NCBI RefSeq assembly: GCF_018326265.1
Contig: NZ_AP023360.1
Coordinates: forward strand, 2,595,501-2,659,500
DNA: 64,000 bases
Reading direction: 5' to 3'
Source of the DNA: Catellatospora sp. IY07-71
Lineage (GTDB): Bacteria > Actinomycetota > Actinomycetes > Mycobacteriales > Micromonosporaceae
The notes under the pieces were generated by a model. The model did no database searches. It had not been told where the DNA came from and saw nothing but the letters and a program-made list of their open reading frames with translations. Positions 1-64,000 of this stretch are shown one piece after another. Within the stretch, counting starts at the first letter, position 1, and every line of letters starts with the position of its first letter. The translations under genes were made by a program, and so were the position numbers.

Positions 1-1
1 C

Positions 2-586
2 GCCGTGCTGGGCGTCGTCATCACCGCCTCGCTCTACACCGCGCACCCTGACCTGCCCGAGGGCCGGCTGGCGAAGCTGCGGGCCAGCGTGGTCAACTCG
101 CGCGCCCTGGCGGGCGTGGCCCGCTCCCTCGGCAACGGCGGCATCGGCCCGCACCTGCTGCTGGGCAAGGGCGAGGAGACCACCGGCGGGCGGGACAAGG
201 AGTCGATCCTCGCCGACACGCTGGAGGCGCTGCTCGGCGCGATCTACCTGGAGCACGGCATGGACCGGGCCGCCGAGGTGGTCCGCGCGCTGTTCGACCC
301 GCTGATGGCGGAGTCGGCGCGCCGCGGCGCGTCGCTGGACTGGAAGACCAGCCTGCAGGAGCTGACCTCCGCGCACGGCTGGGGCGTGCCCGAGTACGCC
401 ATCGAGGAGCAGGGCCCCGACCACGCCAAGATGTTCACCGCCTGGGCGGTCGTCGGCGGCGAGCGGTTCGGCGGGGTCACCGGGCGGACCAAGAAGGACG
501 CCGAGCAGCGGGCCGCCGAGGAGGCCTGGCAGGTGCTGTCGCACCGGGCCGTGGACACCTCGCATCCGGAGGCCCGGGAGACATGA
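2..586 (+). CDS. rnc: Ribonuclease III, 5' end cut off by the window
   Basis: Double-strand-specific endoribonuclease that processes rRNA precursors and structured mRNAs in the cytoplasm. The reading frame is open at the first base, so the N-terminus, including the first part of the ERLEFLGDAVL signature, is missing; only AVLGVVIT remains. The visible catalytic region contains [19 protein letters not shown], which supplies the second acidic Asp/Glu pair of the active site. A double-stranded RNA binding domain follows (from DWKTSLQE, with the conserved [15 protein letters not shown] helix) and then a short tail. The stop overlaps the start of the next gene (ATGA), so the two are translationally coupled. 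The family assignment is secure; the true start lies upstream of the window. Confidence 0.95.
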
Positions 587-1794
587 CGGTGGCCGCCCCC
601 GCCCACCTCGACAATCCGCCGACAGACGCCGGCCGCAAACCGAGGCTGTGGCGGCGGGCCGGTGGCCTGCACGGGGTCGCCGCGGCGTTCGTCGTGGTGG
701 CCGCGCTGCGCTGCGCCCAGCTGGTCGCGGTGTGGGCGATGTCCCCGCCGGACTCTCCGAAGACGCTGTGGCAGCGGCTGCTGCTCTGGGACGGCGGCTG
801 GCTGCTCGACGTCGCCGTCAACGGCTACCCGTCCGGCTACACCTACCGCGACGGTGAGATCACCGGCAACGGGTTCGCCTTCTTCCCGCTCTTCCCGCTG
901 CTCGTGCGGGGCGGCACGGCACTGGGCCTGCCGCCGGAGGCCGCGTCCCTGTTGACGGCCCATCTCGCCGCGCTGGCCGCCGGGGTGCTGGTCTACCTGC
1001 TCGGCGTCAGCCTGTGGTCGCGCCGCGTCGGGTACGCCCTGGTCGTGCTCGTCTGCGCGCAGCCGATGGCCGTCGTGCTCGGCATGGGCTACACCGAGTC
1101 GCTGTTCCTGGCCCTGGTGGCGGGCGCGCTGCTGGCCGCGCAGGAACGGGTGTGGTGGGCGGCGGGCCTGGCCGGGCTCGGCGCGGCGCTGACCCGGCCC
1201 ACCGGCGCCGGCGTCGGCGTGGCGCTGGCCGTCGCCGTGCTGCTGCTGTGGTGGCGGTCCCGCCGGGGCGAGGTCACGCTGCGGCGGTACGAGCTGCCGC
1301 AGGCCGTCGCGGCGGCCGGGCTCGCGCTGGCCGGGGTGCCGCTGTTCCTGGCGTGGGTCGGCCTGCGCGTCGGCGAGTGGGACGCCTGGTTCACGGTGCA
1401 GACCAAGGGCTGGGGCACCACGTTCGACTTCGGCAAGGGCGTGCTGGACTTCATCGCCTCGGCCGTGCTCGGCGGGGAGGGCGTCGTCGAGATCGTCACC
1501 GTGCTGCTCATCGTGGTCGCCCTGCTGCTGGCGGTGTACGCGGCCGGCGAGCGCGTCTGGCCGCCGCTGCTGGTGTACGGGCTGATCGCGCTGGTGCTGG
1601 TGCTGGGGCAGGCCGGCTACTGGCACTCCAAGCCCCGGCTGCTGGTGCCGGTGCTGCTGCTGTGCTGCGTGCCACTGGCCCGGGGACTGGCCCGGGTGTC
1701 GACGGGAACGTCGGTGGTGTTGCTCATGATGTGGAGCGCGTTCGGCCTCTGGTTCGGCGCGCACATGATCACGGTGTGGCCGTACACGATCTGA
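583..1794 (+). CDS. PIG-V-type polytopic mannosyltransferase
   Basis: Predicted integral membrane glycosyltransferase of 403 aa with about nine or ten hydrophobic segments. Motifs shared with the PIG-V/GT-C superfamily are visible: WDGGW, then NGYP, FFPLFP, YTESLF and ALTRPTG. These enzymes usually transfer mannose from a polyprenyl-phosphate carrier on the outer face of the membrane. Bacteria have no GPI anchors, so a lipid or cell-wall glycan acceptor is likelier; that is inference. The ATG overlaps the rnc stop by 4 bp and mutM follows after 25 bp, so this gene sits inside the rnc-mutM operon. The actual acceptor cannot be read from the sequence. Confidence 0.75.
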
Positions 1795-1819
1795 ACGGCC
1801 GGAGCGGAGAGGTGGCGTC

Positions 1820-2674
1820 ATGCCGGAGTTGCCCGAGGTCGAGACCGTGCGCAGCGGCCTGGCGCGCTGGGTGGTGGGCCGCACCATCGGCGCGGTCGAG
1901 GTGCGCCACCCCCGCGCGATCCGCCGCCACCCCGGCGGCGCGCAGGACTTCGCCGACGCGCTGACCGGCCGCACCATCACCGAGGCCCGCCGCCGCGGCA
2001 AGTACCTGTGGCTCCCGCTGGACAGCGGCGACGCGGTCGTCGGCCACCTCGGCATGTCCGGCCAGCTGCTCGTGCAGCCCGCCACCGCGGCCGAGGAGAA
2101 GCACCTGCACATCCGCTTCGACTTCACCGACGGCGGCCCCCAGCTGCGCTTCGTCGACCAGCGCACCTTCGGCGGCCTCGCCGTGTCGCCCGGCGGCGCG
2201 ACCCTGCCCGCCGAGATCGCCCACATCGCCCTCGACCCGCTCGACCCCGCCTTCGTCGAGAAGGACTTCCTGGCCGCCCTGCGCCGCCGCCGCACCGCCG
2301 TCAAACGCGCCCTCCTCGACCAGTCCCTGATCTCCGGCGTGGGCAACATCTACGCCGACGAGGCCCTCTGGCGCGCCAAACTCCACGGCGAACGCCCCAG
2401 CGACGAACTGACCGCCCCCGCCGCCAAACGCCTGCTCACCCACGTACGCGACGTCCTGTCCGAGGCCATCGCCGTCGGCGGCACCACCTTCGACGCCCTC
2501 TACGTCAACGTCAACGGCGAATCCGGCTACTTCGACCGCTCCCTCAACGCCTACGGCCGCGAAGGCGAGCCATGCTCCCGCTGCGGCTCCCCGATCCGCC
2601 GCGAAAGCTTCATGAACCGCAGCTCCTTCTCCTGCCCCCGCTGCCAACCCCGCCCCCGCCCCATAACCCCGTAA
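1820..2674 (+). CDS. mutM: Formamidopyrimidine-DNA glycosylase
   Basis: Base-excision repair glycosylase/AP lyase that removes 8-oxoguanine and formamidopyrimidines. The protein is 284 aa, the usual length. It begins MPELPEVE, giving the catalytic N-terminal proline and the adjacent glutamate. The helix-two-turn-helix region reads [17 protein letters not shown]-terminal zinc finger with two CxxC pairs (CSRCG and CPRCQ) completes the fold. The start has a good ribosome binding site (GGAGAGG) about 7 nt upstream. It is the last gene of the rnc operon and is followed by two hairpin elements. Confidence 0.97.
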
Positions 2675-2726
2675 CCCCGCCACCGTTACCGCCGCCACCC
2701 CGCGGGGACCCACCCTCTACCGCGCC

Positions 2727-2793
2727 GATCTTGCGCGAACTGTGGGTACGACACGCTCATTCCGCCCAAAAGGGCAACACTTCGCGCAAGATC
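2727..2793. repeat. GATC-capped hairpin downstream of mutM
   Basis: 67 bp from GATC to GATC. The outer arms GATCTTGCGCGAA and TTCGCGCAAGATC are perfect 13-bp inverted repeats, and pairing continues for a few bases after one mismatch. It starts 52 bp after the mutM stop and resembles a bidirectional terminator without a T tract. It differs in arm sequence from the 61-bp family but shares the GATC caps and the 3' location. Confidence 0.7.
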
Positions 2794-2833
2794 GACGCGA
2801 TCATGGGCGGCCGTGAGGGTGGGCGGCTGGCTT

Positions 2834-2894
2834 GATCGCGAGTTTGTGTCACAAGGTGTGGTCTGGCCACAGGTTCTGACACGAGACGGCGATC
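2834..2894. repeat. 61-bp GATC palindrome, copy A
   Basis: Member of a six-copy dispersed family in this window. The left arm begins GATCGCGAGTTTGTGTCA and the right arm ends TGACACGAGACGGCGATC. It is the most diverged copy, but the inner GTGTCA/TGACAC pair is intact. The right edge is followed by TTCGCC, as in other copies. It lies 50 bp beyond the stop of the minus-strand gene ending at 2945, in a convergent intergenic region. Confidence 0.8.
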
Positions 2895-2944
2895 TTCGCC
2901 GTGCCGCAGCGCGGGAGGGTGACCCGGGAGCGTGGGTCGGCTGG

Positions 2945-3532
2945 TCAGGGGCGGCCGTAGGCGGGGCCGTCGGGGACCTTGAGGTCGGCGTCGTCGTGGG
3001 TGGTGTCGAGGAGGCCGACGGGGAGGGAGAGGTCGTGGGCCTGGTCGACGAGGTGGTCGACGACGCTGCGGGGGGCGCCGGCCAGCAGGTCCAGGGCGGC
3101 GGCGTCGAAGCCTTTGTCGCGGCACAGGCGCAGGCGATCGGTGAGGATCGGGGTGACCTGCTCCCGCAGCCGCGCCTCGGGGGCGTCCCAGCGGACCAGG
3201 CCGTCGGGGCGGGTCAGGTCGGCGGGGAAGCGGGCGGCGTCCGGCCGACCGCGCCGCACCTCGCCCAGCGGCAGGTAGCAGACCGCGCGGCGGCGTTCGG
3301 CGTGCAGGTCCTCGACCAGGGACGCGTCGGTGGTGAAGCCGTCCAGGACGAACACGTCGGCGGCGGTGACCTGCGGGGGTGCGGTCAGCGCCCACTGCCA
3401 CCGCAGGCTGTCGGGTACGGCGGGCCGGGCCGGCGCCTCGTACCAGTGGGCGGGCCGGGTGGGGGCGGCACAGGCGACGCAGGCCAGCACGACGACCGCG
3501 CTGACCGGCACCCGGACGCCCGCGACCTGCAC
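2945..3532 (-). CDS. Lipoprotein with a GH114-like (polygalactosaminidase-family) domain
   Basis: 195-aa protein starting at a GTG 5 bp after the stop of the upstream gene. The N-terminus has a hydrophobic stretch ending in VLACVAC, a plausible lipobox, so the protein is probably a membrane-anchored exported lipoprotein. The rest resembles the TM1410/GH114 family: a WQWAL motif near the N-terminus, then ADVFVLDGF, RRAVCYLPLGE, DAARFP and a CRDKGFDAAALD segment. GH114 enzymes are endo-alpha-1,4-polygalactosaminidases. The usual DN pair near the end of the KGFD motif is not clear here (LDLLAG), so activity is uncertain. It forms an operon with the Spherulin-4 domain gene. Fold assignment is moderately sure; substrate is inferred from family. 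Confidence 0.6.
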   Translation of the reverse strand: MQVAGVRVPVSAVVVLACVACAAPTRPAHWYEAPARPAVPDSLRWQWALTAPPQVTAADVFVLDGFTTDASLVEDLHAERRRAVCYLPLGEVRRGRPDAARFPADLTRPDGLVRWDAPEARLREQVTPILTDRLRLCRDKGFDAAALDLLAGAPRSVVDHLVDQAHDLSLPVGLLDTTHDDADLKVPDGPAYGRP

Positions 3533-3537
3533 GGCCG

Positions 3538-4164
3538 CTACACCGAGACCGGCACGACCGCGGGCGCGCCGTGGATGGACGCCTCGTGCACGGCGAGGCC
3601 GAACCGGGCGCCCCGGCCCCGCATCAGCTCGTGGCAGGCGGCGATCTGGTCCAGCGGCACGGAGTGCACGAGGTGCGCGTCGCCGGGGCGTACCCCCTCC
3701 GGGGTGCCGTGGCGGTACTGCTCCCAGGGGCCCTCGTACGTGCACAGCACCGCGCCCAGCCCGCGGTAGATCGAGTCGGTGGGCCGCCCGGGGTTGACCA
3801 GCAGCGTGTCGAAGCCGATCCGGCGGGCGGCGCGGACCGCGACGGCGACCGGGCCGACGGAGTACGGGCTGGTCGGCGCCTGGTCGAAGAAGACGCCCCG
3901 GACCGGGTAGCCGGCCCAGCGGCCCAACTCTGCCCGCACCTGCTCGGTCGGACGCGCGCCGAAGGCGAGGTCGACGTAGCCCAGCAGGCCCGCCCCGGCG
4001 CGCACGAGCCGGGTGGTGGCCGCCGTCCAGGTCGGGTCGAGCCCGGTCCCGGGGCCGGCGTCGATGTTCAGCAGCACGGTCACGCCGACACCGGCGGCCT
4101 CGACCGCGGCCCACAGCTCCGGCTGCAGGTGCGGATGTGCGGTGAGTGGCAGCAGGGGGGTCAC
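3538..4164 (-). CDS. Spherulation-specific family 4 (Spherulin-4) domain protein
   Basis: 208 aa from a GTG start. Features of the Spherulin-4 (GH135-like) barrel are visible: an initial PLLPLTAHP strand, VTVLLNIDAGPGTGLD, LLGYVDLAFGARP, RGVFFDQAP, and later CTYEGPWEQY. Characterised GH135 enzymes hydrolyse fungal galactosaminogalactan. The position usually occupied by an Asp-Glu pair after GxFFD reads Asp-Gln here, while the later Glu is present. There is no signal peptide; the domain begins almost at residue 1, so the product may be cytoplasmic. It is followed after 5 bp by the GH114-like lipoprotein gene. The domain call is fairly sure, the catalytic competence is not. Confidence 0.65.
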   Translation of the reverse strand: MTPLLPLTAHPHLQPELWAAVEAAGVGVTVLLNIDAGPGTGLDPTWTAATTRLVRAGAGLLGYVDLAFGARPTEQVRAELGRWAGYPVRGVFFDQAPTSPYSVGPVAVAVRAARRIGFDTLLVNPGRPTDSIYRGLGAVLCTYEGPWEQYRHGTPEGVRPGDAHLVHSVPLDQIAACHELMRGRGARFGLAVHEASIHGAPAVVPVSV

Positions 4165-4242
4165 GCCCGTACAACGATCGAGGTCGGGCCGCCGCGACTG
4201 CCCGCGGGCGACTGTCGGCTAGCCGACCGAGCGGCTCCGGCC

Positions 4243-5052
4243 TCATTCCCGGCCGAACTCCTGCGTCCAGTAGGTGGTGCGCCCCTGGTAGGCCAGGCCG
4301 ACCCCGGTGGCGCGCGCGTCGCAGTCGAGGATGTTGTTGCGGTGGCCGGTGCTGGCCATCCAGCCGTCGACCACGGACTGCGCGGTGGGGTAGCCGTAGG
4401 CGATGTTCTCGCCGGCCGCCTCGCGCCGCGGGTAGCCGGCGGCCGCGAGCCGGTCCACGAAGCTGCTGCCGTTGCGGCCGGTATGGCTGAAGTAGTCGTG
4501 CTCGGCCATGTCCGCGCTGTGCCGGCGCGCGGCCGTGCGCATCCGCTCGTCGGTGCGCACCCGGGAGCAGCCCGCCCGGTCCCGCTCCCGGTTGATCAGG
4601 GCTGTGACCTGGTCTTCCAGCTCGGTGACGCGAGAGTTCTCCAGGGTGGGCAGGGGCGACGGCCGGGCGGGCGTCGATGAGGCGGCTGGGCGCGGCGCGG
4701 GCGGTGGGGTGGTCCGATCGGCGGCAGGGCGGCTCGGGGCAGGCAGCGGCACCGCGCTGCCGACGGGTGCCGTCACCGCCGTGGGCGACGGGGCCGGTGT
4801 GGTCGACGGCACACCACCGGGCTCACCCGAAACGGTGACGCCGGGTGTGGTGACCGGGTGACCCGGACCGGTGCCGGTGACGCCGCCCGGGGCGGTGAGT
4901 CCGGAGGAGCCCGCCGGGGCGGCGTCGAGCGCGGGGCCCACCGCCATCGCGCCGCCGACCAGCATGGACAGCATCGCCGCGGAGGCCGTGAGCGCGGGCC
5001 ACATCCGCAGCGGAGCACGATGCCGGCCGGTGTGCCGGCGACGAGGTGCCAC
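4243..5052 (-). CDS. Secreted CAP-domain (SCP-like) protein
   Basis: 269 aa. Residues about 20-40 form a signal peptide or membrane anchor after an Arg-rich start. A long Pro/Thr/Ser-rich linker (about 45-140) follows and then a C-terminal CAP domain with its hallmarks: INRERDRAGCS, HSADMAEHDYFSHTG, GENIAYGY, GHRNNIL and YWTQEF. Bacterial CAP proteins of this type act outside the cell; their activity is mostly unknown. The GTG at 5052 lacks a ribosome binding site but has a TAGCGT box 6 nt upstream, suggesting a leaderless message. It is divergent from the small coiled-coil gene at 5291. Confidence 0.85.
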   Translation of the reverse strand: MAPRRRHTGRHRAPLRMWPALTASAAMLSMLVGGAMAVGPALDAAPAGSSGLTAPGGVTGTGPGHPVTTPGVTVSGEPGGVPSTTPAPSPTAVTAPVGSAVPLPAPSRPAADRTTPPPAPRPAASSTPARPSPLPTLENSRVTELEDQVTALINRERDRAGCSRVRTDERMRTAARRHSADMAEHDYFSHTGRNGSSFVDRLAAAGYPRREAAGENIAYGYPTAQSVVDGWMASTGHRNNILDCDARATGVGLAYQGRTTYWTQEFGRE

Positions 5053-5058
5053 GCGCCG

Positions 5059-5064
5059 ACGCTA
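5059..5064 (-). promoter_or_regulatory. Candidate -10 box, leaderless CAP gene
   Basis: TAGCGT on the minus strand ends 6 nt before the GTG start codon. No Shine-Dalgarno sequence is present, so transcription probably begins at or next to the start codon. Confidence 0.4.
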
Positions 5065-5290
5065 GCAGCCGGGGCGGTTTGTCGCCTCCCGACACCTTCT
5101 GTGACCTGTGAGGCAGGGCAACTTGACGCCACCGGCGGATCGGCGGAATATGGATACGTCGCCAGTCGCGCCCGACCGCGCTCGCCAGCATTATCCGGAG
5201 CAACATGCCGGATGCCAACGGGCCGGGAGCGCGAATATAACTGGGCGCGCGTTTGGCCGGCGAACCGGCAGCGCTTCACAAGGAGACGAT

Positions 5291-5485
5291 ATGGCGAAGG
5301 CCCTCTATGGCCACGTCACGGCAGCGCCCGACCGGCGCCTGCTGGACGAGGTCACCCGGTTGCGTGCCACGGTGCGGGCACTGGAGTTCGAGGTAACCCG
5401 GTTGCGTGCGGAGAACGATCGCCTGGCGGCTGCCGCTGCCGAGGCGGACGACTTCTTCCGCATCGCCGAGCCGGCCCTTACCTGA
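5291..5485 (+). CDS. Small coiled-coil protein, unknown function
   Basis: 64-aa protein beginning MAKALYGHV with a strong AAGGAG ribosome binding site 5 nt before the ATG. Residues about 17-50 form an uninterrupted heptad pattern (LLDEVTRLRATVRALEFEV, then TRLRAENDRL), typical of a leucine-zipper coiled coil, and the C-terminus is acidic and aromatic (DDFFRIAEPALT). Short proteins of this appearance occur in actinobacteria, but I do not recognise a named family. A terminator-like hairpin lies 72 bp downstream, separating it from smc. A partner-binding or DNA-associated role is possible but not shown. Confidence 0.75.
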   Translation: MAKALYGHVTAAPDRRLLDEVTRLRATVRALEFEVTRLRAENDRLAAAAAEADDFFRIAEPALT

Positions 5486-5556
5486 ACAATCCCCGCGTGA
5501 GCGGGACGTGGCCGACCGCCGTACAGGGCGAGTCGCCACGGTGCACCAGTCCTTAT

Positions 5557-5590
5557 GCGCGCCTCCACTCCTGTGGCGGCGCGCTTCTTT
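5557..5590 (+). terminator. Rho-independent terminator after the coiled-coil gene
   Basis: Stem GCGCGCC/GGCGCGC with an inner CCAC/GTGG helix and a TCCT loop, followed by TTCTTT. The 319-bp gap from 5486 to 5804 otherwise holds only the presumed smc promoter region; no further gene is seen. Confidence 0.7.
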
Positions 5591-5804
5591 AATGCCCGTG
5601 GCGCCCGCTCGCCGGAGCGCGCGGAGGGCATGGATCGTTGTCCGCCGGGGCGCATGACGGCGCGGGCGGCGGGGCATAGAACAGCCGCCGGTGGCAGCGT
5701 CCCCCGAAAAGACGACCTCTCCTCCGGGTACCCTGCAGCTTTGACCCGATAGCATGTGCCACCCGCCGCCCGGCGGGACGCCCTTTGAACGATTTCGGAG
5801 CGCT

Positions 5805-8800
5805 GTGCACCTCAAGAGCCTGACGGTGAAGGGCTTCAAGTCCTTCGCCTCCGCGACGACGCTGCGGCTGGAGCCGGGCATCACCTGTGTGGTGGGCCCG
5901 AACGGCTCCGGCAAGTCCAACGTGGTGGACGCGATCTCCTGGGTGCTCGGCGAGCAGGGCGCCAAGGCGCTGCGCGGCGGCAAGATGGAGGACGTGATCT
6001 TCGCCGGCACGTCCGGCCGCCAGCCGCTGGGCCGGGCCGAGGTCACCCTCACCATCGACAACACCGACGGCGCGCTGCCGATCGACTACACCGAGGTCTC
6101 GATCACCCGCCGCATGTTCCGCGACGGCGCGAGCGAGTACGAGATCAACGGTGACGCCTGCCGCCTGATGGACGTCCAGGAGCTGCTGTCCGACTCCGGC
6201 ATCGGCCGGGAGATGCACGTCATCGTCGGCCAGGGCCGGCTCGACAGCGTGCTGCACGCCCGCCCGGAGGACCGGCGCTCGTTCATCGAGGAGGCCGCGG
6301 GCGTCCTCAAGCACCGCAAGCGCAAGGAGAAGGCGCTCCGCAAGCTCGACGCGATGCAGGCCAACCTGAACCGCGTCAACGACCTCACCGACGAGCTGCG
6401 CCGCCAGCTCAAGCCGCTGGGCCGGCAGGCCGAGGTGGCCCGGCGCGCCGCGACCATCCAGGCCGACCTGCGCGACGCGCGACTGCGCCTGCTCGCCGAC
6501 GACCTGTTCACGCTGCGCGCCACGCTGGACAAGGAGATCGCCGACGAGGCGGCCCTGCGCACCCGGCGCGAACTGGTCGAGGAGGAGTACGAGCAGGTCC
6601 AGCTGCGGCTGGCCACGCTGGAGGCGGAGCACGCCGCCGACGCGCCCGCGCTGACCCAGGCCCAGGACGTCTGGTATCAGCTGTCCGCGCTGCAGGAGCG
6701 CTTCCGCTCCACCGCACAGCTCGCCTCCGAGCGGCACCGGCACCTGTCCGCCCCCACCGAGGAGGAGCGGCCGGGCCGCGACCCCGAGCGGCTGGAGGCC
6801 GAGGCCGAGGCGGTACGCGAGCAGGAGGAGTCGCTGCGCGAGGCGCTGGCCGAGGACCAGGTGCGCCTGGCCGAGGCCGTCGAGCGCCGCCAGGAGCTGG
6901 AGCGCCAGCTCGCCGCCGCCGAGCGGGCGCTGGTCGCCGCAGTGAAGGCGATCGCCGACCGGCGCGAGGGCATGGCCAAGCTCAGCGGGCAGGTCAGCGC
7001 CGCTCGGGCGCGCACCGCCACCGCCGCCGAGGAGATCGAGCGCCTGGCCGCGGCGTACGACGACGCCGCGATGCGGGCCGAGGCGGCGCAGGAGCAGGTG
7101 GACCTGGTCGCCGAGGAGACCTCCGACGCCGACCGCGACAACGCGGACCTGGACACCCGGCACGCCACCGCGGTCACCGCGCACGAGGACGCGAGCGCCG
7201 AGGTGAAGCGGCTGTCCGACGCCGAGCGCGCCGCCGAGAAGGAGGCGACCGGCTGGAAGGCCCGCGAGGAGGCGCTCGCGCTGGGCCTCAACCGCAAGGA
7301 CGGCGCGGGTGCGCTGCTGGCCCGCGCGGCTGACGTGCCGGGCCTGCTGGGCAGCGTCGCGTCGCTGCTCGCGGTCGAGCCGGGGTGCGAGGCGGCGCTG
7401 GCCGCGGCGCTGGGCGCGCTGGCCGACGCGGTCGCCGTGGCCGGGGTCGACGAGGCCGCCGAGGCGATGCGCCTGCTCAAGATCCAGGATGCGGGACGGG
7501 CCACTCTGCTGATCGGCACGTCCGCCACGCAGTCCCGCCCCGACGTCGCGCTGCCCGGCGGCGCCCGCTGGGCGCTGGACGTGGTGCGCTGCGCCGACAG
7601 CGTGCGCCCCGCCGTCACTCACGCGCTGCGCGACGTGGTGCTGGTCGACGACCTGACCGCCGCCGCGGCGCTGGTCGCGGCCCACCCGGCGCTGCGCGCG
7701 GTGACCCGCGACGGCGACCTGGTCGGCGCGTTCTCCGGCGCGGGCGGCTCGTCGAAGGCGCCCAGCTACATCGAGGTCCAGGCGGCCGTGGACGAGGCCC
7801 GCGCGAAGCGGGTCGCGGCCGAGGAGATGACCGCCCGGTTGCGTGAGGAGATCGCCGAGGCCCGCGAGGTCGTCGCCGACCGCAAGCGCACCGTCGACGA
7901 GGCCGCCGCCGCCAAGCGCGCCGCCGAGGGCGAGCGCAACGCGGCCGCCCGCCGCCTGGCCGAGGTCAGCGCCGCGGCGCGGTCCGCGCAGGCCGAGGCG
8001 CAGCGCCTGGGCGCGGCCCGGGACAAGGCGGCGGGCGCCCGCGAGCAGGACCTGATGCACCTGGCCGAGCTGGAGGAGCGGCTGGCGGCCGCCGAGGCGG
8101 TTCCGGTCGACGAGGACCCGTCCACCGGTGAGCGGGACCAGCTCGCCGCGCTGGTGCCGCAGGCCCGCCAGAACGAGGTCGAGGTACGCCTGGCCGTGCG
8201 CACCGCCGAGGAGCGCGTCTCGCAGATCGCGGGCCGGGCCGACTCGCTGCTGCGCCAGGCTGCCGCCGAGCGGGCCGCCCGGGAGCGCGCCGCCGCCCGC
8301 CGGGCCGCCCGGGAGCGCGGCGCGTCGGTGGCCAAGGCCGTCGAGTCCGGCACCCGTGAGGTGCTGACCAGGCTGAACGTGGCGCTGGAGGAGGCCGCCG
8401 AGCGGCGCGACGAGCTGGCCGAGGCGCGGACCGCCCGGGAGGCGGAGCTGGCGCAGGTGCGCAACGCGGGCAAGCGGCTGGGCGACGACCTGAACCGGCT
8501 CACCTCCGAGGTGCACCGGGACGAGATGGCCCGCGCCGAGCAGCGGATGCGCATCGAGCAGCTGGAGACGCGCGCCGCCGAGGAGTTCTCCATCGACGTC
8601 GAGACGCTGCTGGGCGAGTACGGCCCGCACGTCGGCGTACCGGTGATCATGCTGGGCTCGGCGGATCTGGCCGAGCCGGAGCCCTACGACCGCGCCATCC
8701 AGGAGAAGCGCGCCGCCAAGGCCGAGCGCGACCTGGCCCTGCTCGGCAAGGTCAACCCGCTGGCGCTGGAGGAGTTCGCGGCGCTGGAGGAGCGCTACAA

Positions 8801-9344
8801 GTTCCTCTCCGACCAGCTGGAGGATCTGAAGGCGACCCGCCGGGACCTGCTCACCGTGGTCAAGGACGTGGACGACCGGATCCTGGAAGTGTTCACCACC
8901 GCGTTCGAGGACACCGCGCGCGAGTTCCAGGTGGTCTTCCCGATCCTGTTCCCGGGCGGCGAAGGCCGGCTGGTGCTGACCGATCCGGACAACATGCTGA
9001 CCACCGGTGTCGAGGTCGAGGCGCGCCCGCCGGGCAAGAAGATCAAGCGGCTGTCGCTGCTGTCCGGTGGCGAGCGCTCGCTGACCGCGGTGGCGATGCT
9101 GTGCGCGATCTTCCGCGCCCGCCCCAGCCCCTTCTACATCATGGACGAGGTGGAGGCGGCGCTCGACGACGTCAACCTCGGCCGCCTGATCACCCTGTTC
9201 CAGGAGCTGCGCTCGCGCAGCCAGCTGATCATCATCACGCACCAGAAGCGCACCATGGAGGTCGCCGACGCCCTGTACGGCGTGACCATGCGCAACGGTG
9301 TCACCGAGGTGATCAGCCAGCGACTGAGGAGCGAGACCGAGTGA
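5805..9344 (+). CDS. smc: Chromosome partition protein SMC
   Basis: 1179-aa structural-maintenance-of-chromosomes ATPase that, with ScpA/ScpB, organises and segregates the chromosome. The GTG at 5805 gives the canonical start VHLKSLTVKGFKSFAS and has GGAG 4 nt upstream; an upstream in-frame ATG at 5754 would add 17 unrelated residues. Walker A (GPNGSGKSN) is at about residues 31-38. Two very long Ala/Glu/Arg-rich coiled coils flank the hinge (about 495-655, including a Gly-rich SGAGGSS turn). The C-terminal head carries the signature LSGGERSL near 1084 and Walker B YIMDEVEAALDD near 1110. The stop overlaps the next gene's GTG. Confidence 0.97.
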   Translation: MHLKSLTVKGFKSFASATTLRLEPGITCVVGPNGSGKSNVVDAISWVLGEQGAKALRGGKMEDVIFAGTSGRQPLGRAEVTLTIDNTDGALPIDYTEVSITRRMFRDGASEYEINGDACRLMDVQELLSDSGIGREMHVIVGQGRLDSVLHARPEDRRSFIEEAAGVLKHRKRKEKALRKLDAMQANLNRVNDLTDELRRQLKPLGRQAEVARRAATIQADLRDARLRLLADDLFTLRATLDKEIADEAALRTRRELVEEEYEQVQLRLATLEAEHAADAPALTQAQDVWYQLSALQERFRSTAQLASERHRHLSAPTEEERPGRDPERLEAEAEAVREQEESLREALAEDQVRLAEAVERRQELERQLAAAERALVAAVKAIADRREGMAKLSGQVSAARARTATAAEEIERLAAAYDDAAMRAEAAQEQVDLVAEETSDADRDNADLDTRHATAVTAHEDASAEVKRLSDAERAAEKEATGWKAREEALALGLNRKDGAGALLARAADVPGLLGSVASLLAVEPGCEAALAAALGALADAVAVAGVDEAAEAMRLLKIQDAGRATLLIGTSATQSRPDVALPGGARWALDVVRCADSVRPAVTHALRDVVLVDDLTAAAALVAAHPALRAVTRDGDLVGAFSGAGGSSKAPSYIEVQAAVDEARAKRVAAEEMTARLREEIAEAREVVADRKRTVDEAAAAKRAAEGERNAAARRLAEVSAAARSAQAEAQRLGAARDKAAGAREQDLMHLAELEERLAAAEAVPVDEDPSTGERDQLAALVPQARQNEVEVRLAVRTAEERVSQIAGRADSLLRQAAAERAARERAAARRAARERGASVAKAVESGTREVLTRLNVALEEAAERRDELAEARTAREAELAQVRNAGKRLGDDLNRLTSEVHRDEMARAEQRMRIEQLETRAAEEFSIDVETLLGEYGPHVGVPVIMLGSADLAEPEPYDRAIQEKRAAKAERDLALLGKVNPLALEEFAALEERYKFLSDQLEDLKATRRDLLTVVKDVDDRILEVFTTAFEDTAREFQVVFPILFPGGEGRLVLTDPDNMLTTGVEVEARPPGKKIKRLSLLSGGERSLTAVAMLCAIFRARPSPFYIMDEVEAALDDVNLGRLITLFQELRSRSQLIIITHQKRTMEVADALYGVTMRNGVTEVISQRLRSETE

Positions 9345-9940
9345 GGCGCAAGCCCGCCGAGGCACTGCTGATCGACTTCGACGGCGTGCTGCGGCACCAC
9401 GACGCGGCCGCGTACGGCGACTTCGAGGCGCGTCACGGGATCGCGCCCGCCGCGCTGCTCGCGTCCGGCCTGGAGTGGGCGCGCCAGCTGCCGGCGATCA
9501 CCGGCCACATCACGCGGCAGCAGTGGCTGGACTCGATCGCCGAGCACACCGGCGCGTCCGCGGCGGCGCTGACCGAGTGGGACGCCTACCGCGGGTACGT
9601 GGACGAGACCGTGCTGGCGTTCGTGCGGGAGGCGCGCGCGGCCGGGCGCCGGGTCGGGCTGGCCACCAACGCGACCGACGACCTGCACGACGACCTGGCG
9701 CGGTTCGGGCTGAGCGACGCCTTCGACGCGGTGTTCTCGTCGGCGGACATGGGCGTGCACAAGCCGGCCAGGGAGTACTTCGGCCAGGCGTGCCGGACGC
9801 TGGAGACGCCACCCTCGCTGTGCCTGTTCGTGGACGACACCGACCGCAACATCCGCGGCGCGCGCGCCGCCGGTCTGCTCGCCGCGCGCTGGAACGGCCC
9901 GGACGATCTGCGCTACCTGCGCGGCGCGCTGGGACTGTGA
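9341..9940 (+). CDS. HAD-superfamily hydrolase
   Basis: 199-aa predicted phosphatase or phosphatase-like hydrolase. HAD motif I is IDFDGVL (nucleophile Asp12), motif II is LATNAT, the conserved Lys lies in MGVHKPAREYF, and motif IV is FVDDTDRNIRGA, so all catalytic motifs are present. A helical cap sits between motifs I and II. The GTG start overlaps the smc stop (GTGA), implying translational coupling. The substrate cannot be inferred. There is no sign that its linkage to smc reflects a shared pathway. Confidence 0.85.
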   Translation: MRRKPAEALLIDFDGVLRHHDAAAYGDFEARHGIAPAALLASGLEWARQLPAITGHITRQQWLDSIAEHTGASAAALTEWDAYRGYVDETVLAFVREARAAGRRVGLATNATDDLHDDLARFGLSDAFDAVFSSADMGVHKPAREYFGQACRTLETPPSLCLFVDDTDRNIRGARAAGLLAARWNGPDDLRYLRGALGL

Positions 9941-10225
9941 GCGCCGCGGCACACTCTGTGACGAGTGGACTGTTGTCCGTGAAACTTTCTCCCGCCATGT
10001 GAAACGGGTTCGGCCCGGTGACAACCCGGTGGTCAGGCTGCGCGTGACTACTACCGGACCGTGGTGATCACCGACCCGGAACCTGGCTCGTCCCGCCCTG
10101 CCGCCATCACGCGGCGTGGCGCTGGATTCTCCACGTTCCACCCTCTCCGGCCTGCCGAGAGAGCGGTTTCCGTCGGAGCCCCGCGATCCCCGAGATCGAC
10201 GAGTGTTCCGGCGAGAGGAGCGGCG

Positions 10226-10915
10226 ATGACGTCGTCGCTGGTAGTGGACCGCGTGACGGTGGAGTACACGGCCGGCGCGCCGGTGCTGCGCGACGTCTCC
10301 GTGGCGGCGGCCGCGGGGCGGATGCTCGCGGTGACCGGCCCGTCCGGCGCGGGCAAGAGCACGCTGCTGCGGGCCATGGCGGGGGTGCTGCGCCCGGTCA
10401 CCGGGGCGGTCGCCGTCGACGGCAGGCCGCTGCGCGACCGCGACGACGCGGTGTCCCGCCGGGTGGTGCTGATCCCGCAGGACAACGGCCTGGCCACCAT
10501 CCTCACCGCGAGCGAGAACGTGCAGGTCGTGCTCGTCGCCAACGGCTTCTCCCCGGAGGACGCGCGCCGCGCCACGGCCGAGTCGCTGGAGCAGGTCGGC
10601 CTGTCGGCCCAGGCGGGCCAGCTGGTCGAGGAGCTGTCCGGCGGCCAGCAGCAGCGTACGGCGATCGCCCGCGGCCTGGCCCTGTCGGGCGCGGTGCTGC
10701 TCGCCGACGAGATCACCAGCGAGCTGGACGCCGCCAACCGCACCAAGGTGCTGGAACTGCTGCGCGCCGAGGCCGACCGGGGCGCGTGCGTCGTGCTGGC
10801 CACCCACGACCTGGAGGCCGCGGCGGCCTGCGACGCCGAGCTGCACCTGCTCGACGGAGCGGCCGAGCTGGTCCGCGGCTTTCCCGCCACACCGGCGGCG
10901 ACACCAGGGCCGTGA
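10226..10915 (+). CDS. ABC transporter ATPase, MacB/LolD type
   Basis: 229-aa nucleotide-binding subunit. Walker A GPSGAGKST is at residues 38-46, the Q-loop reads VVLIPQDNGL, the signature is LSGGQQQR, Walker B is VLLADEITSELD and the switch His is in LATHDLE. All catalytic motifs are intact. The start is an ATG after GAGAGGAG. It is the first gene of a four-gene cassette: ATPase, permease, permease, ATPase. The organisation fits FtsX-type mechanotransmission or export systems rather than importers. The 285-bp gap before it holds a presumed promoter and a repeated GTGAAAC, but no gene. Confidence 0.9.
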   Translation: MTSSLVVDRVTVEYTAGAPVLRDVSVAAAAGRMLAVTGPSGAGKSTLLRAMAGVLRPVTGAVAVDGRPLRDRDDAVSRRVVLIPQDNGLATILTASENVQVVLVANGFSPEDARRATAESLEQVGLSAQAGQLVEELSGGQQQRTAIARGLALSGAVLLADEITSELDAANRTKVLELLRAEADRGACVVLATHDLEAAAACDAELHLLDGAAELVRGFPATPAATPGP

Positions 10916-10950
10916 GCATCACCATCCCCGGGCTCCGGCCACAACCGAGG

Positions 10951-11028
10951 AGTCGTAGCCACAACCCAAAAGTTGTAGCCACAACCCACAAGTTGTAGCC
11001 AAACCCAGGAGTCGTAGCCGCGCCCGGG
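10951..11028. repeat. Four tandem 19-20-bp repeats before the first FtsX permease
   Basis: Units at 10951-10970, 10971-10990, 10991-11009 and 11010-11028, each starting AGTYGTAGCC. The middle units read AGTTGTAGCCACAACCCA, and a degenerate half unit precedes them from 10937. GTTGTAGCCACAAC is itself a near-palindrome. The array lies between the ATPase stop and the permease start (292-bp gap, otherwise empty). It could be a set of operator sites or a structured leader. Confidence 0.7.
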
Positions 11029-11207
11029 AGCCACCGCCGCAAGCCAGGAGTGACGGACCGCCCAGGCATGGTGGTTCCAGCCCCCGACCGTCCGAACCCG
11101 CCGGAAGCGGCGCGGCCCCCGCCGCGGCGCCACGGCACCCATACCGCCCGACCGGGCCGCGCCCAGGCGTGAACCGGTCGGTAGAACGTCCCGAGAGGTG
11201 GCACCAC

Positions 11208-14200
11208 ATGCTTCGCTTGGTGCTCGGCGTGCTGGGCAGCCGCCGCAGCCAGGCCGTCACGCTGGCGGTGCTGGCCGTGCTCGCGGTGGCCGCCGGCACC
11301 GCGGCGCCGCTCTACGCCACCGCGGCCGACAAGGCCGCCGTCGCGGCGGAGCTGCGCTCGGCCACGGCGCTGGACCGGGCGGTCACCTTCACCGCCGAGG
11401 TCGCCGTGGAGGGCGGGCACGCGTCCGCCGTCGAGTCGCTGCGCGTCCAGGCGCTGGAGAAGATCGGCGACCACGGCCTGACGGAGATCACCGGGGCGTT
11501 CGTGCCCGGCACGGTGACCGGGGGAGCCGGGCAGACCGGGGAGACCGCGGAGACCGGCCCGGTGGCGAACGCGGTGCAGGCCCCGGTGACCACGCGCACC
11601 GGAGTCTGCGCGCACCTGGTGATCACCGGCGCGTGCCCCGCCGGGCAGGGCGAGGTGCTGCTCAGCGAGGCGACCGCGCAGCGCCTCAAGGTCTCCGCCG
11701 GCAGCGAGCTGAGCTTCGACCCCGACCTGGCCGAGAAGCCCGTCACGCTGCGCGTGTCCGGGGTGTACGACCCGGCGGCGGCGCTCGCGGCGAACGACCC
11801 CTACTGGGCCGGGCGCGACGACCTCACCCCGCAGCCGCTGCGCGTCTCCAACCCGATGTTCACCGCGGAGTCCACGATCGACGCGCTCGGCGCGACGCGG
11901 GTCCGGGCCACCGTCGACCTGATCGCCGACGCCGCGTTCGGCGCCGACGACGTGGACCGCCTGTCCGGTGCGCTGCCCACCGCGATCGGGCTGCCCGGCA
12001 CGATGATCTCCAACGGCCTGCCGCGGCTGCTGCGGCGCATCCAGGAGGCCCGCGAGGTGCTCGGCCTGGCCGCGCCGCTGGGCGCCGCGCAGCTGCTCGT
12101 CGTCTGCTGGTTCGTGCTGCTCATGGCCGTCGGGTACACCGCCGCCGAGCGCCGCGGCGAGCTGGCGCTCGGCCTGCTGCGCGGGGTGCCGCCACGGCAC
12201 CGCGCCCTGCTGGCCCTCGGCCCGACCGCGCTGGTGCTGCTGGTGGCCGCGCCGTTCGGCGTGCTGCTGGGCTGGCTGATGGTGCGCCTGCTGACCTGGG
12301 CCACGTTCGCCCGCGCGCAGGAGATCATGCTGGACCGCACCGCGCTGCTCGCGGCGGGCGGGACGCTGCTGGTCGTGATGGCCAGCGCGGCGATCGCCGA
12401 GCGGCGGGCGCACGGCGGCTCGCTGGTGGAGGCGCTGCGCCAGGTGCCCACCCGGCGGCGCGGCAAGGTCGGGCTCACCGAGCTGGCCGTGGGCGTGGTC
12501 GCGCTGGCCGCGATCGGGCAGTCGCTGGCCTCCGGCGACCAGACCGGCGGCCTGCCGCTGCTGGTGCCGCTGCTGCTGGCGATCGTGGTCGGCCTGCTCA
12601 CCGCCCGCCTGGTCCGGCGCGGCGCGACCGCGTACGGCGCCTCCCGGCTGCACCGCGGAAAGCTGGCTCCGGCGCTGGCGGCGCTGCAGGTGGCGCGGCG
12701 GCCCGGGGCCGACCGGCTGGTCGCGCTGACCGTGGTCGCGGTGGCGCTGGTCGGATACACCGTGAGCGCCTGGGACGTGGCCGCCGGCGCCGCCCGCGAG
12801 CGCGCCGAGCTGACCCTGGGCGCGCCCCGGGTGCTGACCGTGTTCGCCGTCTCCCGGCCGGCGCTGGTGGACGCGGTCCGCCGCGCCGACCCGGAGGGGG
12901 CCTGGGCGATGGCCGCCACCCGGCAGGAGCTGACCGACGGCACGCTGATCGGGGTGGACAGCGAGCGGCTCGCCGCGGTCGCGAACCCGGTCGGCGGCAC
13001 GTCCCCCGCGGAGCTCGCCGCGCTGCTGCGGATGCCCGGCGGCGACGCCGTGACCGTGGCGGGCGGCGCGCTGGAGTTCGACGTGGATGTGGTCGACGAC
13101 TCGCCCAACCCGATGCGAGTGACGGTGGCCCTGGTCGGACCGCGTGGCGAGCCGGTCACCGGCCGCCTGGACATCCCGATGACGCTCGGGAGGGCCACCC
13201 ACCGCCTGGAGCTGCCGGAGTGCGCCACCGCGCCGGGTTGCCGGCTGTTCTGGCTGAGCTTCCCGCGTTCCCCCGACGGGCTGCACCTGCACCGGCTGCG
13301 GCAGCTCGGCCCGGACCGCACGCTGCTGGAGGGCCAGGCGATCGCGGCGGCGTCGCGCTGGCGGCCCCGGTTCGGCACCGAGCCCGAGGTGACGGTCATT
13401 CCCGGTCCGGACTACGTGTCGCTCTACTACCAGCCGGCCGACCCGCGGTTCATCAGCACCGACATCCGCCTGCACGTCAACGACGCGCCGATGCCGCTGC
13501 CGGTCGTCGCCGCGGGCCCGGCGGCCCTGGCGCACACCAGGGACCTCCGTGCGGCCAAGGTGCTCGCGTCGGTCGACATGGCGGTGGACGCGCGCCGGGT
13601 GATGCCGGCGCTGCCCGGCGTGCCGGGCGGGGGACTGCTGTTCGATCTGCCCATCGCCGACCGGCTCGGCGACTCGCGGGACAACTCGGCGCAGCTGCAG
13701 GTCTGGCTGAGCGCGGCGGCGCCCGCCGACGCGGTCGACCGGCTGCGCGCCAACGGGCTGGTCCCGGTGGGCGACGAGACCGTGGCCACGCTGGCCGCCG
13801 GCTACCGGGAGCAGGGCGCGGGGCTGGCGCTGCGGCTGCACCTGGCCGCCGCCGTGCTCAGCGTGCTGCTGGTCGCGCTGGCGACGATGGTGCTGGCCGC
13901 GACCGACCGGCGCAACCGCGCGGCCGAGCTGGCGGCGCTGCGCCTGCAGGGTATGCCCGCCCGAGCCGCCGCCCGGTCCGCCCGGATCGGCAACCTCGCC
14001 ATGATCCTGATCGCCGCCCCGGTCGGCGCGCTCACCGCACTGGCCGCGTGGGGGCTCAGCGGACCGGCGCGCACGATGCTGACCTCATCCGGCGACCTGC
14101 CGCCACCGGGCCCGGACCAGCTGGTGGTGCTGCCCGCGGTGCTCGCGGCTGCGGCCGTGCTGGTGTCCGCCGCGCTGCTGGCGGGCCGGTCGCTGATCCG

Positions 14201-14324
14201 TGTCACCCAGGCGGGCAGGTCCGCCCGCGACGACGGCGGCGGCCCGGCCGGGCCGCCCGCGCAGACGGCCGGGGCGGACCCGGCCGGTGCCCGACCCGAA
14301 CGGAAGCAGGAGGTGGCCCGGTGA
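11208..14324 (+). CDS. Large FtsX-like ABC permease, first of two
   Basis: 1038-aa integral membrane subunit. A signal-anchor helix (about residues 10-33) is followed by a large extracytoplasmic domain containing two Cys in the pattern VCAHLVITGACPAGQ, then a block of FtsX-type helices (about 290-520), a second extracytoplasmic domain with CATAPGC, and a final helical block near the C-terminus. The ATG at 11208 is preferred because GAGAGGTGG stands 7 nt upstream; a GTG at 11169 would add 13 residues. It is clearly paralogous to the next gene, for example both have a DPYWA(G/D)R motif. Probable role: transport or extraction of a lipid-linked or peptide substrate; the substrate is unknown. Confidence 0.85.
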   Translation: MLRLVLGVLGSRRSQAVTLAVLAVLAVAAGTAAPLYATAADKAAVAAELRSATALDRAVTFTAEVAVEGGHASAVESLRVQALEKIGDHGLTEITGAFVPGTVTGGAGQTGETAETGPVANAVQAPVTTRTGVCAHLVITGACPAGQGEVLLSEATAQRLKVSAGSELSFDPDLAEKPVTLRVSGVYDPAAALAANDPYWAGRDDLTPQPLRVSNPMFTAESTIDALGATRVRATVDLIADAAFGADDVDRLSGALPTAIGLPGTMISNGLPRLLRRIQEAREVLGLAAPLGAAQLLVVCWFVLLMAVGYTAAERRGELALGLLRGVPPRHRALLALGPTALVLLVAAPFGVLLGWLMVRLLTWATFARAQEIMLDRTALLAAGGTLLVVMASAAIAERRAHGGSLVEALRQVPTRRRGKVGLTELAVGVVALAAIGQSLASGDQTGGLPLLVPLLLAIVVGLLTARLVRRGATAYGASRLHRGKLAPALAALQVARRPGADRLVALTVVAVALVGYTVSAWDVAAGAARERAELTLGAPRVLTVFAVSRPALVDAVRRADPEGAWAMAATRQELTDGTLIGVDSERLAAVANPVGGTSPAELAALLRMPGGDAVTVAGGALEFDVDVVDDSPNPMRVTVALVGPRGEPVTGRLDIPMTLGRATHRLELPECATAPGCRLFWLSFPRSPDGLHLHRLRQLGPDRTLLEGQAIAAASRWRPRFGTEPEVTVIPGPDYVSLYYQPADPRFISTDIRLHVNDAPMPLPVVAAGPAALAHTRDLRAAKVLASVDMAVDARRVMPALPGVPGGGLLFDLPIADRLGDSRDNSAQLQVWLSAAAPADAVDRLRANGLVPVGDETVATLAAGYREQGAGLALRLHLAAAVLSVLLVALATMVLAATDRRNRAAELAALRLQGMPARAAARSARIGNLAMILIAAPVGALTALAAWGLSGPARTMLTSSGDLPPPGPDQLVVLPAVLAAAAVLVSAALLAGRSLIRVTQAGRSARDDGGGPAGPPAQTAGADPAGARPERKQEVAR

Positions 14325-17300
14325 CGGCGCTGCTGTGGGCGATGGTGCGGGCGCGGCGCGGCCTGGCCGTCATCACCCTGGTGCTCACCGCGGCCGCCGC
14401 CGCCGCGGCCGCCGCCGGGCCGCTCTACCAGCAGGCGGCCACCCGGTCGCTGCAGCAGGTCGAGCTGGGCGCCGCGACCGTCGCCGAGCGGGTGATCTCG
14501 GCGCAGGACACCGAGCAGTTCCGGGATGGACAGCAGCCGACGTCGCTGCCGTACGTGCCCGGCTTCCAGACCGTCGAGGGCCGCGTCCTGGACGGGGTCG
14601 TCGCCGGCGAGCGCGACCGGACGCAGGCCTTCGTGGCCTGGCGCAGTGGCATGTGCGAGCACCTGGTGATCGTCAAGGGCCGGTGTGCCACCGGCGAGCG
14701 CGAGGTCGTGCTGCGCCAGGAGACCGCGGACCGGATCGGCGTGCAGCTGGGCCGTGACCTGGAACTGTCGCCGCCCGCCACGGCGGGCCCGGACGACAGC
14801 GCGGGGCCGCTGCGGCTCACCGTCGTCGGCATCTACCAGCGCCCGGCCGGCGACGACCCGTACTGGGCCGACCGCGAGCCGCTCGTGGGCCACCGCATCC
14901 CCGCGCTGTTCGCCACGGAGCGCACCCTGGCCGCGGCCGAGCGGGACACGGTGCGCCTCATCGACCTCATCGCGTCGCCGGCCGCGTTCGCCGACATGGA
15001 GACGCTGCGCGCCGAGCTGGAGGACGCCGAGGCGGAGCTGGCAGCCGGTGGGTACAACGCCGACAGCGACCTGCCCGAGCTGATCGAGCGCCTCGACGGG
15101 GGGACCGCGCAGCTGGGCTCCAGCCTGCTGCTGGCGGCCGTGCCGCTGGTGCTGCTGTGCTGGCTGGTGCTGTTCATCGCGGTCGCCGGGGGCGTCGAGC
15201 AGCGCCGCGGGGAGCTGGGCCTCACCGCGCTGCGCGGGGTGCCCGCCCGGACCCGGTGGTGGCTGGCCACCGCGGAGACGGCGCTGCCGGTGCTGATCGC
15301 GATCGTGCCCGGCTACCTGATCGGGTACGCGGTCACCACGGCGCTCGCGCTGGCCGTGCTGCCGGGCGCCCCGCTCGTGGAGCCGGACCTCACCTCCGTC
15401 GTCTACACCGCCGTCGCGGTGCTGGGCGCGCTGGCCGCGGGCATGCTCGCGCAGGTGCGCGCGCTGACCACCCCGGTGCTGGGGCTGCTGCGCCGCGCCC
15501 GGGTACGCAAGCGCCGCGGCCTGGTCGGCGGCATCGAGGCGATGGTCGGCGCGCTCGCGCTGGTCGCCGGATACCAGGTGGCCGTGTACGACGGGGACTC
15601 CGCGTCGGGTGGCATCGCCCTGCTCGCCCCGCTCTGCATCGGGCTGGGTCTGGGCCTGGTCGCCGCGCGCCTGATCGGGCTGCCCGCCGAGCGGCTGGGC
15701 CGCCGGGCGCTGCGCAAGGGCCGGCTGCGCACCGGTCTGGCGGCGCTGACCCTGGCCCGCGGCGGCGGCACGCACTGGATCGTGGTGCTGCTGACGGTGG
15801 TGTTCGGCCTGCTGGGCTTCGCGCTCGCCGCCGGTGACACGGCCGGGCAGGCGTGGGCGCAGCGGGCGGAGGTGCAGATCGGCGCGGAGCGGGTGCTGTC
15901 GGTCGAGCCGGTGCCCGCGACGAGCCTGGTCAGCGCGGTACGCGCCGCCGACCCGCAGGGCCGCTACGCCATGGCCACCATGAAGATGAACGTGAACAGC
16001 GAGACGGCCCTGCTCGCGGTGGACAGCTCGCGGTTGGCCGCGGTGGCGCTGTGGCCGCAGGCGTACGGCACACTGCGCCCTGAGGAGGCCGCTCGGCTGC
16101 TGAAGCCCGCTCCCGTGACGTCACTGTCGCTGCAGGCGGCCGAGGTCGACGTGACCGTCACCCTCGACGCGCTGGACCCGGCTGCCACCGCCGGCCTGAC
16201 CCTGCGCCTGGCCACCGCGCAGGGACGCCAGTCCCAGGTGCGCGTCGACCGGCTGCAGCCGGGCACCCATCAGTACCGGGTGAAGACAGAGGCCTGCGCG
16301 CAGGCGCCCTGCCGGCTCAAGCAGGTCGCGATCGACCACTTCACCCGCGGCCGCTACCGGTTCGACCTGACCGTCGGCGACCTGCGCGACCCGGCGGGCA
16401 AGGTGCTGGTCGGCGCGGCCGAGCTGGCCGGGCACCACTGGCGGCTGCCGGAGACCAGCGCCGCCCGGCCGGTGCCCGAGGTCGACCCCGCCCCCGGCGG
16501 CCTGCGGATCCGCGTGGACACCACGGTGACGCCGGACCTGCGGGTGTTCCCCGACACCGCGCCCGAACGGCTGCCCATGGTGGCCGCGGGCCGCCTGCCG
16601 GACGTGCTGCTCGGCTACGGCGGCACGGTCCGGCTGCCGGTGGAGCGGGCGGGCACCATGTCCCTGGTGCCCCGGCACGGCGCCCAGGGCGCCCTGGTCG
16701 ACCTCGAGTACGCCGACATGCGCCTCAACCAGGAGGGCGACGCCCCCGACCCCGAGGTGTGGCTGGCCGCCGACGCGCCCGCCGACATCGTGTCGCGGCT
16801 GGAGGCCAACGGGCTGACCGTGCTGTCGGAACGGACCGCCGACGGCCGCTGGCAGCTCTACCGCGAGCAGGCGCCCGCGCTGGCGCTGTGGTTCCTGGCC
16901 GCGGCGGCGTTCACCGGCGTCGCGTTCGCGGCGGGCGGGCTGCTGGTCACCGCCGTGCTGGAACGCGGGCATCCCGACGAAGGGCTGGCCGTGCTGCGCG
17001 GGCAGGGCGTGCGCGGCCGGGTGCTGCGCGGCGCCGCGCTGGGCGGCCGGTTCGCCCTGGTGCTCACCGGCACCGTGATCGGCCTGCTGGCGGCGGCCGG
17101 ATCGTGGGCGCTGGCCCGCGGCGTGGTGCCGGTGTACGCCGACGGCGGGTTCGCCCCGACCGGCACCCGGCTGCCCGGGGTGGCCAGGCCGTTCCTGGTG
17201 CCGCCGCCGGACCTGCCCAGCCCCGCGATCGCGCTGCCGATCGCCGTGGCCGTGCTGGTCCTGTTGACAACGTGCCTGCTCGCCACGAGAGTGGCCGCCC

Positions 17301-17326
17301 GGGCGAACGAGGGAGCGACGTCGTGA
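14321..17326 (+). CDS. Large FtsX-like ABC permease, second of two
   Basis: 1001 aa with the same architecture as its upstream paralogue: N-terminal signal anchor with an Ala-rich run, an extracytoplasmic domain with MCEHLVIVKGRCATGE and DDPYWADRE, a central FtsX helix block, a second outer domain with ACAQAPCRL, and C-terminal helices. Two conserved cysteine pairs face outward and may form disulphides. The GTG overlaps the preceding stop (GTGA) and its own stop overlaps the next GTG, so permease 1, permease 2 and ATPase 2 are translationally coupled. Conservation of both permeases suggests an obligate heterodimer. Confidence 0.85.
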   Translation: MTALLWAMVRARRGLAVITLVLTAAAAAAAAAGPLYQQAATRSLQQVELGAATVAERVISAQDTEQFRDGQQPTSLPYVPGFQTVEGRVLDGVVAGERDRTQAFVAWRSGMCEHLVIVKGRCATGEREVVLRQETADRIGVQLGRDLELSPPATAGPDDSAGPLRLTVVGIYQRPAGDDPYWADREPLVGHRIPALFATERTLAAAERDTVRLIDLIASPAAFADMETLRAELEDAEAELAAGGYNADSDLPELIERLDGGTAQLGSSLLLAAVPLVLLCWLVLFIAVAGGVEQRRGELGLTALRGVPARTRWWLATAETALPVLIAIVPGYLIGYAVTTALALAVLPGAPLVEPDLTSVVYTAVAVLGALAAGMLAQVRALTTPVLGLLRRARVRKRRGLVGGIEAMVGALALVAGYQVAVYDGDSASGGIALLAPLCIGLGLGLVAARLIGLPAERLGRRALRKGRLRTGLAALTLARGGGTHWIVVLLTVVFGLLGFALAAGDTAGQAWAQRAEVQIGAERVLSVEPVPATSLVSAVRAADPQGRYAMATMKMNVNSETALLAVDSSRLAAVALWPQAYGTLRPEEAARLLKPAPVTSLSLQAAEVDVTVTLDALDPAATAGLTLRLATAQGRQSQVRVDRLQPGTHQYRVKTEACAQAPCRLKQVAIDHFTRGRYRFDLTVGDLRDPAGKVLVGAAELAGHHWRLPETSAARPVPEVDPAPGGLRIRVDTTVTPDLRVFPDTAPERLPMVAAGRLPDVLLGYGGTVRLPVERAGTMSLVPRHGAQGALVDLEYADMRLNQEGDAPDPEVWLAADAPADIVSRLEANGLTVLSERTADGRWQLYREQAPALALWFLAAAAFTGVAFAAGGLLVTAVLERGHPDEGLAVLRGQGVRGRVLRGAALGGRFALVLTGTVIGLLAAAGSWALARGVVPVYADGGFAPTGTRLPGVARPFLVPPPDLPSPAIALPIAVAVLVLLTTCLLATRVAARANEGATS

Positions 17327-18195
17327 AGAACTCCAGCCTGACCGGCCTGGCCGTGGTGTGCCGCCGGGTCGTGCACATCTACCGCGCAGAGGGCGGTGAC
17401 GTGGTCGCGCTGGCCGGTGTCGACCTCGACATCGCGCCGGGGGAGCGGGTCGCGCTGGTCGGCCCGTCCGGCTCCGGCAAGTCGACCCTGATCGCGCTGC
17501 TCGCCGGGCTGATGCGGCCCAGCGCGGGGCGGGTGCAGATCGGCCTGGTGGACATCGGCCGGATCAGCGAGGCCGAGCTGGCCCGGCTGCGCGGCACGGA
17601 CCTCGGCGTGGTGCTGCAGGGGGCGCGGCGCAACCTGCTGCCGTACGCCACCGTGCTGAGCAACGTGTGGCTGGCCCAGCGCCGCGCCGCACACGTGCGC
17701 CCCGCCGACCTGGAGCCGCCGGAGCGCATCCTGGCCCTGCTCGGCCTCACCGGTTTCGGCCACCGCAAGGTGCAGGACCTGCCGCCGGGTGCGGCGCAGC
17801 GGGCCGCGATCGCGGTCGGCATGGCCAGCTCGCCCGGCCTGCTGCTGGTCGACGAGCCCACCAGCCAGCTGGACCGGGGCGCGCGGGACGAGGTGCTCGC
17901 GGCGCTGGAGGCGGTCAACACCGAGCGGGGCACCACGATCGTCGCCGTGACCCACGATCCCGACGTGGGCGCCCGGCTGGGCCGTGCGGTCACCATCCGT
18001 GACGGCCGGGTCGGCTCGGAGGGCCGCGACGGCCGCGAGTTCGCGGTGATCGCCGGTGACGGCACCGTGCAGCTGCCGCCGGACGTCTTGGACGCCCTCC
18101 CGCCCGGCACGCTGCTCTCGGTCCAGCACGCCGACGGCCGGGTCACCCTGGTCTCCGACGACCACTCCACCCCGGCTCCGGCCCCGCTGCCGTAG
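17323..18195 (+). CDS. ABC ATPase with degenerate signature motif
   Basis: 290-aa ATPase subunit. Walker A GPSGSGKST (about residues 47-55), the Q-loop region GVVLQGARRN, Walker B LLLVDEPTSQLD and the switch His (VAVTHDPD) are intact. The signature, normally LSGGQ, reads LPPGAAQR. A C-terminal extension of about 60 aa follows the ATPase core, ending in a Pro/Ala tail. If this subunit pairs with the consensus ATPase at 10226, the exporter would have one standard and one degenerate ATP site, as in known heterodimeric ABC systems. It ends the operon; a convergent PhoD gene follows after 64 bp. Confidence 0.88.
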   Translation: MKNSSLTGLAVVCRRVVHIYRAEGGDVVALAGVDLDIAPGERVALVGPSGSGKSTLIALLAGLMRPSAGRVQIGLVDIGRISEAELARLRGTDLGVVLQGARRNLLPYATVLSNVWLAQRRAAHVRPADLEPPERILALLGLTGFGHRKVQDLPPGAAQRAAIAVGMASSPGLLLVDEPTSQLDRGARDEVLAALEAVNTERGTTIVAVTHDPDVGARLGRAVTIRDGRVGSEGRDGREFAVIAGDGTVQLPPDVLDALPPGTLLSVQHADGRVTLVSDDHSTPAPAPLP

Positions 18196-18259
18196 CCCTC
18201 ACCCGCTGGACGCCAGCCTGCTGGATGACCTTTCCGCGGGCCGGCGCCGGTCGAGCGGG

Positions 18260-19846
18260 TCAGGCGAGCTCGTGACGCAGGACGGGGGAGAGGGCCGGGC
18301 CGGGGGCGGTGCCCTCGATGACGACGGAGGCGGTGCGGCCGTGGTGGGTGAGGGTGGCCACGGCGCTGCCGAAGTACGGCGGGTGCTGGGCGCGCCAGCG
18401 CACGGCCGGGCGGGGCACCCCGAACGCCCGCGCGACCAGCGCCGCCGGGCCGGACAGCACCCGCCACCAGCCGACGCGCAGCAGCGTACGCATGACGCCC
18501 TTGATGCTCTGGTGCAGCGGGGAGCAGGTGACCTGGTGGACGGCCGCGGTCGCGCCCGGGATGGCGGCGCGGGCGACGTACGAGTGGTGCACGTCGCCGC
18601 CGAGCACGCTGACCGTGGCCGGCCCGCGCACCGCCGCGATCAGCGCGGTCAGCTCGTCGAAGGAGTGCCCGACGGCGGCCCAGTGCTCCAGGTCGTAGTG
18701 CTGGCGCAGCCGCTCCATCGCCCCACTGTGCCTGGCCGCGAGCACCTCGATGACCGCCTCGCCGTGGTGCACCGTGGGCGCCAGCAGCCAGGGCAGCGAG
18801 CAGGCGAGCACCAGGTGGTCACAGTCGGCGCGGGTCTGCTCGGCCAGGGCGTCCCAGTGTTCCTGCGGCCACATGCGCCGCTCGGGGCCGTCGAGCACTC
18901 GGTTGCCGCGGCAGTCGAGCAGGATGAGCCGGGTCCGCCCGACGTCGACCACGCAGCCCCACGGGTAGGCGTCGGGCCCGGCGGGCACGGACACCCGCTC
19001 GGCGAACGCCGTCAGCACGGCCGTGGCGTCCTCGCCCGCCCGGATGCGGCCCCACACCGGGTCGGCGTCGAGCTGGGCCGGGGTGAGGTTGCCCAGGTGC
19101 TGGAAGAGCCAGTACGACGCGAGCCCGGCGACGATGCGCTCGGCCCACCACGGCTGCGCCCGGACGGACTCCAGCCAGCCCGCCGACGAGTTCCAGTCGT
19201 CCATGATCTCGTGATCGTCGAAGATCATGACGCTGGGCACGGTGGACAGCAGCCAGCGCACCGGCGGCTCGGTCCACGACTCGTGGTAGAGGTGCACGTA
19301 CTCGGCGAAGGTGACCACGTGGTCCGGCGGCGCCTGCGCGGGGCGCTCCCGCCCGGCCAGCCAGCCCGCCGTGGGCGCGGAGAGGTTGTCGGCGTAGATC
19401 TGGTCCCCGATCAGCGCCAGCAGGTCCGGCAGGCGGGCCTGCCCGGCGCGGGCGGCGTCGAGCAGCCGCTGCCCGAGCGCCTCCAGCGCGTCCGGGTCGT
19501 GCCCGGCCGCGGCGTGGGTACGCGTGCACGCCTCGCGGCAGGAGCCGAACGTGATCACCGCGTCGGCGTCGCCGGGATCGCGAATGGTGATCACCGAGGG
19601 TGGGTACTCCGGCAGCGGCCAGACCGGCACGCCGTCGAGTTCGACGGCGTACGCGTGTGCACCCACCGGCAGCCGCGACAGCACCACCAGCCCCAGATGG
19701 ACGCCGAACGCCTCGAACGTGTCCGACGTCACGGTGTGCTCCGCGGCCCGCACGGTCACCCGCGCGGGTTGGTCGGTCTGTACCCAGATGACCGCCTGGT
19801 CGCCGTCGATACGGCGCAGCAGGGGGCCCAGCAGGAGGGTCGCCAC
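18260..19846 (-). CDS. PhoD-family alkaline phosphatase/phosphodiesterase
   Basis: 528-aa metallophosphoesterase of the PhoD-like family. An N-terminal beta-sandwich (VIWVQTDQPARVTV) precedes the metallophosphatase core: FGSCRE, LIGDQIYAD, VMIFDDHEIMDDW, and later VLGGDVHHSYVA. No Tat or Sec signal is apparent, unlike classical secreted PhoD, so it may act inside the cell. The GTG at 19846 is chosen over the ATG at 19855 because GGAGG directly abuts that ATG but stands 9 nt from the GTG. It is divergent from ftsY, with 112 bp between the starts. Confidence 0.85.
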   Translation of the reverse strand: MATLLLGPLLRRIDGDQAVIWVQTDQPARVTVRAAEHTVTSDTFEAFGVHLGLVVLSRLPVGAHAYAVELDGVPVWPLPEYPPSVITIRDPGDADAVITFGSCREACTRTHAAAGHDPDALEALGQRLLDAARAGQARLPDLLALIGDQIYADNLSAPTAGWLAGRERPAQAPPDHVVTFAEYVHLYHESWTEPPVRWLLSTVPSVMIFDDHEIMDDWNSSAGWLESVRAQPWWAERIVAGLASYWLFQHLGNLTPAQLDADPVWGRIRAGEDATAVLTAFAERVSVPAGPDAYPWGCVVDVGRTRLILLDCRGNRVLDGPERRMWPQEHWDALAEQTRADCDHLVLACSLPWLLAPTVHHGEAVIEVLAARHSGAMERLRQHYDLEHWAAVGHSFDELTALIAAVRGPATVSVLGGDVHHSYVARAAIPGATAAVHQVTCSPLHQSIKGVMRTLLRVGWWRVLSGPAALVARAFGVPRPAVRWRAQHPPYFGSAVATLTHHGRTASVVIEGTAPGPALSPVLRHELA

Positions 19847-19958
19847 GCCGCACATCCTCCGGGATGGCAGGCGCGGTGGCCAGGTCCGGTCGTGTCGAAA
19901 AGGCGCGCGCGGGCTCCGGTGTGCGCCCTGCGGCCCTGGATTTGAGAGGATGCCCGTC

Positions 19959-21233
19959 ATGAAAGACGCGCTCGTCCCCGTGATCGTGATCGTCGCCCTG
20001 CTGCTCGTGGCCGGGCTGACGGTCTTCCTCGTGCGCCGGCCGCGCCGTGCCGTGCTGCCGCCCGAGGCGGGCACGAAGCAGGCTGAGCGCCCCGTCATCG
20101 AGCGCGGCGAGCAGATCCCGCCCAGCGTGCTCGCGCCGCCCAAGCCGGAGGAGAAGACACCGGTCGGCGAGAAGCCCGCCGCCGAGCCGCCGACGGTGGA
20201 GAAGCCCGCCGTCGTCCCGGCGCCCGCCCCGGCCCCGCCGGTCGAGAAGGCGCCGCCGGCTCCGCCGGTGCCGGCCGAGCCGGTCGCGCCCGAGATCGAG
20301 CAGCCGGAGCCGACCGCGGGCCGCCTGGTGCGGCTGCGCGCCCGGCTGGCCCGCTCGCAGAACGTCTTCGGCAAGGGCCTGCTCGGCCTGCTCTCCCGCG
20401 ACCACCTGGACGACGACGCGTGGGACGAGGTCGAGGAGAGCCTGATCAGCGCCGACGTGGGCGTGCAGGCGACCACCGAGATCGTGGCCAAGCTGCGCGA
20501 GCGCACCCGGGTGCTGGGCACCCGCACCGCGACGGACCTGCGCAGCCTGCTGGCCGAGGAACTGACCGAGGCGCTCGACCCGAAGCTGGACCGCTCGCTG
20601 CACACCGGCGTGGTGGAGGGCAAGCCGTCGGTGATCCTGGTCGTCGGGGTGAACGGCGCGGGCAAGACCACCAGCTGCGGCAAGATCGCCCGGGTGCTGG
20701 TGGCGGACGGCCACACGGTGGTCCTGGGCGCGGCCGACACGTTCCGCGCCGCCGCCGCCGACCAGCTCGCCACGTGGGCCTCCCGGGTGGGCGCGCAGGT
20801 CGTGCGCGGCCCCGAGGGCGGCGACCCGGCGGCGGTGGCCTTCGACGCGGTCAAGAAGGGCATCGACGCGGGTGTCGACACGGTGCTGATCGACACGGCG
20901 GGCCGCCTGCAGAACAAGGTCGGCCTGATGGACGAGCTGGGCAAGATCAAGCGAGTGGTGGAGAAGCACGGCCCGGTCTCCGAGACGCTGCTGGTGCTGG
21001 ACGCGACCGCCGGTCAGAACGGGCTGAGCCAGGCCCGGGTCTTCACCGAGGTCGCCGACGTCACCGGGGTGGTCCTCACTAAATTGGACGGCACGGCCAA
21101 GGGCGGTATCGTGATCGCGGTGCAGCGCGCTCTCGGTATCCCGGTCAAGCTGGTCGGCCTGGGCGAGGGCCCGGACGACCTCGCCCCCTTCGATCCCCAG
21201 CAGTTCGTGTCCGCGCTGCTGGGTGACGAGTGA
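19959..21233 (+). CDS. ftsY: Signal recognition particle receptor FtsY
   Basis: 424-aa SRP receptor GTPase that docks Ffh-ribosome complexes at the membrane. An N-terminal membrane helix (residues about 5-22) is followed by a Pro/Glu/Lys-rich linker (about 35-130) and the NG domain. GTPase motifs are GVNGAGKTTSCGK (G1), DTFRAAAADQL (insertion box), DTAGRLQNK (G3) and TKLDGTAKGG (G4/G5). The ATG at 19959 is preferred over 19950 because GAGAGG is 9 nt upstream of it and directly abuts the other. Its partner ffh lies 5.4 kb downstream. Confidence 0.96.
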   Translation: MKDALVPVIVIVALLLVAGLTVFLVRRPRRAVLPPEAGTKQAERPVIERGEQIPPSVLAPPKPEEKTPVGEKPAAEPPTVEKPAVVPAPAPAPPVEKAPPAPPVPAEPVAPEIEQPEPTAGRLVRLRARLARSQNVFGKGLLGLLSRDHLDDDAWDEVEESLISADVGVQATTEIVAKLRERTRVLGTRTATDLRSLLAEELTEALDPKLDRSLHTGVVEGKPSVILVVGVNGAGKTTSCGKIARVLVADGHTVVLGAADTFRAAAADQLATWASRVGAQVVRGPEGGDPAAVAFDAVKKGIDAGVDTVLIDTAGRLQNKVGLMDELGKIKRVVEKHGPVSETLLVLDATAGQNGLSQARVFTEVADVTGVVLTKLDGTAKGGIVIAVQRALGIPVKLVGLGEGPDDLAPFDPQQFVSALLGDE

Positions 21234-21257
21234 CGAGCGACGAGCGCTGAAGAGTCG

Positions 21258-22064
21258 ATGGTGACAGCCCCTTTCCAGGACCCGACCGAGATACCGCTGC
21301 GCGGCGGCAACGTCAGCACGGTGGTCCGCGTCGGCGAGACGGTGCGCCGCAACGCCGGCCCGTGGACCCCCACGGTGCACGCCCTGCTGCGCCATCTCGA
21401 GTACGCCGGTTTCACCGGGTCCCCGCGTGCCCTGGGCATGGACGAGCACGGCCGCGAGGTGCTGTCGTACCTGCCCGGCGAGTGCGGGGAGTACCCGCTC
21501 GCCCCGCACTGGGTCACCGACGAGGCGCTGGTCACGGTGGCGACGATGCTGCGCATGTTCCACGACGCGCAGGCGGGCTTCCGCACGCCCGCGGGCGGGG
21601 TGTGGCGCTCGTTCGGCCCGCCCCCGCCCGACGCGGAGATCATCTGCCATCACGACGCCGCGCCGCACAACGTCATCTGGCGGCCCGACGGCACCCTCGC
21701 GATGATCGACTTCGACCTGGCCTCGCCCGGCTCGCGCATCTACGACGTGGCTTACGCCGCGTGGACCTGGGTGCCGATCTTCAGCGACCGGGACTCGATC
21801 ACGCTCGGCTGGCACCGGCCGGACCGCCCGCGCCGGCTGCGCCTGTTCGCCGACGCGTACGGGCTGATCCCGCGCGACCGGCACCGCCTGGTGCGGACCA
21901 TCCGCAAGCGCATCGTGGACCACGTCGAGGGCATCCGCCGCCTCGCCACGGCGGGGGAGCCGGCGTTCGTCCGGATCGTGCAGAAGGGCCACCTTCGGCG
22001 GCCGCTTCGCGACCTTCGGCTGATTGACTACGAGCGGTACACGCTGGAGCACGCGCTGCGCTGA
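21258..22064 (+). CDS. Aminoglycoside-phosphotransferase-family kinase-like protein
   Basis: 268-aa member of the APH/choline-kinase fold. The Brenner-type catalytic loop reads ICHHDAAPHNVIW and the metal-binding motif is MIDFDLASPGS, so kinase activity is plausible. The N-lobe is short (LRGGNVSTVVRVGETVRR). Such proteins phosphorylate small molecules; a resistance role should not be assumed. It begins 24 bp after ftsY, and may be cotranscribed with it. The gene ends 231 bp before amtB. Confidence 0.8.
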   Translation: MVTAPFQDPTEIPLRGGNVSTVVRVGETVRRNAGPWTPTVHALLRHLEYAGFTGSPRALGMDEHGREVLSYLPGECGEYPLAPHWVTDEALVTVATMLRMFHDAQAGFRTPAGGVWRSFGPPPPDAEIICHHDAAPHNVIWRPDGTLAMIDFDLASPGSRIYDVAYAAWTWVPIFSDRDSITLGWHRPDRPRRLRLFADAYGLIPRDRHRLVRTIRKRIVDHVEGIRRLATAGEPAFVRIVQKGHLRRPLRDLRLIDYERYTLEHALR

Positions 22065-22102
22065 AACGCGCCATGAATCGGCTCCTCACGTGTGAACATT
22101 TC

Positions 22103-22139
22103 TTCACACGTACGAAACAGATCGTGACGCGCTGGAAAC
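22103..22139 (+). promoter_or_regulatory. GlnR-type nitrogen control box upstream of amtB
   Basis: Two units of the actinobacterial GlnR consensus (GTnAC, 6 nt, GAAAC) stand in tandem: TTCAC at 22103 with GAAAC at 22114, and GTGAC at 22124 with GAAAC at 22135. The gap between units is 5 nt instead of the usual 6. The amtB-glnB-glnD operon is a classical GlnR target, so this is the expected place for such a site. Confidence 0.7.
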
Positions 22140-22295
22140 CGAGCCGCGTCATTGCGCGAAACAGGGGATGGCGATGCTGCCTCCCAACCAGCACCGATGG
22201 CATTGCGGCGATCGGGCCGGGCGGACATGGCGGCGCTCCCGCCGGTCGACCTCGGTGGCTGGGAGGGAGGAACCCACTCACCCTAGGAGGGCAGC

Positions 22296-24074
<1,779 letters not shown>

Positions 24075-24093
24075 CAAACGGAGAGTAGGAAAG

Positions 24094-26364
24094 ATGGGCC
24101 CGGGGAACGTCGCGACTTCCGCATCGGACAGCGTGGCGGGCCCCGGGCCCGACTATGCGCGCCTGGCACAACGTGATCCCGCCTCGGTCGGCGCGCTCGC
24201 CCGCAGCGCCCGTGCCGACGCGCTGGACGCCTGGCTCAACCGGCTGCTGCCGGACACCCCCGGCGTCGCCCTCGTCGCGGTCGGCGGGCTCGGCCGCCGC
24301 GAGTGCACCCCGCACGGCGACCTCGACCTGATCCTGGTGCACGCCGGGGTCCCGCGGGTCGACGAGCTGGCCGCCTCGCTGTGGTATCCCGTCTGGGACG
24401 CCCGGATGGGGCTGGACCACTCCACCCGCACCGTCGCCGAGTCCCTCGACGCCGCCCACGACGACGTCAAGGTCGCGCTCGGCCTGCTCGACGCCCGCCA
24501 CGTGGCCGGCGACCCGGCGCTGTCCGCCCAGCTCGCCCGCGCCGCCGTGGACCAGTGGCGGCGCACCGCCCGCCGCCAGCTCATGCGGCTGCGCGAACTC
24601 GTCGAGGAGCGCCACGCCGCCCACGGCGAGCTGGCGTACCTGCTGGAGGGCGACCTCAAGGAGGCCGCGGGCGGCCTGCGCGACGTGGGCGTGCTGCGCG
24701 GCATCGGCGTCGCCGGGGTCGCCGACGCGCTCCCGCCGCAGGTGCGCGCCGCCGCCACCCGGCTGCTCGACGTACGCGACGCGCTGCACGTCAGCATCGG
24801 GCGGCGCAACGACCGGCTGCGCGCCGAGGAGCGCCTGCAGGTGGCGGAGCTGCTCGGCCTGTCCGACGGCGACGCGCTGCTGCGCCGGGTCGGGCTCGAC
24901 GCGCGTACCGTCGCCTGGTCCCTCACCGACGCGTGGCGCTCCGTGCAGCGCTGGCACGCCGCAGCGGTACGCAACGGCGATCCGCGCGCCCGCGAGGCGT
25001 CGTCCGTACGTCGCCCCGTGGCCCGCGACGTCGTCGCCGTGGACGGGGAGATCGTGCTGGCCCGCGCCGCCGTCGGCCCGCACCCCGACCCGTCGCTGTC
25101 GCTGCGGGTCGCGGCCGCCGCCGCGCAGCACCAGATGCCCATCGCACGGGCCACCCTGGAATGGCTCGCCCGGTTCTGCCCGCCGCTGCCCACCCCGTGG
25201 CCGCCCGCCGCGCGCACCGCGCTGCTGACCCTGCTCGGCGCCGGCACCGGCCTGGTCACCGCCTGGGAGGCGTGCGACCGGTTCGGGCTCACCTCGGCCT
25301 GGCTGCCGCAGTGGACCCGCCTGCGCGGCACCCCGCAGCACCACCCGGTGCACCGCTTCACCCTCGACCGGCACCTCGTCCAGGCCGCCGCGAACGCCTC
25401 CCGCTGGTCGCGCGAGGTGGCCCGGCCCGATCTGCTGGTGCTCGGCGCGCTGCTGCACGACGTCGGCAAGGGCCTGCCCGGCGACCACAGCGAGGTCGGC
25501 GCCGACCTGGCCCGCGAGATGGCGGCCGCGATCGGCCTGCCGCCCGCCGACGTCGACACCATCGCCACCCTGGTCCGCTACCACCTGGTGCTGCCCGACA
25601 CGGCAACCCGGCGCGACCTCGACGACCCGGCCACCATCAACCACGTCGCCAAGCTCGTCGGTGACGCCGGCACGCTCGAACTGCTGCAGATGCTCGCCCG
25701 CTCGGACGCCGCGGCGACCGGCCCCGGCGCGTGGTCGGCGTGGAAGTCGAAGCTCATCGACGACCTGTGCCACCGCGTACGCAAGGTCCTCGGCGGCGGG
25801 CCGCTGCCCGAGCCCACCCCGCCCGACCCGGCGCTGCTGGCCGGGCCGCTGCCCGTGGTCCAGGTCGCCGACGACTGGGTGGCGCTGGCCGCCCGCGACC
25901 GGGTCGGGCTGCTCGCCGCGGTCGCCGGATGCCTCGCCACGCACAAGCTGGAGATCGTCGCGGCCGGCTCGTCGACCATCGGCGAGCGGGCGATCATCGA
26001 GTGCGCGGTGAACAACCGGTACGGCACGCCGCCGGATCGGGAGCTGCTCGCGGCCGACCTGCGCCGGGTGGGGCTGGACCAGCTGCCCCTGCCGCGCCGG
26101 CTCGGCAACGGGGGCGGGAAGCGGCCCGCCGGGGCCGAGCCCCGGGTGATCTGGGGCGAGGCGACCGGGGCGACGCTGCTGGAGCTGCGGGCCACCGACG
26201 CGCCGGGCCTGCTCTACCGGGTCACCTCGGCGCTGGCCGCGCTCGGTGTGGACGTCCGGACGGCCCGCGTGTCCACCCTCGGCGCCGACGTGGTGGACGC
26301 GTTCTACCTGGTCGGCGACGTCGACCGCGACGCGGTGGAGGCGGCCGTCCTGGCGGCCGTCTGA
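24094..26364 (+). CDS. glnD: PII uridylyl/adenylyl-transferase and deadenylylase
   Basis: 756-aa bifunctional nucleotidyltransferase acting on PII. The N-terminal nucleotidyltransferase motif is GGLGRRECTPHGDLDLILVH. A central region leads to the HD hydrolase domain (LGALLHDVGKGLPGDHS), which removes the nucleotide, and two ACT domains at the C-terminus (starting near DDWVALAARDRVGLLAAV and GATLLELRATDAPGLLYRV) sense glutamine. Actinobacterial homologues adenylylate rather than uridylylate PII; that specificity is from the family. Starts 19 bp after glnB. A 61-bp palindrome lies 36 bp beyond the stop. Confidence 0.96.
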   Translation: MGPGNVATSASDSVAGPGPDYARLAQRDPASVGALARSARADALDAWLNRLLPDTPGVALVAVGGLGRRECTPHGDLDLILVHAGVPRVDELAASLWYPVWDARMGLDHSTRTVAESLDAAHDDVKVALGLLDARHVAGDPALSAQLARAAVDQWRRTARRQLMRLRELVEERHAAHGELAYLLEGDLKEAAGGLRDVGVLRGIGVAGVADALPPQVRAAATRLLDVRDALHVSIGRRNDRLRAEERLQVAELLGLSDGDALLRRVGLDARTVAWSLTDAWRSVQRWHAAAVRNGDPRAREASSVRRPVARDVVAVDGEIVLARAAVGPHPDPSLSLRVAAAAAQHQMPIARATLEWLARFCPPLPTPWPPAARTALLTLLGAGTGLVTAWEACDRFGLTSAWLPQWTRLRGTPQHHPVHRFTLDRHLVQAAANASRWSREVARPDLLVLGALLHDVGKGLPGDHSEVGADLAREMAAAIGLPPADVDTIATLVRYHLVLPDTATRRDLDDPATINHVAKLVGDAGTLELLQMLARSDAAATGPGAWSAWKSKLIDDLCHRVRKVLGGGPLPEPTPPDPALLAGPLPVVQVADDWVALAARDRVGLLAAVAGCLATHKLEIVAAGSSTIGERAIIECAVNNRYGTPPDRELLAADLRRVGLDQLPLPRRLGNGGGKRPAGAEPRVIWGEATGATLLELRATDAPGLLYRVTSALAALGVDVRTARVSTLGADVVDAFYLVGDVDRDAVEAAVLAAV

Positions 26365-26400
26365 CCTCTCGACCACCCCACACGTCCCCTACTCCGCGAA

Positions 26401-26461
26401 GATCGCGGTCTCGTGTCGAAAGGTGTGGTCCAGGCATAGGTTTCGACACGAAACGCCGATC
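26401..26461. repeat. 61-bp GATC palindrome, copy B
   Basis: Left arm GATCGCGGTCTCGTGTCGAA, right arm ending TTTCGACACGAAACGCCGAT plus C. Complementary flanks CGCGAA and TTCGCG extend the hairpin to 26395-26467. It is 36 bp after the glnD stop. The left arm carries the GCGGTCTC variant while the right arm matches the GGCGTTTC variant seen in copy C. Confidence 0.88.
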
Positions 26462-26557
26462 TTCGCGGTGGGTGGGGCTGGCCGTGGGGCCGTGGCGGCG
26501 GCGAGCTTGCGGTGCCCGGCGGGGCGGTGGGATTGGGGCGGATCGGCGGGGGTATGC

Positions 26558-26588
26558 GGGATCGGGCGGCGGTGGGATGGGGGCGGGG
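26558..26588 (+). other. Potential G-quadruplex motif upstream of ffh
   Basis: Five G runs with short loops (GGGATCGGG, then GGG, GGGGG and GGGG after 7, 2 and 1 nt). It ends 10 bp before TACCCT at 26599-26604, a candidate -10 box, and so covers the expected -35 region. This 301-bp gap (26365-26665) holds copy B, this motif and the probable ffh promoter. Confidence 0.35.
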
Positions 26589-26665
26589 CGGCAGCGGCTA
26601 CCCTTACCAGGGCTGCCTCTCGGCACTCGACCCACCCGAAATCGACCAATTGGGGATGTTGCGCT

Positions 26666-28222
26666 GTGTTTGACACCCTGAGCGACCGGCTCTCCGGCAT
26701 CTTCTCCAAGCTGCGGAGCAAGGGCCGGCTCACCGACGCCGACGTGGACGCCACCGCCCGCGAGATCCGGCTGGCGCTGCTGGAGGCGGACGTCGCGCTG
26801 CCGGTGGTGAAGGCCTTCATCTTCCGGCTCAAGGAGCGGGCGCGCGGCGCGCAGGTGTCGCAGGCGCTCAACCCGGCGCAGCAGATCATCAAGATCGTGC
26901 ACGAGGAGCTGGTCGCGGTGCTGGGCGGCCAGGCCCGGCGGCTCCAGTTCGCCAAGCAGCCGCCGACCGTGATCATGCTGGCCGGTCTGCAGGGTTCCGG
27001 TAAGACCACCCTGGCCGGCAAGCTGGCCCGCTGGCTCAAGGCGCAGGGCAACCAGCCGCTGCTCGTCGCGGCCGACCTCCAGCGCCCGAACGCGGTGAAC
27101 CAGCTGCAGGTCCTCGGCCAGCGCGCCGGCGTCGAGGTGTACGCGCCGGAGCCGGGCAACGGCGTCGGCGACCCGGTGCAGGTCGCCAAGGACTCGATCG
27201 AGCACGCCCGCCGCCACATGCGCGACATCGTGATCGTCGACACGGCGGGCCGGCTCGGTATCGACACCGAGATGATGGCGCAGGCCGCCTCGATTCGCGA
27301 CGCGGTCAACCCGGACGAGGTCATCTTCGTCATCGACGCGATGGTCGGCCAGGACGCGGTCGCCACGGCCGAGGCGTTCCGCGACGGCGTGGGCATCACC
27401 GGTGTCGTGCTCTCCAAGCTCGACGGCGACGCCCGCGGCGGTGCCGCGCTGTCGGTGCGCGAGGTCACCGGCCAGCCGATCCTGTTCGCGTCCACCGGCG
27501 AGAAGCTGGAGGACTTCGACGTCTTCCACCCCGACCGGATGGCCAGCCGCATCCTCGGCATGGGCGACGTGCTGACCCTCATCGAGCAGGCCGAGCAGGC
27601 CTTCGACGAGGAGCAGAAGGAGAAGATGACGGCGAAGCTGCTCGGTGGCGAGCAGTTCACGCTGGAGGACTTCCTGGACCAGCTGATCGCCGTCCGGCGG
27701 ATGGGCCCGATCGCCAACCTGCTCGGCATGATGCCCGGCATGGGCCAGATGAAGGACCAGCTCGCCGAGCTTGACGACAGCCACTTCGACAAGGTCACCG
27801 CGATCATCCGCTCGATGACCCCGGGCGAGCGCGCCACCCCGAAGATCCTCAACGGCTCGCGCCGGGCGCGTATCGCGCGTGGCTCCGGCGTCACCGTCAC
27901 CGACGTGAACCAGCTGCTCAACCGCTTCGAGCAGGCGCAGAAGATGATGAAGCAGATGGGCGGCATGATGGGCCTGCCCGGCGGCGGGCGCCGCAAGGCC
28001 ACCAAGTCGCCGAAGAACAAGCGCAAGGGCACCAAGGGCGGCGGCGGCCCGCGCGGCGGCTTCCCGGCCGGCCTGCCCGGCGGTATGCCCGGCATGCCGC
28101 AGCTGCCCCCGGGCATGGACCCGGCGGCGCTGGAGCAGCAGATGGGCGGCGGCAGCCCGTTCAAGGCGCCGAAGCTCGATTTCGGCAAGCTGACCCGCCG
28201 CGACGACGACAAGAACAAGTAG
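26666..28222 (+). CDS. ffh: Signal recognition particle protein Ffh
   Basis: 518-aa SRP54 GTPase that binds signal peptides and 4.5S RNA. The GTG start gives VFDTLSDRLSGIFSKL. GTPase motifs: GLQGSGKTTLAGKLA (G1), DLQRPNAVNQL, DTAGRLGID (G3) and SKLDGDARGGAAL (G4/G5). The C-terminal M domain has methionine-rich helices and the RNA-binding SRRARIARGSG motif. It is followed by a Lys/Gly-rich tail longer than in E. coli and repeated GGMPGMPQLPPGM residues. It partners with FtsY at 19959. A strong GATC-capped hairpin lies 11 bp after the stop. Confidence 0.97.
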   Translation: MFDTLSDRLSGIFSKLRSKGRLTDADVDATAREIRLALLEADVALPVVKAFIFRLKERARGAQVSQALNPAQQIIKIVHEELVAVLGGQARRLQFAKQPPTVIMLAGLQGSGKTTLAGKLARWLKAQGNQPLLVAADLQRPNAVNQLQVLGQRAGVEVYAPEPGNGVGDPVQVAKDSIEHARRHMRDIVIVDTAGRLGIDTEMMAQAASIRDAVNPDEVIFVIDAMVGQDAVATAEAFRDGVGITGVVLSKLDGDARGGAALSVREVTGQPILFASTGEKLEDFDVFHPDRMASRILGMGDVLTLIEQAEQAFDEEQKEKMTAKLLGGEQFTLEDFLDQLIAVRRMGPIANLLGMMPGMGQMKDQLAELDDSHFDKVTAIIRSMTPGERATPKILNGSRRARIARGSGVTVTDVNQLLNRFEQAQKMMKQMGGMMGLPGGGRRKATKSPKNKRKGTKGGGGPRGGFPAGLPGGMPGMPQLPPGMDPAALEQQMGGGSPFKAPKLDFGKLTRRDDDKNK

Positions 28223-28233
28223 CTCGACGAAAA

Positions 28234-28293
28234 GATCGCCACCTCAGGGTCCGCAACCGGTCACCCCCCGACCCCGGCCCCGAGGTGGCGATC
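28234..28293 (+). terminator. GATC-capped terminator hairpin of ffh
   Basis: 60 bp from GATC to GATC. The arms GATCGCCACCTC and GAGGTGGCGATC pair perfectly; flanking GACGA and TTCGTC extend the stem. There is no clear T tract. It has the same caps, size and 3' location as the 61-bp family but unrelated arms. Confidence 0.75.
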
Positions 28294-28305
28294 TTCGTCT
28301 TCTGC

Positions 28306-28464
28306 ATGGGATCGATGCATGCAGTCGGGGAGGCGCCGACGCAGATGCTGACTGCCATCACTCAGCTGCGCCGGCGCCCCGCGCCTGACTCCATTATCGA
28401 ACACATGTTCGAACAAGGCAAGCCGTCGCGATCGATCAACCGGATCGGCGACACTTCCGGGTGA
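28306..28464 (+). other. Short open frame overlapping an SOS box, possible gene remnant
   Basis: A 52-codon frame beginning MGSMHAVGEAPTQML runs through the SOS box, where the codons read Glu-His-Met-Phe-Glu-Gln. The box therefore contains an ATG followed by TTCGAA (Met-Phe-Glu), the arrangement I associate with starts of SOS-induced 13E12/DUF222-type HNH genes. No such gene follows; the frame stops at 28464. It may be a decayed remnant or chance. No ribosome binding site is convincing. Confidence 0.25.
28397..28412. promoter_or_regulatory. LexA (SOS) box
   Basis: TCGAACACATGTTCGA is a perfect match to the actinobacterial/Gram-positive LexA operator CGAAC-N4-GTTCG. It lies between ffh and a minus-strand membrane gene that ends at 28477, so neither gene's promoter is adjacent. 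The regulated gene is unclear. Confidence 0.7.
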
Positions 28465-28476
28465 CGGTGCTGCGGG

Positions 28477-29268
28477 TCAGGCGCCGGGCTCCACGGTGCT
28501 CCCCGGCAGCAGCTGCGCTTCGGCGAGGCCGTCGGCGATGCCGAGCGCGTCCCGCAGCCGGTGCAACTCGGCCACGGTGCCGATGGCGGCCCGGTGCGCG
28601 GGGTGCTCGGCGTAATGGCGGATCGCCGCGGCCAGGAAGGTGCCGTCGACGTAGGCCTCGCGGAAGCTGATGATCTTCATCTGGTAGGAGCCGTCCGGTC
28701 GGGCGACCGCGAGCCCGAGCTCCCGCTGCTTCGGTGTGGGGGCGGGCGGACCGCCGGGCGCGAGCGTGTCCCAGCCGTACCGCCGGGTGCGCGGCAGCCG
28801 CACTTCCACGCCCGCCGGGGTCAGGCGGACGCGGGGACCGTGCCACAGCCCCCATACCGCGAGCGCGAGGCACGCGGCGGTGAGCACCGCGCTCATGCCC
28901 AGCAGCACCGGATCGGTCACCAGCACCCGGCCACCCGGCCCGGCCTCCGTCACCGGGATGCTGCCGAGCAGGAACCCGGCCGCGATGGCCCGATGGCCGC
29001 CTTGCGGCGCGTTCGGCGCGACGAAGCCGTCCGGCGTCGCGGTGAACGTGGCGGGCGGCCGCGCATACCGCCGGATCACCAGGTGGTAACCGCCGAACGG
29101 CAGCAACACCGCCAGCGCCAGCGGCAGCAGCAGCTCGACCAGGAACGCGGGCAGCGGGTAGGCGTCCTCCGCCAGCAGGCCCCACGAGTAGGGCGCCGCG
29201 AACCGCAGCCCGCAGGCGAGCAGCGCGAAGCCGACGGCGTACCAGCGCAGGCGAGGCAGGGGCGGCAT
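28477..29268 (-). CDS. Membrane protein of unknown function
   Basis: 263 aa. Two hydrophobic helices near the N-terminus (YAVGFALLACGLRF and LVELLLPLALAVLLPFGGY), then a soluble stretch with TATPDGFVAPNAP, a third hydrophobic segment (LLGMSAVLTAACLALAVWGLW), then RVRLTPAGVEVRLPRTRRYGW, which resembles a PH-like strand pair, and a charged C-terminal domain. I do not recognise the family. The ATG has no ribosome binding site but has TAGGGT 7 nt upstream. It is divergent from the amidohydrolase gene with 48 bp between the starts. Confidence 0.65.
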   Translation of the reverse strand: MPPLPRLRWYAVGFALLACGLRFAAPYSWGLLAEDAYPLPAFLVELLLPLALAVLLPFGGYHLVIRRYARPPATFTATPDGFVAPNAPQGGHRAIAAGFLLGSIPVTEAGPGGRVLVTDPVLLGMSAVLTAACLALAVWGLWHGPRVRLTPAGVEVRLPRTRRYGWDTLAPGGPPAPTPKQRELGLAVARPDGSYQMKIISFREAYVDGTFLAAAIRHYAEHPAHRAAIGTVAELHRLRDALGIADGLAEAQLLPGSTVEPGA

Positions 29269-29275
29269 GGCGCAC

Positions 29276-29281
29276 ACCCTA
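29276..29281 (-). promoter_or_regulatory. Candidate -10 box, leaderless membrane gene
   Basis: TAGGGT on the minus strand, 7 nt before the ATG at 29268, without a Shine-Dalgarno sequence. Confidence 0.4.
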
Positions 29282-29316
29282 GCCATCGCGCGCCATCGGT
29301 GTGGGACAGTGCCAGC

Positions 29317-30399
29317 ATGGCGACGGCGCTGCACGTGCGGGGCGTGGTGCTCCCCGACGACGAGGTTCGTGACATCTGGCTGGTCGGGGACCGGGTCACC
29401 CTGACGCCGGTGCCCGGGGCCGAGACGGTCAGCACCGGTGGGTACGTCCTGCCGGGCCTGGTGGACGCGCACTGCCACATCGGCATCGCGCCCGGCGGCG
29501 CGCCGGTGGAGAGCGTGGCGCAGGCGCGGGAGCTGGCCGCGATGGACCGGGACGCCGGGGTGCTGGCGATCCGGGACGCGGGCTCGCCGTTCCCGTACGC
29601 CGAGCTCGACGACGCCCCCGACATGCCGCGGCTGGCCCGCGCGGGCCGCCACGTCGCGCCGCCGCGCCGGTACCTGCCCGCGATCGGGGTGGAGGTGCCC
29701 GCCGCCGAGGTGGCCGCGGAGGTGACCCGCCAAGCGGCCGCGGGCACCGGCTGGGTGAAGCTGGTCGGCGACTGGATCGACCGCGACCGCGGTGACCTGG
29801 CCCCGGCCTGGGACGAGGCGACGCTGACCGCCGCAGTGCACGCCGCGCACGCGGCCGGGGCGCGGATCACCGCGCACTGCTTCGAGGAGTCGAGCGTGGC
29901 CACGCTGGTGCGGGCCGGGATCGACTGCGTGGAGCACGGCACCGGCCTGTCCACCGACGTGCTCGACCTGATGGCGCGGCAGGGCACCGCCCTGGTCCCG
30001 ACGATGATCAACATCGAGACGTTCGGTCACATCGCGGAGAAGGCCGAGGCCAAGTTCCCGGGGTACGCCAAGCACATGCGGGCGCTGCGGGACCGGTTCC
30101 CGGGCGTGGTGTCGGCGGCGTACGAGGCCGGGGTGCCGATCTTCGTGGGCTCGGACGCGGGCGGCGGCATCACGCACGGCCTGGCCGCCCAGGAGATGCT
30201 GCGGCTGCACGCCGCCGGCATGCGCGCCGAGGACGTGCTGGCCGCCGGCACCTGGCGGGCCCGCGCCTGGCTGGGCTTCCCCGGCCTGGTCGAGGGCGGC
30301 CTCGCCGACCTGGTCGTCTACGCCGACGACCCCCGCGCCGACCTGCGCGCCCTCCTCGTCCCGCAGCGCATCGTCCTCCGCGGCCGCGTGGTCCGCTGA
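29317..30399 (+). CDS. Amidohydrolase-family metal-dependent hydrolase
   Basis: 360-aa amidohydrolase. The beta-sandwich N-terminus leads to LPGLVDAHCHIGI, whose HxH motif binds metal. KLVGDWID supplies the Lys strand, ITAHCFEE and CVEHGTG supply two further His ligands, and FVGSDAGGGITHG supplies the catalytic Asp. The C-terminal GLVEGGLADLVVYADDP closes the sandwich, typical of imidazolonepropionase- or prolidase-like members. The substrate cannot be predicted. Single gene; a 28-bp-stem hairpin lies about 40 bp past the stop. Confidence 0.85.
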   Translation: MATALHVRGVVLPDDEVRDIWLVGDRVTLTPVPGAETVSTGGYVLPGLVDAHCHIGIAPGGAPVESVAQARELAAMDRDAGVLAIRDAGSPFPYAELDDAPDMPRLARAGRHVAPPRRYLPAIGVEVPAAEVAAEVTRQAAAGTGWVKLVGDWIDRDRGDLAPAWDEATLTAAVHAAHAAGARITAHCFEESSVATLVRAGIDCVEHGTGLSTDVLDLMARQGTALVPTMINIETFGHIAEKAEAKFPGYAKHMRALRDRFPGVVSAAYEAGVPIFVGSDAGGGITHGLAAQEMLRLHAAGMRAEDVLAAGTWRARAWLGFPGLVEGGLADLVVYADDPRADLRALLVPQRIVLRGRVVR

Positions 30400-30439
30400 C
30401 CCGCCGCCGCCGCCGCCGCCCCGCCCGCCGCGCCGCGGC

Positions 30440-30528
30440 CCGCCGTGATCGTCCGACTTGCCTGGCAGATGTGCGTATCTCGGCCGCGCATACGCCCATG
30501 TGCCTGGCAAGTCGGACGATCACGGCGG
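30440..30528. repeat. Long perfect-arm hairpin between amidohydrolase and proS
   Basis: Two perfect 28-bp arms (30440-30467 and 30501-30528) enclose a further partly paired core with ATG.GCGTAT on each side. GATC occurs inside both outer arms (30447 and 30518), 75 bp end to end. It starts 40 bp after the amidohydrolase stop, so it may be its terminator, though it lacks a T tract. A short CCG-rich run precedes it. Confidence 0.8.
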
Positions 30529-30568
30529 ACACGGGCGGGCTGCGGGGAGGCGCGGGTCGGGAGGTCAG

Positions 30569-30574
30569 TAGGAT
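30569..30574 (+). promoter_or_regulatory. Candidate -10 box, leaderless proS
   Basis: TAGGAT stands 8 nt before the proS ATG; no ribosome binding site is between them. Confidence 0.4.
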
Positions 30575-30582
30575 GACGCGCT

Positions 30583-31992
30583 ATGGCACGCGTGCTCACT
30601 CCCCGGGCGGAGGACTTTCCCCGCTGGTACCAGGACCTGATCTCCAAGGCTGAGCTGGCCGACAACGGCCCGGTCCGGGGCACCATGGTCATCCGACCGA
30701 CGGCGTACGCCATCTGGGAGCGGATGCAGGCCGACATGGACTCCCGGATCAAGGCGGCGGGCGCGGAGAACGCGTACTTCCCGCTGTTCATCCCGGAGAG
30801 CTACCTCAAACGCGAGGCCGAGCACGTCGAGGGCTTCTCGCCCGAGCTGGCGGTGGTCACCCACGGCGGCGGCAAGCAGCTGTCCGAGCCGGTCGTGGTG
30901 CGCCCCACCAGCGAGACCGTGATCGGCGAGTTCATGGCCAAGTGGGTCGACTCGTACCGGGACCTCCCGCTGCTGCTCAACCAGTGGGCCAACGTGGTCC
31001 GCTGGGAGATGCGCCCGCGCGTCTTCCTGCGCACGTCGGAGTTCCTCTGGCAGGAGGGCCACACCGCGCACGCCACCGAGGCCGACGCCAAGGCCTACAC
31101 CCTGAAGATCCACCACGAGGTGTACGAGCGCCACATGCGTGACCTGCTCGCCATCCCGGTCGTGCTGGGCCGCAAGACCAACCGCGAGCGCTTCGCGGGC
31201 GCCACCAGCACGTACACGCTGGAGGCGATGATGGGCGACGGCAAGGCGCTGCAGATGGGCACCTCGCACGAGCTCGGCCAGAACTTCGCCAAGGCGTTCG
31301 ACATCGGCTTCTCGTCGCAGGCGGGCACCCGCGAGCACGCCTGGACCACGTCCTGGGGCACCTCGACCCGCATGCTCGGCGGCCTGATCATGTGCCACGG
31401 CGACGACAGCGGCATGCGCATCCCGCCCGCGCTTGCGCCGATCCAGGCGCTGGTCACCGTGGTCAAGGAGACCGACGGCTCGATCACGGCCGCGGCCCGC
31501 GCGCTCGTCGACGACCTGGCCGCCGCCGGGGTCCGGGTGAAGCTGGACGACCGGGTGGACACCCCGTTCGGCCGCCGCGCCGTGGACGCCGAGCTGAAGG
31601 GCTACCCGGTCCGGGTCGAGGTCGGCCCGCGCGACCTGGCCGAGGGCCGCGTCGTGCTGGTGCGCCGCTTCGACGGCTCGAAGACCCCGCTCGCGTTGGG
31701 CGAGGCCGTCGGCGCGGTGACCGCTGCGCTGGAGGCCGACCAGAAGGCGCTGTACGACGAGGCGCTGGCGCGCCGCGAGAACAACACCGTGGACGTGTCC
31801 ACGCTGGACGAGGCGTTCGAGGCGGCGGCGACCGGCTGGGCGCGGATCCCGTGGTCGCAGGTCGGCGTGGACGGCGAGGCGCTGGCCAACGAGCGCGCCG
31901 TCACGGTGCGCTGCCTGTACCGGGCCGACGGCTCGATCCCGGCCTCCCAGGACGAGCCCGACCTGACCGCCATCCTGGCCCGCTCGTACTGA
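30583..31992 (+). CDS. proS: Prolyl-tRNA synthetase, short (archaeal/eukaryotic-like) type
   Basis: 469-aa class II aminoacyl-tRNA synthetase. Motif 1 lies around VRGTMVIRPTAYAIWERMQ, motif 2 around NVVRWEMRPRVFLRTSEFLWQEGHTAHAT, and motif 3 at the GTSTRMLGGLIMCHGDD region. There is no editing (INS) insertion between motifs 2 and 3, and the C-terminus carries an anticodon-binding domain plus an extra domain, as in the archaeal/eukaryotic type. The typical bacterial ProRS is about 100 aa longer. It is a single gene with its own terminator. It is not in the dxr-rseP-ispG-proS setting common in other actinobacteria. Confidence 0.93.
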   Translation: MARVLTPRAEDFPRWYQDLISKAELADNGPVRGTMVIRPTAYAIWERMQADMDSRIKAAGAENAYFPLFIPESYLKREAEHVEGFSPELAVVTHGGGKQLSEPVVVRPTSETVIGEFMAKWVDSYRDLPLLLNQWANVVRWEMRPRVFLRTSEFLWQEGHTAHATEADAKAYTLKIHHEVYERHMRDLLAIPVVLGRKTNRERFAGATSTYTLEAMMGDGKALQMGTSHELGQNFAKAFDIGFSSQAGTREHAWTTSWGTSTRMLGGLIMCHGDDSGMRIPPALAPIQALVTVVKETDGSITAAARALVDDLAAAGVRVKLDDRVDTPFGRRAVDAELKGYPVRVEVGPRDLAEGRVVLVRRFDGSKTPLALGEAVGAVTAALEADQKALYDEALARRENNTVDVSTLDEAFEAAATGWARIPWSQVGVDGEALANERAVTVRCLYRADGSIPASQDEPDLTAILARSY

Positions 31993-32004
31993 CGACTGAA
32001 CGCG

Positions 32005-32039
32005 AAAGGCGGCCCACCGAACCCGGTAGGCCGCCTTTT
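32005..32039 (+). terminator. Rho-independent terminator of proS
   Basis: AAAGGCGGCC and GGCCGCCTTTT form a 10-bp stem with a 14-nt loop, ending in TTTT. It begins 12 bp after the proS stop and lies just before the 3' end of the convergent gene at 32046, so it can serve both directions. Confidence 0.88.
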
Positions 32040-32045
32040 CCTATG

Positions 32046-32468
32046 TCACTCCGCCGGACGCTCCGGCAACCGCGACAGGATCACCGTAAGCGTGCCCTTG
32101 ACCTCCGCCATGTCGGTCTTGAGCCCGGCGACGTCGGTCTTGAGCCCGGCGACGTCGGTCTTGAGCGTGGACACGTCGGTCTTGAGCGTGGACACGTCGG
32201 TCTTGAGCCCGGACACGTCGGTCTTGACTCCCACCAGGTCGTCCTCCAGCGCGGTGAAGCGGAGGTCCATGTGAGTCCGGGTGTCTGCCAGCTCGCTGCG
32301 CATGGCCGCGAGTTCGGCGCGGTGCTCCTGGTGGTAGACGGTGTGGCGTTCCAGGATGGCGGTGTGCCTGCGCTGGGTCTCCGCGATCTGCCGGACGTGC
32401 TCGGCGAGCGAGTTGAAGTCCTCGTCGATCTTGGGGATGCGCTTGCCGTGTTCGATGGGAATCTGCAT
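32046..32468 (-). CDS. Coiled-coil protein with LKTDVxx heptad repeats
   Basis: 140-aa soluble protein with AGGAGG 8 nt before the ATG. The N-terminal 75 residues are helical and charged (MQIPIEHGKRIPKIDEDF), then come seven consecutive 7-residue units of the form [GT]LKTDV[SA], then VKGTLTVILSRLPERP. The heptads place Leu/Val at a and d positions, so a parallel multi-strand coiled coil is expected. No signal peptide or membrane segment is seen. The exact 21-bp DNA repeat implies slippage can change the number of units. I do not recognise a functional family. Confidence 0.75.
   Translation of the reverse strand: MQIPIEHGKRIPKIDEDFNSLAEHVRQIAETQRRHTAILERHTVYHQEHRAELAAMRSELADTRTHMDLRFTALEDDLVGVKTDVSGLKTDVSTLKTDVSTLKTDVAGLKTDVAGLKTDMAEVKGTLTVILSRLPERPAE
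32118..32222. repeat. Five tandem 21-bp repeats inside a coding region
   Basis: Five units at 21-bp spacing starting CTTGAGC and ending CGTCGGT; the first two are identical and the third and fourth are identical to each other. They encode the LKTDVxx heptads of the minus-strand protein. Degenerate units flank the array. Confidence 0.9.
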
Positions 32469-32658
32469 TCCCAGTCCTCCTGAGCGTTGGTGCACGGACA
32501 TGACTCAGGTATGTGGCAAGCTCGTCGATCCGGCCCGGTCGCCCGGACGAGTGCCACCCATTCCCGCTCCCTGTGCGAGCGGGCCGAGACAGGCCGCTGC
32601 GGTGCATCGCGACGAAACGACTCTAGTGTCGTACGACTTGGTCAATCAAGTCTTTGGC

Positions 32659-32664
32659 TAGGGT
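32659..32664 (+). promoter_or_regulatory. Candidate -10 box, leaderless DUF402 gene
   Basis: TAGGGT, 6 nt before the ATG at 32671, with no Shine-Dalgarno sequence. Confidence 0.4.
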
Positions 32665-32670
32665 TGGCAC

Positions 32671-33321
32671 ATGCGTTTCGAACCAGGACGGGTGATCCTG
32701 CACCGTCACTTCCACGGCCACCGCATCGGCCTGCTCAAGACGGCCGTGGTGGCCGCCGACGACGAGCAGGGCCTGCTGCTCTGGGTGCCGCGCGGCGCCC
32801 CGATGCTGGACCGGCTGGCGGTGGACCGGCGCGGGCTGCGCTCGATGCCCTTCGCGGAGTGGATCGGCGTCGAGACGAAGCTGTGGGAGGTCTCCTGGAC
32901 CGGCCCGAGCCTGCTCAAGTGGCTGCCCCGCGGCGAGGACCACTCGGTGTGGTTCTTCCGGGACGAGGACGGCCGGTTCACCCGGTGGTACGTGAACCTG
33001 GAGGAGTCCGGGGTGCGCTGGGACGACGGGCACGTCGCGGGGGTCGACATCGTGGACCAGGACCTCGACATCGTGGTCACGCCGGACCGGTCGTGGCGCT
33101 GGAAGGACGAGGAGGAGTTCGCCGAGCGCCTGGCGTATCCGCAGCACTACTGGGTGGCCGACGGCGAGGCGGTGCGCGCCGAGGGCGAGCGCGTGGTGAA
33201 GCTGATCGAGGCGGGCGCGTTCCCGTTCGACGGCACCTGGTGCGACTTCCAGCCAGACCCGTCCTGGACCGTCCCCACCGAGGTCCCGGCCGGCTGGGAC
33301 CGCCCCCGCGCCCGAAATTGA
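32671..33321 (+). CDS. DUF402-family protein, first of a tandem pair
   Basis: 216 aa. The family pattern WFFRDEDGRFTRWYVNLEE, then DIVDQDLDIVVTPDRSWRWKDEEEF, is well conserved. Relatives of this fold include the staphylococcal nucleoside tri-/diphosphate phosphatase Ntdp, so a nucleotide-phosphatase role is possible but unproven. The C-terminus has AFPFDGTWCDFQPDPSW and GWDRPRA, both repeated in the downstream paralogue. It is soluble, with no signal peptide. A small ATTGACCGG/CCGGTCAAT hairpin overlaps the stop (33317-33339). Confidence 0.82.
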   Translation: MRFEPGRVILHRHFHGHRIGLLKTAVVAADDEQGLLLWVPRGAPMLDRLAVDRRGLRSMPFAEWIGVETKLWEVSWTGPSLLKWLPRGEDHSVWFFRDEDGRFTRWYVNLEESGVRWDDGHVAGVDIVDQDLDIVVTPDRSWRWKDEEEFAERLAYPQHYWVADGEAVRAEGERVVKLIEAGAFPFDGTWCDFQPDPSWTVPTEVPAGWDRPRARN

Positions 33322-33339
33322 CCGGTCCGTCCGGTCAAT
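33317..33339 (+). terminator. Small hairpin at the end of the first DUF402 gene
   Basis: ATTGACCGG and CCGGTCAAT are perfect 9-bp arms around a 5-nt loop, overlapping the stop codon. There is no T tract, so terminator function is only likely. Confidence 0.5.
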
Positions 33340-33358
33340 GCCGCCCGCCCAAGGTGAT

Positions 33359-33419
33359 GATCGGCGTTTCGTGTCGAAACCTCGGGCCTGACCTTAGGTT
33401 TCGACACGAAACGGCGATC
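33359..33419. repeat. 61-bp GATC palindrome, copy C (best-paired)
   Basis: 24-nt arms with only one mismatch surround a 13-nt loop. The left arm starts GATCGGCGTTTCGTGTCG and the right arm ends CGACACGAAACGGCGATC. Flanking GAT and ATC extend the pairing (GATGATC/GATCATC). It is 37 bp beyond the stop of the first DUF402 gene and about 55 bp before the second. Confidence 0.9.
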
Positions 33420-33459
33420 ATCCGCAGATTCGCGGACCTCGCGCCGCCGGATGCGCCGG

Positions 33460-33465
33460 TATGGT
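33460..33465 (+). promoter_or_regulatory. Candidate -10 box, leaderless second DUF402 gene
   Basis: TATGGT, 8 nt before the ATG at 33474; no ribosome binding site. Confidence 0.4.
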
Positions 33466-33473
33466 CCCGGCGT

Positions 33474-34142
33474 ATGTATTTCGAACCCGGACAGACCGTG
33501 CTGCGCCGGTGCTGGCGCGGTGGGCGGATCACGTTCCTGCAGGCCACCCGTGTGATCGAGGACGGTGAGCGAGGGCTGCTGCTGTGGCAGCCCGCCGGTG
33601 CGACGTACTGGCGGATCATGACCGCCGACGGGCGTACCCACCACGATGGCACCCTCGACGAGCTAGGTCCGGACACGCAGCTGCGGCCGCTGGTGTGGGC
33701 CGGCAACGATCTGCTGGTGTGGCAGCGGCCGGGGGAGCCGTGGTCGGTGTGGTGGTTCTTCCGGGAAGGGCGCTTCCTGAGCTGGTACGGCAACCTGGAG
33801 GAGCCCTTCGTGCGCTGGCGCGACGGCGCGGTGTGCGGGGTGGACTTCGCCGACAACGCCCTCGACGTGCTGGTCGAGCCGGATCTGAGCTGGCGCTGGA
33901 AGGACGAGTCGGAGCTGGCCGCCCGGACCGGGCACCCGCACTACTGGGACGCCGCCCAGGCGGCCGCGATCCGCGCGGACGGGGAGCGGCTGATCGAGAT
34001 CGCGTCGTCGGGCGCGTTCCCGTTCGACGGGACCTGGTGTGACTTCCGTCCCGGCGCGGCGTGGCCCGTGCCGCGGCGCACAGCGGGTTGGGACCGCCCG
34101 CGCGCGGTGTGGACAGATCCGTCTGGCACAATGGCTAGCTGA
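33474..34142 (+). CDS. DUF402-family protein, second of a tandem pair
   Basis: 222 aa, paralogous over its whole length to the preceding gene: both start M-x-FEPG, share GLLLW, the WFFR-GRF-WY-NLEEPFVRW block, LDVLVEPDLSWRWKDESEL, AFPFDGTWCDF and GWDRPRA. The charged residues of the DUF402 core (Asp, Glu and Lys of the WKDE region) are retained in both copies. It probably has the same kind of activity with a shifted substrate or expression. It immediately precedes the rpsP operon, separated by about 120 bp. Confidence 0.8.
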   Translation: MYFEPGQTVLRRCWRGGRITFLQATRVIEDGERGLLLWQPAGATYWRIMTADGRTHHDGTLDELGPDTQLRPLVWAGNDLLVWQRPGEPWSVWWFFREGRFLSWYGNLEEPFVRWRDGAVCGVDFADNALDVLVEPDLSWRWKDESELAARTGHPHYWDAAQAAAIRADGERLIEIASSGAFPFDGTWCDFRPGAAWPVPRRTAGWDRPRAVWTDPSGTMAS

Positions 34143-34264
34143 TTATCGGTGCGTTTCCGGCTGCCCTCTAACTTCCGGTGCGCGGCGATGTCTCGAGCAA
34201 CGGAGCCCGGCAACCCCACGCAGGGCGATGGCGCTCACATCGATTCCCACAGGAGCGTAAAAAC

Positions 34265-34744
34265 GTGGCCGTTCGTATCCGGCTTCTGCGGATGGGCAAG
34301 ATCCGCAACCCGCAGTACCGCATCGTCGTCGCCGACTCGCGCACCAAGCGCGACGGCAAGGCGATCGAGTACATCGGCATCTACCAGCCGAAGGAAGACC
34401 CTTCGGTGATCGAGGTCAAGTCGGACCGGGTGCAGCACTGGCTGTCGGTCGGCGCGCAGCCGAGCGAGTCCGTGATCGCCATCCTCTCCAAGACCGGCGA
34501 CTGGCAGAAGTTCAAGGGCCTGCCGGCCCCGCCGCCGCTGCTGGTCGCGGCGCCGAAGGCCGACCGCAAGGCGACCTACGAGGCCGCCGCCCAGGCTGCC
34601 GCGGGCCTCGAGGCCCCGAAGGCCGCCCCGGCGAAGAAGGCCGCCAAGGCGGAGCCCGCCAAGGTGGAGACGGCTGCCGAGCCGGCAGCTGAGGCCAAGG
34701 CTGAGGAGCAGGCCGTTGCGGCCGGCGACGAGCAGCAGAGCTGA
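34265..34744 (+). CDS. rpsP: 30S ribosomal protein S16
   Basis: 159 aa with a GTG start ([24 protein letters not shown]) preceded by AGGAG. The S16 core occupies about residues 1-85. A C-terminal extension of about 70 aa is rich in Ala, Lys and Glu (ending [10 protein letters not shown]), as in many actinobacteria. First gene of rpsP-khpA-rimM-trmD, a ribosome assembly and tRNA-modification cluster. Confidence 0.97.
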
Positions 34745-34979
34745 CGCAGCGCTCCGGCCCGCGCTGGAGCACCTCGTCAAGGGCATCGTGGATCACCCGG
34801 ACGACGTCCGGGTGCGTCTGGTCGACAACCGCCGCGGGCCGCGGCTCGAGGTCCGGGTGCATCCCGAGGACCTCGGCACGGTCATCGGCCGGGGCGGCCG
34901 GACCGCGCGTGCCCTGCGCCAGGTGGTCGGCTCGGTCGGCGGCAAGGGCATCCGCGTCGACATCGTCGACGCCTTCTGA
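34716..34979 (+). CDS. khpA: KH-domain RNA-binding protein KhpA, TTG start
   Basis: 87-aa KH-domain protein. The conserved core [25 protein letters not shown] is followed by the GxxG loop [20 protein letters not shown] at 34716 is the best start: GAGGAG lies 7 nt upstream and no ATG or GTG exists in frame before the conserved core. This start places the first 29 bp inside the end of rpsP. The KhpA/KhpB family binds RNA and influences cell length in Gram-positives. It sits between rpsP and rimM, its standard place. Confidence 0.9.
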
Positions 34980-34995
34980 CGGCGTTCAGCGGCTC

Positions 34996-35514
34996 ATGCT
35001 TCTGATCGTCGGACACGTCGTGCGCGCGCACGGCATCCGGGGCGAGGTCCTGGTGCAGCCGCGCACCGACGAGCCCGCGCAGCGCTTCGCGGTGGGCTCG
35101 ACGCTTCTCGTCGAGCCCACCGTGGCGGGGCTGCCCGGGACACTCACGGTGGAGTCGGCCCGCCCGCACTCGGGCAAGCTGATCGTCACCTTCGCGGAGA
35201 TCCCCGACCGCAACATGGCCGAGCTGGCCAAGAGCGCGGTCCTCAACGTCGACTCCGCCGACGTCGCGCCGCCCGAGGACCCGGACGAGTTCCTCGACCA
35301 CCAGCTGGTCGGGCTCGACGTGGTGACGGTCGGCGGCGAGGCGCTGGGCAAGGTCACCCGTATCGAGCACGCGCCCGCCTCGGACCTGCTGGTGGTGCGG
35401 ATGCCCGACGGCCGGACCGGGCTCATCCCGTTCGTCAGCGCGATCGTGCCCGAGGTGGACGTGGCCGGCGGCCGGATCCTGGTCGACCCGCCCGGCGGGC
35501 TGTTCGACCTGTGA
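34996..35514 (+). CDS. rimM: Ribosome maturation factor RimM
   Basis: 172-aa 16S rRNA processing factor for 30S assembly, binding S19. The N-terminal RimM domain starts [24 protein letters not shown]; the PRC-barrel C-terminal domain contains [30 protein letters not shown] and [17 protein letters not shown]. The ATG at 34996 gives the typical length. It follows khpA by 16 bp and precedes trmD by 10 bp. Confidence 0.96.
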
Positions 35515-35524
35515 CGGGCCCGGC

Positions 35525-36301
35525 ATGAGCTTGCGCGTCGACGTCGTCACCATCTTCCCCGAGTATTTCGCGCCCCTGGAGCTGTCGCTCATCGGCAAGG
35601 CGCGCACCACCGGCGTGCTCGACCTGCGCCTGCACGACCTGCGCACCTGGACCCACGACGTGCACCGCACGGTGGACGACACCCCGTACGGCGGGGGGCC
35701 GGGCATGGTCATGCGCCCCGAGCCGTGGGGCGAGGCGCTGGACGCGCTGGCGCCCGCGGGCACCCCGGCGCGGCTGGTCGTGCCGAGCCCGGCGGGCGCG
35801 CCGTTCACCCAGGCCACCGCGTACGAGCTGGCCCGCGAGCCGCACCTGATCTTCGCGTGCGGCCGCTACGAGGGCATCGACCAGCGGGTGCTGGATCACG
35901 CCGCCGAGCGCATGCCGGTCAGCGAGGTGTCGCTGGGCGACTACGTGCTCTTCGGCGGCGAGGTCGCCGTGCTGGTGATGATGGAGGCGATCACCCGGCT
36001 CATCCCGGGGGTGCTCGGCAACGCCGAGTCGCTGGCCGACGAGTCGCACGCGCACGGCCTGCTGGAGACGCCCGTCTACACCAAGCCGCAGTCCTGGCGG
36101 GGCCACGACGTGCCGGACATCCTGCGCTCCGGTGACCACGGGAAGATCGCCCGCTGGCGCCGCGACCAGGCGCTGCTGCGTACCGCGACCCGGCGGCCGG
36201 ACCTGCTGGCCGCGCTGGACCGCGCGGCGCTCGACAAGCGTGACCTCGCCCTACTCGACGGGGCCGGATTTCCCGCCCGGCCGGTCGATGTGGCAGAGTA
36301 G
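35525..36301 (+). CDS. trmD: tRNA (guanine-37-N1)-methyltransferase
   Basis: 258-aa SPOUT methyltransferase that makes m1G37 and prevents frameshifting. It begins [14 protein letters not shown]. The trefoil-knot SAM site is visible in [31 protein letters not shown] and [11 protein letters not shown]-like [20 protein letters not shown]. The C-terminal helical domain starts after [20 protein letters not shown]. All typical elements are present. It ends the four-gene cluster; rplS follows after 164 bp with its own leader. Confidence 0.97.
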
Positions 36302-36465
36302 GGAGGTCGCCGTCCGCGGACGGTGACGTCTGCCGTCGCTCGGGCACGCCGTGCACGACGACGAGGACCCCGGACCCACGCCGCCTCAGGGTTGGCGTGC
36401 GCGCGGGGTCAGTATCGCCCACACGCGCACCGGACGACGGTGCGCTGAGAATCAAGGATGCAGCG

Positions 36466-36822
36466 ATGAACACGCTGGACGCACTTGACGCCGCCTCCCT
36501 GCGGGCGGACATCCCCTCCTTCCGGGCCGGTGACACCCTCAAGGTGCACGTCCGGGTCGTCGAGGGCAACCGCTCCCGGATCCAGGTCTTCCAGGGCGTC
36601 GTGATCCGCCGCCAGGGCTCGGGCCTGCGCGAGACCTTCACGGTCCGCAAGCTGAGCTTCGGCGTGGGTGTCGAGCGCACCTACCCGATCCACGGCCCGG
36701 CGATCGACCGCATCGAGCTCGTCACCCGTGGTGACGTGCGCCGTGCGAAGCTCTACTACCTGCGCGACCTGCGCGGCAAGAAGGCGAAGATCAAGGAGCT
36801 GCGCGACGCCAAGGTCTCCTGA
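36466..36822 (+). CDS. rplS: 50S ribosomal protein L19
   Basis: 118 aa, the normal length, with the motifs [39 protein letters not shown] and [14 protein letters not shown]. It lies at the 30S-50S interface. The 164-bp gap before it contains several GC-rich inverted repeats (for example around the divided CCGCGTG/CACGCGC elements), so a regulated leader is possible, but I see nothing that matches a known L19 leader with certainty. Confidence 0.97.
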
Positions 36823-36842
36823 GACCCGGCCGACGCCGTTCA

Positions 36843-36874
36843 CGGGCGGTGACACCTCCGGGTGTCGCCGCCCG
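36843..36874 (+). terminator. Hairpin after rplS
   Basis: CGGGCGGTGACACC and GGTGTCGCCGCCCG form a 14-bp stem (one G-U pair) with a 4-nt loop, 20 bp after the stop. No T tract follows. Confidence 0.6.
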
Positions 36875-36997
36875 TCGCCGTTGTCACCCGCGGATGTCAG
36901 TCCCGTGTCATGAACAGATCGGTACTCCCGAAAAGTTCTCTGGTCTTCTAGGCTGACGGCCGACATCCGGTGGCGAACTTCACGAGCGGCGGCAGTT

Positions 36998-37882
36998 GTG
37001 GCACTCCTTCCCAGCCGTAGGGCATCCCACGACGAGTTCACGGGCGAGCAGTGGAAGAAGCGCCGGCGCCGCAGCCGTCGCGGCCGCAAGGGCATGCCGT
37101 TGTGGCAGGAGCTGCCGCTCCTGCTGGTGGTGGCGTTCTGCCTGGCCGTGCTGATCCGCACCTTCCTGATGCAGGCCTTCTACATCCCGTCGGGTTCCAT
37201 GGAGGACACCCTCCAGGTCGGCGACCGGGTGCTGGTCAACAAGGTGGTGTACGAGTTCCGCGACCCCACGCGCGGTGAGGTCATCGTGTTCAAGGGCCCC
37301 GACAACTGGGCTCCCGAGAACGGCAACGACACGAACGCGGGCTTCTTCTCCAAGCTCGGCCGCACCGTCGGCGACCTCGTCGGCATCAGCCAGCCGGGGG
37401 AGAAGGACTTCATCAAGCGCGTCATCGGGGTGCCCGGCGACCGGGTGTCCTGCTGCGACGTCGAGGGTCGGATATACGTCAACGGCGTCCCGATCGACGA
37501 GCCCTACGTGGTGCGCAACTCGTCGCTGGAGACGACCGCCGACAAGAGCTGCAACTCACGCAAGTTCGCCGAGGTCACCGTGGAGCCCGGCATGCTGTTC
37601 GTGATGGGTGACCACCGCCTGGTCTCCCAGGACTCGCGCTGCCAGGGCCAGGTGCCCATCGACGACGTGATCGGCAAGGCGATGGTGGTCGCGCTGCCGT
37701 TCGACCGGTGGGGTTCGGTGGCCCGCCAGGACGTGTTCGACAAGGTGCCGGACCCGGCGCTGGCCGCGGGGACCGCCACGCCCGCGCCCGCCCCGGAGCT
37801 GGCGCTGGTGGCTCCGGTGCTGCTCGGCGCGGCCCTGCTGCGCCGGAGGATTACACGCGCCCGTGCAACACAGCAGGGGTGA
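36998..37882 (+). CDS. lepB: Signal peptidase I, with C-terminal membrane anchor
   Basis: 294 aa from a GTG start. An Arg/Lys-rich cytoplasmic N-terminus (about 1-37) precedes a membrane helix (LLLVVAFCLAVLIRTFL) and the periplasm-facing serine protease domain. The catalytic Ser is in IPSGSMEDTL and the general-base Lys in DFIKRVIGVPGD; box E MGDHR is present. A second hydrophobic segment (ELALVAPVLLGAALL) near the C-terminus with trailing basic residues suggests a second membrane anchor, absent from its neighbour. It is one of two signal peptidases in tandem. Confidence 0.93.
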   Translation: MALLPSRRASHDEFTGEQWKKRRRRSRRGRKGMPLWQELPLLLVVAFCLAVLIRTFLMQAFYIPSGSMEDTLQVGDRVLVNKVVYEFRDPTRGEVIVFKGPDNWAPENGNDTNAGFFSKLGRTVGDLVGISQPGEKDFIKRVIGVPGDRVSCCDVEGRIYVNGVPIDEPYVVRNSSLETTADKSCNSRKFAEVTVEPGMLFVMGDHRLVSQDSRCQGQVPIDDVIGKAMVVALPFDRWGSVARQDVFDKVPDPALAAGTATPAPAPELALVAPVLLGAALLRRRITRARATQQG

Positions 37883-37905
37883 TCGTCGTTTTCAGTTTCG
37901 CCGCG

Positions 37906-37911
37906 TAGGCT
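37906..37911 (+). promoter_or_regulatory. Candidate -10 box, leaderless second signal peptidase
   Basis: TAGGCT, 6 nt before the GTG at 37918; no ribosome binding site. Confidence 0.4.
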
Positions 37912-37917
37912 CCGTGC

Positions 37918-38559
37918 GTGATTGACGAGCAGACCAAAAGCAGCAAGGGTTCGTTCTGGAAGGAACTGCCGATCCTGCTGGGCGTGGCCATCATCGTGGC
38001 GTTCCTGGTACGGCAGTTCGTGGTGCAGACGTTCTTCATCCCGTCGGGATCGATGGAGGAGACCCTCCTCGTCGACGACCGGGTGCTGGTCAACAAGCTC
38101 GTCTACGACTTCCGCACGCCGGAGCGCGGCGAGATCATCGTCTTCGTTTCGCCGGAGAGCTGGCGTAACACCCCGGAGCACGAGGACTACATCAAGCGCG
38201 TGATCGGCGTGCCCGGCGACCGCGTGGTGTGCTGCGACCCGCAGGGCCGCATCCAGGTCAACGGCCACCCGCTGGACGAGCCGTACGTGTACCCGGGCAA
38301 CCGGATGGCGCCGGAGGAGTTCGACATCACCGTGCCCGAGGGGCGGCTGTGGGTGATGGGCGACCACCGGGAGGCCTCCGGCGACTCGCTGGCCAACTAC
38401 AACAACCACGGCCAGAACATCGAGGAGGCCACCGTGCCGGTCGATGCCGTGATCGGCCGGGCCTTCGTGCTGTTCTGGCCGTTCAACCGGACCACCTGGC
38501 TGACCGTGCCGGAGACGTTCTCGGGCGTGCCGGCGCCCTCGGCGGCGGCCGGGCGGTGA
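37918..38559 (+). CDS. Signal peptidase I, second copy
   Basis: 213-aa type I signal peptidase with a shorter N-terminus and no C-terminal anchor. Catalytic Ser is in IPSGSMEETL and Lys in YIKRVIGVPGD; MGDHREASGDS is box E. The single membrane helix is LGVAIIVAFLVRQFVV. It is paralogous to the preceding gene but lacks the insert NGNDTNAGFFSKLGRT. Having several SPase I genes is common in actinobacteria; differences in the insert may give different substrate preference, which is inference. Confidence 0.93.
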   Translation: MIDEQTKSSKGSFWKELPILLGVAIIVAFLVRQFVVQTFFIPSGSMEETLLVDDRVLVNKLVYDFRTPERGEIIVFVSPESWRNTPEHEDYIKRVIGVPGDRVVCCDPQGRIQVNGHPLDEPYVYPGNRMAPEEFDITVPEGRLWVMGDHREASGDSLANYNNHGQNIEEATVPVDAVIGRAFVLFWPFNRTTWLTVPETFSGVPAPSAAAGR

Positions 38560-38596
38560 CCCCGCCGCCGGGCGGGCGTGCCGAGGGCGTACGAAC

Positions 38597-38602
38597 TAGG
38601 CT
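38597..38602 (+). promoter_or_regulatory. Candidate -10 box, leaderless Nudix gene
   Basis: TAGGCT, 7 nt before the ATG at 38610; an ATG at 38605 is only 2 nt away and out of frame with the conserved protein. Confidence 0.4.
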
Positions 38603-38609
38603 CCATGAC

Positions 38610-39086
38610 ATGCAGGTGGCACCGCAGGCCGAACCCCGGCGCCGGCGTGCCGGGCGGGTGCTGCTGGTGGACGCGGCCGAGCGGGTGCTGCTGTTCCAGG
38701 GCAGCGACCCGCACCGGCCCGGCACGCAGTACTGGTTCACCCCCGGCGGGGGCCTCGACGACGGCGAGACGACCGCGCAGGCCGCCGCACGCGAGCTGTT
38801 CGAGGAGACCGGCCTGGCCGTGCCCGCCGAACGGCTGGGCGGCCCGGTGCACTCCGAGGTGACCTCGTTCTCGTTCGCCGGTGTCGCCTACCGTCAGGAG
38901 CAGGACTTCTATCTGGTACGCGTGCCGCAGTGGAGCGTGGACACCAGCGGCTTCGACGAGGTCGAGCGGGCCTGGGTGCACACGCACCGCTGGTGGAGCG
39001 CGGCCGAGCTGCGCGGCACCGACGAGGTCTACTACCCGGCGGACCTGGTCGAGGTGCTGCGCGGGGCGGGGGTGGGCGAGTGCTGA
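38610..39086 (+). CDS. Nudix hydrolase
   Basis: 158 aa. A perfect Nudix box is present: GGGLDDGETTAQAAAREL followed by FEETG, giving the GX5EX7REUXEEXG pattern with all metal-binding Glu residues. The RVLLVDAAERVLLFQG strand precedes it. The substrate (a nucleotide diphosphate-X compound) is not predictable. Its stop overlaps the rnhB GTG start, so these two are coupled, and the pair follows lepB closely in many actinobacteria. Confidence 0.9.
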   Translation: MQVAPQAEPRRRRAGRVLLVDAAERVLLFQGSDPHRPGTQYWFTPGGGLDDGETTAQAAARELFEETGLAVPAERLGGPVHSEVTSFSFAGVAYRQEQDFYLVRVPQWSVDTSGFDEVERAWVHTHRWWSAAELRGTDEVYYPADLVEVLRGAGVGEC

Positions 39087-39784
39087 GCCCGTCCCGGCCC
39101 GTGCTGCGCGTCGACGGCGGCGTGTACGCGCTCGAACGCGCCCTGCAGCGGCGCGGCTTCCTGGTGGTGGCCGGAGCCGACGAGGCCGGGCGGGGAGCCT
39201 GTGCGGGCCCGCTGGTGGCCGCCGCGGTGGTGCTGCCTGAGGCGAAGCGCGCCGAGATCGAGGGCCTCACCGATTCGAAGCTGCTCACCGCGGCGACCCG
39301 TGACCGGATGTACGAGCAGGTGCTCGCGGTGGCGGTGGCGCACGCCGTGGTGGTGATCGGGCCTGAGGAGATCGACAAGCGCGGCCTGCACGTGTGCAAC
39401 CTCACTGCGATGCGCCGGGCGCTGGCCGCGCTGCAGCCCCGGCCGTCGTACGTGCTCACGGACGGGTTCCCGGTGGACGGGGTGGGCGTGCCGGGCCTCG
39501 CCGTGTGGAAGGGTGACCAGGTCGCGGCCTGTGTCGCGGCCGCCAGCGTGCTGGCGAAGGTGTCCCGTGACCGCATCATGACCCAGCTCGATATGGTGTA
39601 TCCGCAGTACGGCTTCGCGTTGCACAAGGGGTACAGCACCGCCGAGCACCAGGCCGCGCTGGAGGAGCACGGGCCCAGCCCGGTGCACCGGCGTTCGTAT
39701 CAGAACGTGGCGCGAGCGGGGCGCGGTCGCGCCGTCACGCAGGGTATGACCGAGCTGACGGTGCCGGGCCCCCTCCGTGGCTAA
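39080..39784 (+). CDS. rnhB: Ribonuclease HII
   Basis: 234-aa RNase HII that removes ribonucleotides from DNA. Catalytic motifs: GADEAGRGACAGPLVAAAV (Asp-Glu), GLTDSKLL (Asp), and VLTDGFP (Asp). The conserved GDQVAACVAAASVLAKVSRD and HKGYSTAEHQAALEEHGPSPVHRRS follow. The GTG start at 39080 overlaps the Nudix stop by 7 bp. Typical neighbour of lepB. Confidence 0.95.
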   Translation: MLSPSRPVLRVDGGVYALERALQRRGFLVVAGADEAGRGACAGPLVAAAVVLPEAKRAEIEGLTDSKLLTAATRDRMYEQVLAVAVAHAVVVIGPEEIDKRGLHVCNLTAMRRALAALQPRPSYVLTDGFPVDGVGVPGLAVWKGDQVAACVAAASVLAKVSRDRIMTQLDMVYPQYGFALHKGYSTAEHQAALEEHGPSPVHRRSYQNVARAGRGRAVTQGMTELTVPGPLRG

Positions 39785-39849
39785 ACGCGCGCCGCGTGGC
39801 ACGGCGCGGTACGGTTCATCGGCAGGACGTGGCCGCAGGAGGGCGAGCG

Positions 39850-40167
39850 ATGAGCGCAGAGGATCTCGAGAAGTACGAGACCGACATGGAGCTGCAGCTC
39901 TACCGGGAGTATCGCGACATCGTGCGCCAATTCTCCTACGTGGTGGAGACCGAGCGGCGGTTCTACCTGGCCAACCAGGTTGACCTGCACGTGCGCAACT
40001 CCGACGGCGAGGTCTACTTCGAGGTCGAGATGCACGACGCATGGGTGTGGGACATGTACCGTCCTGCCCGTTTCGTGAAGAACGTCCGCGTAATGACGTT
40101 CAAGGACGTGAACGTCGAGGAGCTGGAGAAGCCCGACATCTCCCTGCCCGCCGAGGGCGGCTTCTGA
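39850..40167 (+). CDS. DUF2469 conserved actinobacterial protein
   Basis: 105 aa, beginning MSAEDLEKYETDMELQLYRE and containing YVVETERRFYLANQVDL, then FEVEMHDAWVWDMYRPARFVKNVRVMTFKDVNVEEL. The family is restricted to actinobacteria and routinely lies beside rnhB; its function is unknown. A good AGGAGGGCGAG ribosome binding site precedes the ATG, and a TACGGT box about 40 bp upstream could be the -10 of its own promoter. It is soluble and acidic. Confidence 0.92.
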   Translation: MSAEDLEKYETDMELQLYREYRDIVRQFSYVVETERRFYLANQVDLHVRNSDGEVYFEVEMHDAWVWDMYRPARFVKNVRVMTFKDVNVEELEKPDISLPAEGGF

Positions 40168-40205
40168 CGTACGGCCCCTAGCACACCGCGGACCTCACCG
40201 GGTGG

Positions 40206-40232
40206 TTGTCCACAACCACCCGGTTGTCCACA
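40206..40232. promoter_or_regulatory. Pair of perfect DnaA boxes
   Basis: TTGTCCACA occurs at 40206-40214 and again at 40224-40232 on the same strand, 18 bp apart. TTGTCCACA is the preferred DnaA box of actinobacteria. The first box lies within a near-perfect palindrome: ACCGGGTGGTTGT and ACAACCACCCGGT flank a CC. The site is 55 bp upstream of the M23 peptidase gene. Confidence 0.65.
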
Positions 40233-40286
40233 GGTGCGCGCCGGCACCCGTGGCGCCGTCGTGGCTCCGCCCGGCAGGCTGCCGCC

Positions 40287-40874
40287 ATGAAACCGATCCG
40301 GGCCACGCTGGTCCTGCTGCTCGTGGCCACCTCCGTCGTGGCCCCACCCGACGTCCCGCCCGCCACGGCCCGCGCCGTCTCGTCCCTCGCCGCCGCGGGC
40401 GGGTGGCGGTGGCCGCTGGTCGGCACGCCGCGGCCGATGCGCCTGTTCGATCCGCCGCCGGAGCGGTGGCTGCCGGGGCACCGCGGCGTCGACCTCGCCG
40501 CCGCGCCCGGCACCCCGGTGCTGGCCGCGGCCGCCGGCACCGTCGTGTACGCCGGGCGCCTGGCCGGGCGCGGCGTCGTCAGCATCGACCATCCGGGCGG
40601 GCTGCGCACCACCTATGAGCCCGTCGACGTGTCGGTCGAGGCCGGTGCCGAGGTCGTCGGCGGGGAGGCGCTGGGCACGCTCACCGCGGGTCACCCCGGC
40701 TGCCCCGCCGCGGCCTGCCTGCACTGGGGGCTGCGGCGGGGGCCGGTGTACCTCGACCCGCTGACCGTGCTGGGGCTCGGCCGGGTCCGGCTGCTGCCTA
40801 CTTCCGCAGCAGCGCCGGCAGGCCCTCGGCGAGCCGCTCGTACTCGGCGGCGCGGTTGTAGATCTGCGCGCTGA
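40287..40874 (+). CDS. M23-family peptidase (LytM-like), exported
   Basis: 195 aa. A signal peptide (MKPIRATLVLLLVATSVVAPP) is followed by a LytM/M23 domain: GHRGVDLAAAPGTPVLAAAAGTVVYAG with the His and Asp zinc ligands, SIDHPGGLRTTYEPV, and CLHWGLRRGPVYLDPL, in which the third ligand His is kept but the first residue of the usual HxH is Cys. The product probably cleaves peptidoglycan cross-bridges or is a regulator of such enzymes. The conserved part ends near 40797; the last 25 residues overlap the convergent aminotransferase gene and are likely unstructured. Confidence 0.85.
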   Translation: MKPIRATLVLLLVATSVVAPPDVPPATARAVSSLAAAGGWRWPLVGTPRPMRLFDPPPERWLPGHRGVDLAAAPGTPVLAAAAGTVVYAGRLAGRGVVSIDHPGGLRTTYEPVDVSVEAGAEVVGGEALGTLTAGHPGCPAAACLHWGLRRGPVYLDPLTVLGLGRVRLLPTSAAAPAGPRRAARTRRRGCRSAR

Positions 40875-41976
40875 GGCGCACGAACGCGCGGTCCCGCCAG
40901 ACCATCACGTTGACCTCGGCGGCGAGCTCGTCGGCGATGCGGTTGCGCAGCGCGGCCGCCGCGTCGTGATCGGTGACCAGGCCGTCGGGCACCGGCAGCA
41001 GCCGCATGCTCACGTGCTCGCCCGGGTCGGGCAGCTCCGTCGGGTCGACGCCGAGCGCCTCGCCGACCACGCGCTGACCGTACGCGGCCAGCTCCGCGTT
41101 GTGCCGCTGGATCGTGTCGAAGCCGTACCGCTCGAACAGGCTCAGGCCCGTCGGGGCGGCCAGCCATGGGCTGTGGTCCACCGTGCCCTGCTGCTCCAGG
41201 AAGGCGGGGAAGCCGTCCGGCTGCGAGTGCGAGACGACCAGCGGCACCATGCGCTCCCGCCACCACGGTGCGACCCGGAACAACGCCGTGCCCGCGGGCG
41301 CGAAGCCCCACTTGTGCAGGTTGCCGACCCAGAAGTCGGCCTCCAGGCCTCGTGCCGGGTGGGCCAGCATGCCGGGCGCGTGCGCGCCGTCCACGAGCAG
41401 CGGCACGCCGCGCTCGCGCAGCGCGGCGGCGATCGCGCCGACCGGATGCCGCTGCGCCGTCGCCGACGAGACCTGGTCCACGATGACCAGGCAGGTGCGC
41501 TCGCTCGCCCTCGACAGCACGGCCTCGGCGGTCTCGGCGTCGGTCGAGTCCAGCTCGACCGGGACCGTCACCACGCGCACCCCGTGCCGCTGCGCCACCT
41601 CGGTCAGCGCCAGCCGGACCGCGTTGTAGCCGTGGTCGGTGACCAGGATCTCGTCGCCGGACCGCGGCGCGACGGCCGCCAGCACCAGCGCGGTCGCGGT
41701 GGTGGCGTTCGCGACGAGCGCGCTGTCGTCCGGGTCCGCGCCGCAGAAAGCGGCCAGCGTGGCACGGGCCGCCGCCACCCGCTCCCACAACCCCGCGTTG
41801 GTCACGAACCGCACCGGGTTCGCGTCGTGCTCGTCGATGAGGCGCTGCCGGGCCGCCCGGACCGGGGCCGGCACCGCGCCGAACGAGCCGTGGTTCAGGT
41901 GCGCGACGGCCGGGTCCAGCGCGAACAGGTCACGGCTGCCGTCCAGCGGGGCGGGTGCTACACGAGAGGTGATCAC
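40798..41976 (-). CDS. Class V PLP-dependent aminotransferase (isopenicillin N epimerase-like)
   Basis: 392 aa. Fold-type I PLP enzyme with HLNHGSFGAVP near the N-terminus, VVNATTATALVLAA-like ANATTATALVLAA phosphate-binding segment, LLVDGAHAPGM for the pyridine-nitrogen Asp, and the Schiff-base lysine in VGNLHKWGFAPAG. The closest named relatives are isopenicillin N epimerase (CefD) and the ergothioneine lyase EgtE. With no beta-lactam or ergothioneine genes nearby, the substrate remains open. The GTG has TAGACT 8 nt upstream and no ribosome binding site. Its 3' end overlaps the M23 gene by 77 bp. Confidence 0.85.
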   Translation of the reverse strand: MITSRVAPAPLDGSRDLFALDPAVAHLNHGSFGAVPAPVRAARQRLIDEHDANPVRFVTNAGLWERVAAARATLAAFCGADPDDSALVANATTATALVLAAVAPRSGDEILVTDHGYNAVRLALTEVAQRHGVRVVTVPVELDSTDAETAEAVLSRASERTCLVIVDQVSSATAQRHPVGAIAAALRERGVPLLVDGAHAPGMLAHPARGLEADFWVGNLHKWGFAPAGTALFRVAPWWRERMVPLVVSHSQPDGFPAFLEQQGTVDHSPWLAAPTGLSLFERYGFDTIQRHNAELAAYGQRVVGEALGVDPTELPDPGEHVSMRLLPVPDGLVTDHDAAAALRNRIADELAAEVNVMVWRDRAFVRLSAQIYNRAAEYERLAEGLPALLRK

Positions 41977-41984
41977 GTAACCGG

Positions 41985-41990
41985 AGTCTA
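41985..41990 (-). promoter_or_regulatory. Candidate -10 box, leaderless aminotransferase
   Basis: TAGACT on the minus strand, 8 nt before the GTG at 41976. Confidence 0.4.
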
Positions 41991-42092
41991 GGCCGCCCCG
42001 GCCCCCCACCACAGGCCCCGAACCCCCGTTCCCACAGCCTGGCCACCCCACCCCACCCCGCCCCGGCCCGCCACCGCACCGGGGCGGCCGAT

Positions 42093-42153
42093 GATCGCGG
42101 CTTCGTGTCGGAAAGTGAGGCTGAGCCACACCTTCCGACACGAGACCGCGATC
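42093..42153. repeat. 61-bp GATC palindrome, copy D
   Basis: Left arm GATCGCGGCTTCGTGTCGGA, right arm ending TTCCGACACGAGACCGCGAT plus C. The inner pair is GTGTCGGAA/TTCCGACAC where copies B and C have GTGTCGAAA/TTTCGACAC, a compensatory change. It is followed by TTCGCC. It lies 34 bp beyond the dprA stop (minus strand). Confidence 0.88.
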
Positions 42154-42187
42154 TTCGCCCGCAGCGCCCCGGACGGGGCCGGTCGGG

Positions 42188-43420
42188 TCAGGGGGTGGGC
42201 CGCCGGGCCGGGCGGGGGCGGGAGTAGGCGCCGGACTGTTCGCGCAGGTGGCCGCGCAGGGCCAGGGAGGGGAGCCGGGCCAGGGCGTCGCGCAGGGAGA
42301 CCCCGGCCGCGGCGGCGATCTCGGTGGCGTGGGCGGTGCCGCGCCGGGGGACCGCGTCGACCAGCTGGCGTTCCACCGGGTCGAGGGCGTCCAGCGGCTG
42401 TTCCGCGCCGCGCGGCACGGGAGCGAGATCGCCGATCCCGCCCACCTCCTCCAGGATGTGATCCACCGAGGCGACCAGGCGCACCGGTTCGTCCGGCCCG
42501 CGCCGCAGCTCCTCGTGGCACCCCACCGACATCTCCGAGGTGATCGGTCCCGGCACCGCCATCGCCGCCCGGCCCAGCTCCCGGGCCCGCCGCAGCGTCT
42601 GCCGGGCGCCGCTGCGCGCCCCCGCCTCCACCAGCACCGTGCCTCGCGCCAGCGCCGCGATGACCCGGTTGCGCACCAGGAAGCGCATCTTGAACGGCGC
42701 CGTGCCCGGCGGCCACTCGCTGATCAGCAGCCCCTCCTCGGCGATCTGCTCGAACAGGGCGCTGTTGCTCAGCGGGTACGGCCGGTCCACCCCGCAGGCG
42801 AGCACCGCCACGGTCAGCCCGCTCGCCGCCAGCGCGGCCCGGTGCGCGACCGCGTCGATGCCGTACGCGCCGCCGGACAGCACCGTCCACCCCCGATCGG
42901 CCAGGCCGTAGCCCAGCTCCGCCGCGGCGTGCGCGCCGTACACGGTGTTGGCGCGGGCGCCGACCAGTGCGACCGAGCGCCCGGCCACCTCGCCCAGCGC
43001 GTGCGGCCCGCGCAGCCAGATGCTCTGCGGCGGGAACGTGTCCCGGTCGATGGTGGACGAGGTGTCCCGGCTGATGTGCCGCAGGTCGGCCAGCTGCGCG
43101 GGCCATTCGGCGGACTCCGGAGTGATGACGCGTACGCCCAGCCGCGCGGCCCGCTCCCACAGCCGCCCGGCCAGCTCGGCGGCGGGGCGGCCCTGCAGGC
43201 GCAGCGCCGCGGCCTCGGCGAGCGGTCCGGACTCCAGCCCGGACGCGAGCCGGTCCAGCGCCTCGACGGGTCCGTGCGCGCTGACCAGCCGGTGCAGCGC
43301 GGCGCTGCCCGGTTCGACGAGGCAACCGAGCACGATGCGTGCGTCGCGGACCGTCAGGGTGTCGACGCCGTCCGGCGCGCCGGGTTCGGGATCGGTCGGG
43401 GTGGGTTCGGGACGGGTCAT
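42188..43420 (-). CDS. dprA: DNA processing protein DprA
   Basis: 410-aa DprA/Smf-type single-strand DNA-binding and RecA-loading protein. The Rossmann core is well conserved: SVALVGARANTVYG, TVLSGGAYGIDAVAH, AVLACGVDRPYP, GLLISEWPPG, RNRVIAALARGTVLVEAGARSGA and AMAVPGP. A C-terminal winged-helix domain (from DPVERQLVDAVPRRG) completes it. It is the last gene of the yraN-comM-dprA operon; its ATG overlaps the comM stop by 4 bp. In most actinobacteria natural competence is unproven, so the physiological role is uncertain. Confidence 0.94.
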   Translation of the reverse strand: MTRPEPTPTDPEPGAPDGVDTLTVRDARIVLGCLVEPGSAALHRLVSAHGPVEALDRLASGLESGPLAEAAALRLQGRPAAELAGRLWERAARLGVRVITPESAEWPAQLADLRHISRDTSSTIDRDTFPPQSIWLRGPHALGEVAGRSVALVGARANTVYGAHAAAELGYGLADRGWTVLSGGAYGIDAVAHRAALAASGLTVAVLACGVDRPYPLSNSALFEQIAEEGLLISEWPPGTAPFKMRFLVRNRVIAALARGTVLVEAGARSGARQTLRRARELGRAAMAVPGPITSEMSVGCHEELRRGPDEPVRLVASVDHILEEVGGIGDLAPVPRGAEQPLDALDPVERQLVDAVPRRGTAHATEIAAAAGVSLRDALARLPSLALRGHLREQSGAYSRPRPARRPTP

Positions 43421-44937
43421 GTCAGGGCTCCTGTGCGCAGTTGGAGGGCGATGTTGATTTCGGCCGCGCCGGGGCGGTCCAGCCCGGCCAGGTCGCCGAG
43501 CGTCCAGGCCAGACGCACCACGCGGTCGTGGCCGCGGGCGGACAGCGCGCCGGTGTCCAGCCGGTGCCGCAGCTCGCCCGTGTCCGTGTCGGGCAGCCGC
43601 CAGCGGCGCTGGCGCAGCACGGTGCCCGGCACCTCGGCGTTGCAGCGCGCGCCGAGGCCGGTCCAGCGCTCGGCGGCGACCGCGCGGGCGGCGGCGACCC
43701 GCTGCGCGACCGTGCGGGACGGCTCGCGCGTGGCGAGGTCGGTGAACAGGTGGGCCGCCTTCACCTGGGGCAGCTGCAGCTGGATGTCGATCCGGTCGAG
43801 CAGCGGCCCGGAGATGCGGCCGAGGTACCGCCGCCGGGCGTGCGGGCTGCACGTGCACGCGACGTCGCCGACCGGGCGGGCGCACGGGCACGGGTTGGCG
43901 GCGAGCACCAGCTGCACCTGGGCCGGGTACGCGACGATGCCGCGGGTGCGGCCGAGCGTGACGATGCCGTCCTCCAGCGGCTGGCGCAGCGTGTCCAGGG
44001 CCTGCCGGCTGAATTCGGGGGCTTCGTCGAGCATCAGGACCCCGCGGTGGGCCAGCGACAGCGCGCCGGGGCGGGCCAGGCCGCTGCCGCCGCCGACCAG
44101 CGACGCCAACGAGGCCGTGTGATGCGGGGCCTGGAACGGCGGCCGCCGGATGAGCGGCGCCCCGGGCGGCAGCACGCCCGCGACGGAGTACAGCGCGGTC
44201 ACCTCCAGTGCCGCGGCGTCGTCCAGCCGGGGCAGCAGCGACGGCAGCCGCTGGGCGAGCATGGTCTTGCCCGCGCCGGGCGGCCCGAACAGCGCCAGGT
44301 GGTGCCCGCCCGCGGCGGCGACCTCGATGCCGAGCCGGCCCATCTCCTGCCCGGCGACGTCGGCGAGGTCCGGCTCCGGGCCGAGGGGCGGGGGCGGCGT
44401 GTCCGGCGGGTCGAGCAGCGTGTTGCGGCCGCGTACGAAGCCGGTGACGCGGTTCAGGGTGTCCGCCGCGTGCACGCGCACCCCGGGCACGAGGGCGGCC
44501 TCGGCGGCGTTGCCGAGCGGCACGATCGCCTCGGTGACGCCGTGGCGGGCGGCCGCGGCGACCATCGGCAGCACCCCGCGCACCGGCCGGACGGAGCCGT
44601 CCAGGCCCAGCTCACCCAGCACGAGCACGCCGTCAAGCGCGACGAGCGGCAGGGTCCCGGTGCCGCCGAGGACGGCCAACGCGACAGCAAGATCGAAACC
44701 GGAACCTCTCTTCTTCAGGTCGGCCGGGTCGAGGTTGACGGTGATGCGGCGCTGGGGCCAGGTCTCGCCGGAGTTGGTGATGGCGGCGCGGACCCGCTCC
44801 CGGGCCTCGTTGAGCGCGGCGTCGGGCAGGCCGGAGACCAGCACCCCGGGGAGCCCGTTGGCGAGCACCGCCTCGACCCGGACCAGGTGCCCGGTGACAC
44901 CCTCCAGCGCCGCGCACAGGACTCTCGCGTAGCTCAT
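43417..44937 (-). CDS. comM: YifB/ComM-family Mg chelatase-like AAA+ ATPase
   Basis: 506 aa. An N-terminal Lon-protease-like domain (SYARVLCAALEGVTGHLVRVE, VSGLPDAALNEARERVRAA, ITVNLDPADLKKRGSGFDLAVALAVLG) precedes an AAA+ module: Walker A FGPPGAGKTMLAQRLP, Walker B GVLMLDEAPEFSRQ, and sensor regions LVLAANPCPCARP and ISGPLLDRIDIQ. ComM is a hexameric branch-migration helicase in integration of transformed DNA. Its start overlaps the yraN stop by one base and its stop overlaps the dprA start by four. Confidence 0.94.
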   Translation of the reverse strand: MSYARVLCAALEGVTGHLVRVEAVLANGLPGVLVSGLPDAALNEARERVRAAITNSGETWPQRRITVNLDPADLKKRGSGFDLAVALAVLGGTGTLPLVALDGVLVLGELGLDGSVRPVRGVLPMVAAAARHGVTEAIVPLGNAAEAALVPGVRVHAADTLNRVTGFVRGRNTLLDPPDTPPPPLGPEPDLADVAGQEMGRLGIEVAAAGGHHLALFGPPGAGKTMLAQRLPSLLPRLDDAAALEVTALYSVAGVLPPGAPLIRRPPFQAPHHTASLASLVGGGSGLARPGALSLAHRGVLMLDEAPEFSRQALDTLRQPLEDGIVTLGRTRGIVAYPAQVQLVLAANPCPCARPVGDVACTCSPHARRRYLGRISGPLLDRIDIQLQLPQVKAAHLFTDLATREPSRTVAQRVAAARAVAAERWTGLGARCNAEVPGTVLRQRRWRLPDTDTGELRHRLDTGALSARGHDRVVRLAWTLGDLAGLDRPGAAEINIALQLRTGALT

Positions 44938-45296
44938 CAGAACGCGCCGCGGATGTGCTGCACGACCGGCTCGGCGCCGCGGCGGGCGTACACGCTGACC
45001 ACGTCGAAGCGCACTTCGGCGGGGCGTACCCCGGTGATCGCCAGCCACTGCGCGGCGAGCTGCCGCAGCCGCCGGACCTTGGCCCGCGCCACCGCCTCGG
45101 CGGGTGTGCCGTACGTCGCACTGCGCCGGGTCTTCACCTCGCAGAAGACCACTGCGTCGCCGTCGCGCGCGATGATGTCGACCTCCCCGGCCGCGCCGCG
45201 CCAGTTGCGGTCGAGCAGCACCATGCCCGCGGCCAGCAGATGTGCGGCGGCCAGGCGTTCTCCCCAGGCGCCGACGGCCTGTGTCACCTTCGTCAT
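44937..45296 (-). CDS. yraN: UPF0102 (YraN) endonuclease-like protein
   Basis: 119 aa, beginning MTKVTQAVGAWGERLAAAHL. It has a PD-(D/E)XK-like fold: GAAGEVDIIARDGDAVVFCEVKTR has the Asp, Glu and Lys typical of the nuclease core. Conserved VARAKVRRLRQLAAQWL and RFDVVSVYARRG follow. It opens the yraN-comM-dprA operon, a standard trio, so it is expected to have a DNA-processing role, though activity is not established for the family. Confidence 0.93.
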   Translation of the reverse strand: MTKVTQAVGAWGERLAAAHLLAAGMVLLDRNWRGAAGEVDIIARDGDAVVFCEVKTRRSATYGTPAEAVARAKVRRLRQLAAQWLAITGVRPAEVRFDVVSVYARRGAEPVVQHIRGAF

Positions 45297-45443
45297 GGCC
45301 GCCGAGCATGGGCGTGCGGGCCGCCCGGAGGCCATCACGCGCCTCCGTCCGCTGTGGATGGAGCGGTGCTTGGGGATATGCGCCTGATCATGCAGTTGAT
45401 CTGTTATTGGGACGGCTTGTTGGCGCCGAGGTGAAAACTCCTC

Positions 45444-45449
45444 TACGGT
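45444..45449 (+). promoter_or_regulatory. Candidate -10 box, leaderless repeat protein
   Basis: TACGGT, 8 nt before the GTG at 45458, with no ribosome binding site. Confidence 0.4.
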
Positions 45450-45457
45450 GGGCGCCC

Positions 45458-46300
45458 GTGGACGGACATGACGACTTCGCCGACTGGAGCTCGTTCCGCG
45501 AGCAGCGTGGCGGCCGCGACGACCGGCGCACGCCCGACCAGTACTCGTACGACTTCGACGGGGACTCCCGCGTCCCGGCGCCGCGCTCCGGCGGGGACGC
45601 CCGTTACGCCTCGCTGGCCGAGCTGAGCTCGGGCGGCCGCGAGCGCGCCGACGACCGCGAGTGGGACCGCGGCGACGACTGGGACCGCGGCCGCGACCGC
45701 TACCAGGCCCCGGCCGACCCGGACTTCGCGCCGCGCGGCCCGCGCTCGGTGCCGCCGGTGGACCCCGACTTCGCGCCGCGCGGCGCCCGCTCGGGCGAGC
45801 AGCTGCCGCCCCCGGACCCGGGCTTCGCACCGCGCGGCCCGCGCCCGGCCGACCTGCCGCCCCCGATGCCGATGTCCCCGGCCGGGCCGCCGATGTCCCC
45901 GGCGGGACCGCCGATGCTGGGCGGCGCGCCGGACCCGATCCAGCAGCCGACCTCGACCGTCGACGCCGCCGCGGTGCGCCGTTCGGTGAGCGACTCCGAC
46001 GGCATCTACCGCAGCAAGCGGCCCGCCCTGCTGGTGCTGTTCGGCGTGGTCGCGGGCATTGGTGAGCTGATGATGGCGCGCTCGCTGCTCGACGGCGCGT
46101 TCGACGGCCCGGCCGGCCCGGCGCTGGCCCCGCTGCTGGCCATGCTCGGCCTGCCCTTCCTGGCCGTCGGCCTGTACGCGGTGACCACCGGCGCGGCCAC
46201 CGCGGTGCAGTTCCAGGGCCCCCGGGTGTGGCTGCGCACCCCGCTGGTCTACCTGCTTGTGGGCCTCGGCCTGCTGCTCGCCGCGGGCACCGCGGCCTGA
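45458..46300 (+). CDS. Membrane protein with Asp/Arg/Pro-rich repeats, unknown function
   Basis: 280 aa. The N-terminal 170 residues are hydrophilic and disordered in character: a DDREWDRGDDWDRGRDRY stretch is followed by three DPDFAPRGPR-type repeats and PMSPAGPP repeats. The C-terminal 100 residues contain three hydrophobic helices (ALLVLFGVVAGIGELMMA, LAPLLAMLGLPFLAVGLYAV, LVYLLVGLGLLLAAGTAA). The layout suggests a cytoplasmic disordered tail on a small integral membrane domain. I do not recognise a family. A hairpin follows the stop. Confidence 0.7.
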   Translation: MDGHDDFADWSSFREQRGGRDDRRTPDQYSYDFDGDSRVPAPRSGGDARYASLAELSSGGRERADDREWDRGDDWDRGRDRYQAPADPDFAPRGPRSVPPVDPDFAPRGARSGEQLPPPDPGFAPRGPRPADLPPPMPMSPAGPPMSPAGPPMLGGAPDPIQQPTSTVDAAAVRRSVSDSDGIYRSKRPALLVLFGVVAGIGELMMARSLLDGAFDGPAGPALAPLLAMLGLPFLAVGLYAVTTGAATAVQFQGPRVWLRTPLVYLLVGLGLLLAAGTAA

Positions 46301-46312
46301 GCTGTGACATGC

Positions 46313-46331
46313 GGAGCCCGCTACGGGCTCC
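46313..46331 (+). terminator. Short hairpin terminator after the repeat protein
   Basis: GGAGCCCG and CGGGCTCC form a perfect 8-bp stem with a 3-nt loop, 12 bp after the stop; only TT follows. The rest of the 287-bp gap to rpsB (46332-46587) holds several GC-rich inverted repeats and presumably the rpsB promoter and leader. Confidence 0.6.
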
Positions 46332-46587
46332 TTGAAGCGTGATCCGTGCATGCGGTGTCCCGGGCGAGAGCGGCCCGGGGCACCGCGTACACTTGACTCT
46401 CGCGACCACAACTCGTGGTCGACTTCGCGCGCCCTCCCGCCTTCGACAGGCTGGGCGGCGGCCTCCCTGGTCCTCGCTTCGCGGGGTTCCACCATGGCCG
46501 ACGACCGGGCGCCAGGCGGCGGCCACCGGCCGCCGGTTCAACCAGGGAACGCACGGTTTCGCGCCGTGCCGAGAAGATTGGCCTGAC

Positions 46588-47409
46588 ATGGCTGTTGTCA
46601 GCATGCGCCAGCTGCTGGAGAGCGGCGTTCACTTCGGGCACCAGACCCGTCGCTGGAACCCGAAGATGAAGCGCTTCATCTTCACCGAGCGCAACGGCAT
46701 CTACATCATCGACCTGCGCCAGACGCTCGACTACATCGAGAAGGCGTACAGCTTCGTCCGCAACACCGTGGCCGAGGGCGGCACCGTGCTCTTCGTGGGC
46801 ACGAAGAAGCAGGCCCAGGAGGCCGTGGCCGAGCAGGCCGCGCGCGTGGGCATGCCCTACGTCAACCACCGCTGGCTGGGCGGCATGCTCACCAACTTCC
46901 AGACGGTGTACAAGCGGCTGCAGCGCATGAAGGAGCTGGAGTCGATCGACCTGACCGGCACCGCCGCGGGGTACACCAAGAAGGAGACCCTGCAGCTGTC
47001 GCGGGAGAAGACCAAGCTCACCAAGACCCTCGGTGGTCTGCGGGACATGCAGAAGCTCCCGGCCGCGGTCTGGATCGTGGACACCAAGAAGGAGCACATC
47101 GCCGTCGACGAGGCCCGCAAGCTGGGCATCCCGGTGATCGCGATCCTGGACACGAACTGCGACCCGGACGAGGTCGACTTCCCGATCCCGGGCAACGACG
47201 ACGCGATCCGCTCGGCCGAGCTGCTGACCAAGGTCATCGCGAGCGCGGTGGCCGACGGCCTGATCGCCCGCTCCGGCAAGGCCGCCCGTGGCGGCGACGT
47301 GAAGCCGGAGCCCGGCACCGTCGCGGCCGACGAGCCGCTGGCCGAGTGGGAGCAGGAGCTGCTGACCGGTGACAAGCCGGCCGAGCAGCCCGCCGCCGCC
47401 GCTGAGTGA
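46588..47409 (+). CDS. rpsB: 30S ribosomal protein S2
   Basis: 273 aa. The S2 signatures are present: [53 protein letters not shown] and [25 protein letters not shown]. An acidic C-terminal tail ([13 protein letters not shown]) is as in other actinobacteria. First gene of rpsB-tsf-pyrH-frr. A strong hairpin follows the stop. Confidence 0.97.
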
Positions 47410-47417
47410 CCCGCTGT

Positions 47418-47450
47418 CACACGGTGCGGGTCATGAGCCCGCACCGTGTG
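47418..47450 (+). terminator. Hairpin between rpsB and tsf (attenuator or terminator)
   Basis: CACACGGTGCGGG and CCCGCACCGTGTG are perfect 13-bp arms around a 7-nt loop. It begins 8 bp after the rpsB stop and lies 37 bp before tsf. Without a T tract it may reduce read-through from rpsB into tsf or stabilise the rpsB end. Confidence 0.75.
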
Positions 47451-47487
47451 GTACGACTTGCGAAGTCTTCTACCAAAGAGGGAACTG

Positions 47488-48315
47488 ATGTCCACTTTTA
47501 CCGCTGCAGACGTCAAGCGGCTCCGTGAGCTGACCGGCTCCGGCATGATGGACTGCAAGAAGGCGCTCGAGGAGGCCGAGGGCGACTTCGACAAGGCTGT
47601 GGAGATCCTGCGCGTCAAGGGCGCGAAGGACGTCGGCAAGCGTGCCGGCCGCACCACCGCCAACGGTCTGGTCGCCCACTCGGGCAGCGCGCTGCTGGAG
47701 CTGAACTGCGAGACCGACTTCGTCGCCAAGAACGACGCCTTCATCGCGCTGGCCAACCAGCTGGTCGCCCACGTCGCCGCCACCAAGCCGGCCGACGTCG
47801 AGGCGCTGCTGGCCAGCAAGATCGGTGACGGCACCGTCGCCGACCTGATCCAGGACCAGTCCGCCAAGATCGGTGAGAAGCTGGTCATCGGCCGCTTCGC
47901 GGTGCTGGACGGCGACGTCGCGGTGTACATGCACCGCAAGAGCGCCGACCTGCCCCCGCAGGTGGGTGTCGCGGTCGCGTACACCGGCAAGACCGACGAG
48001 GCCGGTGCGGACGACGCCCGCTCGATCGCGATGCAGATCGCGGCCATGCGGCCGAAGTACGTCACCCGCGAGGAGGTGCCGGCCGAGATCGTCGAGTCCG
48101 AGCGCCGCATCGCCGAGCAGACCGCTCGCGAGGAGGGCAAGCCCGAGGCCGCCCTGCCGAAGATCGTCGAGGGCCGGGTGAACTCGTTCTTCAAGGACTT
48201 CGTCCTGATCGAGCAGCCGTCGGTCAGCGACCAGAAGAAGACGGTGAAGCAGGTGCTGGCCGAGGCCGGCATCGAGGTCACCCGCTTCGCGCGGTTCGAG
48301 GTCGGCCAGGCCTGA
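47488..48315 (+). CDS. tsf: Translation elongation factor Ts
   Basis: 275-aa guanine nucleotide exchange factor for EF-Tu. The UBA-like N-terminus [26 protein letters not shown] and the core [17 protein letters not shown] are canonical. The ATG has GAGGGAAC upstream. It follows rpsB with the hairpin in between and precedes pyrH. Confidence 0.97.
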
Positions 48316-48340
48316 GCCGCCCCGAGCGGAAAGCAGTAAG

Positions 48341-48377
48341 AAGGGAGGTCGTCGGTGGCAGCCACGGCCTCCCTTTT
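48341..48377 (+). terminator. Rho-independent terminator of tsf
   Basis: AAGGGAGG and CCTCCCTT with an internal GTGGC/GCCAC helix, followed by TTTT. It begins 25 bp after the stop, so pyrH probably has its own promoter or receives limited read-through. Confidence 0.8.
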
Positions 48378-48423
48378 CCGTACCGCCTGCGCGGTCGCAG
48401 GTTGGTGAGCAGAGAGGGTGCTG

Positions 48424-49143
48424 ATGTCCGGACACCAGTTCAACCGGGTGGTGCTGAAGCTCTCCGGCGAGGTCTTCGGCGGTGGCGAGGTAGGGGTCGA
48501 TCCGGACGTCGTGGCCGGGATCGCCCGCCAGATCGCCACGGTGGTGCGCCGCGGGGTGCAGGTCGCGGTGGTGGTCGGCGGCGGCAACTTCTTCCGTGGC
48601 GCCGAGCTGCAGAAGCGCGGCATGGACCGGGCGCGCGCCGACTACATGGGCATGCTGGGCACCGTGATGAACTGCCTGGCGCTGCAGGACTTCCTGGAGA
48701 AGGAGGGCATCGAGACGCGGGTGCAGACCGCGATCACGATGGCCCAGGTCGCCGAGCAGTACATCCCGCTGCGCGCGATCCGGCACCTGGAGAAGGGCCG
48801 CGTCGTGATCTTCGGCGGCGGCGCCGGCATGCCGTACTTCACCACCGACACCGTGTCCGCCCAGCGCGCGCTGGAGATCCACGCGGACGTGGTGCTGATG
48901 AGCAAGAACGGCGTGGACGCGGTCTACACCGCCGACCCGCGCACCAACCCCGACGCGGCGAAGATCGACAACATCACCTTCGGCGAGGTGCTGCGCCAGG
49001 GTATCCGGGTGGCCGACGCCGCCGCGTTCAGCCTGTGCGCCGACAACGGCCTGCCGATGCTGGTCTTCGGCGCCGAGGGCGACGACACCATCGTGCGCGC
49101 GGTGAGCGGCGACAAGATCGGCACCCTGATCACCGCCTCCTGA
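48424..49143 (+). CDS. pyrH: UMP kinase
   Basis: 239-aa amino-acid-kinase-fold enzyme converting UMP to UDP. Motifs: [55 protein letters not shown] and [15 protein letters not shown]. The ATG at 48424 is chosen because AGAGGG is 6 nt upstream; an in-frame GTG at 48418 directly abuts that ribosome binding site. Confidence 0.96.
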
Positions 49144-49183
49144 CGGCGGGGCGGGCTCGCGCAGCGGCCGCCGTGGCGAGCGG

Positions 49184-49189
49184 TACCCT
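49184..49189 (+). promoter_or_regulatory. Candidate -10 box between pyrH and frr
   Basis: TACCCT about 230 bp upstream of frr in a 275-bp gap. The gap also holds a GCCGCC/GGCGG hairpin near 49282-49296, consistent with a separate frr transcript with a long leader. No clear -35. Confidence 0.3.
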
Positions 49190-49418
49190 ATGGCCGCGTG
49201 CGGACGGGCTCCGCGCGCCGTACGGGTACGCGTTCGCGCGGGACACGTCGGCGCGGGCTCGGACGTGATACGAGCATGAGGCCGCCGTCAGGCGGATGAT
49301 CGAAGACAGAGCACAGCCGCAATCAGTGACCGGCGACCCGGCGCGGCGCGGAGCGGGCCCCACCGGGCCGCCGCGACCGCCGGGCCCGCCCGGCACACGA
49401 TCAGAGACGGAGAGGCCC

Positions 49419-49976
49419 GTGATCGACGACACGCTCCTCGAGGCCGAGGAGAAGATGGACCGGGCGGTCGAGCACGCGAAGGAGGAGTTCGCGGCGATCC
49501 GCACGGGGCGTGCCAACGCGGCGATGTTCTCCAAGATCGTGATCGACTACTACGGCACGCCCACGCCGCTGCCGCAGATGGCGTCGATCGGCGTGCCCGA
49601 GCCGCGCATGGTGATCATCAAGCCGTACGACACCTCCCAGATCGGTGCGATGGAGCGGGCCATCCGCGACTCGGATCTGGGCGTCAACCCCGGCAACGAG
49701 GGCACCCAGCTGCGCATCATGGTCCCGCCGATGACCGAGGAGCGCCGCCGCGACATGACCAAGATCGCGCGGGGCAAGGGCGAGGACGCGAAGATCGCGA
49801 TCCGCAACGTACGCCGCAAGGCCAAGGAGGAGCTCGACCGCATCGTCAAGGACGGCGAGGCGGGCGAGGACGAGGTGCGCCGCGCGGAGAAGGAGCTCGA
49901 CGACCTCACCGGCAAGTACGTCGCGCACATCGACGAGCTCCTCAAGCACAAGGAAGCCGAGCTGCTCGAAGTCTGA
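49419..49976 (+). CDS. frr: Ribosome recycling factor
   Basis: 185 aa, the normal length. It begins [19 protein letters not shown]; the conserved [25 protein letters not shown] and [37 protein letters not shown] are present. The GTG is preceded by GGAGAGG. Its stop shares one base with the cdsA start. Confidence 0.97.
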
Positions 49977-50983
49977 TGAGCGAGCCATACGACACGGACC
50001 CTCGCCGGTCCGGCGCCTCCTGGGCGCGGCACCCCCACGATGCCGCGCCCGACGCGTATACCGACCCCTCCGACGCGCCCGCCGATCCGCCGCGCGCCGG
50101 CCGCCGCCGTGCCGACCGTGGCGCCGAGCCGCAGGGCCGTGCGCCCGAGCCCGCCGAGCCGAAGAAGGACTACGGCCGGGCGGGCCGCAACGTGCCGCTG
50201 TCCATCGCGGTCGGCGTCGGCCTGCTCGCGGTGATCCTGACCCCGCTGTTCTTCGCCAAGCAGTTCTTCGTGCTGATCCTGGTCGCCGCGGCCGGGCTGG
50301 GCGTGTGGGAGATGGCCCGCGCGGTGCGCGGCTCCGGCGCCAACCCGCCGCTGCTCCCGCTGCTCGGCGGCTCGGTCGCGATGATGGGCCTGGCCTGGTA
50401 CGCGGGCGTCGACGCGCTGAGCATCGGCCTGCTGATCACCGTGCTGGCCACCATGGTGTGGCGGATGGGCGACGGCCCGGCCGGCTACCAGCGCGACATC
50501 GGCGCCGCGGCGCTGATCATGGTGTACGTCCCGTTCCTGCTCGGCTTCGCCGCGCCGCTGACCACGCCCGCGGACGGGCAGTGGCGGATCGTGGCGACGC
50601 TGGCCGCGGTGGTGCTCTCCGACACCGGCGGCTTCGTCGCGGGCGTGCTGTTCGGCAGGCACCCGATGGCGCCGGTGATCAGCCCGAAGAAGTCCTGGGA
50701 GGGCTTCGGCGGCTCGGTGGTGGCGGCCGGTGCGGGCAGCGCGGCGATCCTGTGGGCGCTGCTGGACGTCGCGCCCTGGTGGGGTGCGGTGTTCGGTGTG
50801 GTGATCGCGGTCGCGGCGGTGCTCGGTGACCTGGCCGAGTCGCTGCTCAAGCGGGATCTCGGCATCAAGGACATGAGCAACATCCTGCCGGGCCACGGCG
50901 GCATCATGGACCGGCTCGACTCGATCGTGTTCGCCGTGCCGGTGGCCTACCTGTTGCTGTCCGTGCTCGCGCCGACGCCGTGA
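49976..50983 (+). CDS. cdsA: Phosphatidate cytidylyltransferase
   Basis: 335-aa CDP-diacylglycerol synthase of phospholipid synthesis. A disordered Asp/Arg/Pro-rich N-terminus (about 1-70) precedes eight or so membrane helices. The catalytic signature is at the C-terminus: SPKKSWEGFGGS, then GDLAESLLKRDLGIKDMSNILPGHGGIMDRLDS. The gene is directly downstream of frr, the usual order. Confidence 0.96.
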   Translation: MSEPYDTDPRRSGASWARHPHDAAPDAYTDPSDAPADPPRAGRRRADRGAEPQGRAPEPAEPKKDYGRAGRNVPLSIAVGVGLLAVILTPLFFAKQFFVLILVAAAGLGVWEMARAVRGSGANPPLLPLLGGSVAMMGLAWYAGVDALSIGLLITVLATMVWRMGDGPAGYQRDIGAAALIMVYVPFLLGFAAPLTTPADGQWRIVATLAAVVLSDTGGFVAGVLFGRHPMAPVISPKKSWEGFGGSVVAAGAGSAAILWALLDVAPWWGAVFGVVIAVAAVLGDLAESLLKRDLGIKDMSNILPGHGGIMDRLDSIVFAVPVAYLLLSVLAPTP

Positions 50984-51082
50984 GTTGAGACACAGCGCAG
51001 GGCAGGCGCGCGCCCGTCAGCAGCGCTGTTGGCACCCTGGGGGGCTGGCGCCGGTGACCGGACGTGGGACACTGGAGCGGTC

Positions 51083-52210
51083 ATGACGAGCCTTCCCTTG
51101 ATTTCCGTTACCGATGGTGACGGTGCGACTGCGCGCCGGGCATCCATGCCGCCGCGCCACCTCGCCGACCTGGATCTGGCGGGGCGGCGCGCAGCCGTGT
51201 CCGAGCTCGGCGAGCAGGCCTTCCGCGCCGGCCAGCTGTCGACGCACTACTTCGGGCGCCTGGAGCGCGACCCGGCCGGGATGACCGACATCCCGGCCGC
51301 CGCGCGTGAGCGCCTCACCGGCACGCTGCTGCCCCGGCTGCTGACCCCCGTGCGCGAGCTGGCCTGCGACGGCGGCGACACGCGCAAGGCGCTCTGGCGG
51401 CTGCACGACGGGTCCCTGGTCGAGAGCGTGCTGATGGGGTATGCCGACCGGGTCACCGTCTGCATCTCCAGCCAGGCGGGGTGCGGCATGGCCTGCCCGT
51501 TCTGCGCCACCGGCCAGGCGGGCCTGACCCGCAACCTGTCCACCGCCGAGATCGTCGATCAGGTGGTCTACCTGGCCGGGGTCGCCGCGTCCGGGGTGAT
51601 GGGCGGCGCGCCGCGCCGGCTGAGCCACGTGGTCTTCATGGGCATGGGCGAGCCGCTGGCCAACTACAACCGCGTCATCGACGCCGTACGCCGGCTGACC
51701 AGTCCCGCGCCGGAGGGCCTCGGCCTGTCCCAGCGCCACATCACGGTGTCCACCGTGGGGCTCGTTCCGGCGATGCGGAAGCTGGCCGAGGAAGACCTCT
51801 CGGTGACCCTTGCGCTCTCGCTGCACGCGCCCGATGATGACCTTCGCGATGAACTCGTGCCGGTGAATCAGCGGTGGAAGGTTGCCGAAGTGCTCGATGC
51901 CGCGTGGGCGTACGCCGCCCGCACCGGTCGCCGGGTCAGCATCGAGTACGCCATGATCAGGGACGTGAACGATCAGCCGTGGCGGGCCGACCTGCTGGGT
52001 CGCCTGCTGTCGGGGCGGCTGGCGCACGTCAATCTCATCCCGCTCAACCCGACACCGGGCAGCAAGTGGGACGCCAGTCCCAAGCCGGTGGAGCGGGAGT
52101 TCGTGCGGAGGTTGCGCGCGGCCGGAGTCGCCACTACGGTGCGTGACACCCGGGGCCGTGAGATTGACGGCGCGTGTGGGCAGTTGGCTGCTAGCGAGGT
52201 TGAGGCATGA
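51083..52210 (+). CDS. rlmN: Dual-specificity 23S rRNA/tRNA adenine-C2 methyltransferase
   Basis: 375-aa radical-SAM enzyme that methylates A2503 of 23S rRNA and A37 of tRNA. The radical-SAM cluster motif is CGMACPFC. Other conserved elements: [58 protein letters not shown], and [11 protein letters not shown]. The ATG at 51083 is chosen; an upstream GTG would add 18 residues. It closes the rpsB-to-rlmN cluster. Confidence 0.95.
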
Positions 52211-52298
52211 GCGAGCACAGCGAGCGAATCATGGACACGGTTGACTCATGCCGACGCCGAGCGCAGCGCGGAGTCGGCAACGGCATGGAGGTAACGGC

Positions 52299-53354
52299 GT
52301 GAGCTCGCATGGTCAGCGGTTCCGCCGGCGTGCGATGCGCCGGGGCTACAAGGTCGACGAGGTCGACACGTTCCTGGACCGGGTGGAGGCGACCCTCAAC
52401 GGTTCCCCGGCCGGTCCTGACGTGCGTTCGCAAGAGGTCCGGGACGTCGTCTTCCGGGTGCGCTTCGGCGGTTACGACGAGTGGCAGGTCGACCTGCACC
52501 TCGACCGGGTGGAGCGCCAGCTCGCCGAGCTGGAGGAGCGCCCGGCCGCGCCCGGCCGCGGCGCCGAGCTGCGCGCCAGCATGAGCCCGCCGCCGCCCGC
52601 GCCGCCCGCGCCCGCGCCGATGCCGGACCGGATGGGCCCGCCGCCGCCTCCGCTGCCCACCCGCACGCCCGCCGCCAGCGCGCCGACCGGCGCCCTGCCG
52701 CGCTTCGAGCCGCGCTACGAGGAGCAGCAGCCCCAGTTCGCCGGGCAGGGCATGGTGCCCGGCCCGCAGAGCAGCTTCGACGGCTTCGGCGGCGGCCAGG
52801 GCCGGGCCGACATGACCAGCGAGATCCGCATGCAGCCGCAGCCGCCGCGCAACGAGCCGCCGCGCATGCCGGAGCCGCCCCGCGTCGACCCGTACGGGCC
52901 GAGCAGCGGCTTCGGTTCGGTGACCGCGCAGCAGCCGGTGTACCGCGACACGCCGCCGCGCGGCGGGTACGACGCCGACGCCACGAACACGTTCAACGCG
53001 GTGCCCCCGGCTCCGGCGGTGTCCTCCTACGGCGGCGGCGGGTACGGTCCGCCTCCGCCGCCGCCCCCCGCGGCGCCGTCCGTGCCGTCCGGTCCCGCCT
53101 ACACGGGCGAGCTGGCCCGGGTGGACCAGCTGCGGCGCACGTTCCAGCTGCGGCGCTTCGGCAGCGGTTACGACCCGCAGCAGGTGGACCGGCTGTTCGA
53201 GACCGCGCTCAGCTCGCTGGCCGGCCGCAGCGGCGGCCCGGTCAACGACAGCGAACTCGACCCGGGCCGGCTCAACCTGGTCCCCGGCGGCTACTACGAG
53301 GCCGAGGTCGAGCAGGCCCTGCGCGACCTCCGCGAGATCGTCGGGCGGCGCTGA
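52299..53354 (+). CDS. DivIVA-motif protein with proline-rich linker
   Basis: 351 aa, GTG start after GGAGGTAA. Two DivIVA-like helical motifs are visible: FRRRAMRRGYKVDEVDTFLDRVEATL at the N-terminus and FQLRRFGSGYDPQQVDRLFETAL near the C-terminus. They flank a ~200-aa Pro/Gly/Ala-rich disordered linker with several aromatic-Gly spots. The architecture suggests a pole- or septum-associated scaffold, but it differs from classical Wag31, which has one N-terminal domain and a long coiled coil. Function is inferred only from the motif. Confidence 0.7.
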   Translation: MSSHGQRFRRRAMRRGYKVDEVDTFLDRVEATLNGSPAGPDVRSQEVRDVVFRVRFGGYDEWQVDLHLDRVERQLAELEERPAAPGRGAELRASMSPPPPAPPAPAPMPDRMGPPPPPLPTRTPAASAPTGALPRFEPRYEEQQPQFAGQGMVPGPQSSFDGFGGGQGRADMTSEIRMQPQPPRNEPPRMPEPPRVDPYGPSSGFGSVTAQQPVYRDTPPRGGYDADATNTFNAVPPAPAVSSYGGGGYGPPPPPPPAAPSVPSGPAYTGELARVDQLRRTFQLRRFGSGYDPQQVDRLFETALSSLAGRSGGPVNDSELDPGRLNLVPGGYYEAEVEQALRDLREIVGRR

Positions 53355-53381
53355 GCCAGCCGGGCTGACGCTGGAAGGCTT

Positions 53382-53442
53382 GATCGGCGTTTCGTGTCAA
53401 GATCTGCACTCAAACCGCGGATCTTGACACGAGACAGCGATC
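53382..53442. repeat. 61-bp GATC palindrome, copy E
   Basis: Left arm GATCGGCGTTTCGTGTCAAG, right arm ending TTGACACGAGACAGCGATC. The inner helix is GTGTCAAGATC/GATCTTGACAC, a paired sequence change relative to copies B-D. The flanks CTGGAAGG and CCTTCCAG extend pairing to about 53371-53455. It lies 27 bp after the DivIVA-motif gene. Confidence 0.88.
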
Positions 53443-53501
53443 TTCCTTCCAGCCGCAGCGCGACGTGACCCAGCCCCGCCATGGGTTCCCCAGCTCACGC
53501 G

Positions 53502-53544
53502 AACGGCCCCGGCCGCGCCCTGAGAGGCGTGGCCGGGGCCGTTT
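53502..53544. terminator. Bidirectional terminator before the DUF2631 gene end
   Basis: AACGGCCCCGGCC and GGCCGGGGCCGTT are perfect 13-bp arms, with additional GCGCC/GGCGT pairing inside. It ends 10 bp from the stop of the minus-strand gene and can serve both convergent genes. Confidence 0.8.
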
Positions 53545-53553
53545 GACGTGCGG

Positions 53554-53775
53554 TCAGTCGCGCAGGCCGTTGCGGCGCAGCACCACGTCGATGATCAGGA
53601 TGGCGGCGAGCGTCGCGGCGACGCCGATCAGCCAGAGGGTCTCGACGTTGCCCTCGTGGTTGCCGAACAGCATCAGCAGCAGCATGACGATCACCACGAC
53701 CCCGGCCACCCGGGCGGCCTTCACCGGCGTGGGAGTGTGCTGGTCGGGCGAGGTTACCGGCTCTTCTGCGGCCAC
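53554..53775 (-). CDS. Small membrane protein, DUF2631
   Basis: 73 aa. Two adjacent membrane helices (VAGVVVIVMLLLMLF and VETLWLIGVAATLAAILII) are separated by GNHEGN, with a basic C-terminus RRNGLRD. The LMLFGNHEGNVETLWLIG pattern matches what I know of the actinobacterial DUF2631 family, often near rlmN and dxr. Function unknown. The GTG start follows AGAAGGA. Confidence in the family is moderate. Confidence 0.7.
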   Translation of the reverse strand: MAAEEPVTSPDQHTPTPVKAARVAGVVVIVMLLLMLFGNHEGNVETLWLIGVAATLAAILIIDVVLRRNGLRD

Positions 53776-53986
53776 GGTCTGGTCCTTCTCTCTCGACGTG
53801 CGGGGCCCCGGCGGACAGCGCCTGCCGGCGCCGCGTCGCGGTGGTGGCAATACAGTCTGGCATGGCGTGATCGACCGCTTCGGGGGAGTCCGGCATGTCA
53901 CGGCCCGGTGGCGGTGAAACGGCCCGCCGGGGCTCTCGGGTAGCGTTCCAGTTGTCGGCGGACGGCGGCGAGAAGGGAAACGGGCA

Positions 53987-55552
53987 GTGCGGATCACCGG
54001 TACGGGACACGCCAGCATGCGGATCGACACGGCGGCGGGTTCCATCCTCTGCGACCCGTGGGTGAATCCGGCGTACTTCGCCTCGTGGTTCCCCTTCCCG
54101 GACAACTCACAGCTGGACTGGGATGCCCTCGGCGACGTCGACTACCTCTACGTCTCGCACCTGCACCGGGACCACTTCGACGCGGCCCTCCTGAAGCGGT
54201 ACGTCTCCAAGAAGGCGACCGTGCTGCTGCCGGAGTTCCCGACCTCGCAGCTGGAGGACGAGCTGCGGGACCTGGGCTTCACCCGCTTCTTCAAGACCGT
54301 CTCGGACGAGGTGCACGAGCTGGACGGCGGCCTGAAGGTCATGATCCAGGCGCTGATCTCGCCCACCGACGGCCCCATCGGCGACTCGTCGCTGTGGGTC
54401 GAGCACGACGGCGTGCGCGTGCTGAACCAGAACGACGCCCGCCCGACCGACCTGATGCGCTTCGCCGAGCTGGGCCACGTGCACGCGCACATGCTGCAGT
54501 TCTCCGGGGCCATCTGGTATCCGATGGTCTACGAGCTGCCCGAGTCGGCCAAGACCGCGTTCGGCAAGCAGAAGCGCGAGCGGCAGTTCGACCGCACCTG
54601 GCGCTACATCGACGATCTGAAGGCGAGCTGGGTCTTCCCGATCGCGGGCCCGCCGTGCTTCCTCGACGACGAGCTGTGGCAGTTCAACGACATCTTCGGC
54701 GACGAGGGCAACATCTTCCCCGACCAGTCGGAGTTCGTGAAGGAGTACGCCAAGGTCGGCGGCACCAACGGCGTGGTGCTGCTGCCCGGCTCGGTCTCCG
54801 AGCTGACGGCCGATTCGTGCGAGACCACGCACCCGGTGGCCGACCTCGAGGAGTTCTTCGCGAACAAGGAGGAGCACCTCAAGGCGTACCAGGAGCGCCA
54901 GCGGGTGGTCATCGAGGCGGAGAAGGCCTCCTGGTCGCACCCGGAGATCGACGTGCTGGCCGGCATGAAGGCGCGCATCGAGCCGCTGCTGGACGAGTCG
55001 GTGCGGCTGGCGCAGGGCGTGGGCGGCCCGGTCCGTTTCGACCTGACCAGCCCGGAGGGCGACGTCATCGAGTCGATCCTGGTGGACTTCCCGGGCAAGG
55101 AGGTCCGGATCGCCGCCGACGAGAAGGTGCGCTACCGGTTCCGGACCGAGCGCCGCCTGATCGAGCACCTGCTTTTCATCGACGAGGGCGACTGGGTCAA
55201 CTCGCTGTTCCTGTCCTGCCGCTTCTCCGCGGCCCGCATCGGGCAGTACAACGAGTTCGTGTACGCGTTCTTCAAGTGCCTGTCCGAGGAGCGCCTGCAG
55301 TACGCCGAGGGCTGGTACGAGTCGCAGCGGCCGGACGCCGAGGACATCACCGTGGGCGGCTTCTCGTTCCAGCGCCGCTGCCCGCACCTGAAGGCGGACC
55401 TGACCCGCTTCGGCATCGTCGAGGGCAACCAGCTCACCTGCCAGCTGCACGGCTGGAAGTGGAACCTGGAGACCGGCCGCTGCCTGACCAGCGTCGGCCA
55501 CGAGATCCGCTCCGAGCGTGCGGGAGAGCCCGCGTCGCAGCCGGCGGCCTAG
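53987..55552 (+). CDS. MBL-fold hydrolase fused to a C-terminal Rieske domain
   Basis: 521 aa. The N-terminal half has a metallo-beta-lactamase fold with the metal motif SHLHRDHFD and an Asp-rich QNDARP, PIAGPPCF and DQSEF region, related to UlaG-type enzymes. The C-terminal ~90 residues carry a Rieske [2Fe-2S] motif: CPHL ... CQLHGWKWNLETG (CxH and CxxH, 17 residues apart). The order MBL then Rieske is the reverse of vertebrate CMAH. All metal ligands look intact. A monooxygenase or redox-linked hydrolase is suggested, with the substrate unknown. Confidence 0.8.
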   Translation: MRITGTGHASMRIDTAAGSILCDPWVNPAYFASWFPFPDNSQLDWDALGDVDYLYVSHLHRDHFDAALLKRYVSKKATVLLPEFPTSQLEDELRDLGFTRFFKTVSDEVHELDGGLKVMIQALISPTDGPIGDSSLWVEHDGVRVLNQNDARPTDLMRFAELGHVHAHMLQFSGAIWYPMVYELPESAKTAFGKQKRERQFDRTWRYIDDLKASWVFPIAGPPCFLDDELWQFNDIFGDEGNIFPDQSEFVKEYAKVGGTNGVVLLPGSVSELTADSCETTHPVADLEEFFANKEEHLKAYQERQRVVIEAEKASWSHPEIDVLAGMKARIEPLLDESVRLAQGVGGPVRFDLTSPEGDVIESILVDFPGKEVRIAADEKVRYRFRTERRLIEHLLFIDEGDWVNSLFLSCRFSAARIGQYNEFVYAFFKCLSEERLQYAEGWYESQRPDAEDITVGGFSFQRRCPHLKADLTRFGIVEGNQLTCQLHGWKWNLETGRCLTSVGHEIRSERAGEPASQPAA

Positions 55553-55589
55553 CCGCGAAACGCGGGAGCGGCGCCGGGCGGTGCTCGAC

Positions 55590-55595
55590 TACGCT
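55590..55595 (+). promoter_or_regulatory. Candidate -10 box, leaderless membrane gene
   Basis: TACGCT, 6 nt before the ATG at 55602; no ribosome binding site. Confidence 0.35.
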
Positions 55596-55601
55596 CCCGC
55601 G

Positions 55602-56303
55602 ATGGCCTTTCCCGCGGAGGCGCGCCGGGTGCGCGACGAGTCGCTGCCGCCACCGGCCCGCCTGCTGGCCCTGAAGCGCTGCGTCAGCGCGTACGCGCCG
55701 TTCGGCTACCACGACACCATGGCGCTGCTGGCCGCCCTGCACGGGCCGCTGGCCGAACCGCCCGCGATGCTCGCCGCGCTGCGCACGCTGGAGTCCGGCC
55801 GCCGGTCCTGGCGTTCCTCGCTCGCGGCTCTCGTCGCGTACCGTCGCGCGGTCCGCCGCTCGGGTCGCCGGCCCGCGCGGGCTGGCCTGCGGCGTCAGGA
55901 GGCGGAGCTGATCGGCGGGTTCGGCTGGCCGGGCGGTCTGCACACGGGCCCCCTGCGGGTTCGGCGGCAGTGGCGGCAACGCCAGGTCGAGACGCTGTTC
56001 CTGGCGGGCCAGGGGGTGCTCGCCCTGGACGAGCGCCGTGTCGAGCAGTTCCGGCGGAGCCGGGGCCGCTACCGGCTGGAGCGGCGGGGCCAGACCACCG
56101 CCGGGTGGCTGGCCGCGGCCGTATGCGGGCCGCTGTTCCTCGTGAACGCGACGGTGGGCGCATTGTTGATCAAGCCGCTGGCGCTGAGCGAGGCCGAGTT
56201 CGTCACCGGCTTCACCGTGGCGACCGTGCCGCTGTTCTATCTCCACGACGTGCTGCGCCGCCGGTTCGCGCGGTGGCTGAAGCGGCGGGCGGCGGCGCGC
56301 TGA
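55602..56303 (+). CDS. Membrane protein of unknown function
   Basis: 233 aa. The N-terminal 160 residues are soluble, rich in Arg/Ala/Leu and helical, including LLALKRCVSAYAPFGYHDTMALL. Two hydrophobic helices follow (GWLAAAVCGPLFLVNATVGALLI and EFVTGFTVATVPLFYL), then a strongly basic C-terminus (RRRFARWLKRRAAAR). The family is not recognised. The start at 55602 is chosen on the -10 box; a GTG at 55581 is an alternative. Confidence 0.6.
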   Translation: MAFPAEARRVRDESLPPPARLLALKRCVSAYAPFGYHDTMALLAALHGPLAEPPAMLAALRTLESGRRSWRSSLAALVAYRRAVRRSGRRPARAGLRRQEAELIGGFGWPGGLHTGPLRVRRQWRQRQVETLFLAGQGVLALDERRVEQFRRSRGRYRLERRGQTTAGWLAAAVCGPLFLVNATVGALLIKPLALSEAEFVTGFTVATVPLFYLHDVLRRRFARWLKRRAAAR

Positions 56304-56421
56304 CCGCGCCGCGGCCGGGCTCCGCCGTCACCCCGGCGACCCGGCGCCGTTGGCATTTGTGCAGGTCAAAGCGGGTTCTCGGGGGAAGCACGGGCTGCGG
56401 AAGGGTCTCCAACCTTCCCAG

Positions 56422-56463
56422 TGAATAGGAAGACCTCAAAAAAGAGAAGTCTTCAAATATTCA
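56422..56463. promoter_or_regulatory. AT-rich inverted repeat upstream of the subtilase
   Basis: TGAATA/TATTCA and GAAGAC/GTCTTC form a two-part stem around a 14-nt A-rich loop. The segment 56415-56490 is about 60% AT in a GC-rich genome. It lies about 95 bp before the protease start and may be a promoter, operator or structured leader. The 254-bp gap from 56304 holds nothing else recognisable. Confidence 0.55.
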
Positions 56464-56557
56464 TATTCCACGTATACGTTCCTCCAAAACAGTTCCGGCG
56501 CGCCCTGTGACGAGCCACGAGCGACGGGCCGCCGGCCTGACCAGGGGAGGAACCGTC

Positions 56558-57748
56558 ATGAAACGTGCCCGCACGTTCGTGCTGAGCGTCGCGGTGGTGC
56601 TGGCCGGCGCCACCGCGCTGCCCGCAGCCGCCGCGGCCGCGCCCCCGGAGGCGCCCGTGCTGCCCGTCAGCGGCGAGGTGGTCGCCGACAGCTACGTCGT
56701 CGTGCTCAAGCCCGGCGCCGACGTCTCCCAGGCGAAGTCGCTCACCGACCGGCACGGCGCAGGCCTGCGCAAGACCTTCCGGGCCGGGCTCAAGGGCTTC
56801 TCGTTCACCGGCAGCGCCCTGTCCGCGCGCCGCATCGCCGCCGACCCCGCGGTGGCGTACGTGCAGCCGAACATGGTGCACCGGATCAGCGCCACGCAGT
56901 CGCCGGCCACCTGGGGCATCGACCGCATCGACCAGCGCAATCTGCCCCTGAGCAACTCGTACACGTACTCGAACACCGCCTCGTCGGTGCGGGCGTACAT
57001 CATCGACACCGGCATCCGTTTCGCGCACAGCGAGTTCGGCGGGCGGGCCGTGTCCGGCTTCGACGCCATCGACGGCGGCACGGCCGACGACGCCAACGGG
57101 CACGGCACCCACGTCGCGGGCACCGTCGGCGGCACCACGTACGGCGTGGCCAAGGGCGTGACGCTGGTCGGCGTACGGGTGCTGGACGCCCAGGGCAGCG
57201 GCACCACCGAGCAGGTCGTCGCGGGCATCGACTGGGTCACCGCCGACCACGACCCCGGCGAGCCCGCGGTCGCCAACATGAGCCTCGGCGGCGGCGCCGA
57301 CACGGTGCTCGACAACGCGGTCAAGGCGTCCATCGCCGACGGCGTCACGTACGCCATCGCGGCCGGCAACGGCATCCTGGGCATCTTCGCCGCCAACGCC
57401 TGCAACTACTCGCCCGCCCGGGTGCCCGAGGCGATCACCGTCTCGGCGACGCAGAGCAACGACAGCAAGGTCTCCTGGGCCAACCGGGGCACGTGCGTCG
57501 ACATCTTCGCGCCCGGCGTGAGCATCACGTCGTCGTGGTTCACCGGCGACACCGCCACGAACACCATCAGCGGGACCTCGATGGCGACCCCGCACGTGGC
57601 CGGTGCGGTCGCGCTCTACCTGCAGAACAATCCGGCCGCCACCCCCGCCCAGGTGCAGTCGGCGCTCATCGCCAACGCGACCACGGGCGTGGTCGGCTCG
57701 CCCGGCAGCGGCTCGCCGAACCGGCTGCTCTACACCGGTAACTTCTAG
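56558..57748 (+). CDS. Secreted subtilisin-like serine protease (S8)
   Basis: 396 aa. Signal peptide MKRARTFVLSVAVVLAGA with AAAAAAPP cleavage area, then an I9 propeptide (SYVVVLKPGADVSQAK to VQPNMVHRIS), then the S8 catalytic domain. The triad is intact: Asp in YIIDTGI, His in GHGTHVAGTV, Ser in GTSMATPHVAG; the oxyanion Asn is in AAGNG. It belongs to the proteinase-K-like clade. The ribosome binding site GGGAGG is 6-7 nt upstream of the ATG. Likely an extracellular nutrient-scavenging or developmental protease. Confidence 0.95.
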   Translation: MKRARTFVLSVAVVLAGATALPAAAAAAPPEAPVLPVSGEVVADSYVVVLKPGADVSQAKSLTDRHGAGLRKTFRAGLKGFSFTGSALSARRIAADPAVAYVQPNMVHRISATQSPATWGIDRIDQRNLPLSNSYTYSNTASSVRAYIIDTGIRFAHSEFGGRAVSGFDAIDGGTADDANGHGTHVAGTVGGTTYGVAKGVTLVGVRVLDAQGSGTTEQVVAGIDWVTADHDPGEPAVANMSLGGGADTVLDNAVKASIADGVTYAIAAGNGILGIFAANACNYSPARVPEAITVSATQSNDSKVSWANRGTCVDIFAPGVSITSSWFTGDTATNTISGTSMATPHVAGAVALYLQNNPAATPAQVQSALIANATTGVVGSPGSGSPNRLLYTGNF

Positions 57749-57835
57749 CCGCACCTGACGTGCCCGGCGGGGTCCCGACCCCCGGATCCCGCCCGGCACC
57801 CGCGCGAGGCGCGTCGAGGGGGCCGCCTCGTGAAC

Positions 57836-57882
57836 GACGTCGGCCTGTCCGGATGACTCCGACATCCGGGCAGGCCGACGTC
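57836..57882. terminator. Bidirectional terminator between subtilase and oxidoreductase genes
   Basis: 19-bp arms (GACGTCGGCCTG.CCGGAT and its complement) with a single mismatch surround a short loop. It is 87 bp after the protease stop and 16 bp from the stop of the convergent gene. Confidence 0.8.
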
Positions 57883-57898
57883 TGTTGCGAGCGGCGGG

Positions 57899-60376
57899 CT
57901 ACCCGCGGATGCGGTCGTTCCCGGGGTCGTAGAGGGGGCGCAGGGAGGCCAGCGCCGGGTAGGTGCGGTCGGCGATCTCGACCGTCCAGCTGCCCGCGTC
58001 GATCCAGGCCTGGTCGAGGGGCTGGTCGCCGGCGTCGATCATCGCGAGGCCGACGGCGCCGCCCAGGGTGTGGCCGTAGGAGGCGGCGCGGATGTAGCCC
58101 ACGGGCACGCCGTCGCGGCGGACCACCTCGGCGTGGAACATCAGCGGCTCCGGGTCGGTGACCAGGATCTGGAGCAGTCGGCGGCGCAGCGGGCCCGCGG
58201 CCTTCTTCGCAAGGACCGCGTCGCGGCCGATGAAGCCGCCGGGTTTGTCCAGCGCGACCGCGAAGCCGAGACCCGCCTCCAGCACCGAGTCGGTGTTGTC
58301 GATGTCGTGGCCGTAGTCGCGGTAGCCCTTCTCCATACGCAGGCTGGACAGCGCCTTGAGCCCCACGTGGCGCAGCCCGAGCGGCCGCCCGGCCTCGGCC
58401 AGCCGGTCGTACGCGTGCACCGCCTGCTCGGCCGGGACGTACAGCTCGTACCCCAGCTCGCCGAGGTACGTGATCCGGATGCACAGCGCGCGGGCGAACC
58501 CGAGGTCGATGTCACGCGCGGCGCGGAACGGGAACGCCTCGTTCGAGACGTCCGCGGTCGTCACCGCCGCGAGCAGCTCGCGCGAGCGTGGACCCTGGAT
58601 GTTGATCTGGGCGTACGCCCCGGTCACGTCGGTGGCGAAGGCGTGCGCGCCCGTTTCCTCGAAGTGGCGGCGCATGCGCGTCTCCACGTGCCGGTGCGCG
58701 GTGTCGGACGCGACCACCCAGAACCGGTCCTCGGCCAGCTTGGTGACGGTCAGGTCGGCCTCCAGCGTGCCGCCCTCGTTCAGCCACTGGGTGTACGTGA
58801 TCACGCCGGTGTCGCAGTTCACCCGGTTGGCGCTCAGCCGCTCCAGCGCCGTCCCGGCGTCACGCCCCTGGACCAGGAACTTCGCCATGAACGACATGTC
58901 CATGAGGATCACGCCCTCGCGGGCGGCCCGGTGCTCCTGCGCCCAGTCGCCGAACCAGTTCTGCCGTCCCCAGGACAGCTGCTCGACCTTCGGCTCCTGC
59001 CCCTCGGGGGCGTACCAGTCGGGGCTCTCCCAGCCGCTGACGTCCTTGAAGTAGGCGCGCTGCGCGGCCAGCCGCTCGTGTAGCGGGGACAGCTTCGCGC
59101 CGCGCGCGGTCTCCATCGACTTGCCCGGGTAGTGCGGGGCGTAGACCATGCCCAGCGACTCGACGGTGCGGGTGGCCCGGTAGGCGGGGTTGCTCTGGTA
59201 GCCGTGCAGCCGGTCGATGTTCATGCCGGTGACGTCGATGTCCGGGCGGCCGTTCAGGATCCAGTGCGCCATGGCGCGGCCGATGCCGCCGCCGGTCAGG
59301 ATGCCGATCGAGTTCAGGCCGGCCGCGACGAAGTAGTTCTTCAGCTCGGGCGCCTCGCCGACGATCGGCGCGAGGTCCGGGGTGAAGCTCTCCGGTCCGC
59401 AGAAGAACTTGCGCACGCCGACCTCGGTGGAGATCGGGATACGCGCCATGGCCTTCTCCAGGTACGGCGCCATGCGGTCCCAGTCCGGGGGCAGCTCGCC
59501 GAAGGAGAACGAGTCAGGGATCCCGTCCACCTTCCATGGCGCGCAGATCGCCTCGAACAGGCCGATCATGAGCCCGGCGCCCTCCTCGCGGAAGTATCCG
59601 TACGACGACGGGTCCTCGAGCACCGGCAGGTCGCCGTGCATGCCGTCGATCGGCTCGGTGATCAGGTAGTAGTGCTCGGCGGCCTGCAGCGGGATGCTCA
59701 CGCCCGCCTTCTCGCCGAGCTGCCGGGCCCACATGCCGGCGCAGTTGACCACGAACTCGGCCTCGATGTCGCCGTACGGCGTGCGCACGCCGGTGACGGT
59801 GTTGCCCTGGCGCAGGAAGCCGGTCGCGGGGACGCCCTCGATGACGCGTACGCCCTGCATGCGGGCGCCCTTGGCCAGCGACATGGTGACGTCGACGGGG
59901 TTGGCACGGCCGTCCTCGGCCACGTAGAAGCCCGCCAGCACGTCGTCCGTGTGCGCGAGCGGGAACAGGCCCTTGACCTCGGCGGGGGAGACCTCGTGCA
60001 CGTCGATGCCGCACAGCCGGTTGAACGCGGCGACGCGACGGTACTCCTCCAGCCGGTCGGCGTCGGTGGCCACCTGCACGAAGCCGACCTGCTTCAGGCC
60101 GGTGGCCAGGCCCGTCTCGGCCTCCAGCCGCGCGTACAGGTCGCGGGTGTACTTGCGCAGCTCGGTCGAGGTCTCTGAGAGCGAGCCGAAGGTGACCATC
60201 AGCCCGGCGGCGTGCCAGGTGGTGCCGGAGGTGAGCCGGTCGCGCTCCAGCAGCACCACGTCTTGGCAACCCATGTGCGCCAGGTGGTACGCGATGGAGG
60301 TGCCGATGATGCCGCCGCCGACGACCACCACGCGGGCACGGTCGGGCAGCTGGGGAGCGGATGTGTCGGGCGTCAT
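57899..60376 (-). CDS. FAD-dependent dehydrogenase with aminomethyltransferase domain (dimethylglycine/sarcosine-type)
   Basis: 825 aa. The N-terminal DAO-type FAD domain has VVVVGGGIIGTSIAYHLA and the SGTTWHAAGLM motif, whose His covalently carries FAD in DMGDH/SARDH. The C-terminal part (from about residue 440) is a GcvT-like folate-binding domain with ANRVNCDTGVITYTQWLNEGGTLEADLTV, followed by the GcvT C-terminal barrel. These enzymes oxidatively demethylate N-methylglycines and pass formaldehyde to tetrahydrofolate. No other sarcosine or glycine-betaine genes are nearby. The ATG at 60376 is preferred. Confidence 0.88.
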   Translation of the reverse strand: MTPDTSAPQLPDRARVVVVGGGIIGTSIAYHLAHMGCQDVVLLERDRLTSGTTWHAAGLMVTFGSLSETSTELRKYTRDLYARLEAETGLATGLKQVGFVQVATDADRLEEYRRVAAFNRLCGIDVHEVSPAEVKGLFPLAHTDDVLAGFYVAEDGRANPVDVTMSLAKGARMQGVRVIEGVPATGFLRQGNTVTGVRTPYGDIEAEFVVNCAGMWARQLGEKAGVSIPLQAAEHYYLITEPIDGMHGDLPVLEDPSSYGYFREEGAGLMIGLFEAICAPWKVDGIPDSFSFGELPPDWDRMAPYLEKAMARIPISTEVGVRKFFCGPESFTPDLAPIVGEAPELKNYFVAAGLNSIGILTGGGIGRAMAHWILNGRPDIDVTGMNIDRLHGYQSNPAYRATRTVESLGMVYAPHYPGKSMETARGAKLSPLHERLAAQRAYFKDVSGWESPDWYAPEGQEPKVEQLSWGRQNWFGDWAQEHRAAREGVILMDMSFMAKFLVQGRDAGTALERLSANRVNCDTGVITYTQWLNEGGTLEADLTVTKLAEDRFWVVASDTAHRHVETRMRRHFEETGAHAFATDVTGAYAQINIQGPRSRELLAAVTTADVSNEAFPFRAARDIDLGFARALCIRITYLGELGYELYVPAEQAVHAYDRLAEAGRPLGLRHVGLKALSSLRMEKGYRDYGHDIDNTDSVLEAGLGFAVALDKPGGFIGRDAVLAKKAAGPLRRRLLQILVTDPEPLMFHAEVVRRDGVPVGYIRAASYGHTLGGAVGLAMIDAGDQPLDQAWIDAGSWTVEIADRTYPALASLRPLYDPGNDRIRG

Positions 60377-60411
60377 AGCGGGCGAGCCTACCGTCCTGAG
60401 CCGCCGATCAG

Positions 60412-61116
60412 TCAATCAACGGCGCCGACCGGTCTGACCTGGGACGCGAAGAACGCGAGCTCCGCTTCGAACAGCGGTTCGGTGTCGGTGGCGGCCCAGC
60501 TCAGCTGGCCGAACAGCTCCGCCGCCATCACCCCGTAGAGCCTGGTCCAGGAGGTCAGGAACACCGCGGTCACCTCGATCGGCAGCTCGCCCTGCGCGGG
60601 CAGCGCCCCGGCGAGCCGGTCCAGGTCGACCTGCGCGGCCTCCGGCAGCCGCCCGGCCTCCCACAGCTCCACCATCGGCTGGATGAAGATCGCGCCGAAG
60701 CAGGCCCCGGCGTGCTCCAGGTCCTTGCACTGCTCGTGGAACTGCTCCACGCCGGGCATCGGCGGGCCGAAGATCAGCGTGGCCTCGGGGCGGTGCGCCA
60801 GCGCCCAGCCCCGCAGCGCGCGGGCCATGACGACGAGCCGCTCCACCGGGTCGGCGGCCGGGTCCAGCGCGTCGCGGGCGGCCTCGCACGCGATCCGGAC
60901 CTCGTCGAACAGGTCCGTGCACAGCTCGATCACCAGCGCGTCCAGCGCGGGGAAGTAGCGGTAGAGCGCCGCGGCGGTCATGCCCATGTCGCGGGCGATG
61001 GCGCGCAGCGAGACGCTCGCCGGGCCGCCCGCGACCAGCTGGGTCCGGGCCAGCTCCTTGATCTCGGCCACGGTGCGCTCGCGCAGCCGCTCACGGCGGT
61101 GTGAGGTGTCCGACAT
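60412..61116 (-). CDS. TetR-family transcriptional regulator
   Basis: 234 aa. The N-terminal HTH reads GGPASVSLRAIARDMGMTAAALYRYFPALDALV, a typical TetR DNA-binding domain. The C-terminal ligand domain includes WALAHRPEATLIFGPPMPG and EVTAVFLTSWTRLYG, resembling the WHG-type C-domain. AAGGGGG stands 4 nt upstream of the ATG at 61116. It is divergent from an MMPL transporter with 98 bp between starts, so it probably represses that gene and itself. The ligand is unknown. Confidence 0.92.
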   Translation of the reverse strand: MSDTSHRRERLRERTVAEIKELARTQLVAGGPASVSLRAIARDMGMTAAALYRYFPALDALVIELCTDLFDEVRIACEAARDALDPAADPVERLVVMARALRGWALAHRPEATLIFGPPMPGVEQFHEQCKDLEHAGACFGAIFIQPMVELWEAGRLPEAAQVDLDRLAGALPAQGELPIEVTAVFLTSWTRLYGVMAAELFGQLSWAATDTEPLFEAELAFFASQVRPVGAVD

Positions 61117-61165
61117 CGAGCCCCCTTGACGGCGGTGAACGATGTCCTCGAAAGTAAACACCGTT

Positions 61166-61179
61166 CACTCAAATGAGTG
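61166..61179. promoter_or_regulatory. Candidate TetR operator
   Basis: CACTCA-AA-TGAGTG is a perfect 6+6 palindrome in the divergent tetR/MMPL intergenic region. It is flanked by direct copies of GTAAACA at 61154 and 61182. Distance to both starts fits repression. Confidence 0.55.
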
Positions 61180-61214
61180 CTGTAAACATCATACGGGTTC
61201 CGGAAGGGAAACTG

Positions 61215-63323
61215 ATGTTCGCGTGGTGGGGGCGGGCCGTGGTCCGATTGCGCTGGCTGGTGCTGGCCGTCGCGGCGGCGGTCGTGGTCATCGGGGCGAC
61301 GTGGGGTGGCGGCGTCTTCAACGACCTGATCAGCGGCGGGTTCGACGACCCGGGCAGCCCGAGCAGCCGGGCACACCGGGAGATCACCGCCCAGCTCGGG
61401 CGGCAGGACGTCGACATCCTGGCGCTGTACTCCTCGGACAGCCTGACCTACGACCAGCCCGCGTTCCGGGACGCGGTCACCGCCGTCGCGACGGAGCTGT
61501 CCGGGCGGCCCGAGGTGACCAGCGTCGTCGGCGCGTACACCCCCGGGGTGCCGCCGCGCTTCGCCTCCGCCGACGGGCACGCCACCTACCTGGCGATCCA
61601 ACTGCGCGACGGGGACGAGAACAGCAAGCTCGCCGACCTGGCCGCACTGCGGCCCGAGCTGGCCGCCGCAGGGCTGGAGACCGAGGTCGGCGGGCTGATG
61701 CCGTTCCTCGACGACGCCAACACGCAGATCAGCGACGACATCACCAAGGCCGAGCTGATCAGCCTGCCGATCCTGCTGGTGCTGCTGGTCTTCATCTTCC
61801 GGGGGCTGGTCGCGGCGGCCACGCCGCTGTTCGTCGGCATCCTCGCGGTGCTCGGGGCGTTCATCGCGGTGCGCCTCATCGCGCAGGTCACCGACGTGTC
61901 GGTGTTCGCCGTCAACATCATCACGATGCTCGGCCTGGGCATGGCCATCGACTACGCGCTGTTCGTGGTCAGCCGCTTCCGCGAGGAGCTGGCCGCCGGG
62001 CGCACGCCGGCCGAGGCGGTCGCGCACACGCTGGCCACGGCCGGGCGCACCGTGCTCGTCTCCGGGCTGACCGTGGCGCTCGCGCTGGCCAGCCTGCTGA
62101 TCTTCCCGATGGACTTCCTCAAGTCCATGGCCTGGGGCGGCATGGCCGCCGTGCTGGTCGCCATGCTCGCCGCGCTCACGGCGCTGCCCGCCCTGCTCGC
62201 GGTGCTCGGGCCGAAGGTCAACGCGCTGCGCGTACCGCTGCCGAAGATCTTCTCGCCGAAGGCGGCGGGTGAGGGCGGCTGGGCCCGCATCGCCCGCAGC
62301 GTCATGCGCCGCCCGGTGGTGTACGCGCTGGCCGTGGCCGCGTTCCTGGCGCTCATGGCGACGCCGTTCCTGGGCGCGAAGTTCGGCGGGTTCGACGAGC
62401 GGGTGCTGCCCGCGGGCACCGAGTCGCGCACCGTCACCGAGCGCATCGCCGCCGAGTTCCCGGGTGGCAGCGCCGCGCCGATCAGCGTGCTGGTCGTCGG
62501 GTCCGGCGCCGAGGACATGCTGGCCCGGGTCAAGGCCGTCGCGGGAGTCACGGACGCCGCGATCACCGCGCAGCGGGGGCAGGCGACGCTGATCTCGGCG
62601 TCCTACCCCGGTGAGCCCGCCGACGAGAGCGCTCGCGACATCGTCGACCGGATCCGGGAGCTGCCCGCGCCCGCGGGGGCGGAGGTGCTGGTCGGTGGGC
62701 GCACCGCGGCCGACCAGGACCAGCTGGAGTCGCTCGGCTCGCGGCTGCCGTGGATGCTCGGCATGGTCGCGGTCAGCACGTTCCTGCTGCTGTTCCTGGC
62801 CTTCGGGTCGGTGGTGCTGCCGCTCAAGGCGATCGCGATGAACGTGATCTCGATCGGGGCGTCGTTCGGGGTGGTCGTCTGGATCTTCCAGGACGGGCAC
62901 CTGTCGGAGTGGCTCGGCTTCACGGTCACCGGGTTCCTGGAGCCGGGGAACATGGTGCTGATGCTGGCCGTGCTGTTCGGGCTGGCCACCGACTACGAGG
63001 TGTTCCTGCTGTCCCGGGTGCGCGAGGAGTGGGACGCGACCGGGGACAACACCCAGGCCGTCGCGTCGGGCCTGCAGCGCACCGGCGGGATCATCACCGC
63101 GGCGGCGCTGCTGCTGATCGTGGTGCTGGGCGGGTTCGCCACCGGCGGCGCGACCACCATCAAGGTGCTCGGCATCGGCATGGTCGTCGCGGTCGCCATC
63201 GACGCCGCGCTGGTCCGGGCGGTGCTGGTGCCCGCCACGATGCGCCTGCTGGGCCGGTGGAACTGGTGGGCGCCCGGCCCGCTCCGCCTGGTCTACCGCC
63301 GCTACGGCCTCAAGGAGGCCTGA
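61215..63323 (+). CDS. MMPL-family RND transporter
   Basis: 702-aa membrane transporter of the MmpL/YdfJ type. Two repeats of TM1 + loop + five TMs are visible. The proton-relay Asp-Tyr residues are GLGMAIDYALFVVSRFREEL in the first half and GLATDYEVFLLSRVREEW in the second half. The ATG at 61215 has GGAAGGGA 5 nt upstream; a start at 61173 would add 14 residues. It is divergent from a TetR gene, a common drug- or lipid-export arrangement. Confidence 0.93.
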   Translation: MFAWWGRAVVRLRWLVLAVAAAVVVIGATWGGGVFNDLISGGFDDPGSPSSRAHREITAQLGRQDVDILALYSSDSLTYDQPAFRDAVTAVATELSGRPEVTSVVGAYTPGVPPRFASADGHATYLAIQLRDGDENSKLADLAALRPELAAAGLETEVGGLMPFLDDANTQISDDITKAELISLPILLVLLVFIFRGLVAAATPLFVGILAVLGAFIAVRLIAQVTDVSVFAVNIITMLGLGMAIDYALFVVSRFREELAAGRTPAEAVAHTLATAGRTVLVSGLTVALALASLLIFPMDFLKSMAWGGMAAVLVAMLAALTALPALLAVLGPKVNALRVPLPKIFSPKAAGEGGWARIARSVMRRPVVYALAVAAFLALMATPFLGAKFGGFDERVLPAGTESRTVTERIAAEFPGGSAAPISVLVVGSGAEDMLARVKAVAGVTDAAITAQRGQATLISASYPGEPADESARDIVDRIRELPAPAGAEVLVGGRTAADQDQLESLGSRLPWMLGMVAVSTFLLLFLAFGSVVLPLKAIAMNVISIGASFGVVVWIFQDGHLSEWLGFTVTGFLEPGNMVLMLAVLFGLATDYEVFLLSRVREEWDATGDNTQAVASGLQRTGGIITAAALLLIVVLGGFATGGATTIKVLGIGMVVAVAIDAALVRAVLVPATMRLLGRWNWWAPGPLRLVYRRYGLKEA

Positions 63324-63365
63324 CCCTGACCACCGGCGCCTCGCGGGGGGCGGGGCGCCGGCCAA

Positions 63366-63426
63366 GATCGCGGTCTCGTGTCGAAAAGTGCGCTTGAAGC
63401 CCACCTTTGGACACGAGATCGCGATC
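63366..63426. repeat. 61-bp GATC palindrome, copy F
   Basis: Left arm GATCGCGGTCTCGTGTCGAA, right arm ending GGACACGAGATCGCGATC, followed by TTCGCG. One inner mismatch (GTGTCGAAA against TTTGGACAC) is present. It is 42 bp after the MMPL stop. Confidence 0.88.
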
Positions 63427-63460
63427 TTCGCGGTGAGCGGCTCCGGGGTGGAAACCGTTG

Positions 63461-63482
63461 GTACACAGAGCGTTCATGTGAG
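63461..63482 (+). promoter_or_regulatory. Possible PHO box upstream of PhoX-like gene
   Basis: Two 11-nt direct repeats (GTACACAGAGC and GTTCATGTGAG) resemble the streptomycete PhoP repeat GTTCACC plus 4 nt. The match is imperfect. It lies 76 bp before the phosphatase start, where a PHO box would be expected. Confidence 0.35.
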
Positions 63483-63557
63483 CGCGGGCCGGATGACGTC
63501 CACGACCCCTAGCGTGCTCGATGTCACTCAAGACATCGACATGTGTGGAGGTCTACC

Positions 63558-64000
63558 GTGGATCGTCGCAACCTGCTGCGGGCCGGAGTCGTGGGCGGGG
63601 CGGCCGCCGCCTTCTCGGGCGCGCTGTGGAAGGAGGCGTTCGCCGCACCGGCGCAGCCGGGTCCGGGGCCGTACGGCGCGCTGCAGGCCGCCGACGCGAA
63701 CGGGATCATGCTGCCGTCCGGCTTCACCAGCCGGGTGATCGCCCGTACCGGCCAGACCGTGCCCGGCACCTCCTACACCTGGCACAGCGCGCCCGACGGG
63801 GGCGCCTGCTTCGCCGACGGCTCGGGCTGGATCTACGTGTCGAACTCGGAGGTGTCCGCGGGTGGCGCGTCGGCGGTGCGGTTCAACTCCGGCGGGACGG
63901 TGACGGGGGCGTACCGCATCCTGTCCGGCACCTCGACGAACTGCGCCGGCGGGCACACCCCCTGGAACACGTGGCTGTCCTGCGAGGAGACGAGCACCGG
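63558..64000 (+). CDS. PhoX-like (DUF839) phosphatase, 3' end beyond the window
   Basis: The first 147 residues are visible. A GTG start with GGAGG 6 nt upstream gives VDRRNLLRAGVVGGAAAAF, a Tat-type signal with the twin Arg and following hydrophobic stretch, so the product is exported folded. The mature part begins the PhoX/DUF839 beta-propeller (GSGWIYVSNSEVSAGG and TPWNTWLSCEETSTG, including the conserved Glu ligand motif). PhoX enzymes are calcium/iron-dependent alkaline phosphatases. The gene runs off the right edge. Confidence 0.85.
   Translation, partial: MDRRNLLRAGVVGGAAAAFSGALWKEAFAAPAQPGPGPYGALQAADANGIMLPSGFTSRVIARTGQTVPGTSYTWHSAPDGGACFADGSGWIYVSNSEVSAGGASAVRFNSGGTVTGAYRILSGTSTNCAGGHTPWNTWLSCEETST

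Follow-up and report, generated by a model that had tools for sequence, protein, structure and literature searches.

The six 61-bp palindromes in the window analysed here belong to a genus-wide family of Catellatospora elements that have a fixed length, are placed at the 3' ends of genes and, in several of the genomes, form arrays with helical spacing. The window is the whole 64,000-nucleotide stretch at positions 2,595,501-2,659,500 of the chromosome of Catellatospora sp. IY07-71 (genome G000; 8,595,826 bp in one contig). We suggest that the elements are REP/REPIN-like and act as double-stranded DNA sites for a putative, cooperatively bound protein, a reading in which we place about as much trust as doubt. 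A first-pass annotation of the window had described the six palindromes. We confirm this observation and extend it; helical phasing, species-specific cores and a 75-bp sister family go beyond it. The palindromes of the window, none with an assigned strand, are given below with their neighbouring genes, which were called with our own codon-usage-score script and are uncurated.

2834..2894, no strand, 61-bp palindrome in the convergent gap between an Fpg/MutM-like gene (1820-2674, +) and a GH114-like gene (2945-3532, -)
26401..26461, no strand, 61-bp palindrome with a GlnD-like gene (24094-26364, +) on the left and an SRP54-family gene (26666-28222, +) on the right
33359..33419, no strand, 61-bp palindrome flanked by DUF402 genes (32692-33321, + and 33474-34142, +)
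42093..42153, no strand, 61-bp palindrome 3' of a DprA-like gene (42188-43420, -) and 5' of a class-V aminotransferase gene (40798-41976, -)
53382..53442, no strand, 61-bp palindrome after a gene with a weak DivIVA match (52335-53354, +) and before a small called gene (53554-53724, -)
63366..63426, no strand, 61-bp palindrome 3' of an MMPL-family gene (61215-63323, +)
30447..30521, no strand, 75-bp sister palindrome, intergenic, GATC..GACTTGCC..GGCAAGTC..GATC

When the coordinates were re-read, all six copies proved exact, each measuring 61 bp from GATC to GATC. As annotated, they start with GATCG, end with CGATC, and carry CGTGTC (five copies) or TGTGTC (one copy) in the left arm and GACACGA in the right arm. 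Among YGTGTC/GACACR pairs lying 6-300 bp apart in the window, six have an offset of 33, and the three other offsets present are seen in one pair each. The pattern CGTGTC N{20,35} GACACG is found five times in the window against 0.28 expected, and none of 100 shuffles reached five. Folded as single-stranded DNA, the six copies have z-scores of -2.6 to -9.6.

Each element consists of two head-to-head half-sites, which read A/T A/T GATCG N9 GTC and onwards. The letters GATCG and GTC are near-invariant, and positions 20-21, 24 and 27-28 are conserved as well. The element is flanked on the left by A or T in 203 of 204 copies and on the right in all 204; one base further out, A or T stands in 185 and 189 of the 204, respectively. 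In strain IY07-71 and C. bangladeshensis, nearly every copy has the core TCGTGTC. Of the 82 complete pairs found in 1.68 Mb of the IY07-71 chromosome, 79 have an inner gap of 27 bp and three have one of 26 bp, which refutes varying length. Single half-sites were rejected as dispersed units; 88 of 123 lie inside genes in the same 1.68 Mb. One 400-kb stretch holds 57 half-sites, of which 22 belong to complete pairs; the same bases shuffled once gave 26 half-sites.

The whole-genome count likewise refutes the possibility of few copies: a length-tolerant pattern has 223 forward matches in the 8.6-Mb chromosome, and the reversed control pattern has none. Depending on the pattern, 208-224 copies are counted in strain IY07-71 and 220-239 in C. 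bangladeshensis (G002). The strict TCGTGTC pattern matches 7 of 151 genomes, all seven of them in the genus. With a looser core (GATCG N9 GTC .. GAC N9 CGATC), all 11 genomes of the genus are positive, with 20-239 copies each; among 239 Micromonosporaceae genomes from outside the genus, 36 have one or two matches each and the rest have none. Among the matches listed, those outside the genus are of variable length and bear no resemblance to the element. The family is therefore genus-wide and, at this sensitivity, absent outside the genus. A scan of genome contigs gave at least 120 loci, all from Catellatospora. A distant search of a plasmid collection with one copy gave 22 weak partial matches, all with less than 80% query coverage, and viral contigs gave no exact match. 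Rfam gave no match at gathering score for the whole window, and 11 microRNA matches, all far under their cut-offs, for positions 33300-33480 at E up to 1. Among the open-licence PubMed Central papers listed in literature searches, none dealt with the palindrome family in its title or abstract opening.

Within the IY07-71 chromosome, the stretch around dnaA (1.2-1.6 Mb) has 27 copies per Mb and the one containing the window has 95; three other stretches have 45-60, and the region opposite dnaA (5.4-6.0 Mb) has 17. A gradient from origin to terminus was considered and dropped, the density being uneven and without a simple gradient.

The sister family, searched by its arm motif GACTTGCC, has GATC ends and measures 75 bp in 21 of 22 copies, 20 of the 22 lying in convergent or codirectional gaps. 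By BLAST, it occurs at 39 places in 2.08 Mb of the IY07-71 chromosome, all intergenic. The two families have GATC ends, fixed length and intergenic placement in common, and differ in length and in arm sequence.

Intergenic bias, one of the checks proposed in the first-pass annotation, is complete in the 1.68 Mb: all 82 copies lie between genes, 40 in convergent, 38 in codirectional and 4 in divergent gaps. Counted over gaps of at least 61 bp in this region, divergent gaps make up 29% and convergent gaps 13% of the gap bases. The stop of the upstream gene is the nearer gene end for 33 of the 38 codirectional copies. A larger set of 245 copies was drawn from strain IY07-71, C. bangladeshensis and other loci of the genus, dropping copies in which fewer than 17 of the 30 positions were paired and counting orthologues apart. 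It contains 94 convergent, 106 codirectional and 9 divergent copies, 34 at locus edges and 2 inside called genes, and 88 of the 106 codirectional copies are nearer to the upstream stop.

Several sites of the window are occupied in C. bangladeshensis. This species has a copy at the 33359 site, two palindromes 104 bp apart at the 26401 site, three copies at the 42093 site, two of them with altered cores, and the orthologous copy plus a second one 115 bp further at the 63366 site. Six other genomes in the alignment of the 42093 site have no copy there. C. bangladeshensis (G002:C31:141930-141947) also lacks about 633 bp corresponding to window positions 33422-34054, including most of the second DUF402 gene. 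The break of this alignment gap lies at most 3 bp from the right end of the 33359 element, and the element may therefore be a breakpoint.

The motif is kept where its surroundings are not. Of 68 IY07-71 copies, 24 had an alignment spanning the element; in these 24 orthologous comparisons, which mix species distances and concern copies picked by their core, positions 1-5, 11-17, 21 and 24 differ in 0-6%, the flanks in 19.7% and the variable positions of the element in up to 48%. The proposal of a structured element under selection is supported by motif positions that are kept at orthologous sites while the flanks diverged, and by arms that covary in solitary copies (see below).

The core is species-specific. 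At the 26401 site, it reads CGTGTC in C. bangladeshensis, CCGGTC in C. vulcania (G007) and GCGGTC in genome G001. Each of these cores is accompanied by the matching change in the other arm, and the palindromes of C. vulcania and G001 have the same length. A further comparison used 56 elements from five other species, namely the 61-bp rows listed for them, leaving out three rows of other lengths and four rows from genome G008. Here, the arms agree beyond expectation at positions 7, 12-14, 18, 19 and 23, where between none and six of 500 shuffles score as high; no clear excess is seen at positions 8, 9, 11, 21 and 25-30. Gene conversion between copies could be the source of part of the core changes and the arm agreement.

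Copies were divided into array copies, with a further half-site motif within 140 bp, and solitary copies. Arm matching is 0.615 in solitary copies against 0.484 expected (n=158), and 0.447 in array copies against 0.454 expected (n=87); for solitary copies taken without the palindrome filter, z is 10.0 (n=162). The matched arms of solitary copies may point to a function as a hairpin or cruciform, or to a process of copy correction. In 25 two-copy arrays, the left arm of the first copy resembles that of the second (z 2.9) and the right arms resemble each other similarly (z 2.8), and arrays therefore grow at least partly by duplication. Strain IY07-71 and C. bangladeshensis do not always have the same number of copies at a site; the difference amounts to exactly one unit (105 or 116 bp) at some sites and comes with other length changes at others. 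At four loci (L014, L020, L044 and L081, of which L020 and L044 are orthologous) an extra single half-site, oriented like the near half of a full element, lies 24 bp away from that element, which looks like a duplication of half an element.

In arrays, neighbours lie tail to tail, and the linkers between them measure about 10, 21, 33, 44, 54 and 65 bp, in steps of about one helical turn. In strain IY07-71 and C. bangladeshensis, the classes are 20-22, 33-34, 42-47, 52-55 and 64-66 bp. The 33 linkers of IY07-71 measure 20, 22, 33 (five times), 43 (twice), 44 (13 times), 45 (twice), 52, 53, 54 (three times), 55 (twice), 65 and 78 bp, giving R=0.89 at a period of 10.8, or 0.90 without the 78-bp linker, which looks like a chance match. 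The 42 linkers of C. bangladeshensis give R=0.87 at the same period, and one linker of 86 bp occurs at a locus of this species. Among the matches listed, linkers in genomes G005 and G009 fall at 10-11, 20-23 and 32 bp, with a few longer ones (51, 55, 56, 65 and 73). The 52 listed for G009 (13 of 10-11 bp and 36 of 20-22 bp, then 32, 55 and 65) have R=0.95, and the 28 listed for G005 have R=0.85 at period 10.8. Seven further G005 matches and two further G009 matches, the latter with linkers of 41-50 bp, come on top of these counts. Phasing is less sharp in G008 (n=22, R=0.74), where linkers of 52-81 bp have no clear phase.

Some arrays of strain IY07-71 and C. bangladeshensis are orthologous, and these two genomes are therefore not independent. 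Of 25 IY07-71 linkers, 12 have a counterpart of similar sequence in C. bangladeshensis; the lengths agree within 2 bp in ten of the 12 and differ by 11 and 12 bp in the other two. Here, resemblance between linkers was the sole criterion of orthology, and of the 12 alignments three are weak, including that of the 22/33 pair (11 bp); a false match would agree too, because nearly all linkers are in phase already. When one linker was taken per sequence cluster, leaving out those over 100 bp (next-nearest neighbours, 114-148 bp), the resulting 44 linkers had a best period of 10.9 with R=0.87. R did not exceed 0.51 in 2000 random sets, or 0.55 in a further 2000 whose values were jittered by at most 8 bp. 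Across sets, the fitted period is 10.45-11.15. By arithmetic, GTC cores are about three turns apart within an element and near-whole turns apart across linkers.

The inner gap itself may also step. In 18 distinct adjacent pairs at G005, G008 and G009 loci, it is 27 bp in 11 pairs, 37-38 bp in six and 67 bp in one. Three loci (L241, L243 and L248, from G009 and G005) are dense half-site mosaics with inner gaps of 27 or 37-38 bp and linkers of about 10 or 21 bp, in genomes with GGTC-type cores. Pair matches are few in genomes G001, G003, G004, G006, G007 and G010 (0-2 per genome, six in all) and, taken together, show no periodicity; arrays are therefore not general. In a 1.9-Mb part of the IY07-71 chromosome that includes the region opposite dnaA (G000:C1:4394200-6284436), no phased array pair with a linker of 20-81 bp was seen. 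Pairing of arms tail to tail between neighbours was rejected for the set of IY07-71 and C. bangladeshensis type (138 against 158 expected; z -1.3), and G009 has weak excesses at single positions only.

The phasing speaks for a protein that binds double-stranded DNA, and the helical-turn spacing suggests one-sided binding. In brief, the putative protein would bind the head-to-head half-sites with their 27-bp gap as one symmetric unit, and bound units would contact their neighbours cooperatively. Neighbouring elements would then be held on the same face of the helix, and the outer linkers, as well as the inner gap of G005/G009 type (27 or 37-38 bp), would therefore step by one turn. Sites at 3' ends, above all in convergent gaps, and rare in divergent ones, may have an architectural or topological role as a boundary, supercoil or nucleoid site, which would be the kind of role proposed for REP/BIME elements.

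By placement and anatomy, the element resembles a REP dimer or REPIN, and two defining features, association with a RAYT and a self-folding REP, fail. REPINs are described as inverted REP doublets (Bertels and Rainey 2011, PMC3116915). The likeness to REPINs as reported there lies in the inverted conserved pair with a variable middle, the hairpin of the whole unit, the high extragenic copy number and the occurrence as singles and clusters. According to the same source, ordered REPIN clusters consist of near-identical tandem units with flanks, next to a few unordered clusters of unrelated REPINs; here, in contrast, the outer linkers are quantised by the helical turn and their sequences differ. 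Each REP is a small stem-loop, whereas the 30-nt half-site folds no better than shuffled sequence (-6.5 against -6.1 kcal/mol in 120 of the 245 copies). For GTAG/CGTC REP dimers, it is reported as a rule of thumb that head-to-head spacers are conserved and tail-to-tail spacers variable (PMC3733652). Our elements are like these dimers, as described in that paper, in the spacer rule and in lying in convergent and unidirectional gaps near 3' ends. They differ in that the consensus, by inspection, has GATCG ends and a GTC core and no GTAG/CGTC foot tag, and in that the tail-to-tail spacers are mostly multiples of about 10.5-11 bp.

The placement would also fit bidirectional terminators or 3'-end RNA hairpins, in which the transcript of the palindrome folds and ends or protects the transcripts of the flanking gene or genes. 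The high share of convergent copies (40 of 82, against 13% of gap bases) and the nearness of codirectional copies to the upstream stop (33 of 38) speak for this, as do the strong fold of the whole element (mean -34.1 against -16.3 kcal/mol shuffled, in 120 of the 245 copies) and the matching of arms in solitary copies and not in arrays, which would fit if one hairpin is enough. An intrinsic terminator should however be followed by a T-run, and none is seen after the element, the next 12 nt containing one to three T in 233 of 294 cases. The sense strand has no clear RNA wobble asymmetry either (GT 206 against AC 178), and a hairpin needs neither the fixed length of 61 bp, nor the conserved GATCG and GTC letters, nor the helical spacing. 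We consider a role in RNA unlikely as the main explanation, and assign a similarly low probability to a second alternative, that the elements are non-autonomous mobile palindromes (REPIN/MITE-like) moved by an unrecognised enzyme, with new copies entering beside the enzyme on a resident copy and so becoming phased. In favour of such movement are the numerous scattered copies of one fixed length, a second family of 75 bp that shares the GATC ends, and sites whose copy number differs from that in C. bangladeshensis, some by one array unit (105 or 116 bp). The copies are diverse, however, two of three sites compared are occupied in other species too, and the motif letters are kept at orthologous sites. 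Two aligned absences of a single copy show no clean target duplication, their flanks having diverged.

The search for an enzyme bears on the same question. Y1 transposase (PF01797) matches occur in 6 of the 11 genomes of the genus and none in C. bangladeshensis, with its 239 copies, nor in G005, G007, G008 and G009. The matches do not track copy number, unlike in the REPIN/RAYT system, and a RAYT/Y1 mobiliser is not supported. Five intact full-length matches have frames of 150-157 aa, which we take to be the size of IS200 TnpA rather than of RAYT. No autonomous transposon with the same ends was recognised in 1.68 Mb (about one fifth of the genome), the transposase search being that for PF01797. 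Nor did inspection by eye of the single half-sites in this region reveal a pair flanking a gene, as would be expected of the transposase gene between matching arms that the first-pass annotation had proposed to look for. Its suggestion of a mobile unit of REP/MITE type thus holds for placement and anatomy and is conjectural where mobility is concerned. Least probable to us are sites for DNA gyrase or another wrapping enzyme, with the array placing a topoisomerase at points of positive supercoil build-up, namely 3' ends and convergent gaps. The placement logic is the same, BIME-2 of E. coli is reported as a gyrase target, and the period of 10.45-11.15 is close to the 10.75-bp periodicity of the gyrase motif given in that report (PMC6379681). 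BIME-2, which is described there as binding a DNA enzyme, is like our element in forming arrays of intergenic palindromes and unlike it in sequence and in host; for our element, binding of this kind is putative. A period near 10.5 would nevertheless come from any B-form DNA, no sequence evidence links gyrase to the motif, and a universal enzyme leaves a genus-restricted motif with species-specific cores unexplained.

The reading as sites of cooperative protein binding to double-stranded DNA has its own difficulties. The covariation of arms in solitary copies (z 10) is not expected of a plain dimer site, and a hairpin or cruciform fits it better; part of the similarity within arrays is duplication, which we also count against this reading. 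The six genomes with hardly any pairs, the unclear phase of the longer G008 linkers and the shared arrays of strain IY07-71 and C. bangladeshensis weigh against it as well. The four readings are not strictly exclusive.

Whether REP-like palindromes work at the RNA level, spread by selfish mobility or shape DNA topology is a standing question, all three having been proposed. Helical-turn spacing, kept across dissimilar linkers and in genomes with different cores, is a signature of double-stranded DNA binding that can be read from sequence, and it turns the function of REP-like elements into a testable question. For Catellatospora, we tentatively speculate on a genus-specific chromosome-organising system, in which a dedicated protein, with a recognition core divergent between species, would bind the palindromes at gene ends and form in-phase, one-faced arrays, and in which solitary and array copies would be two working states.
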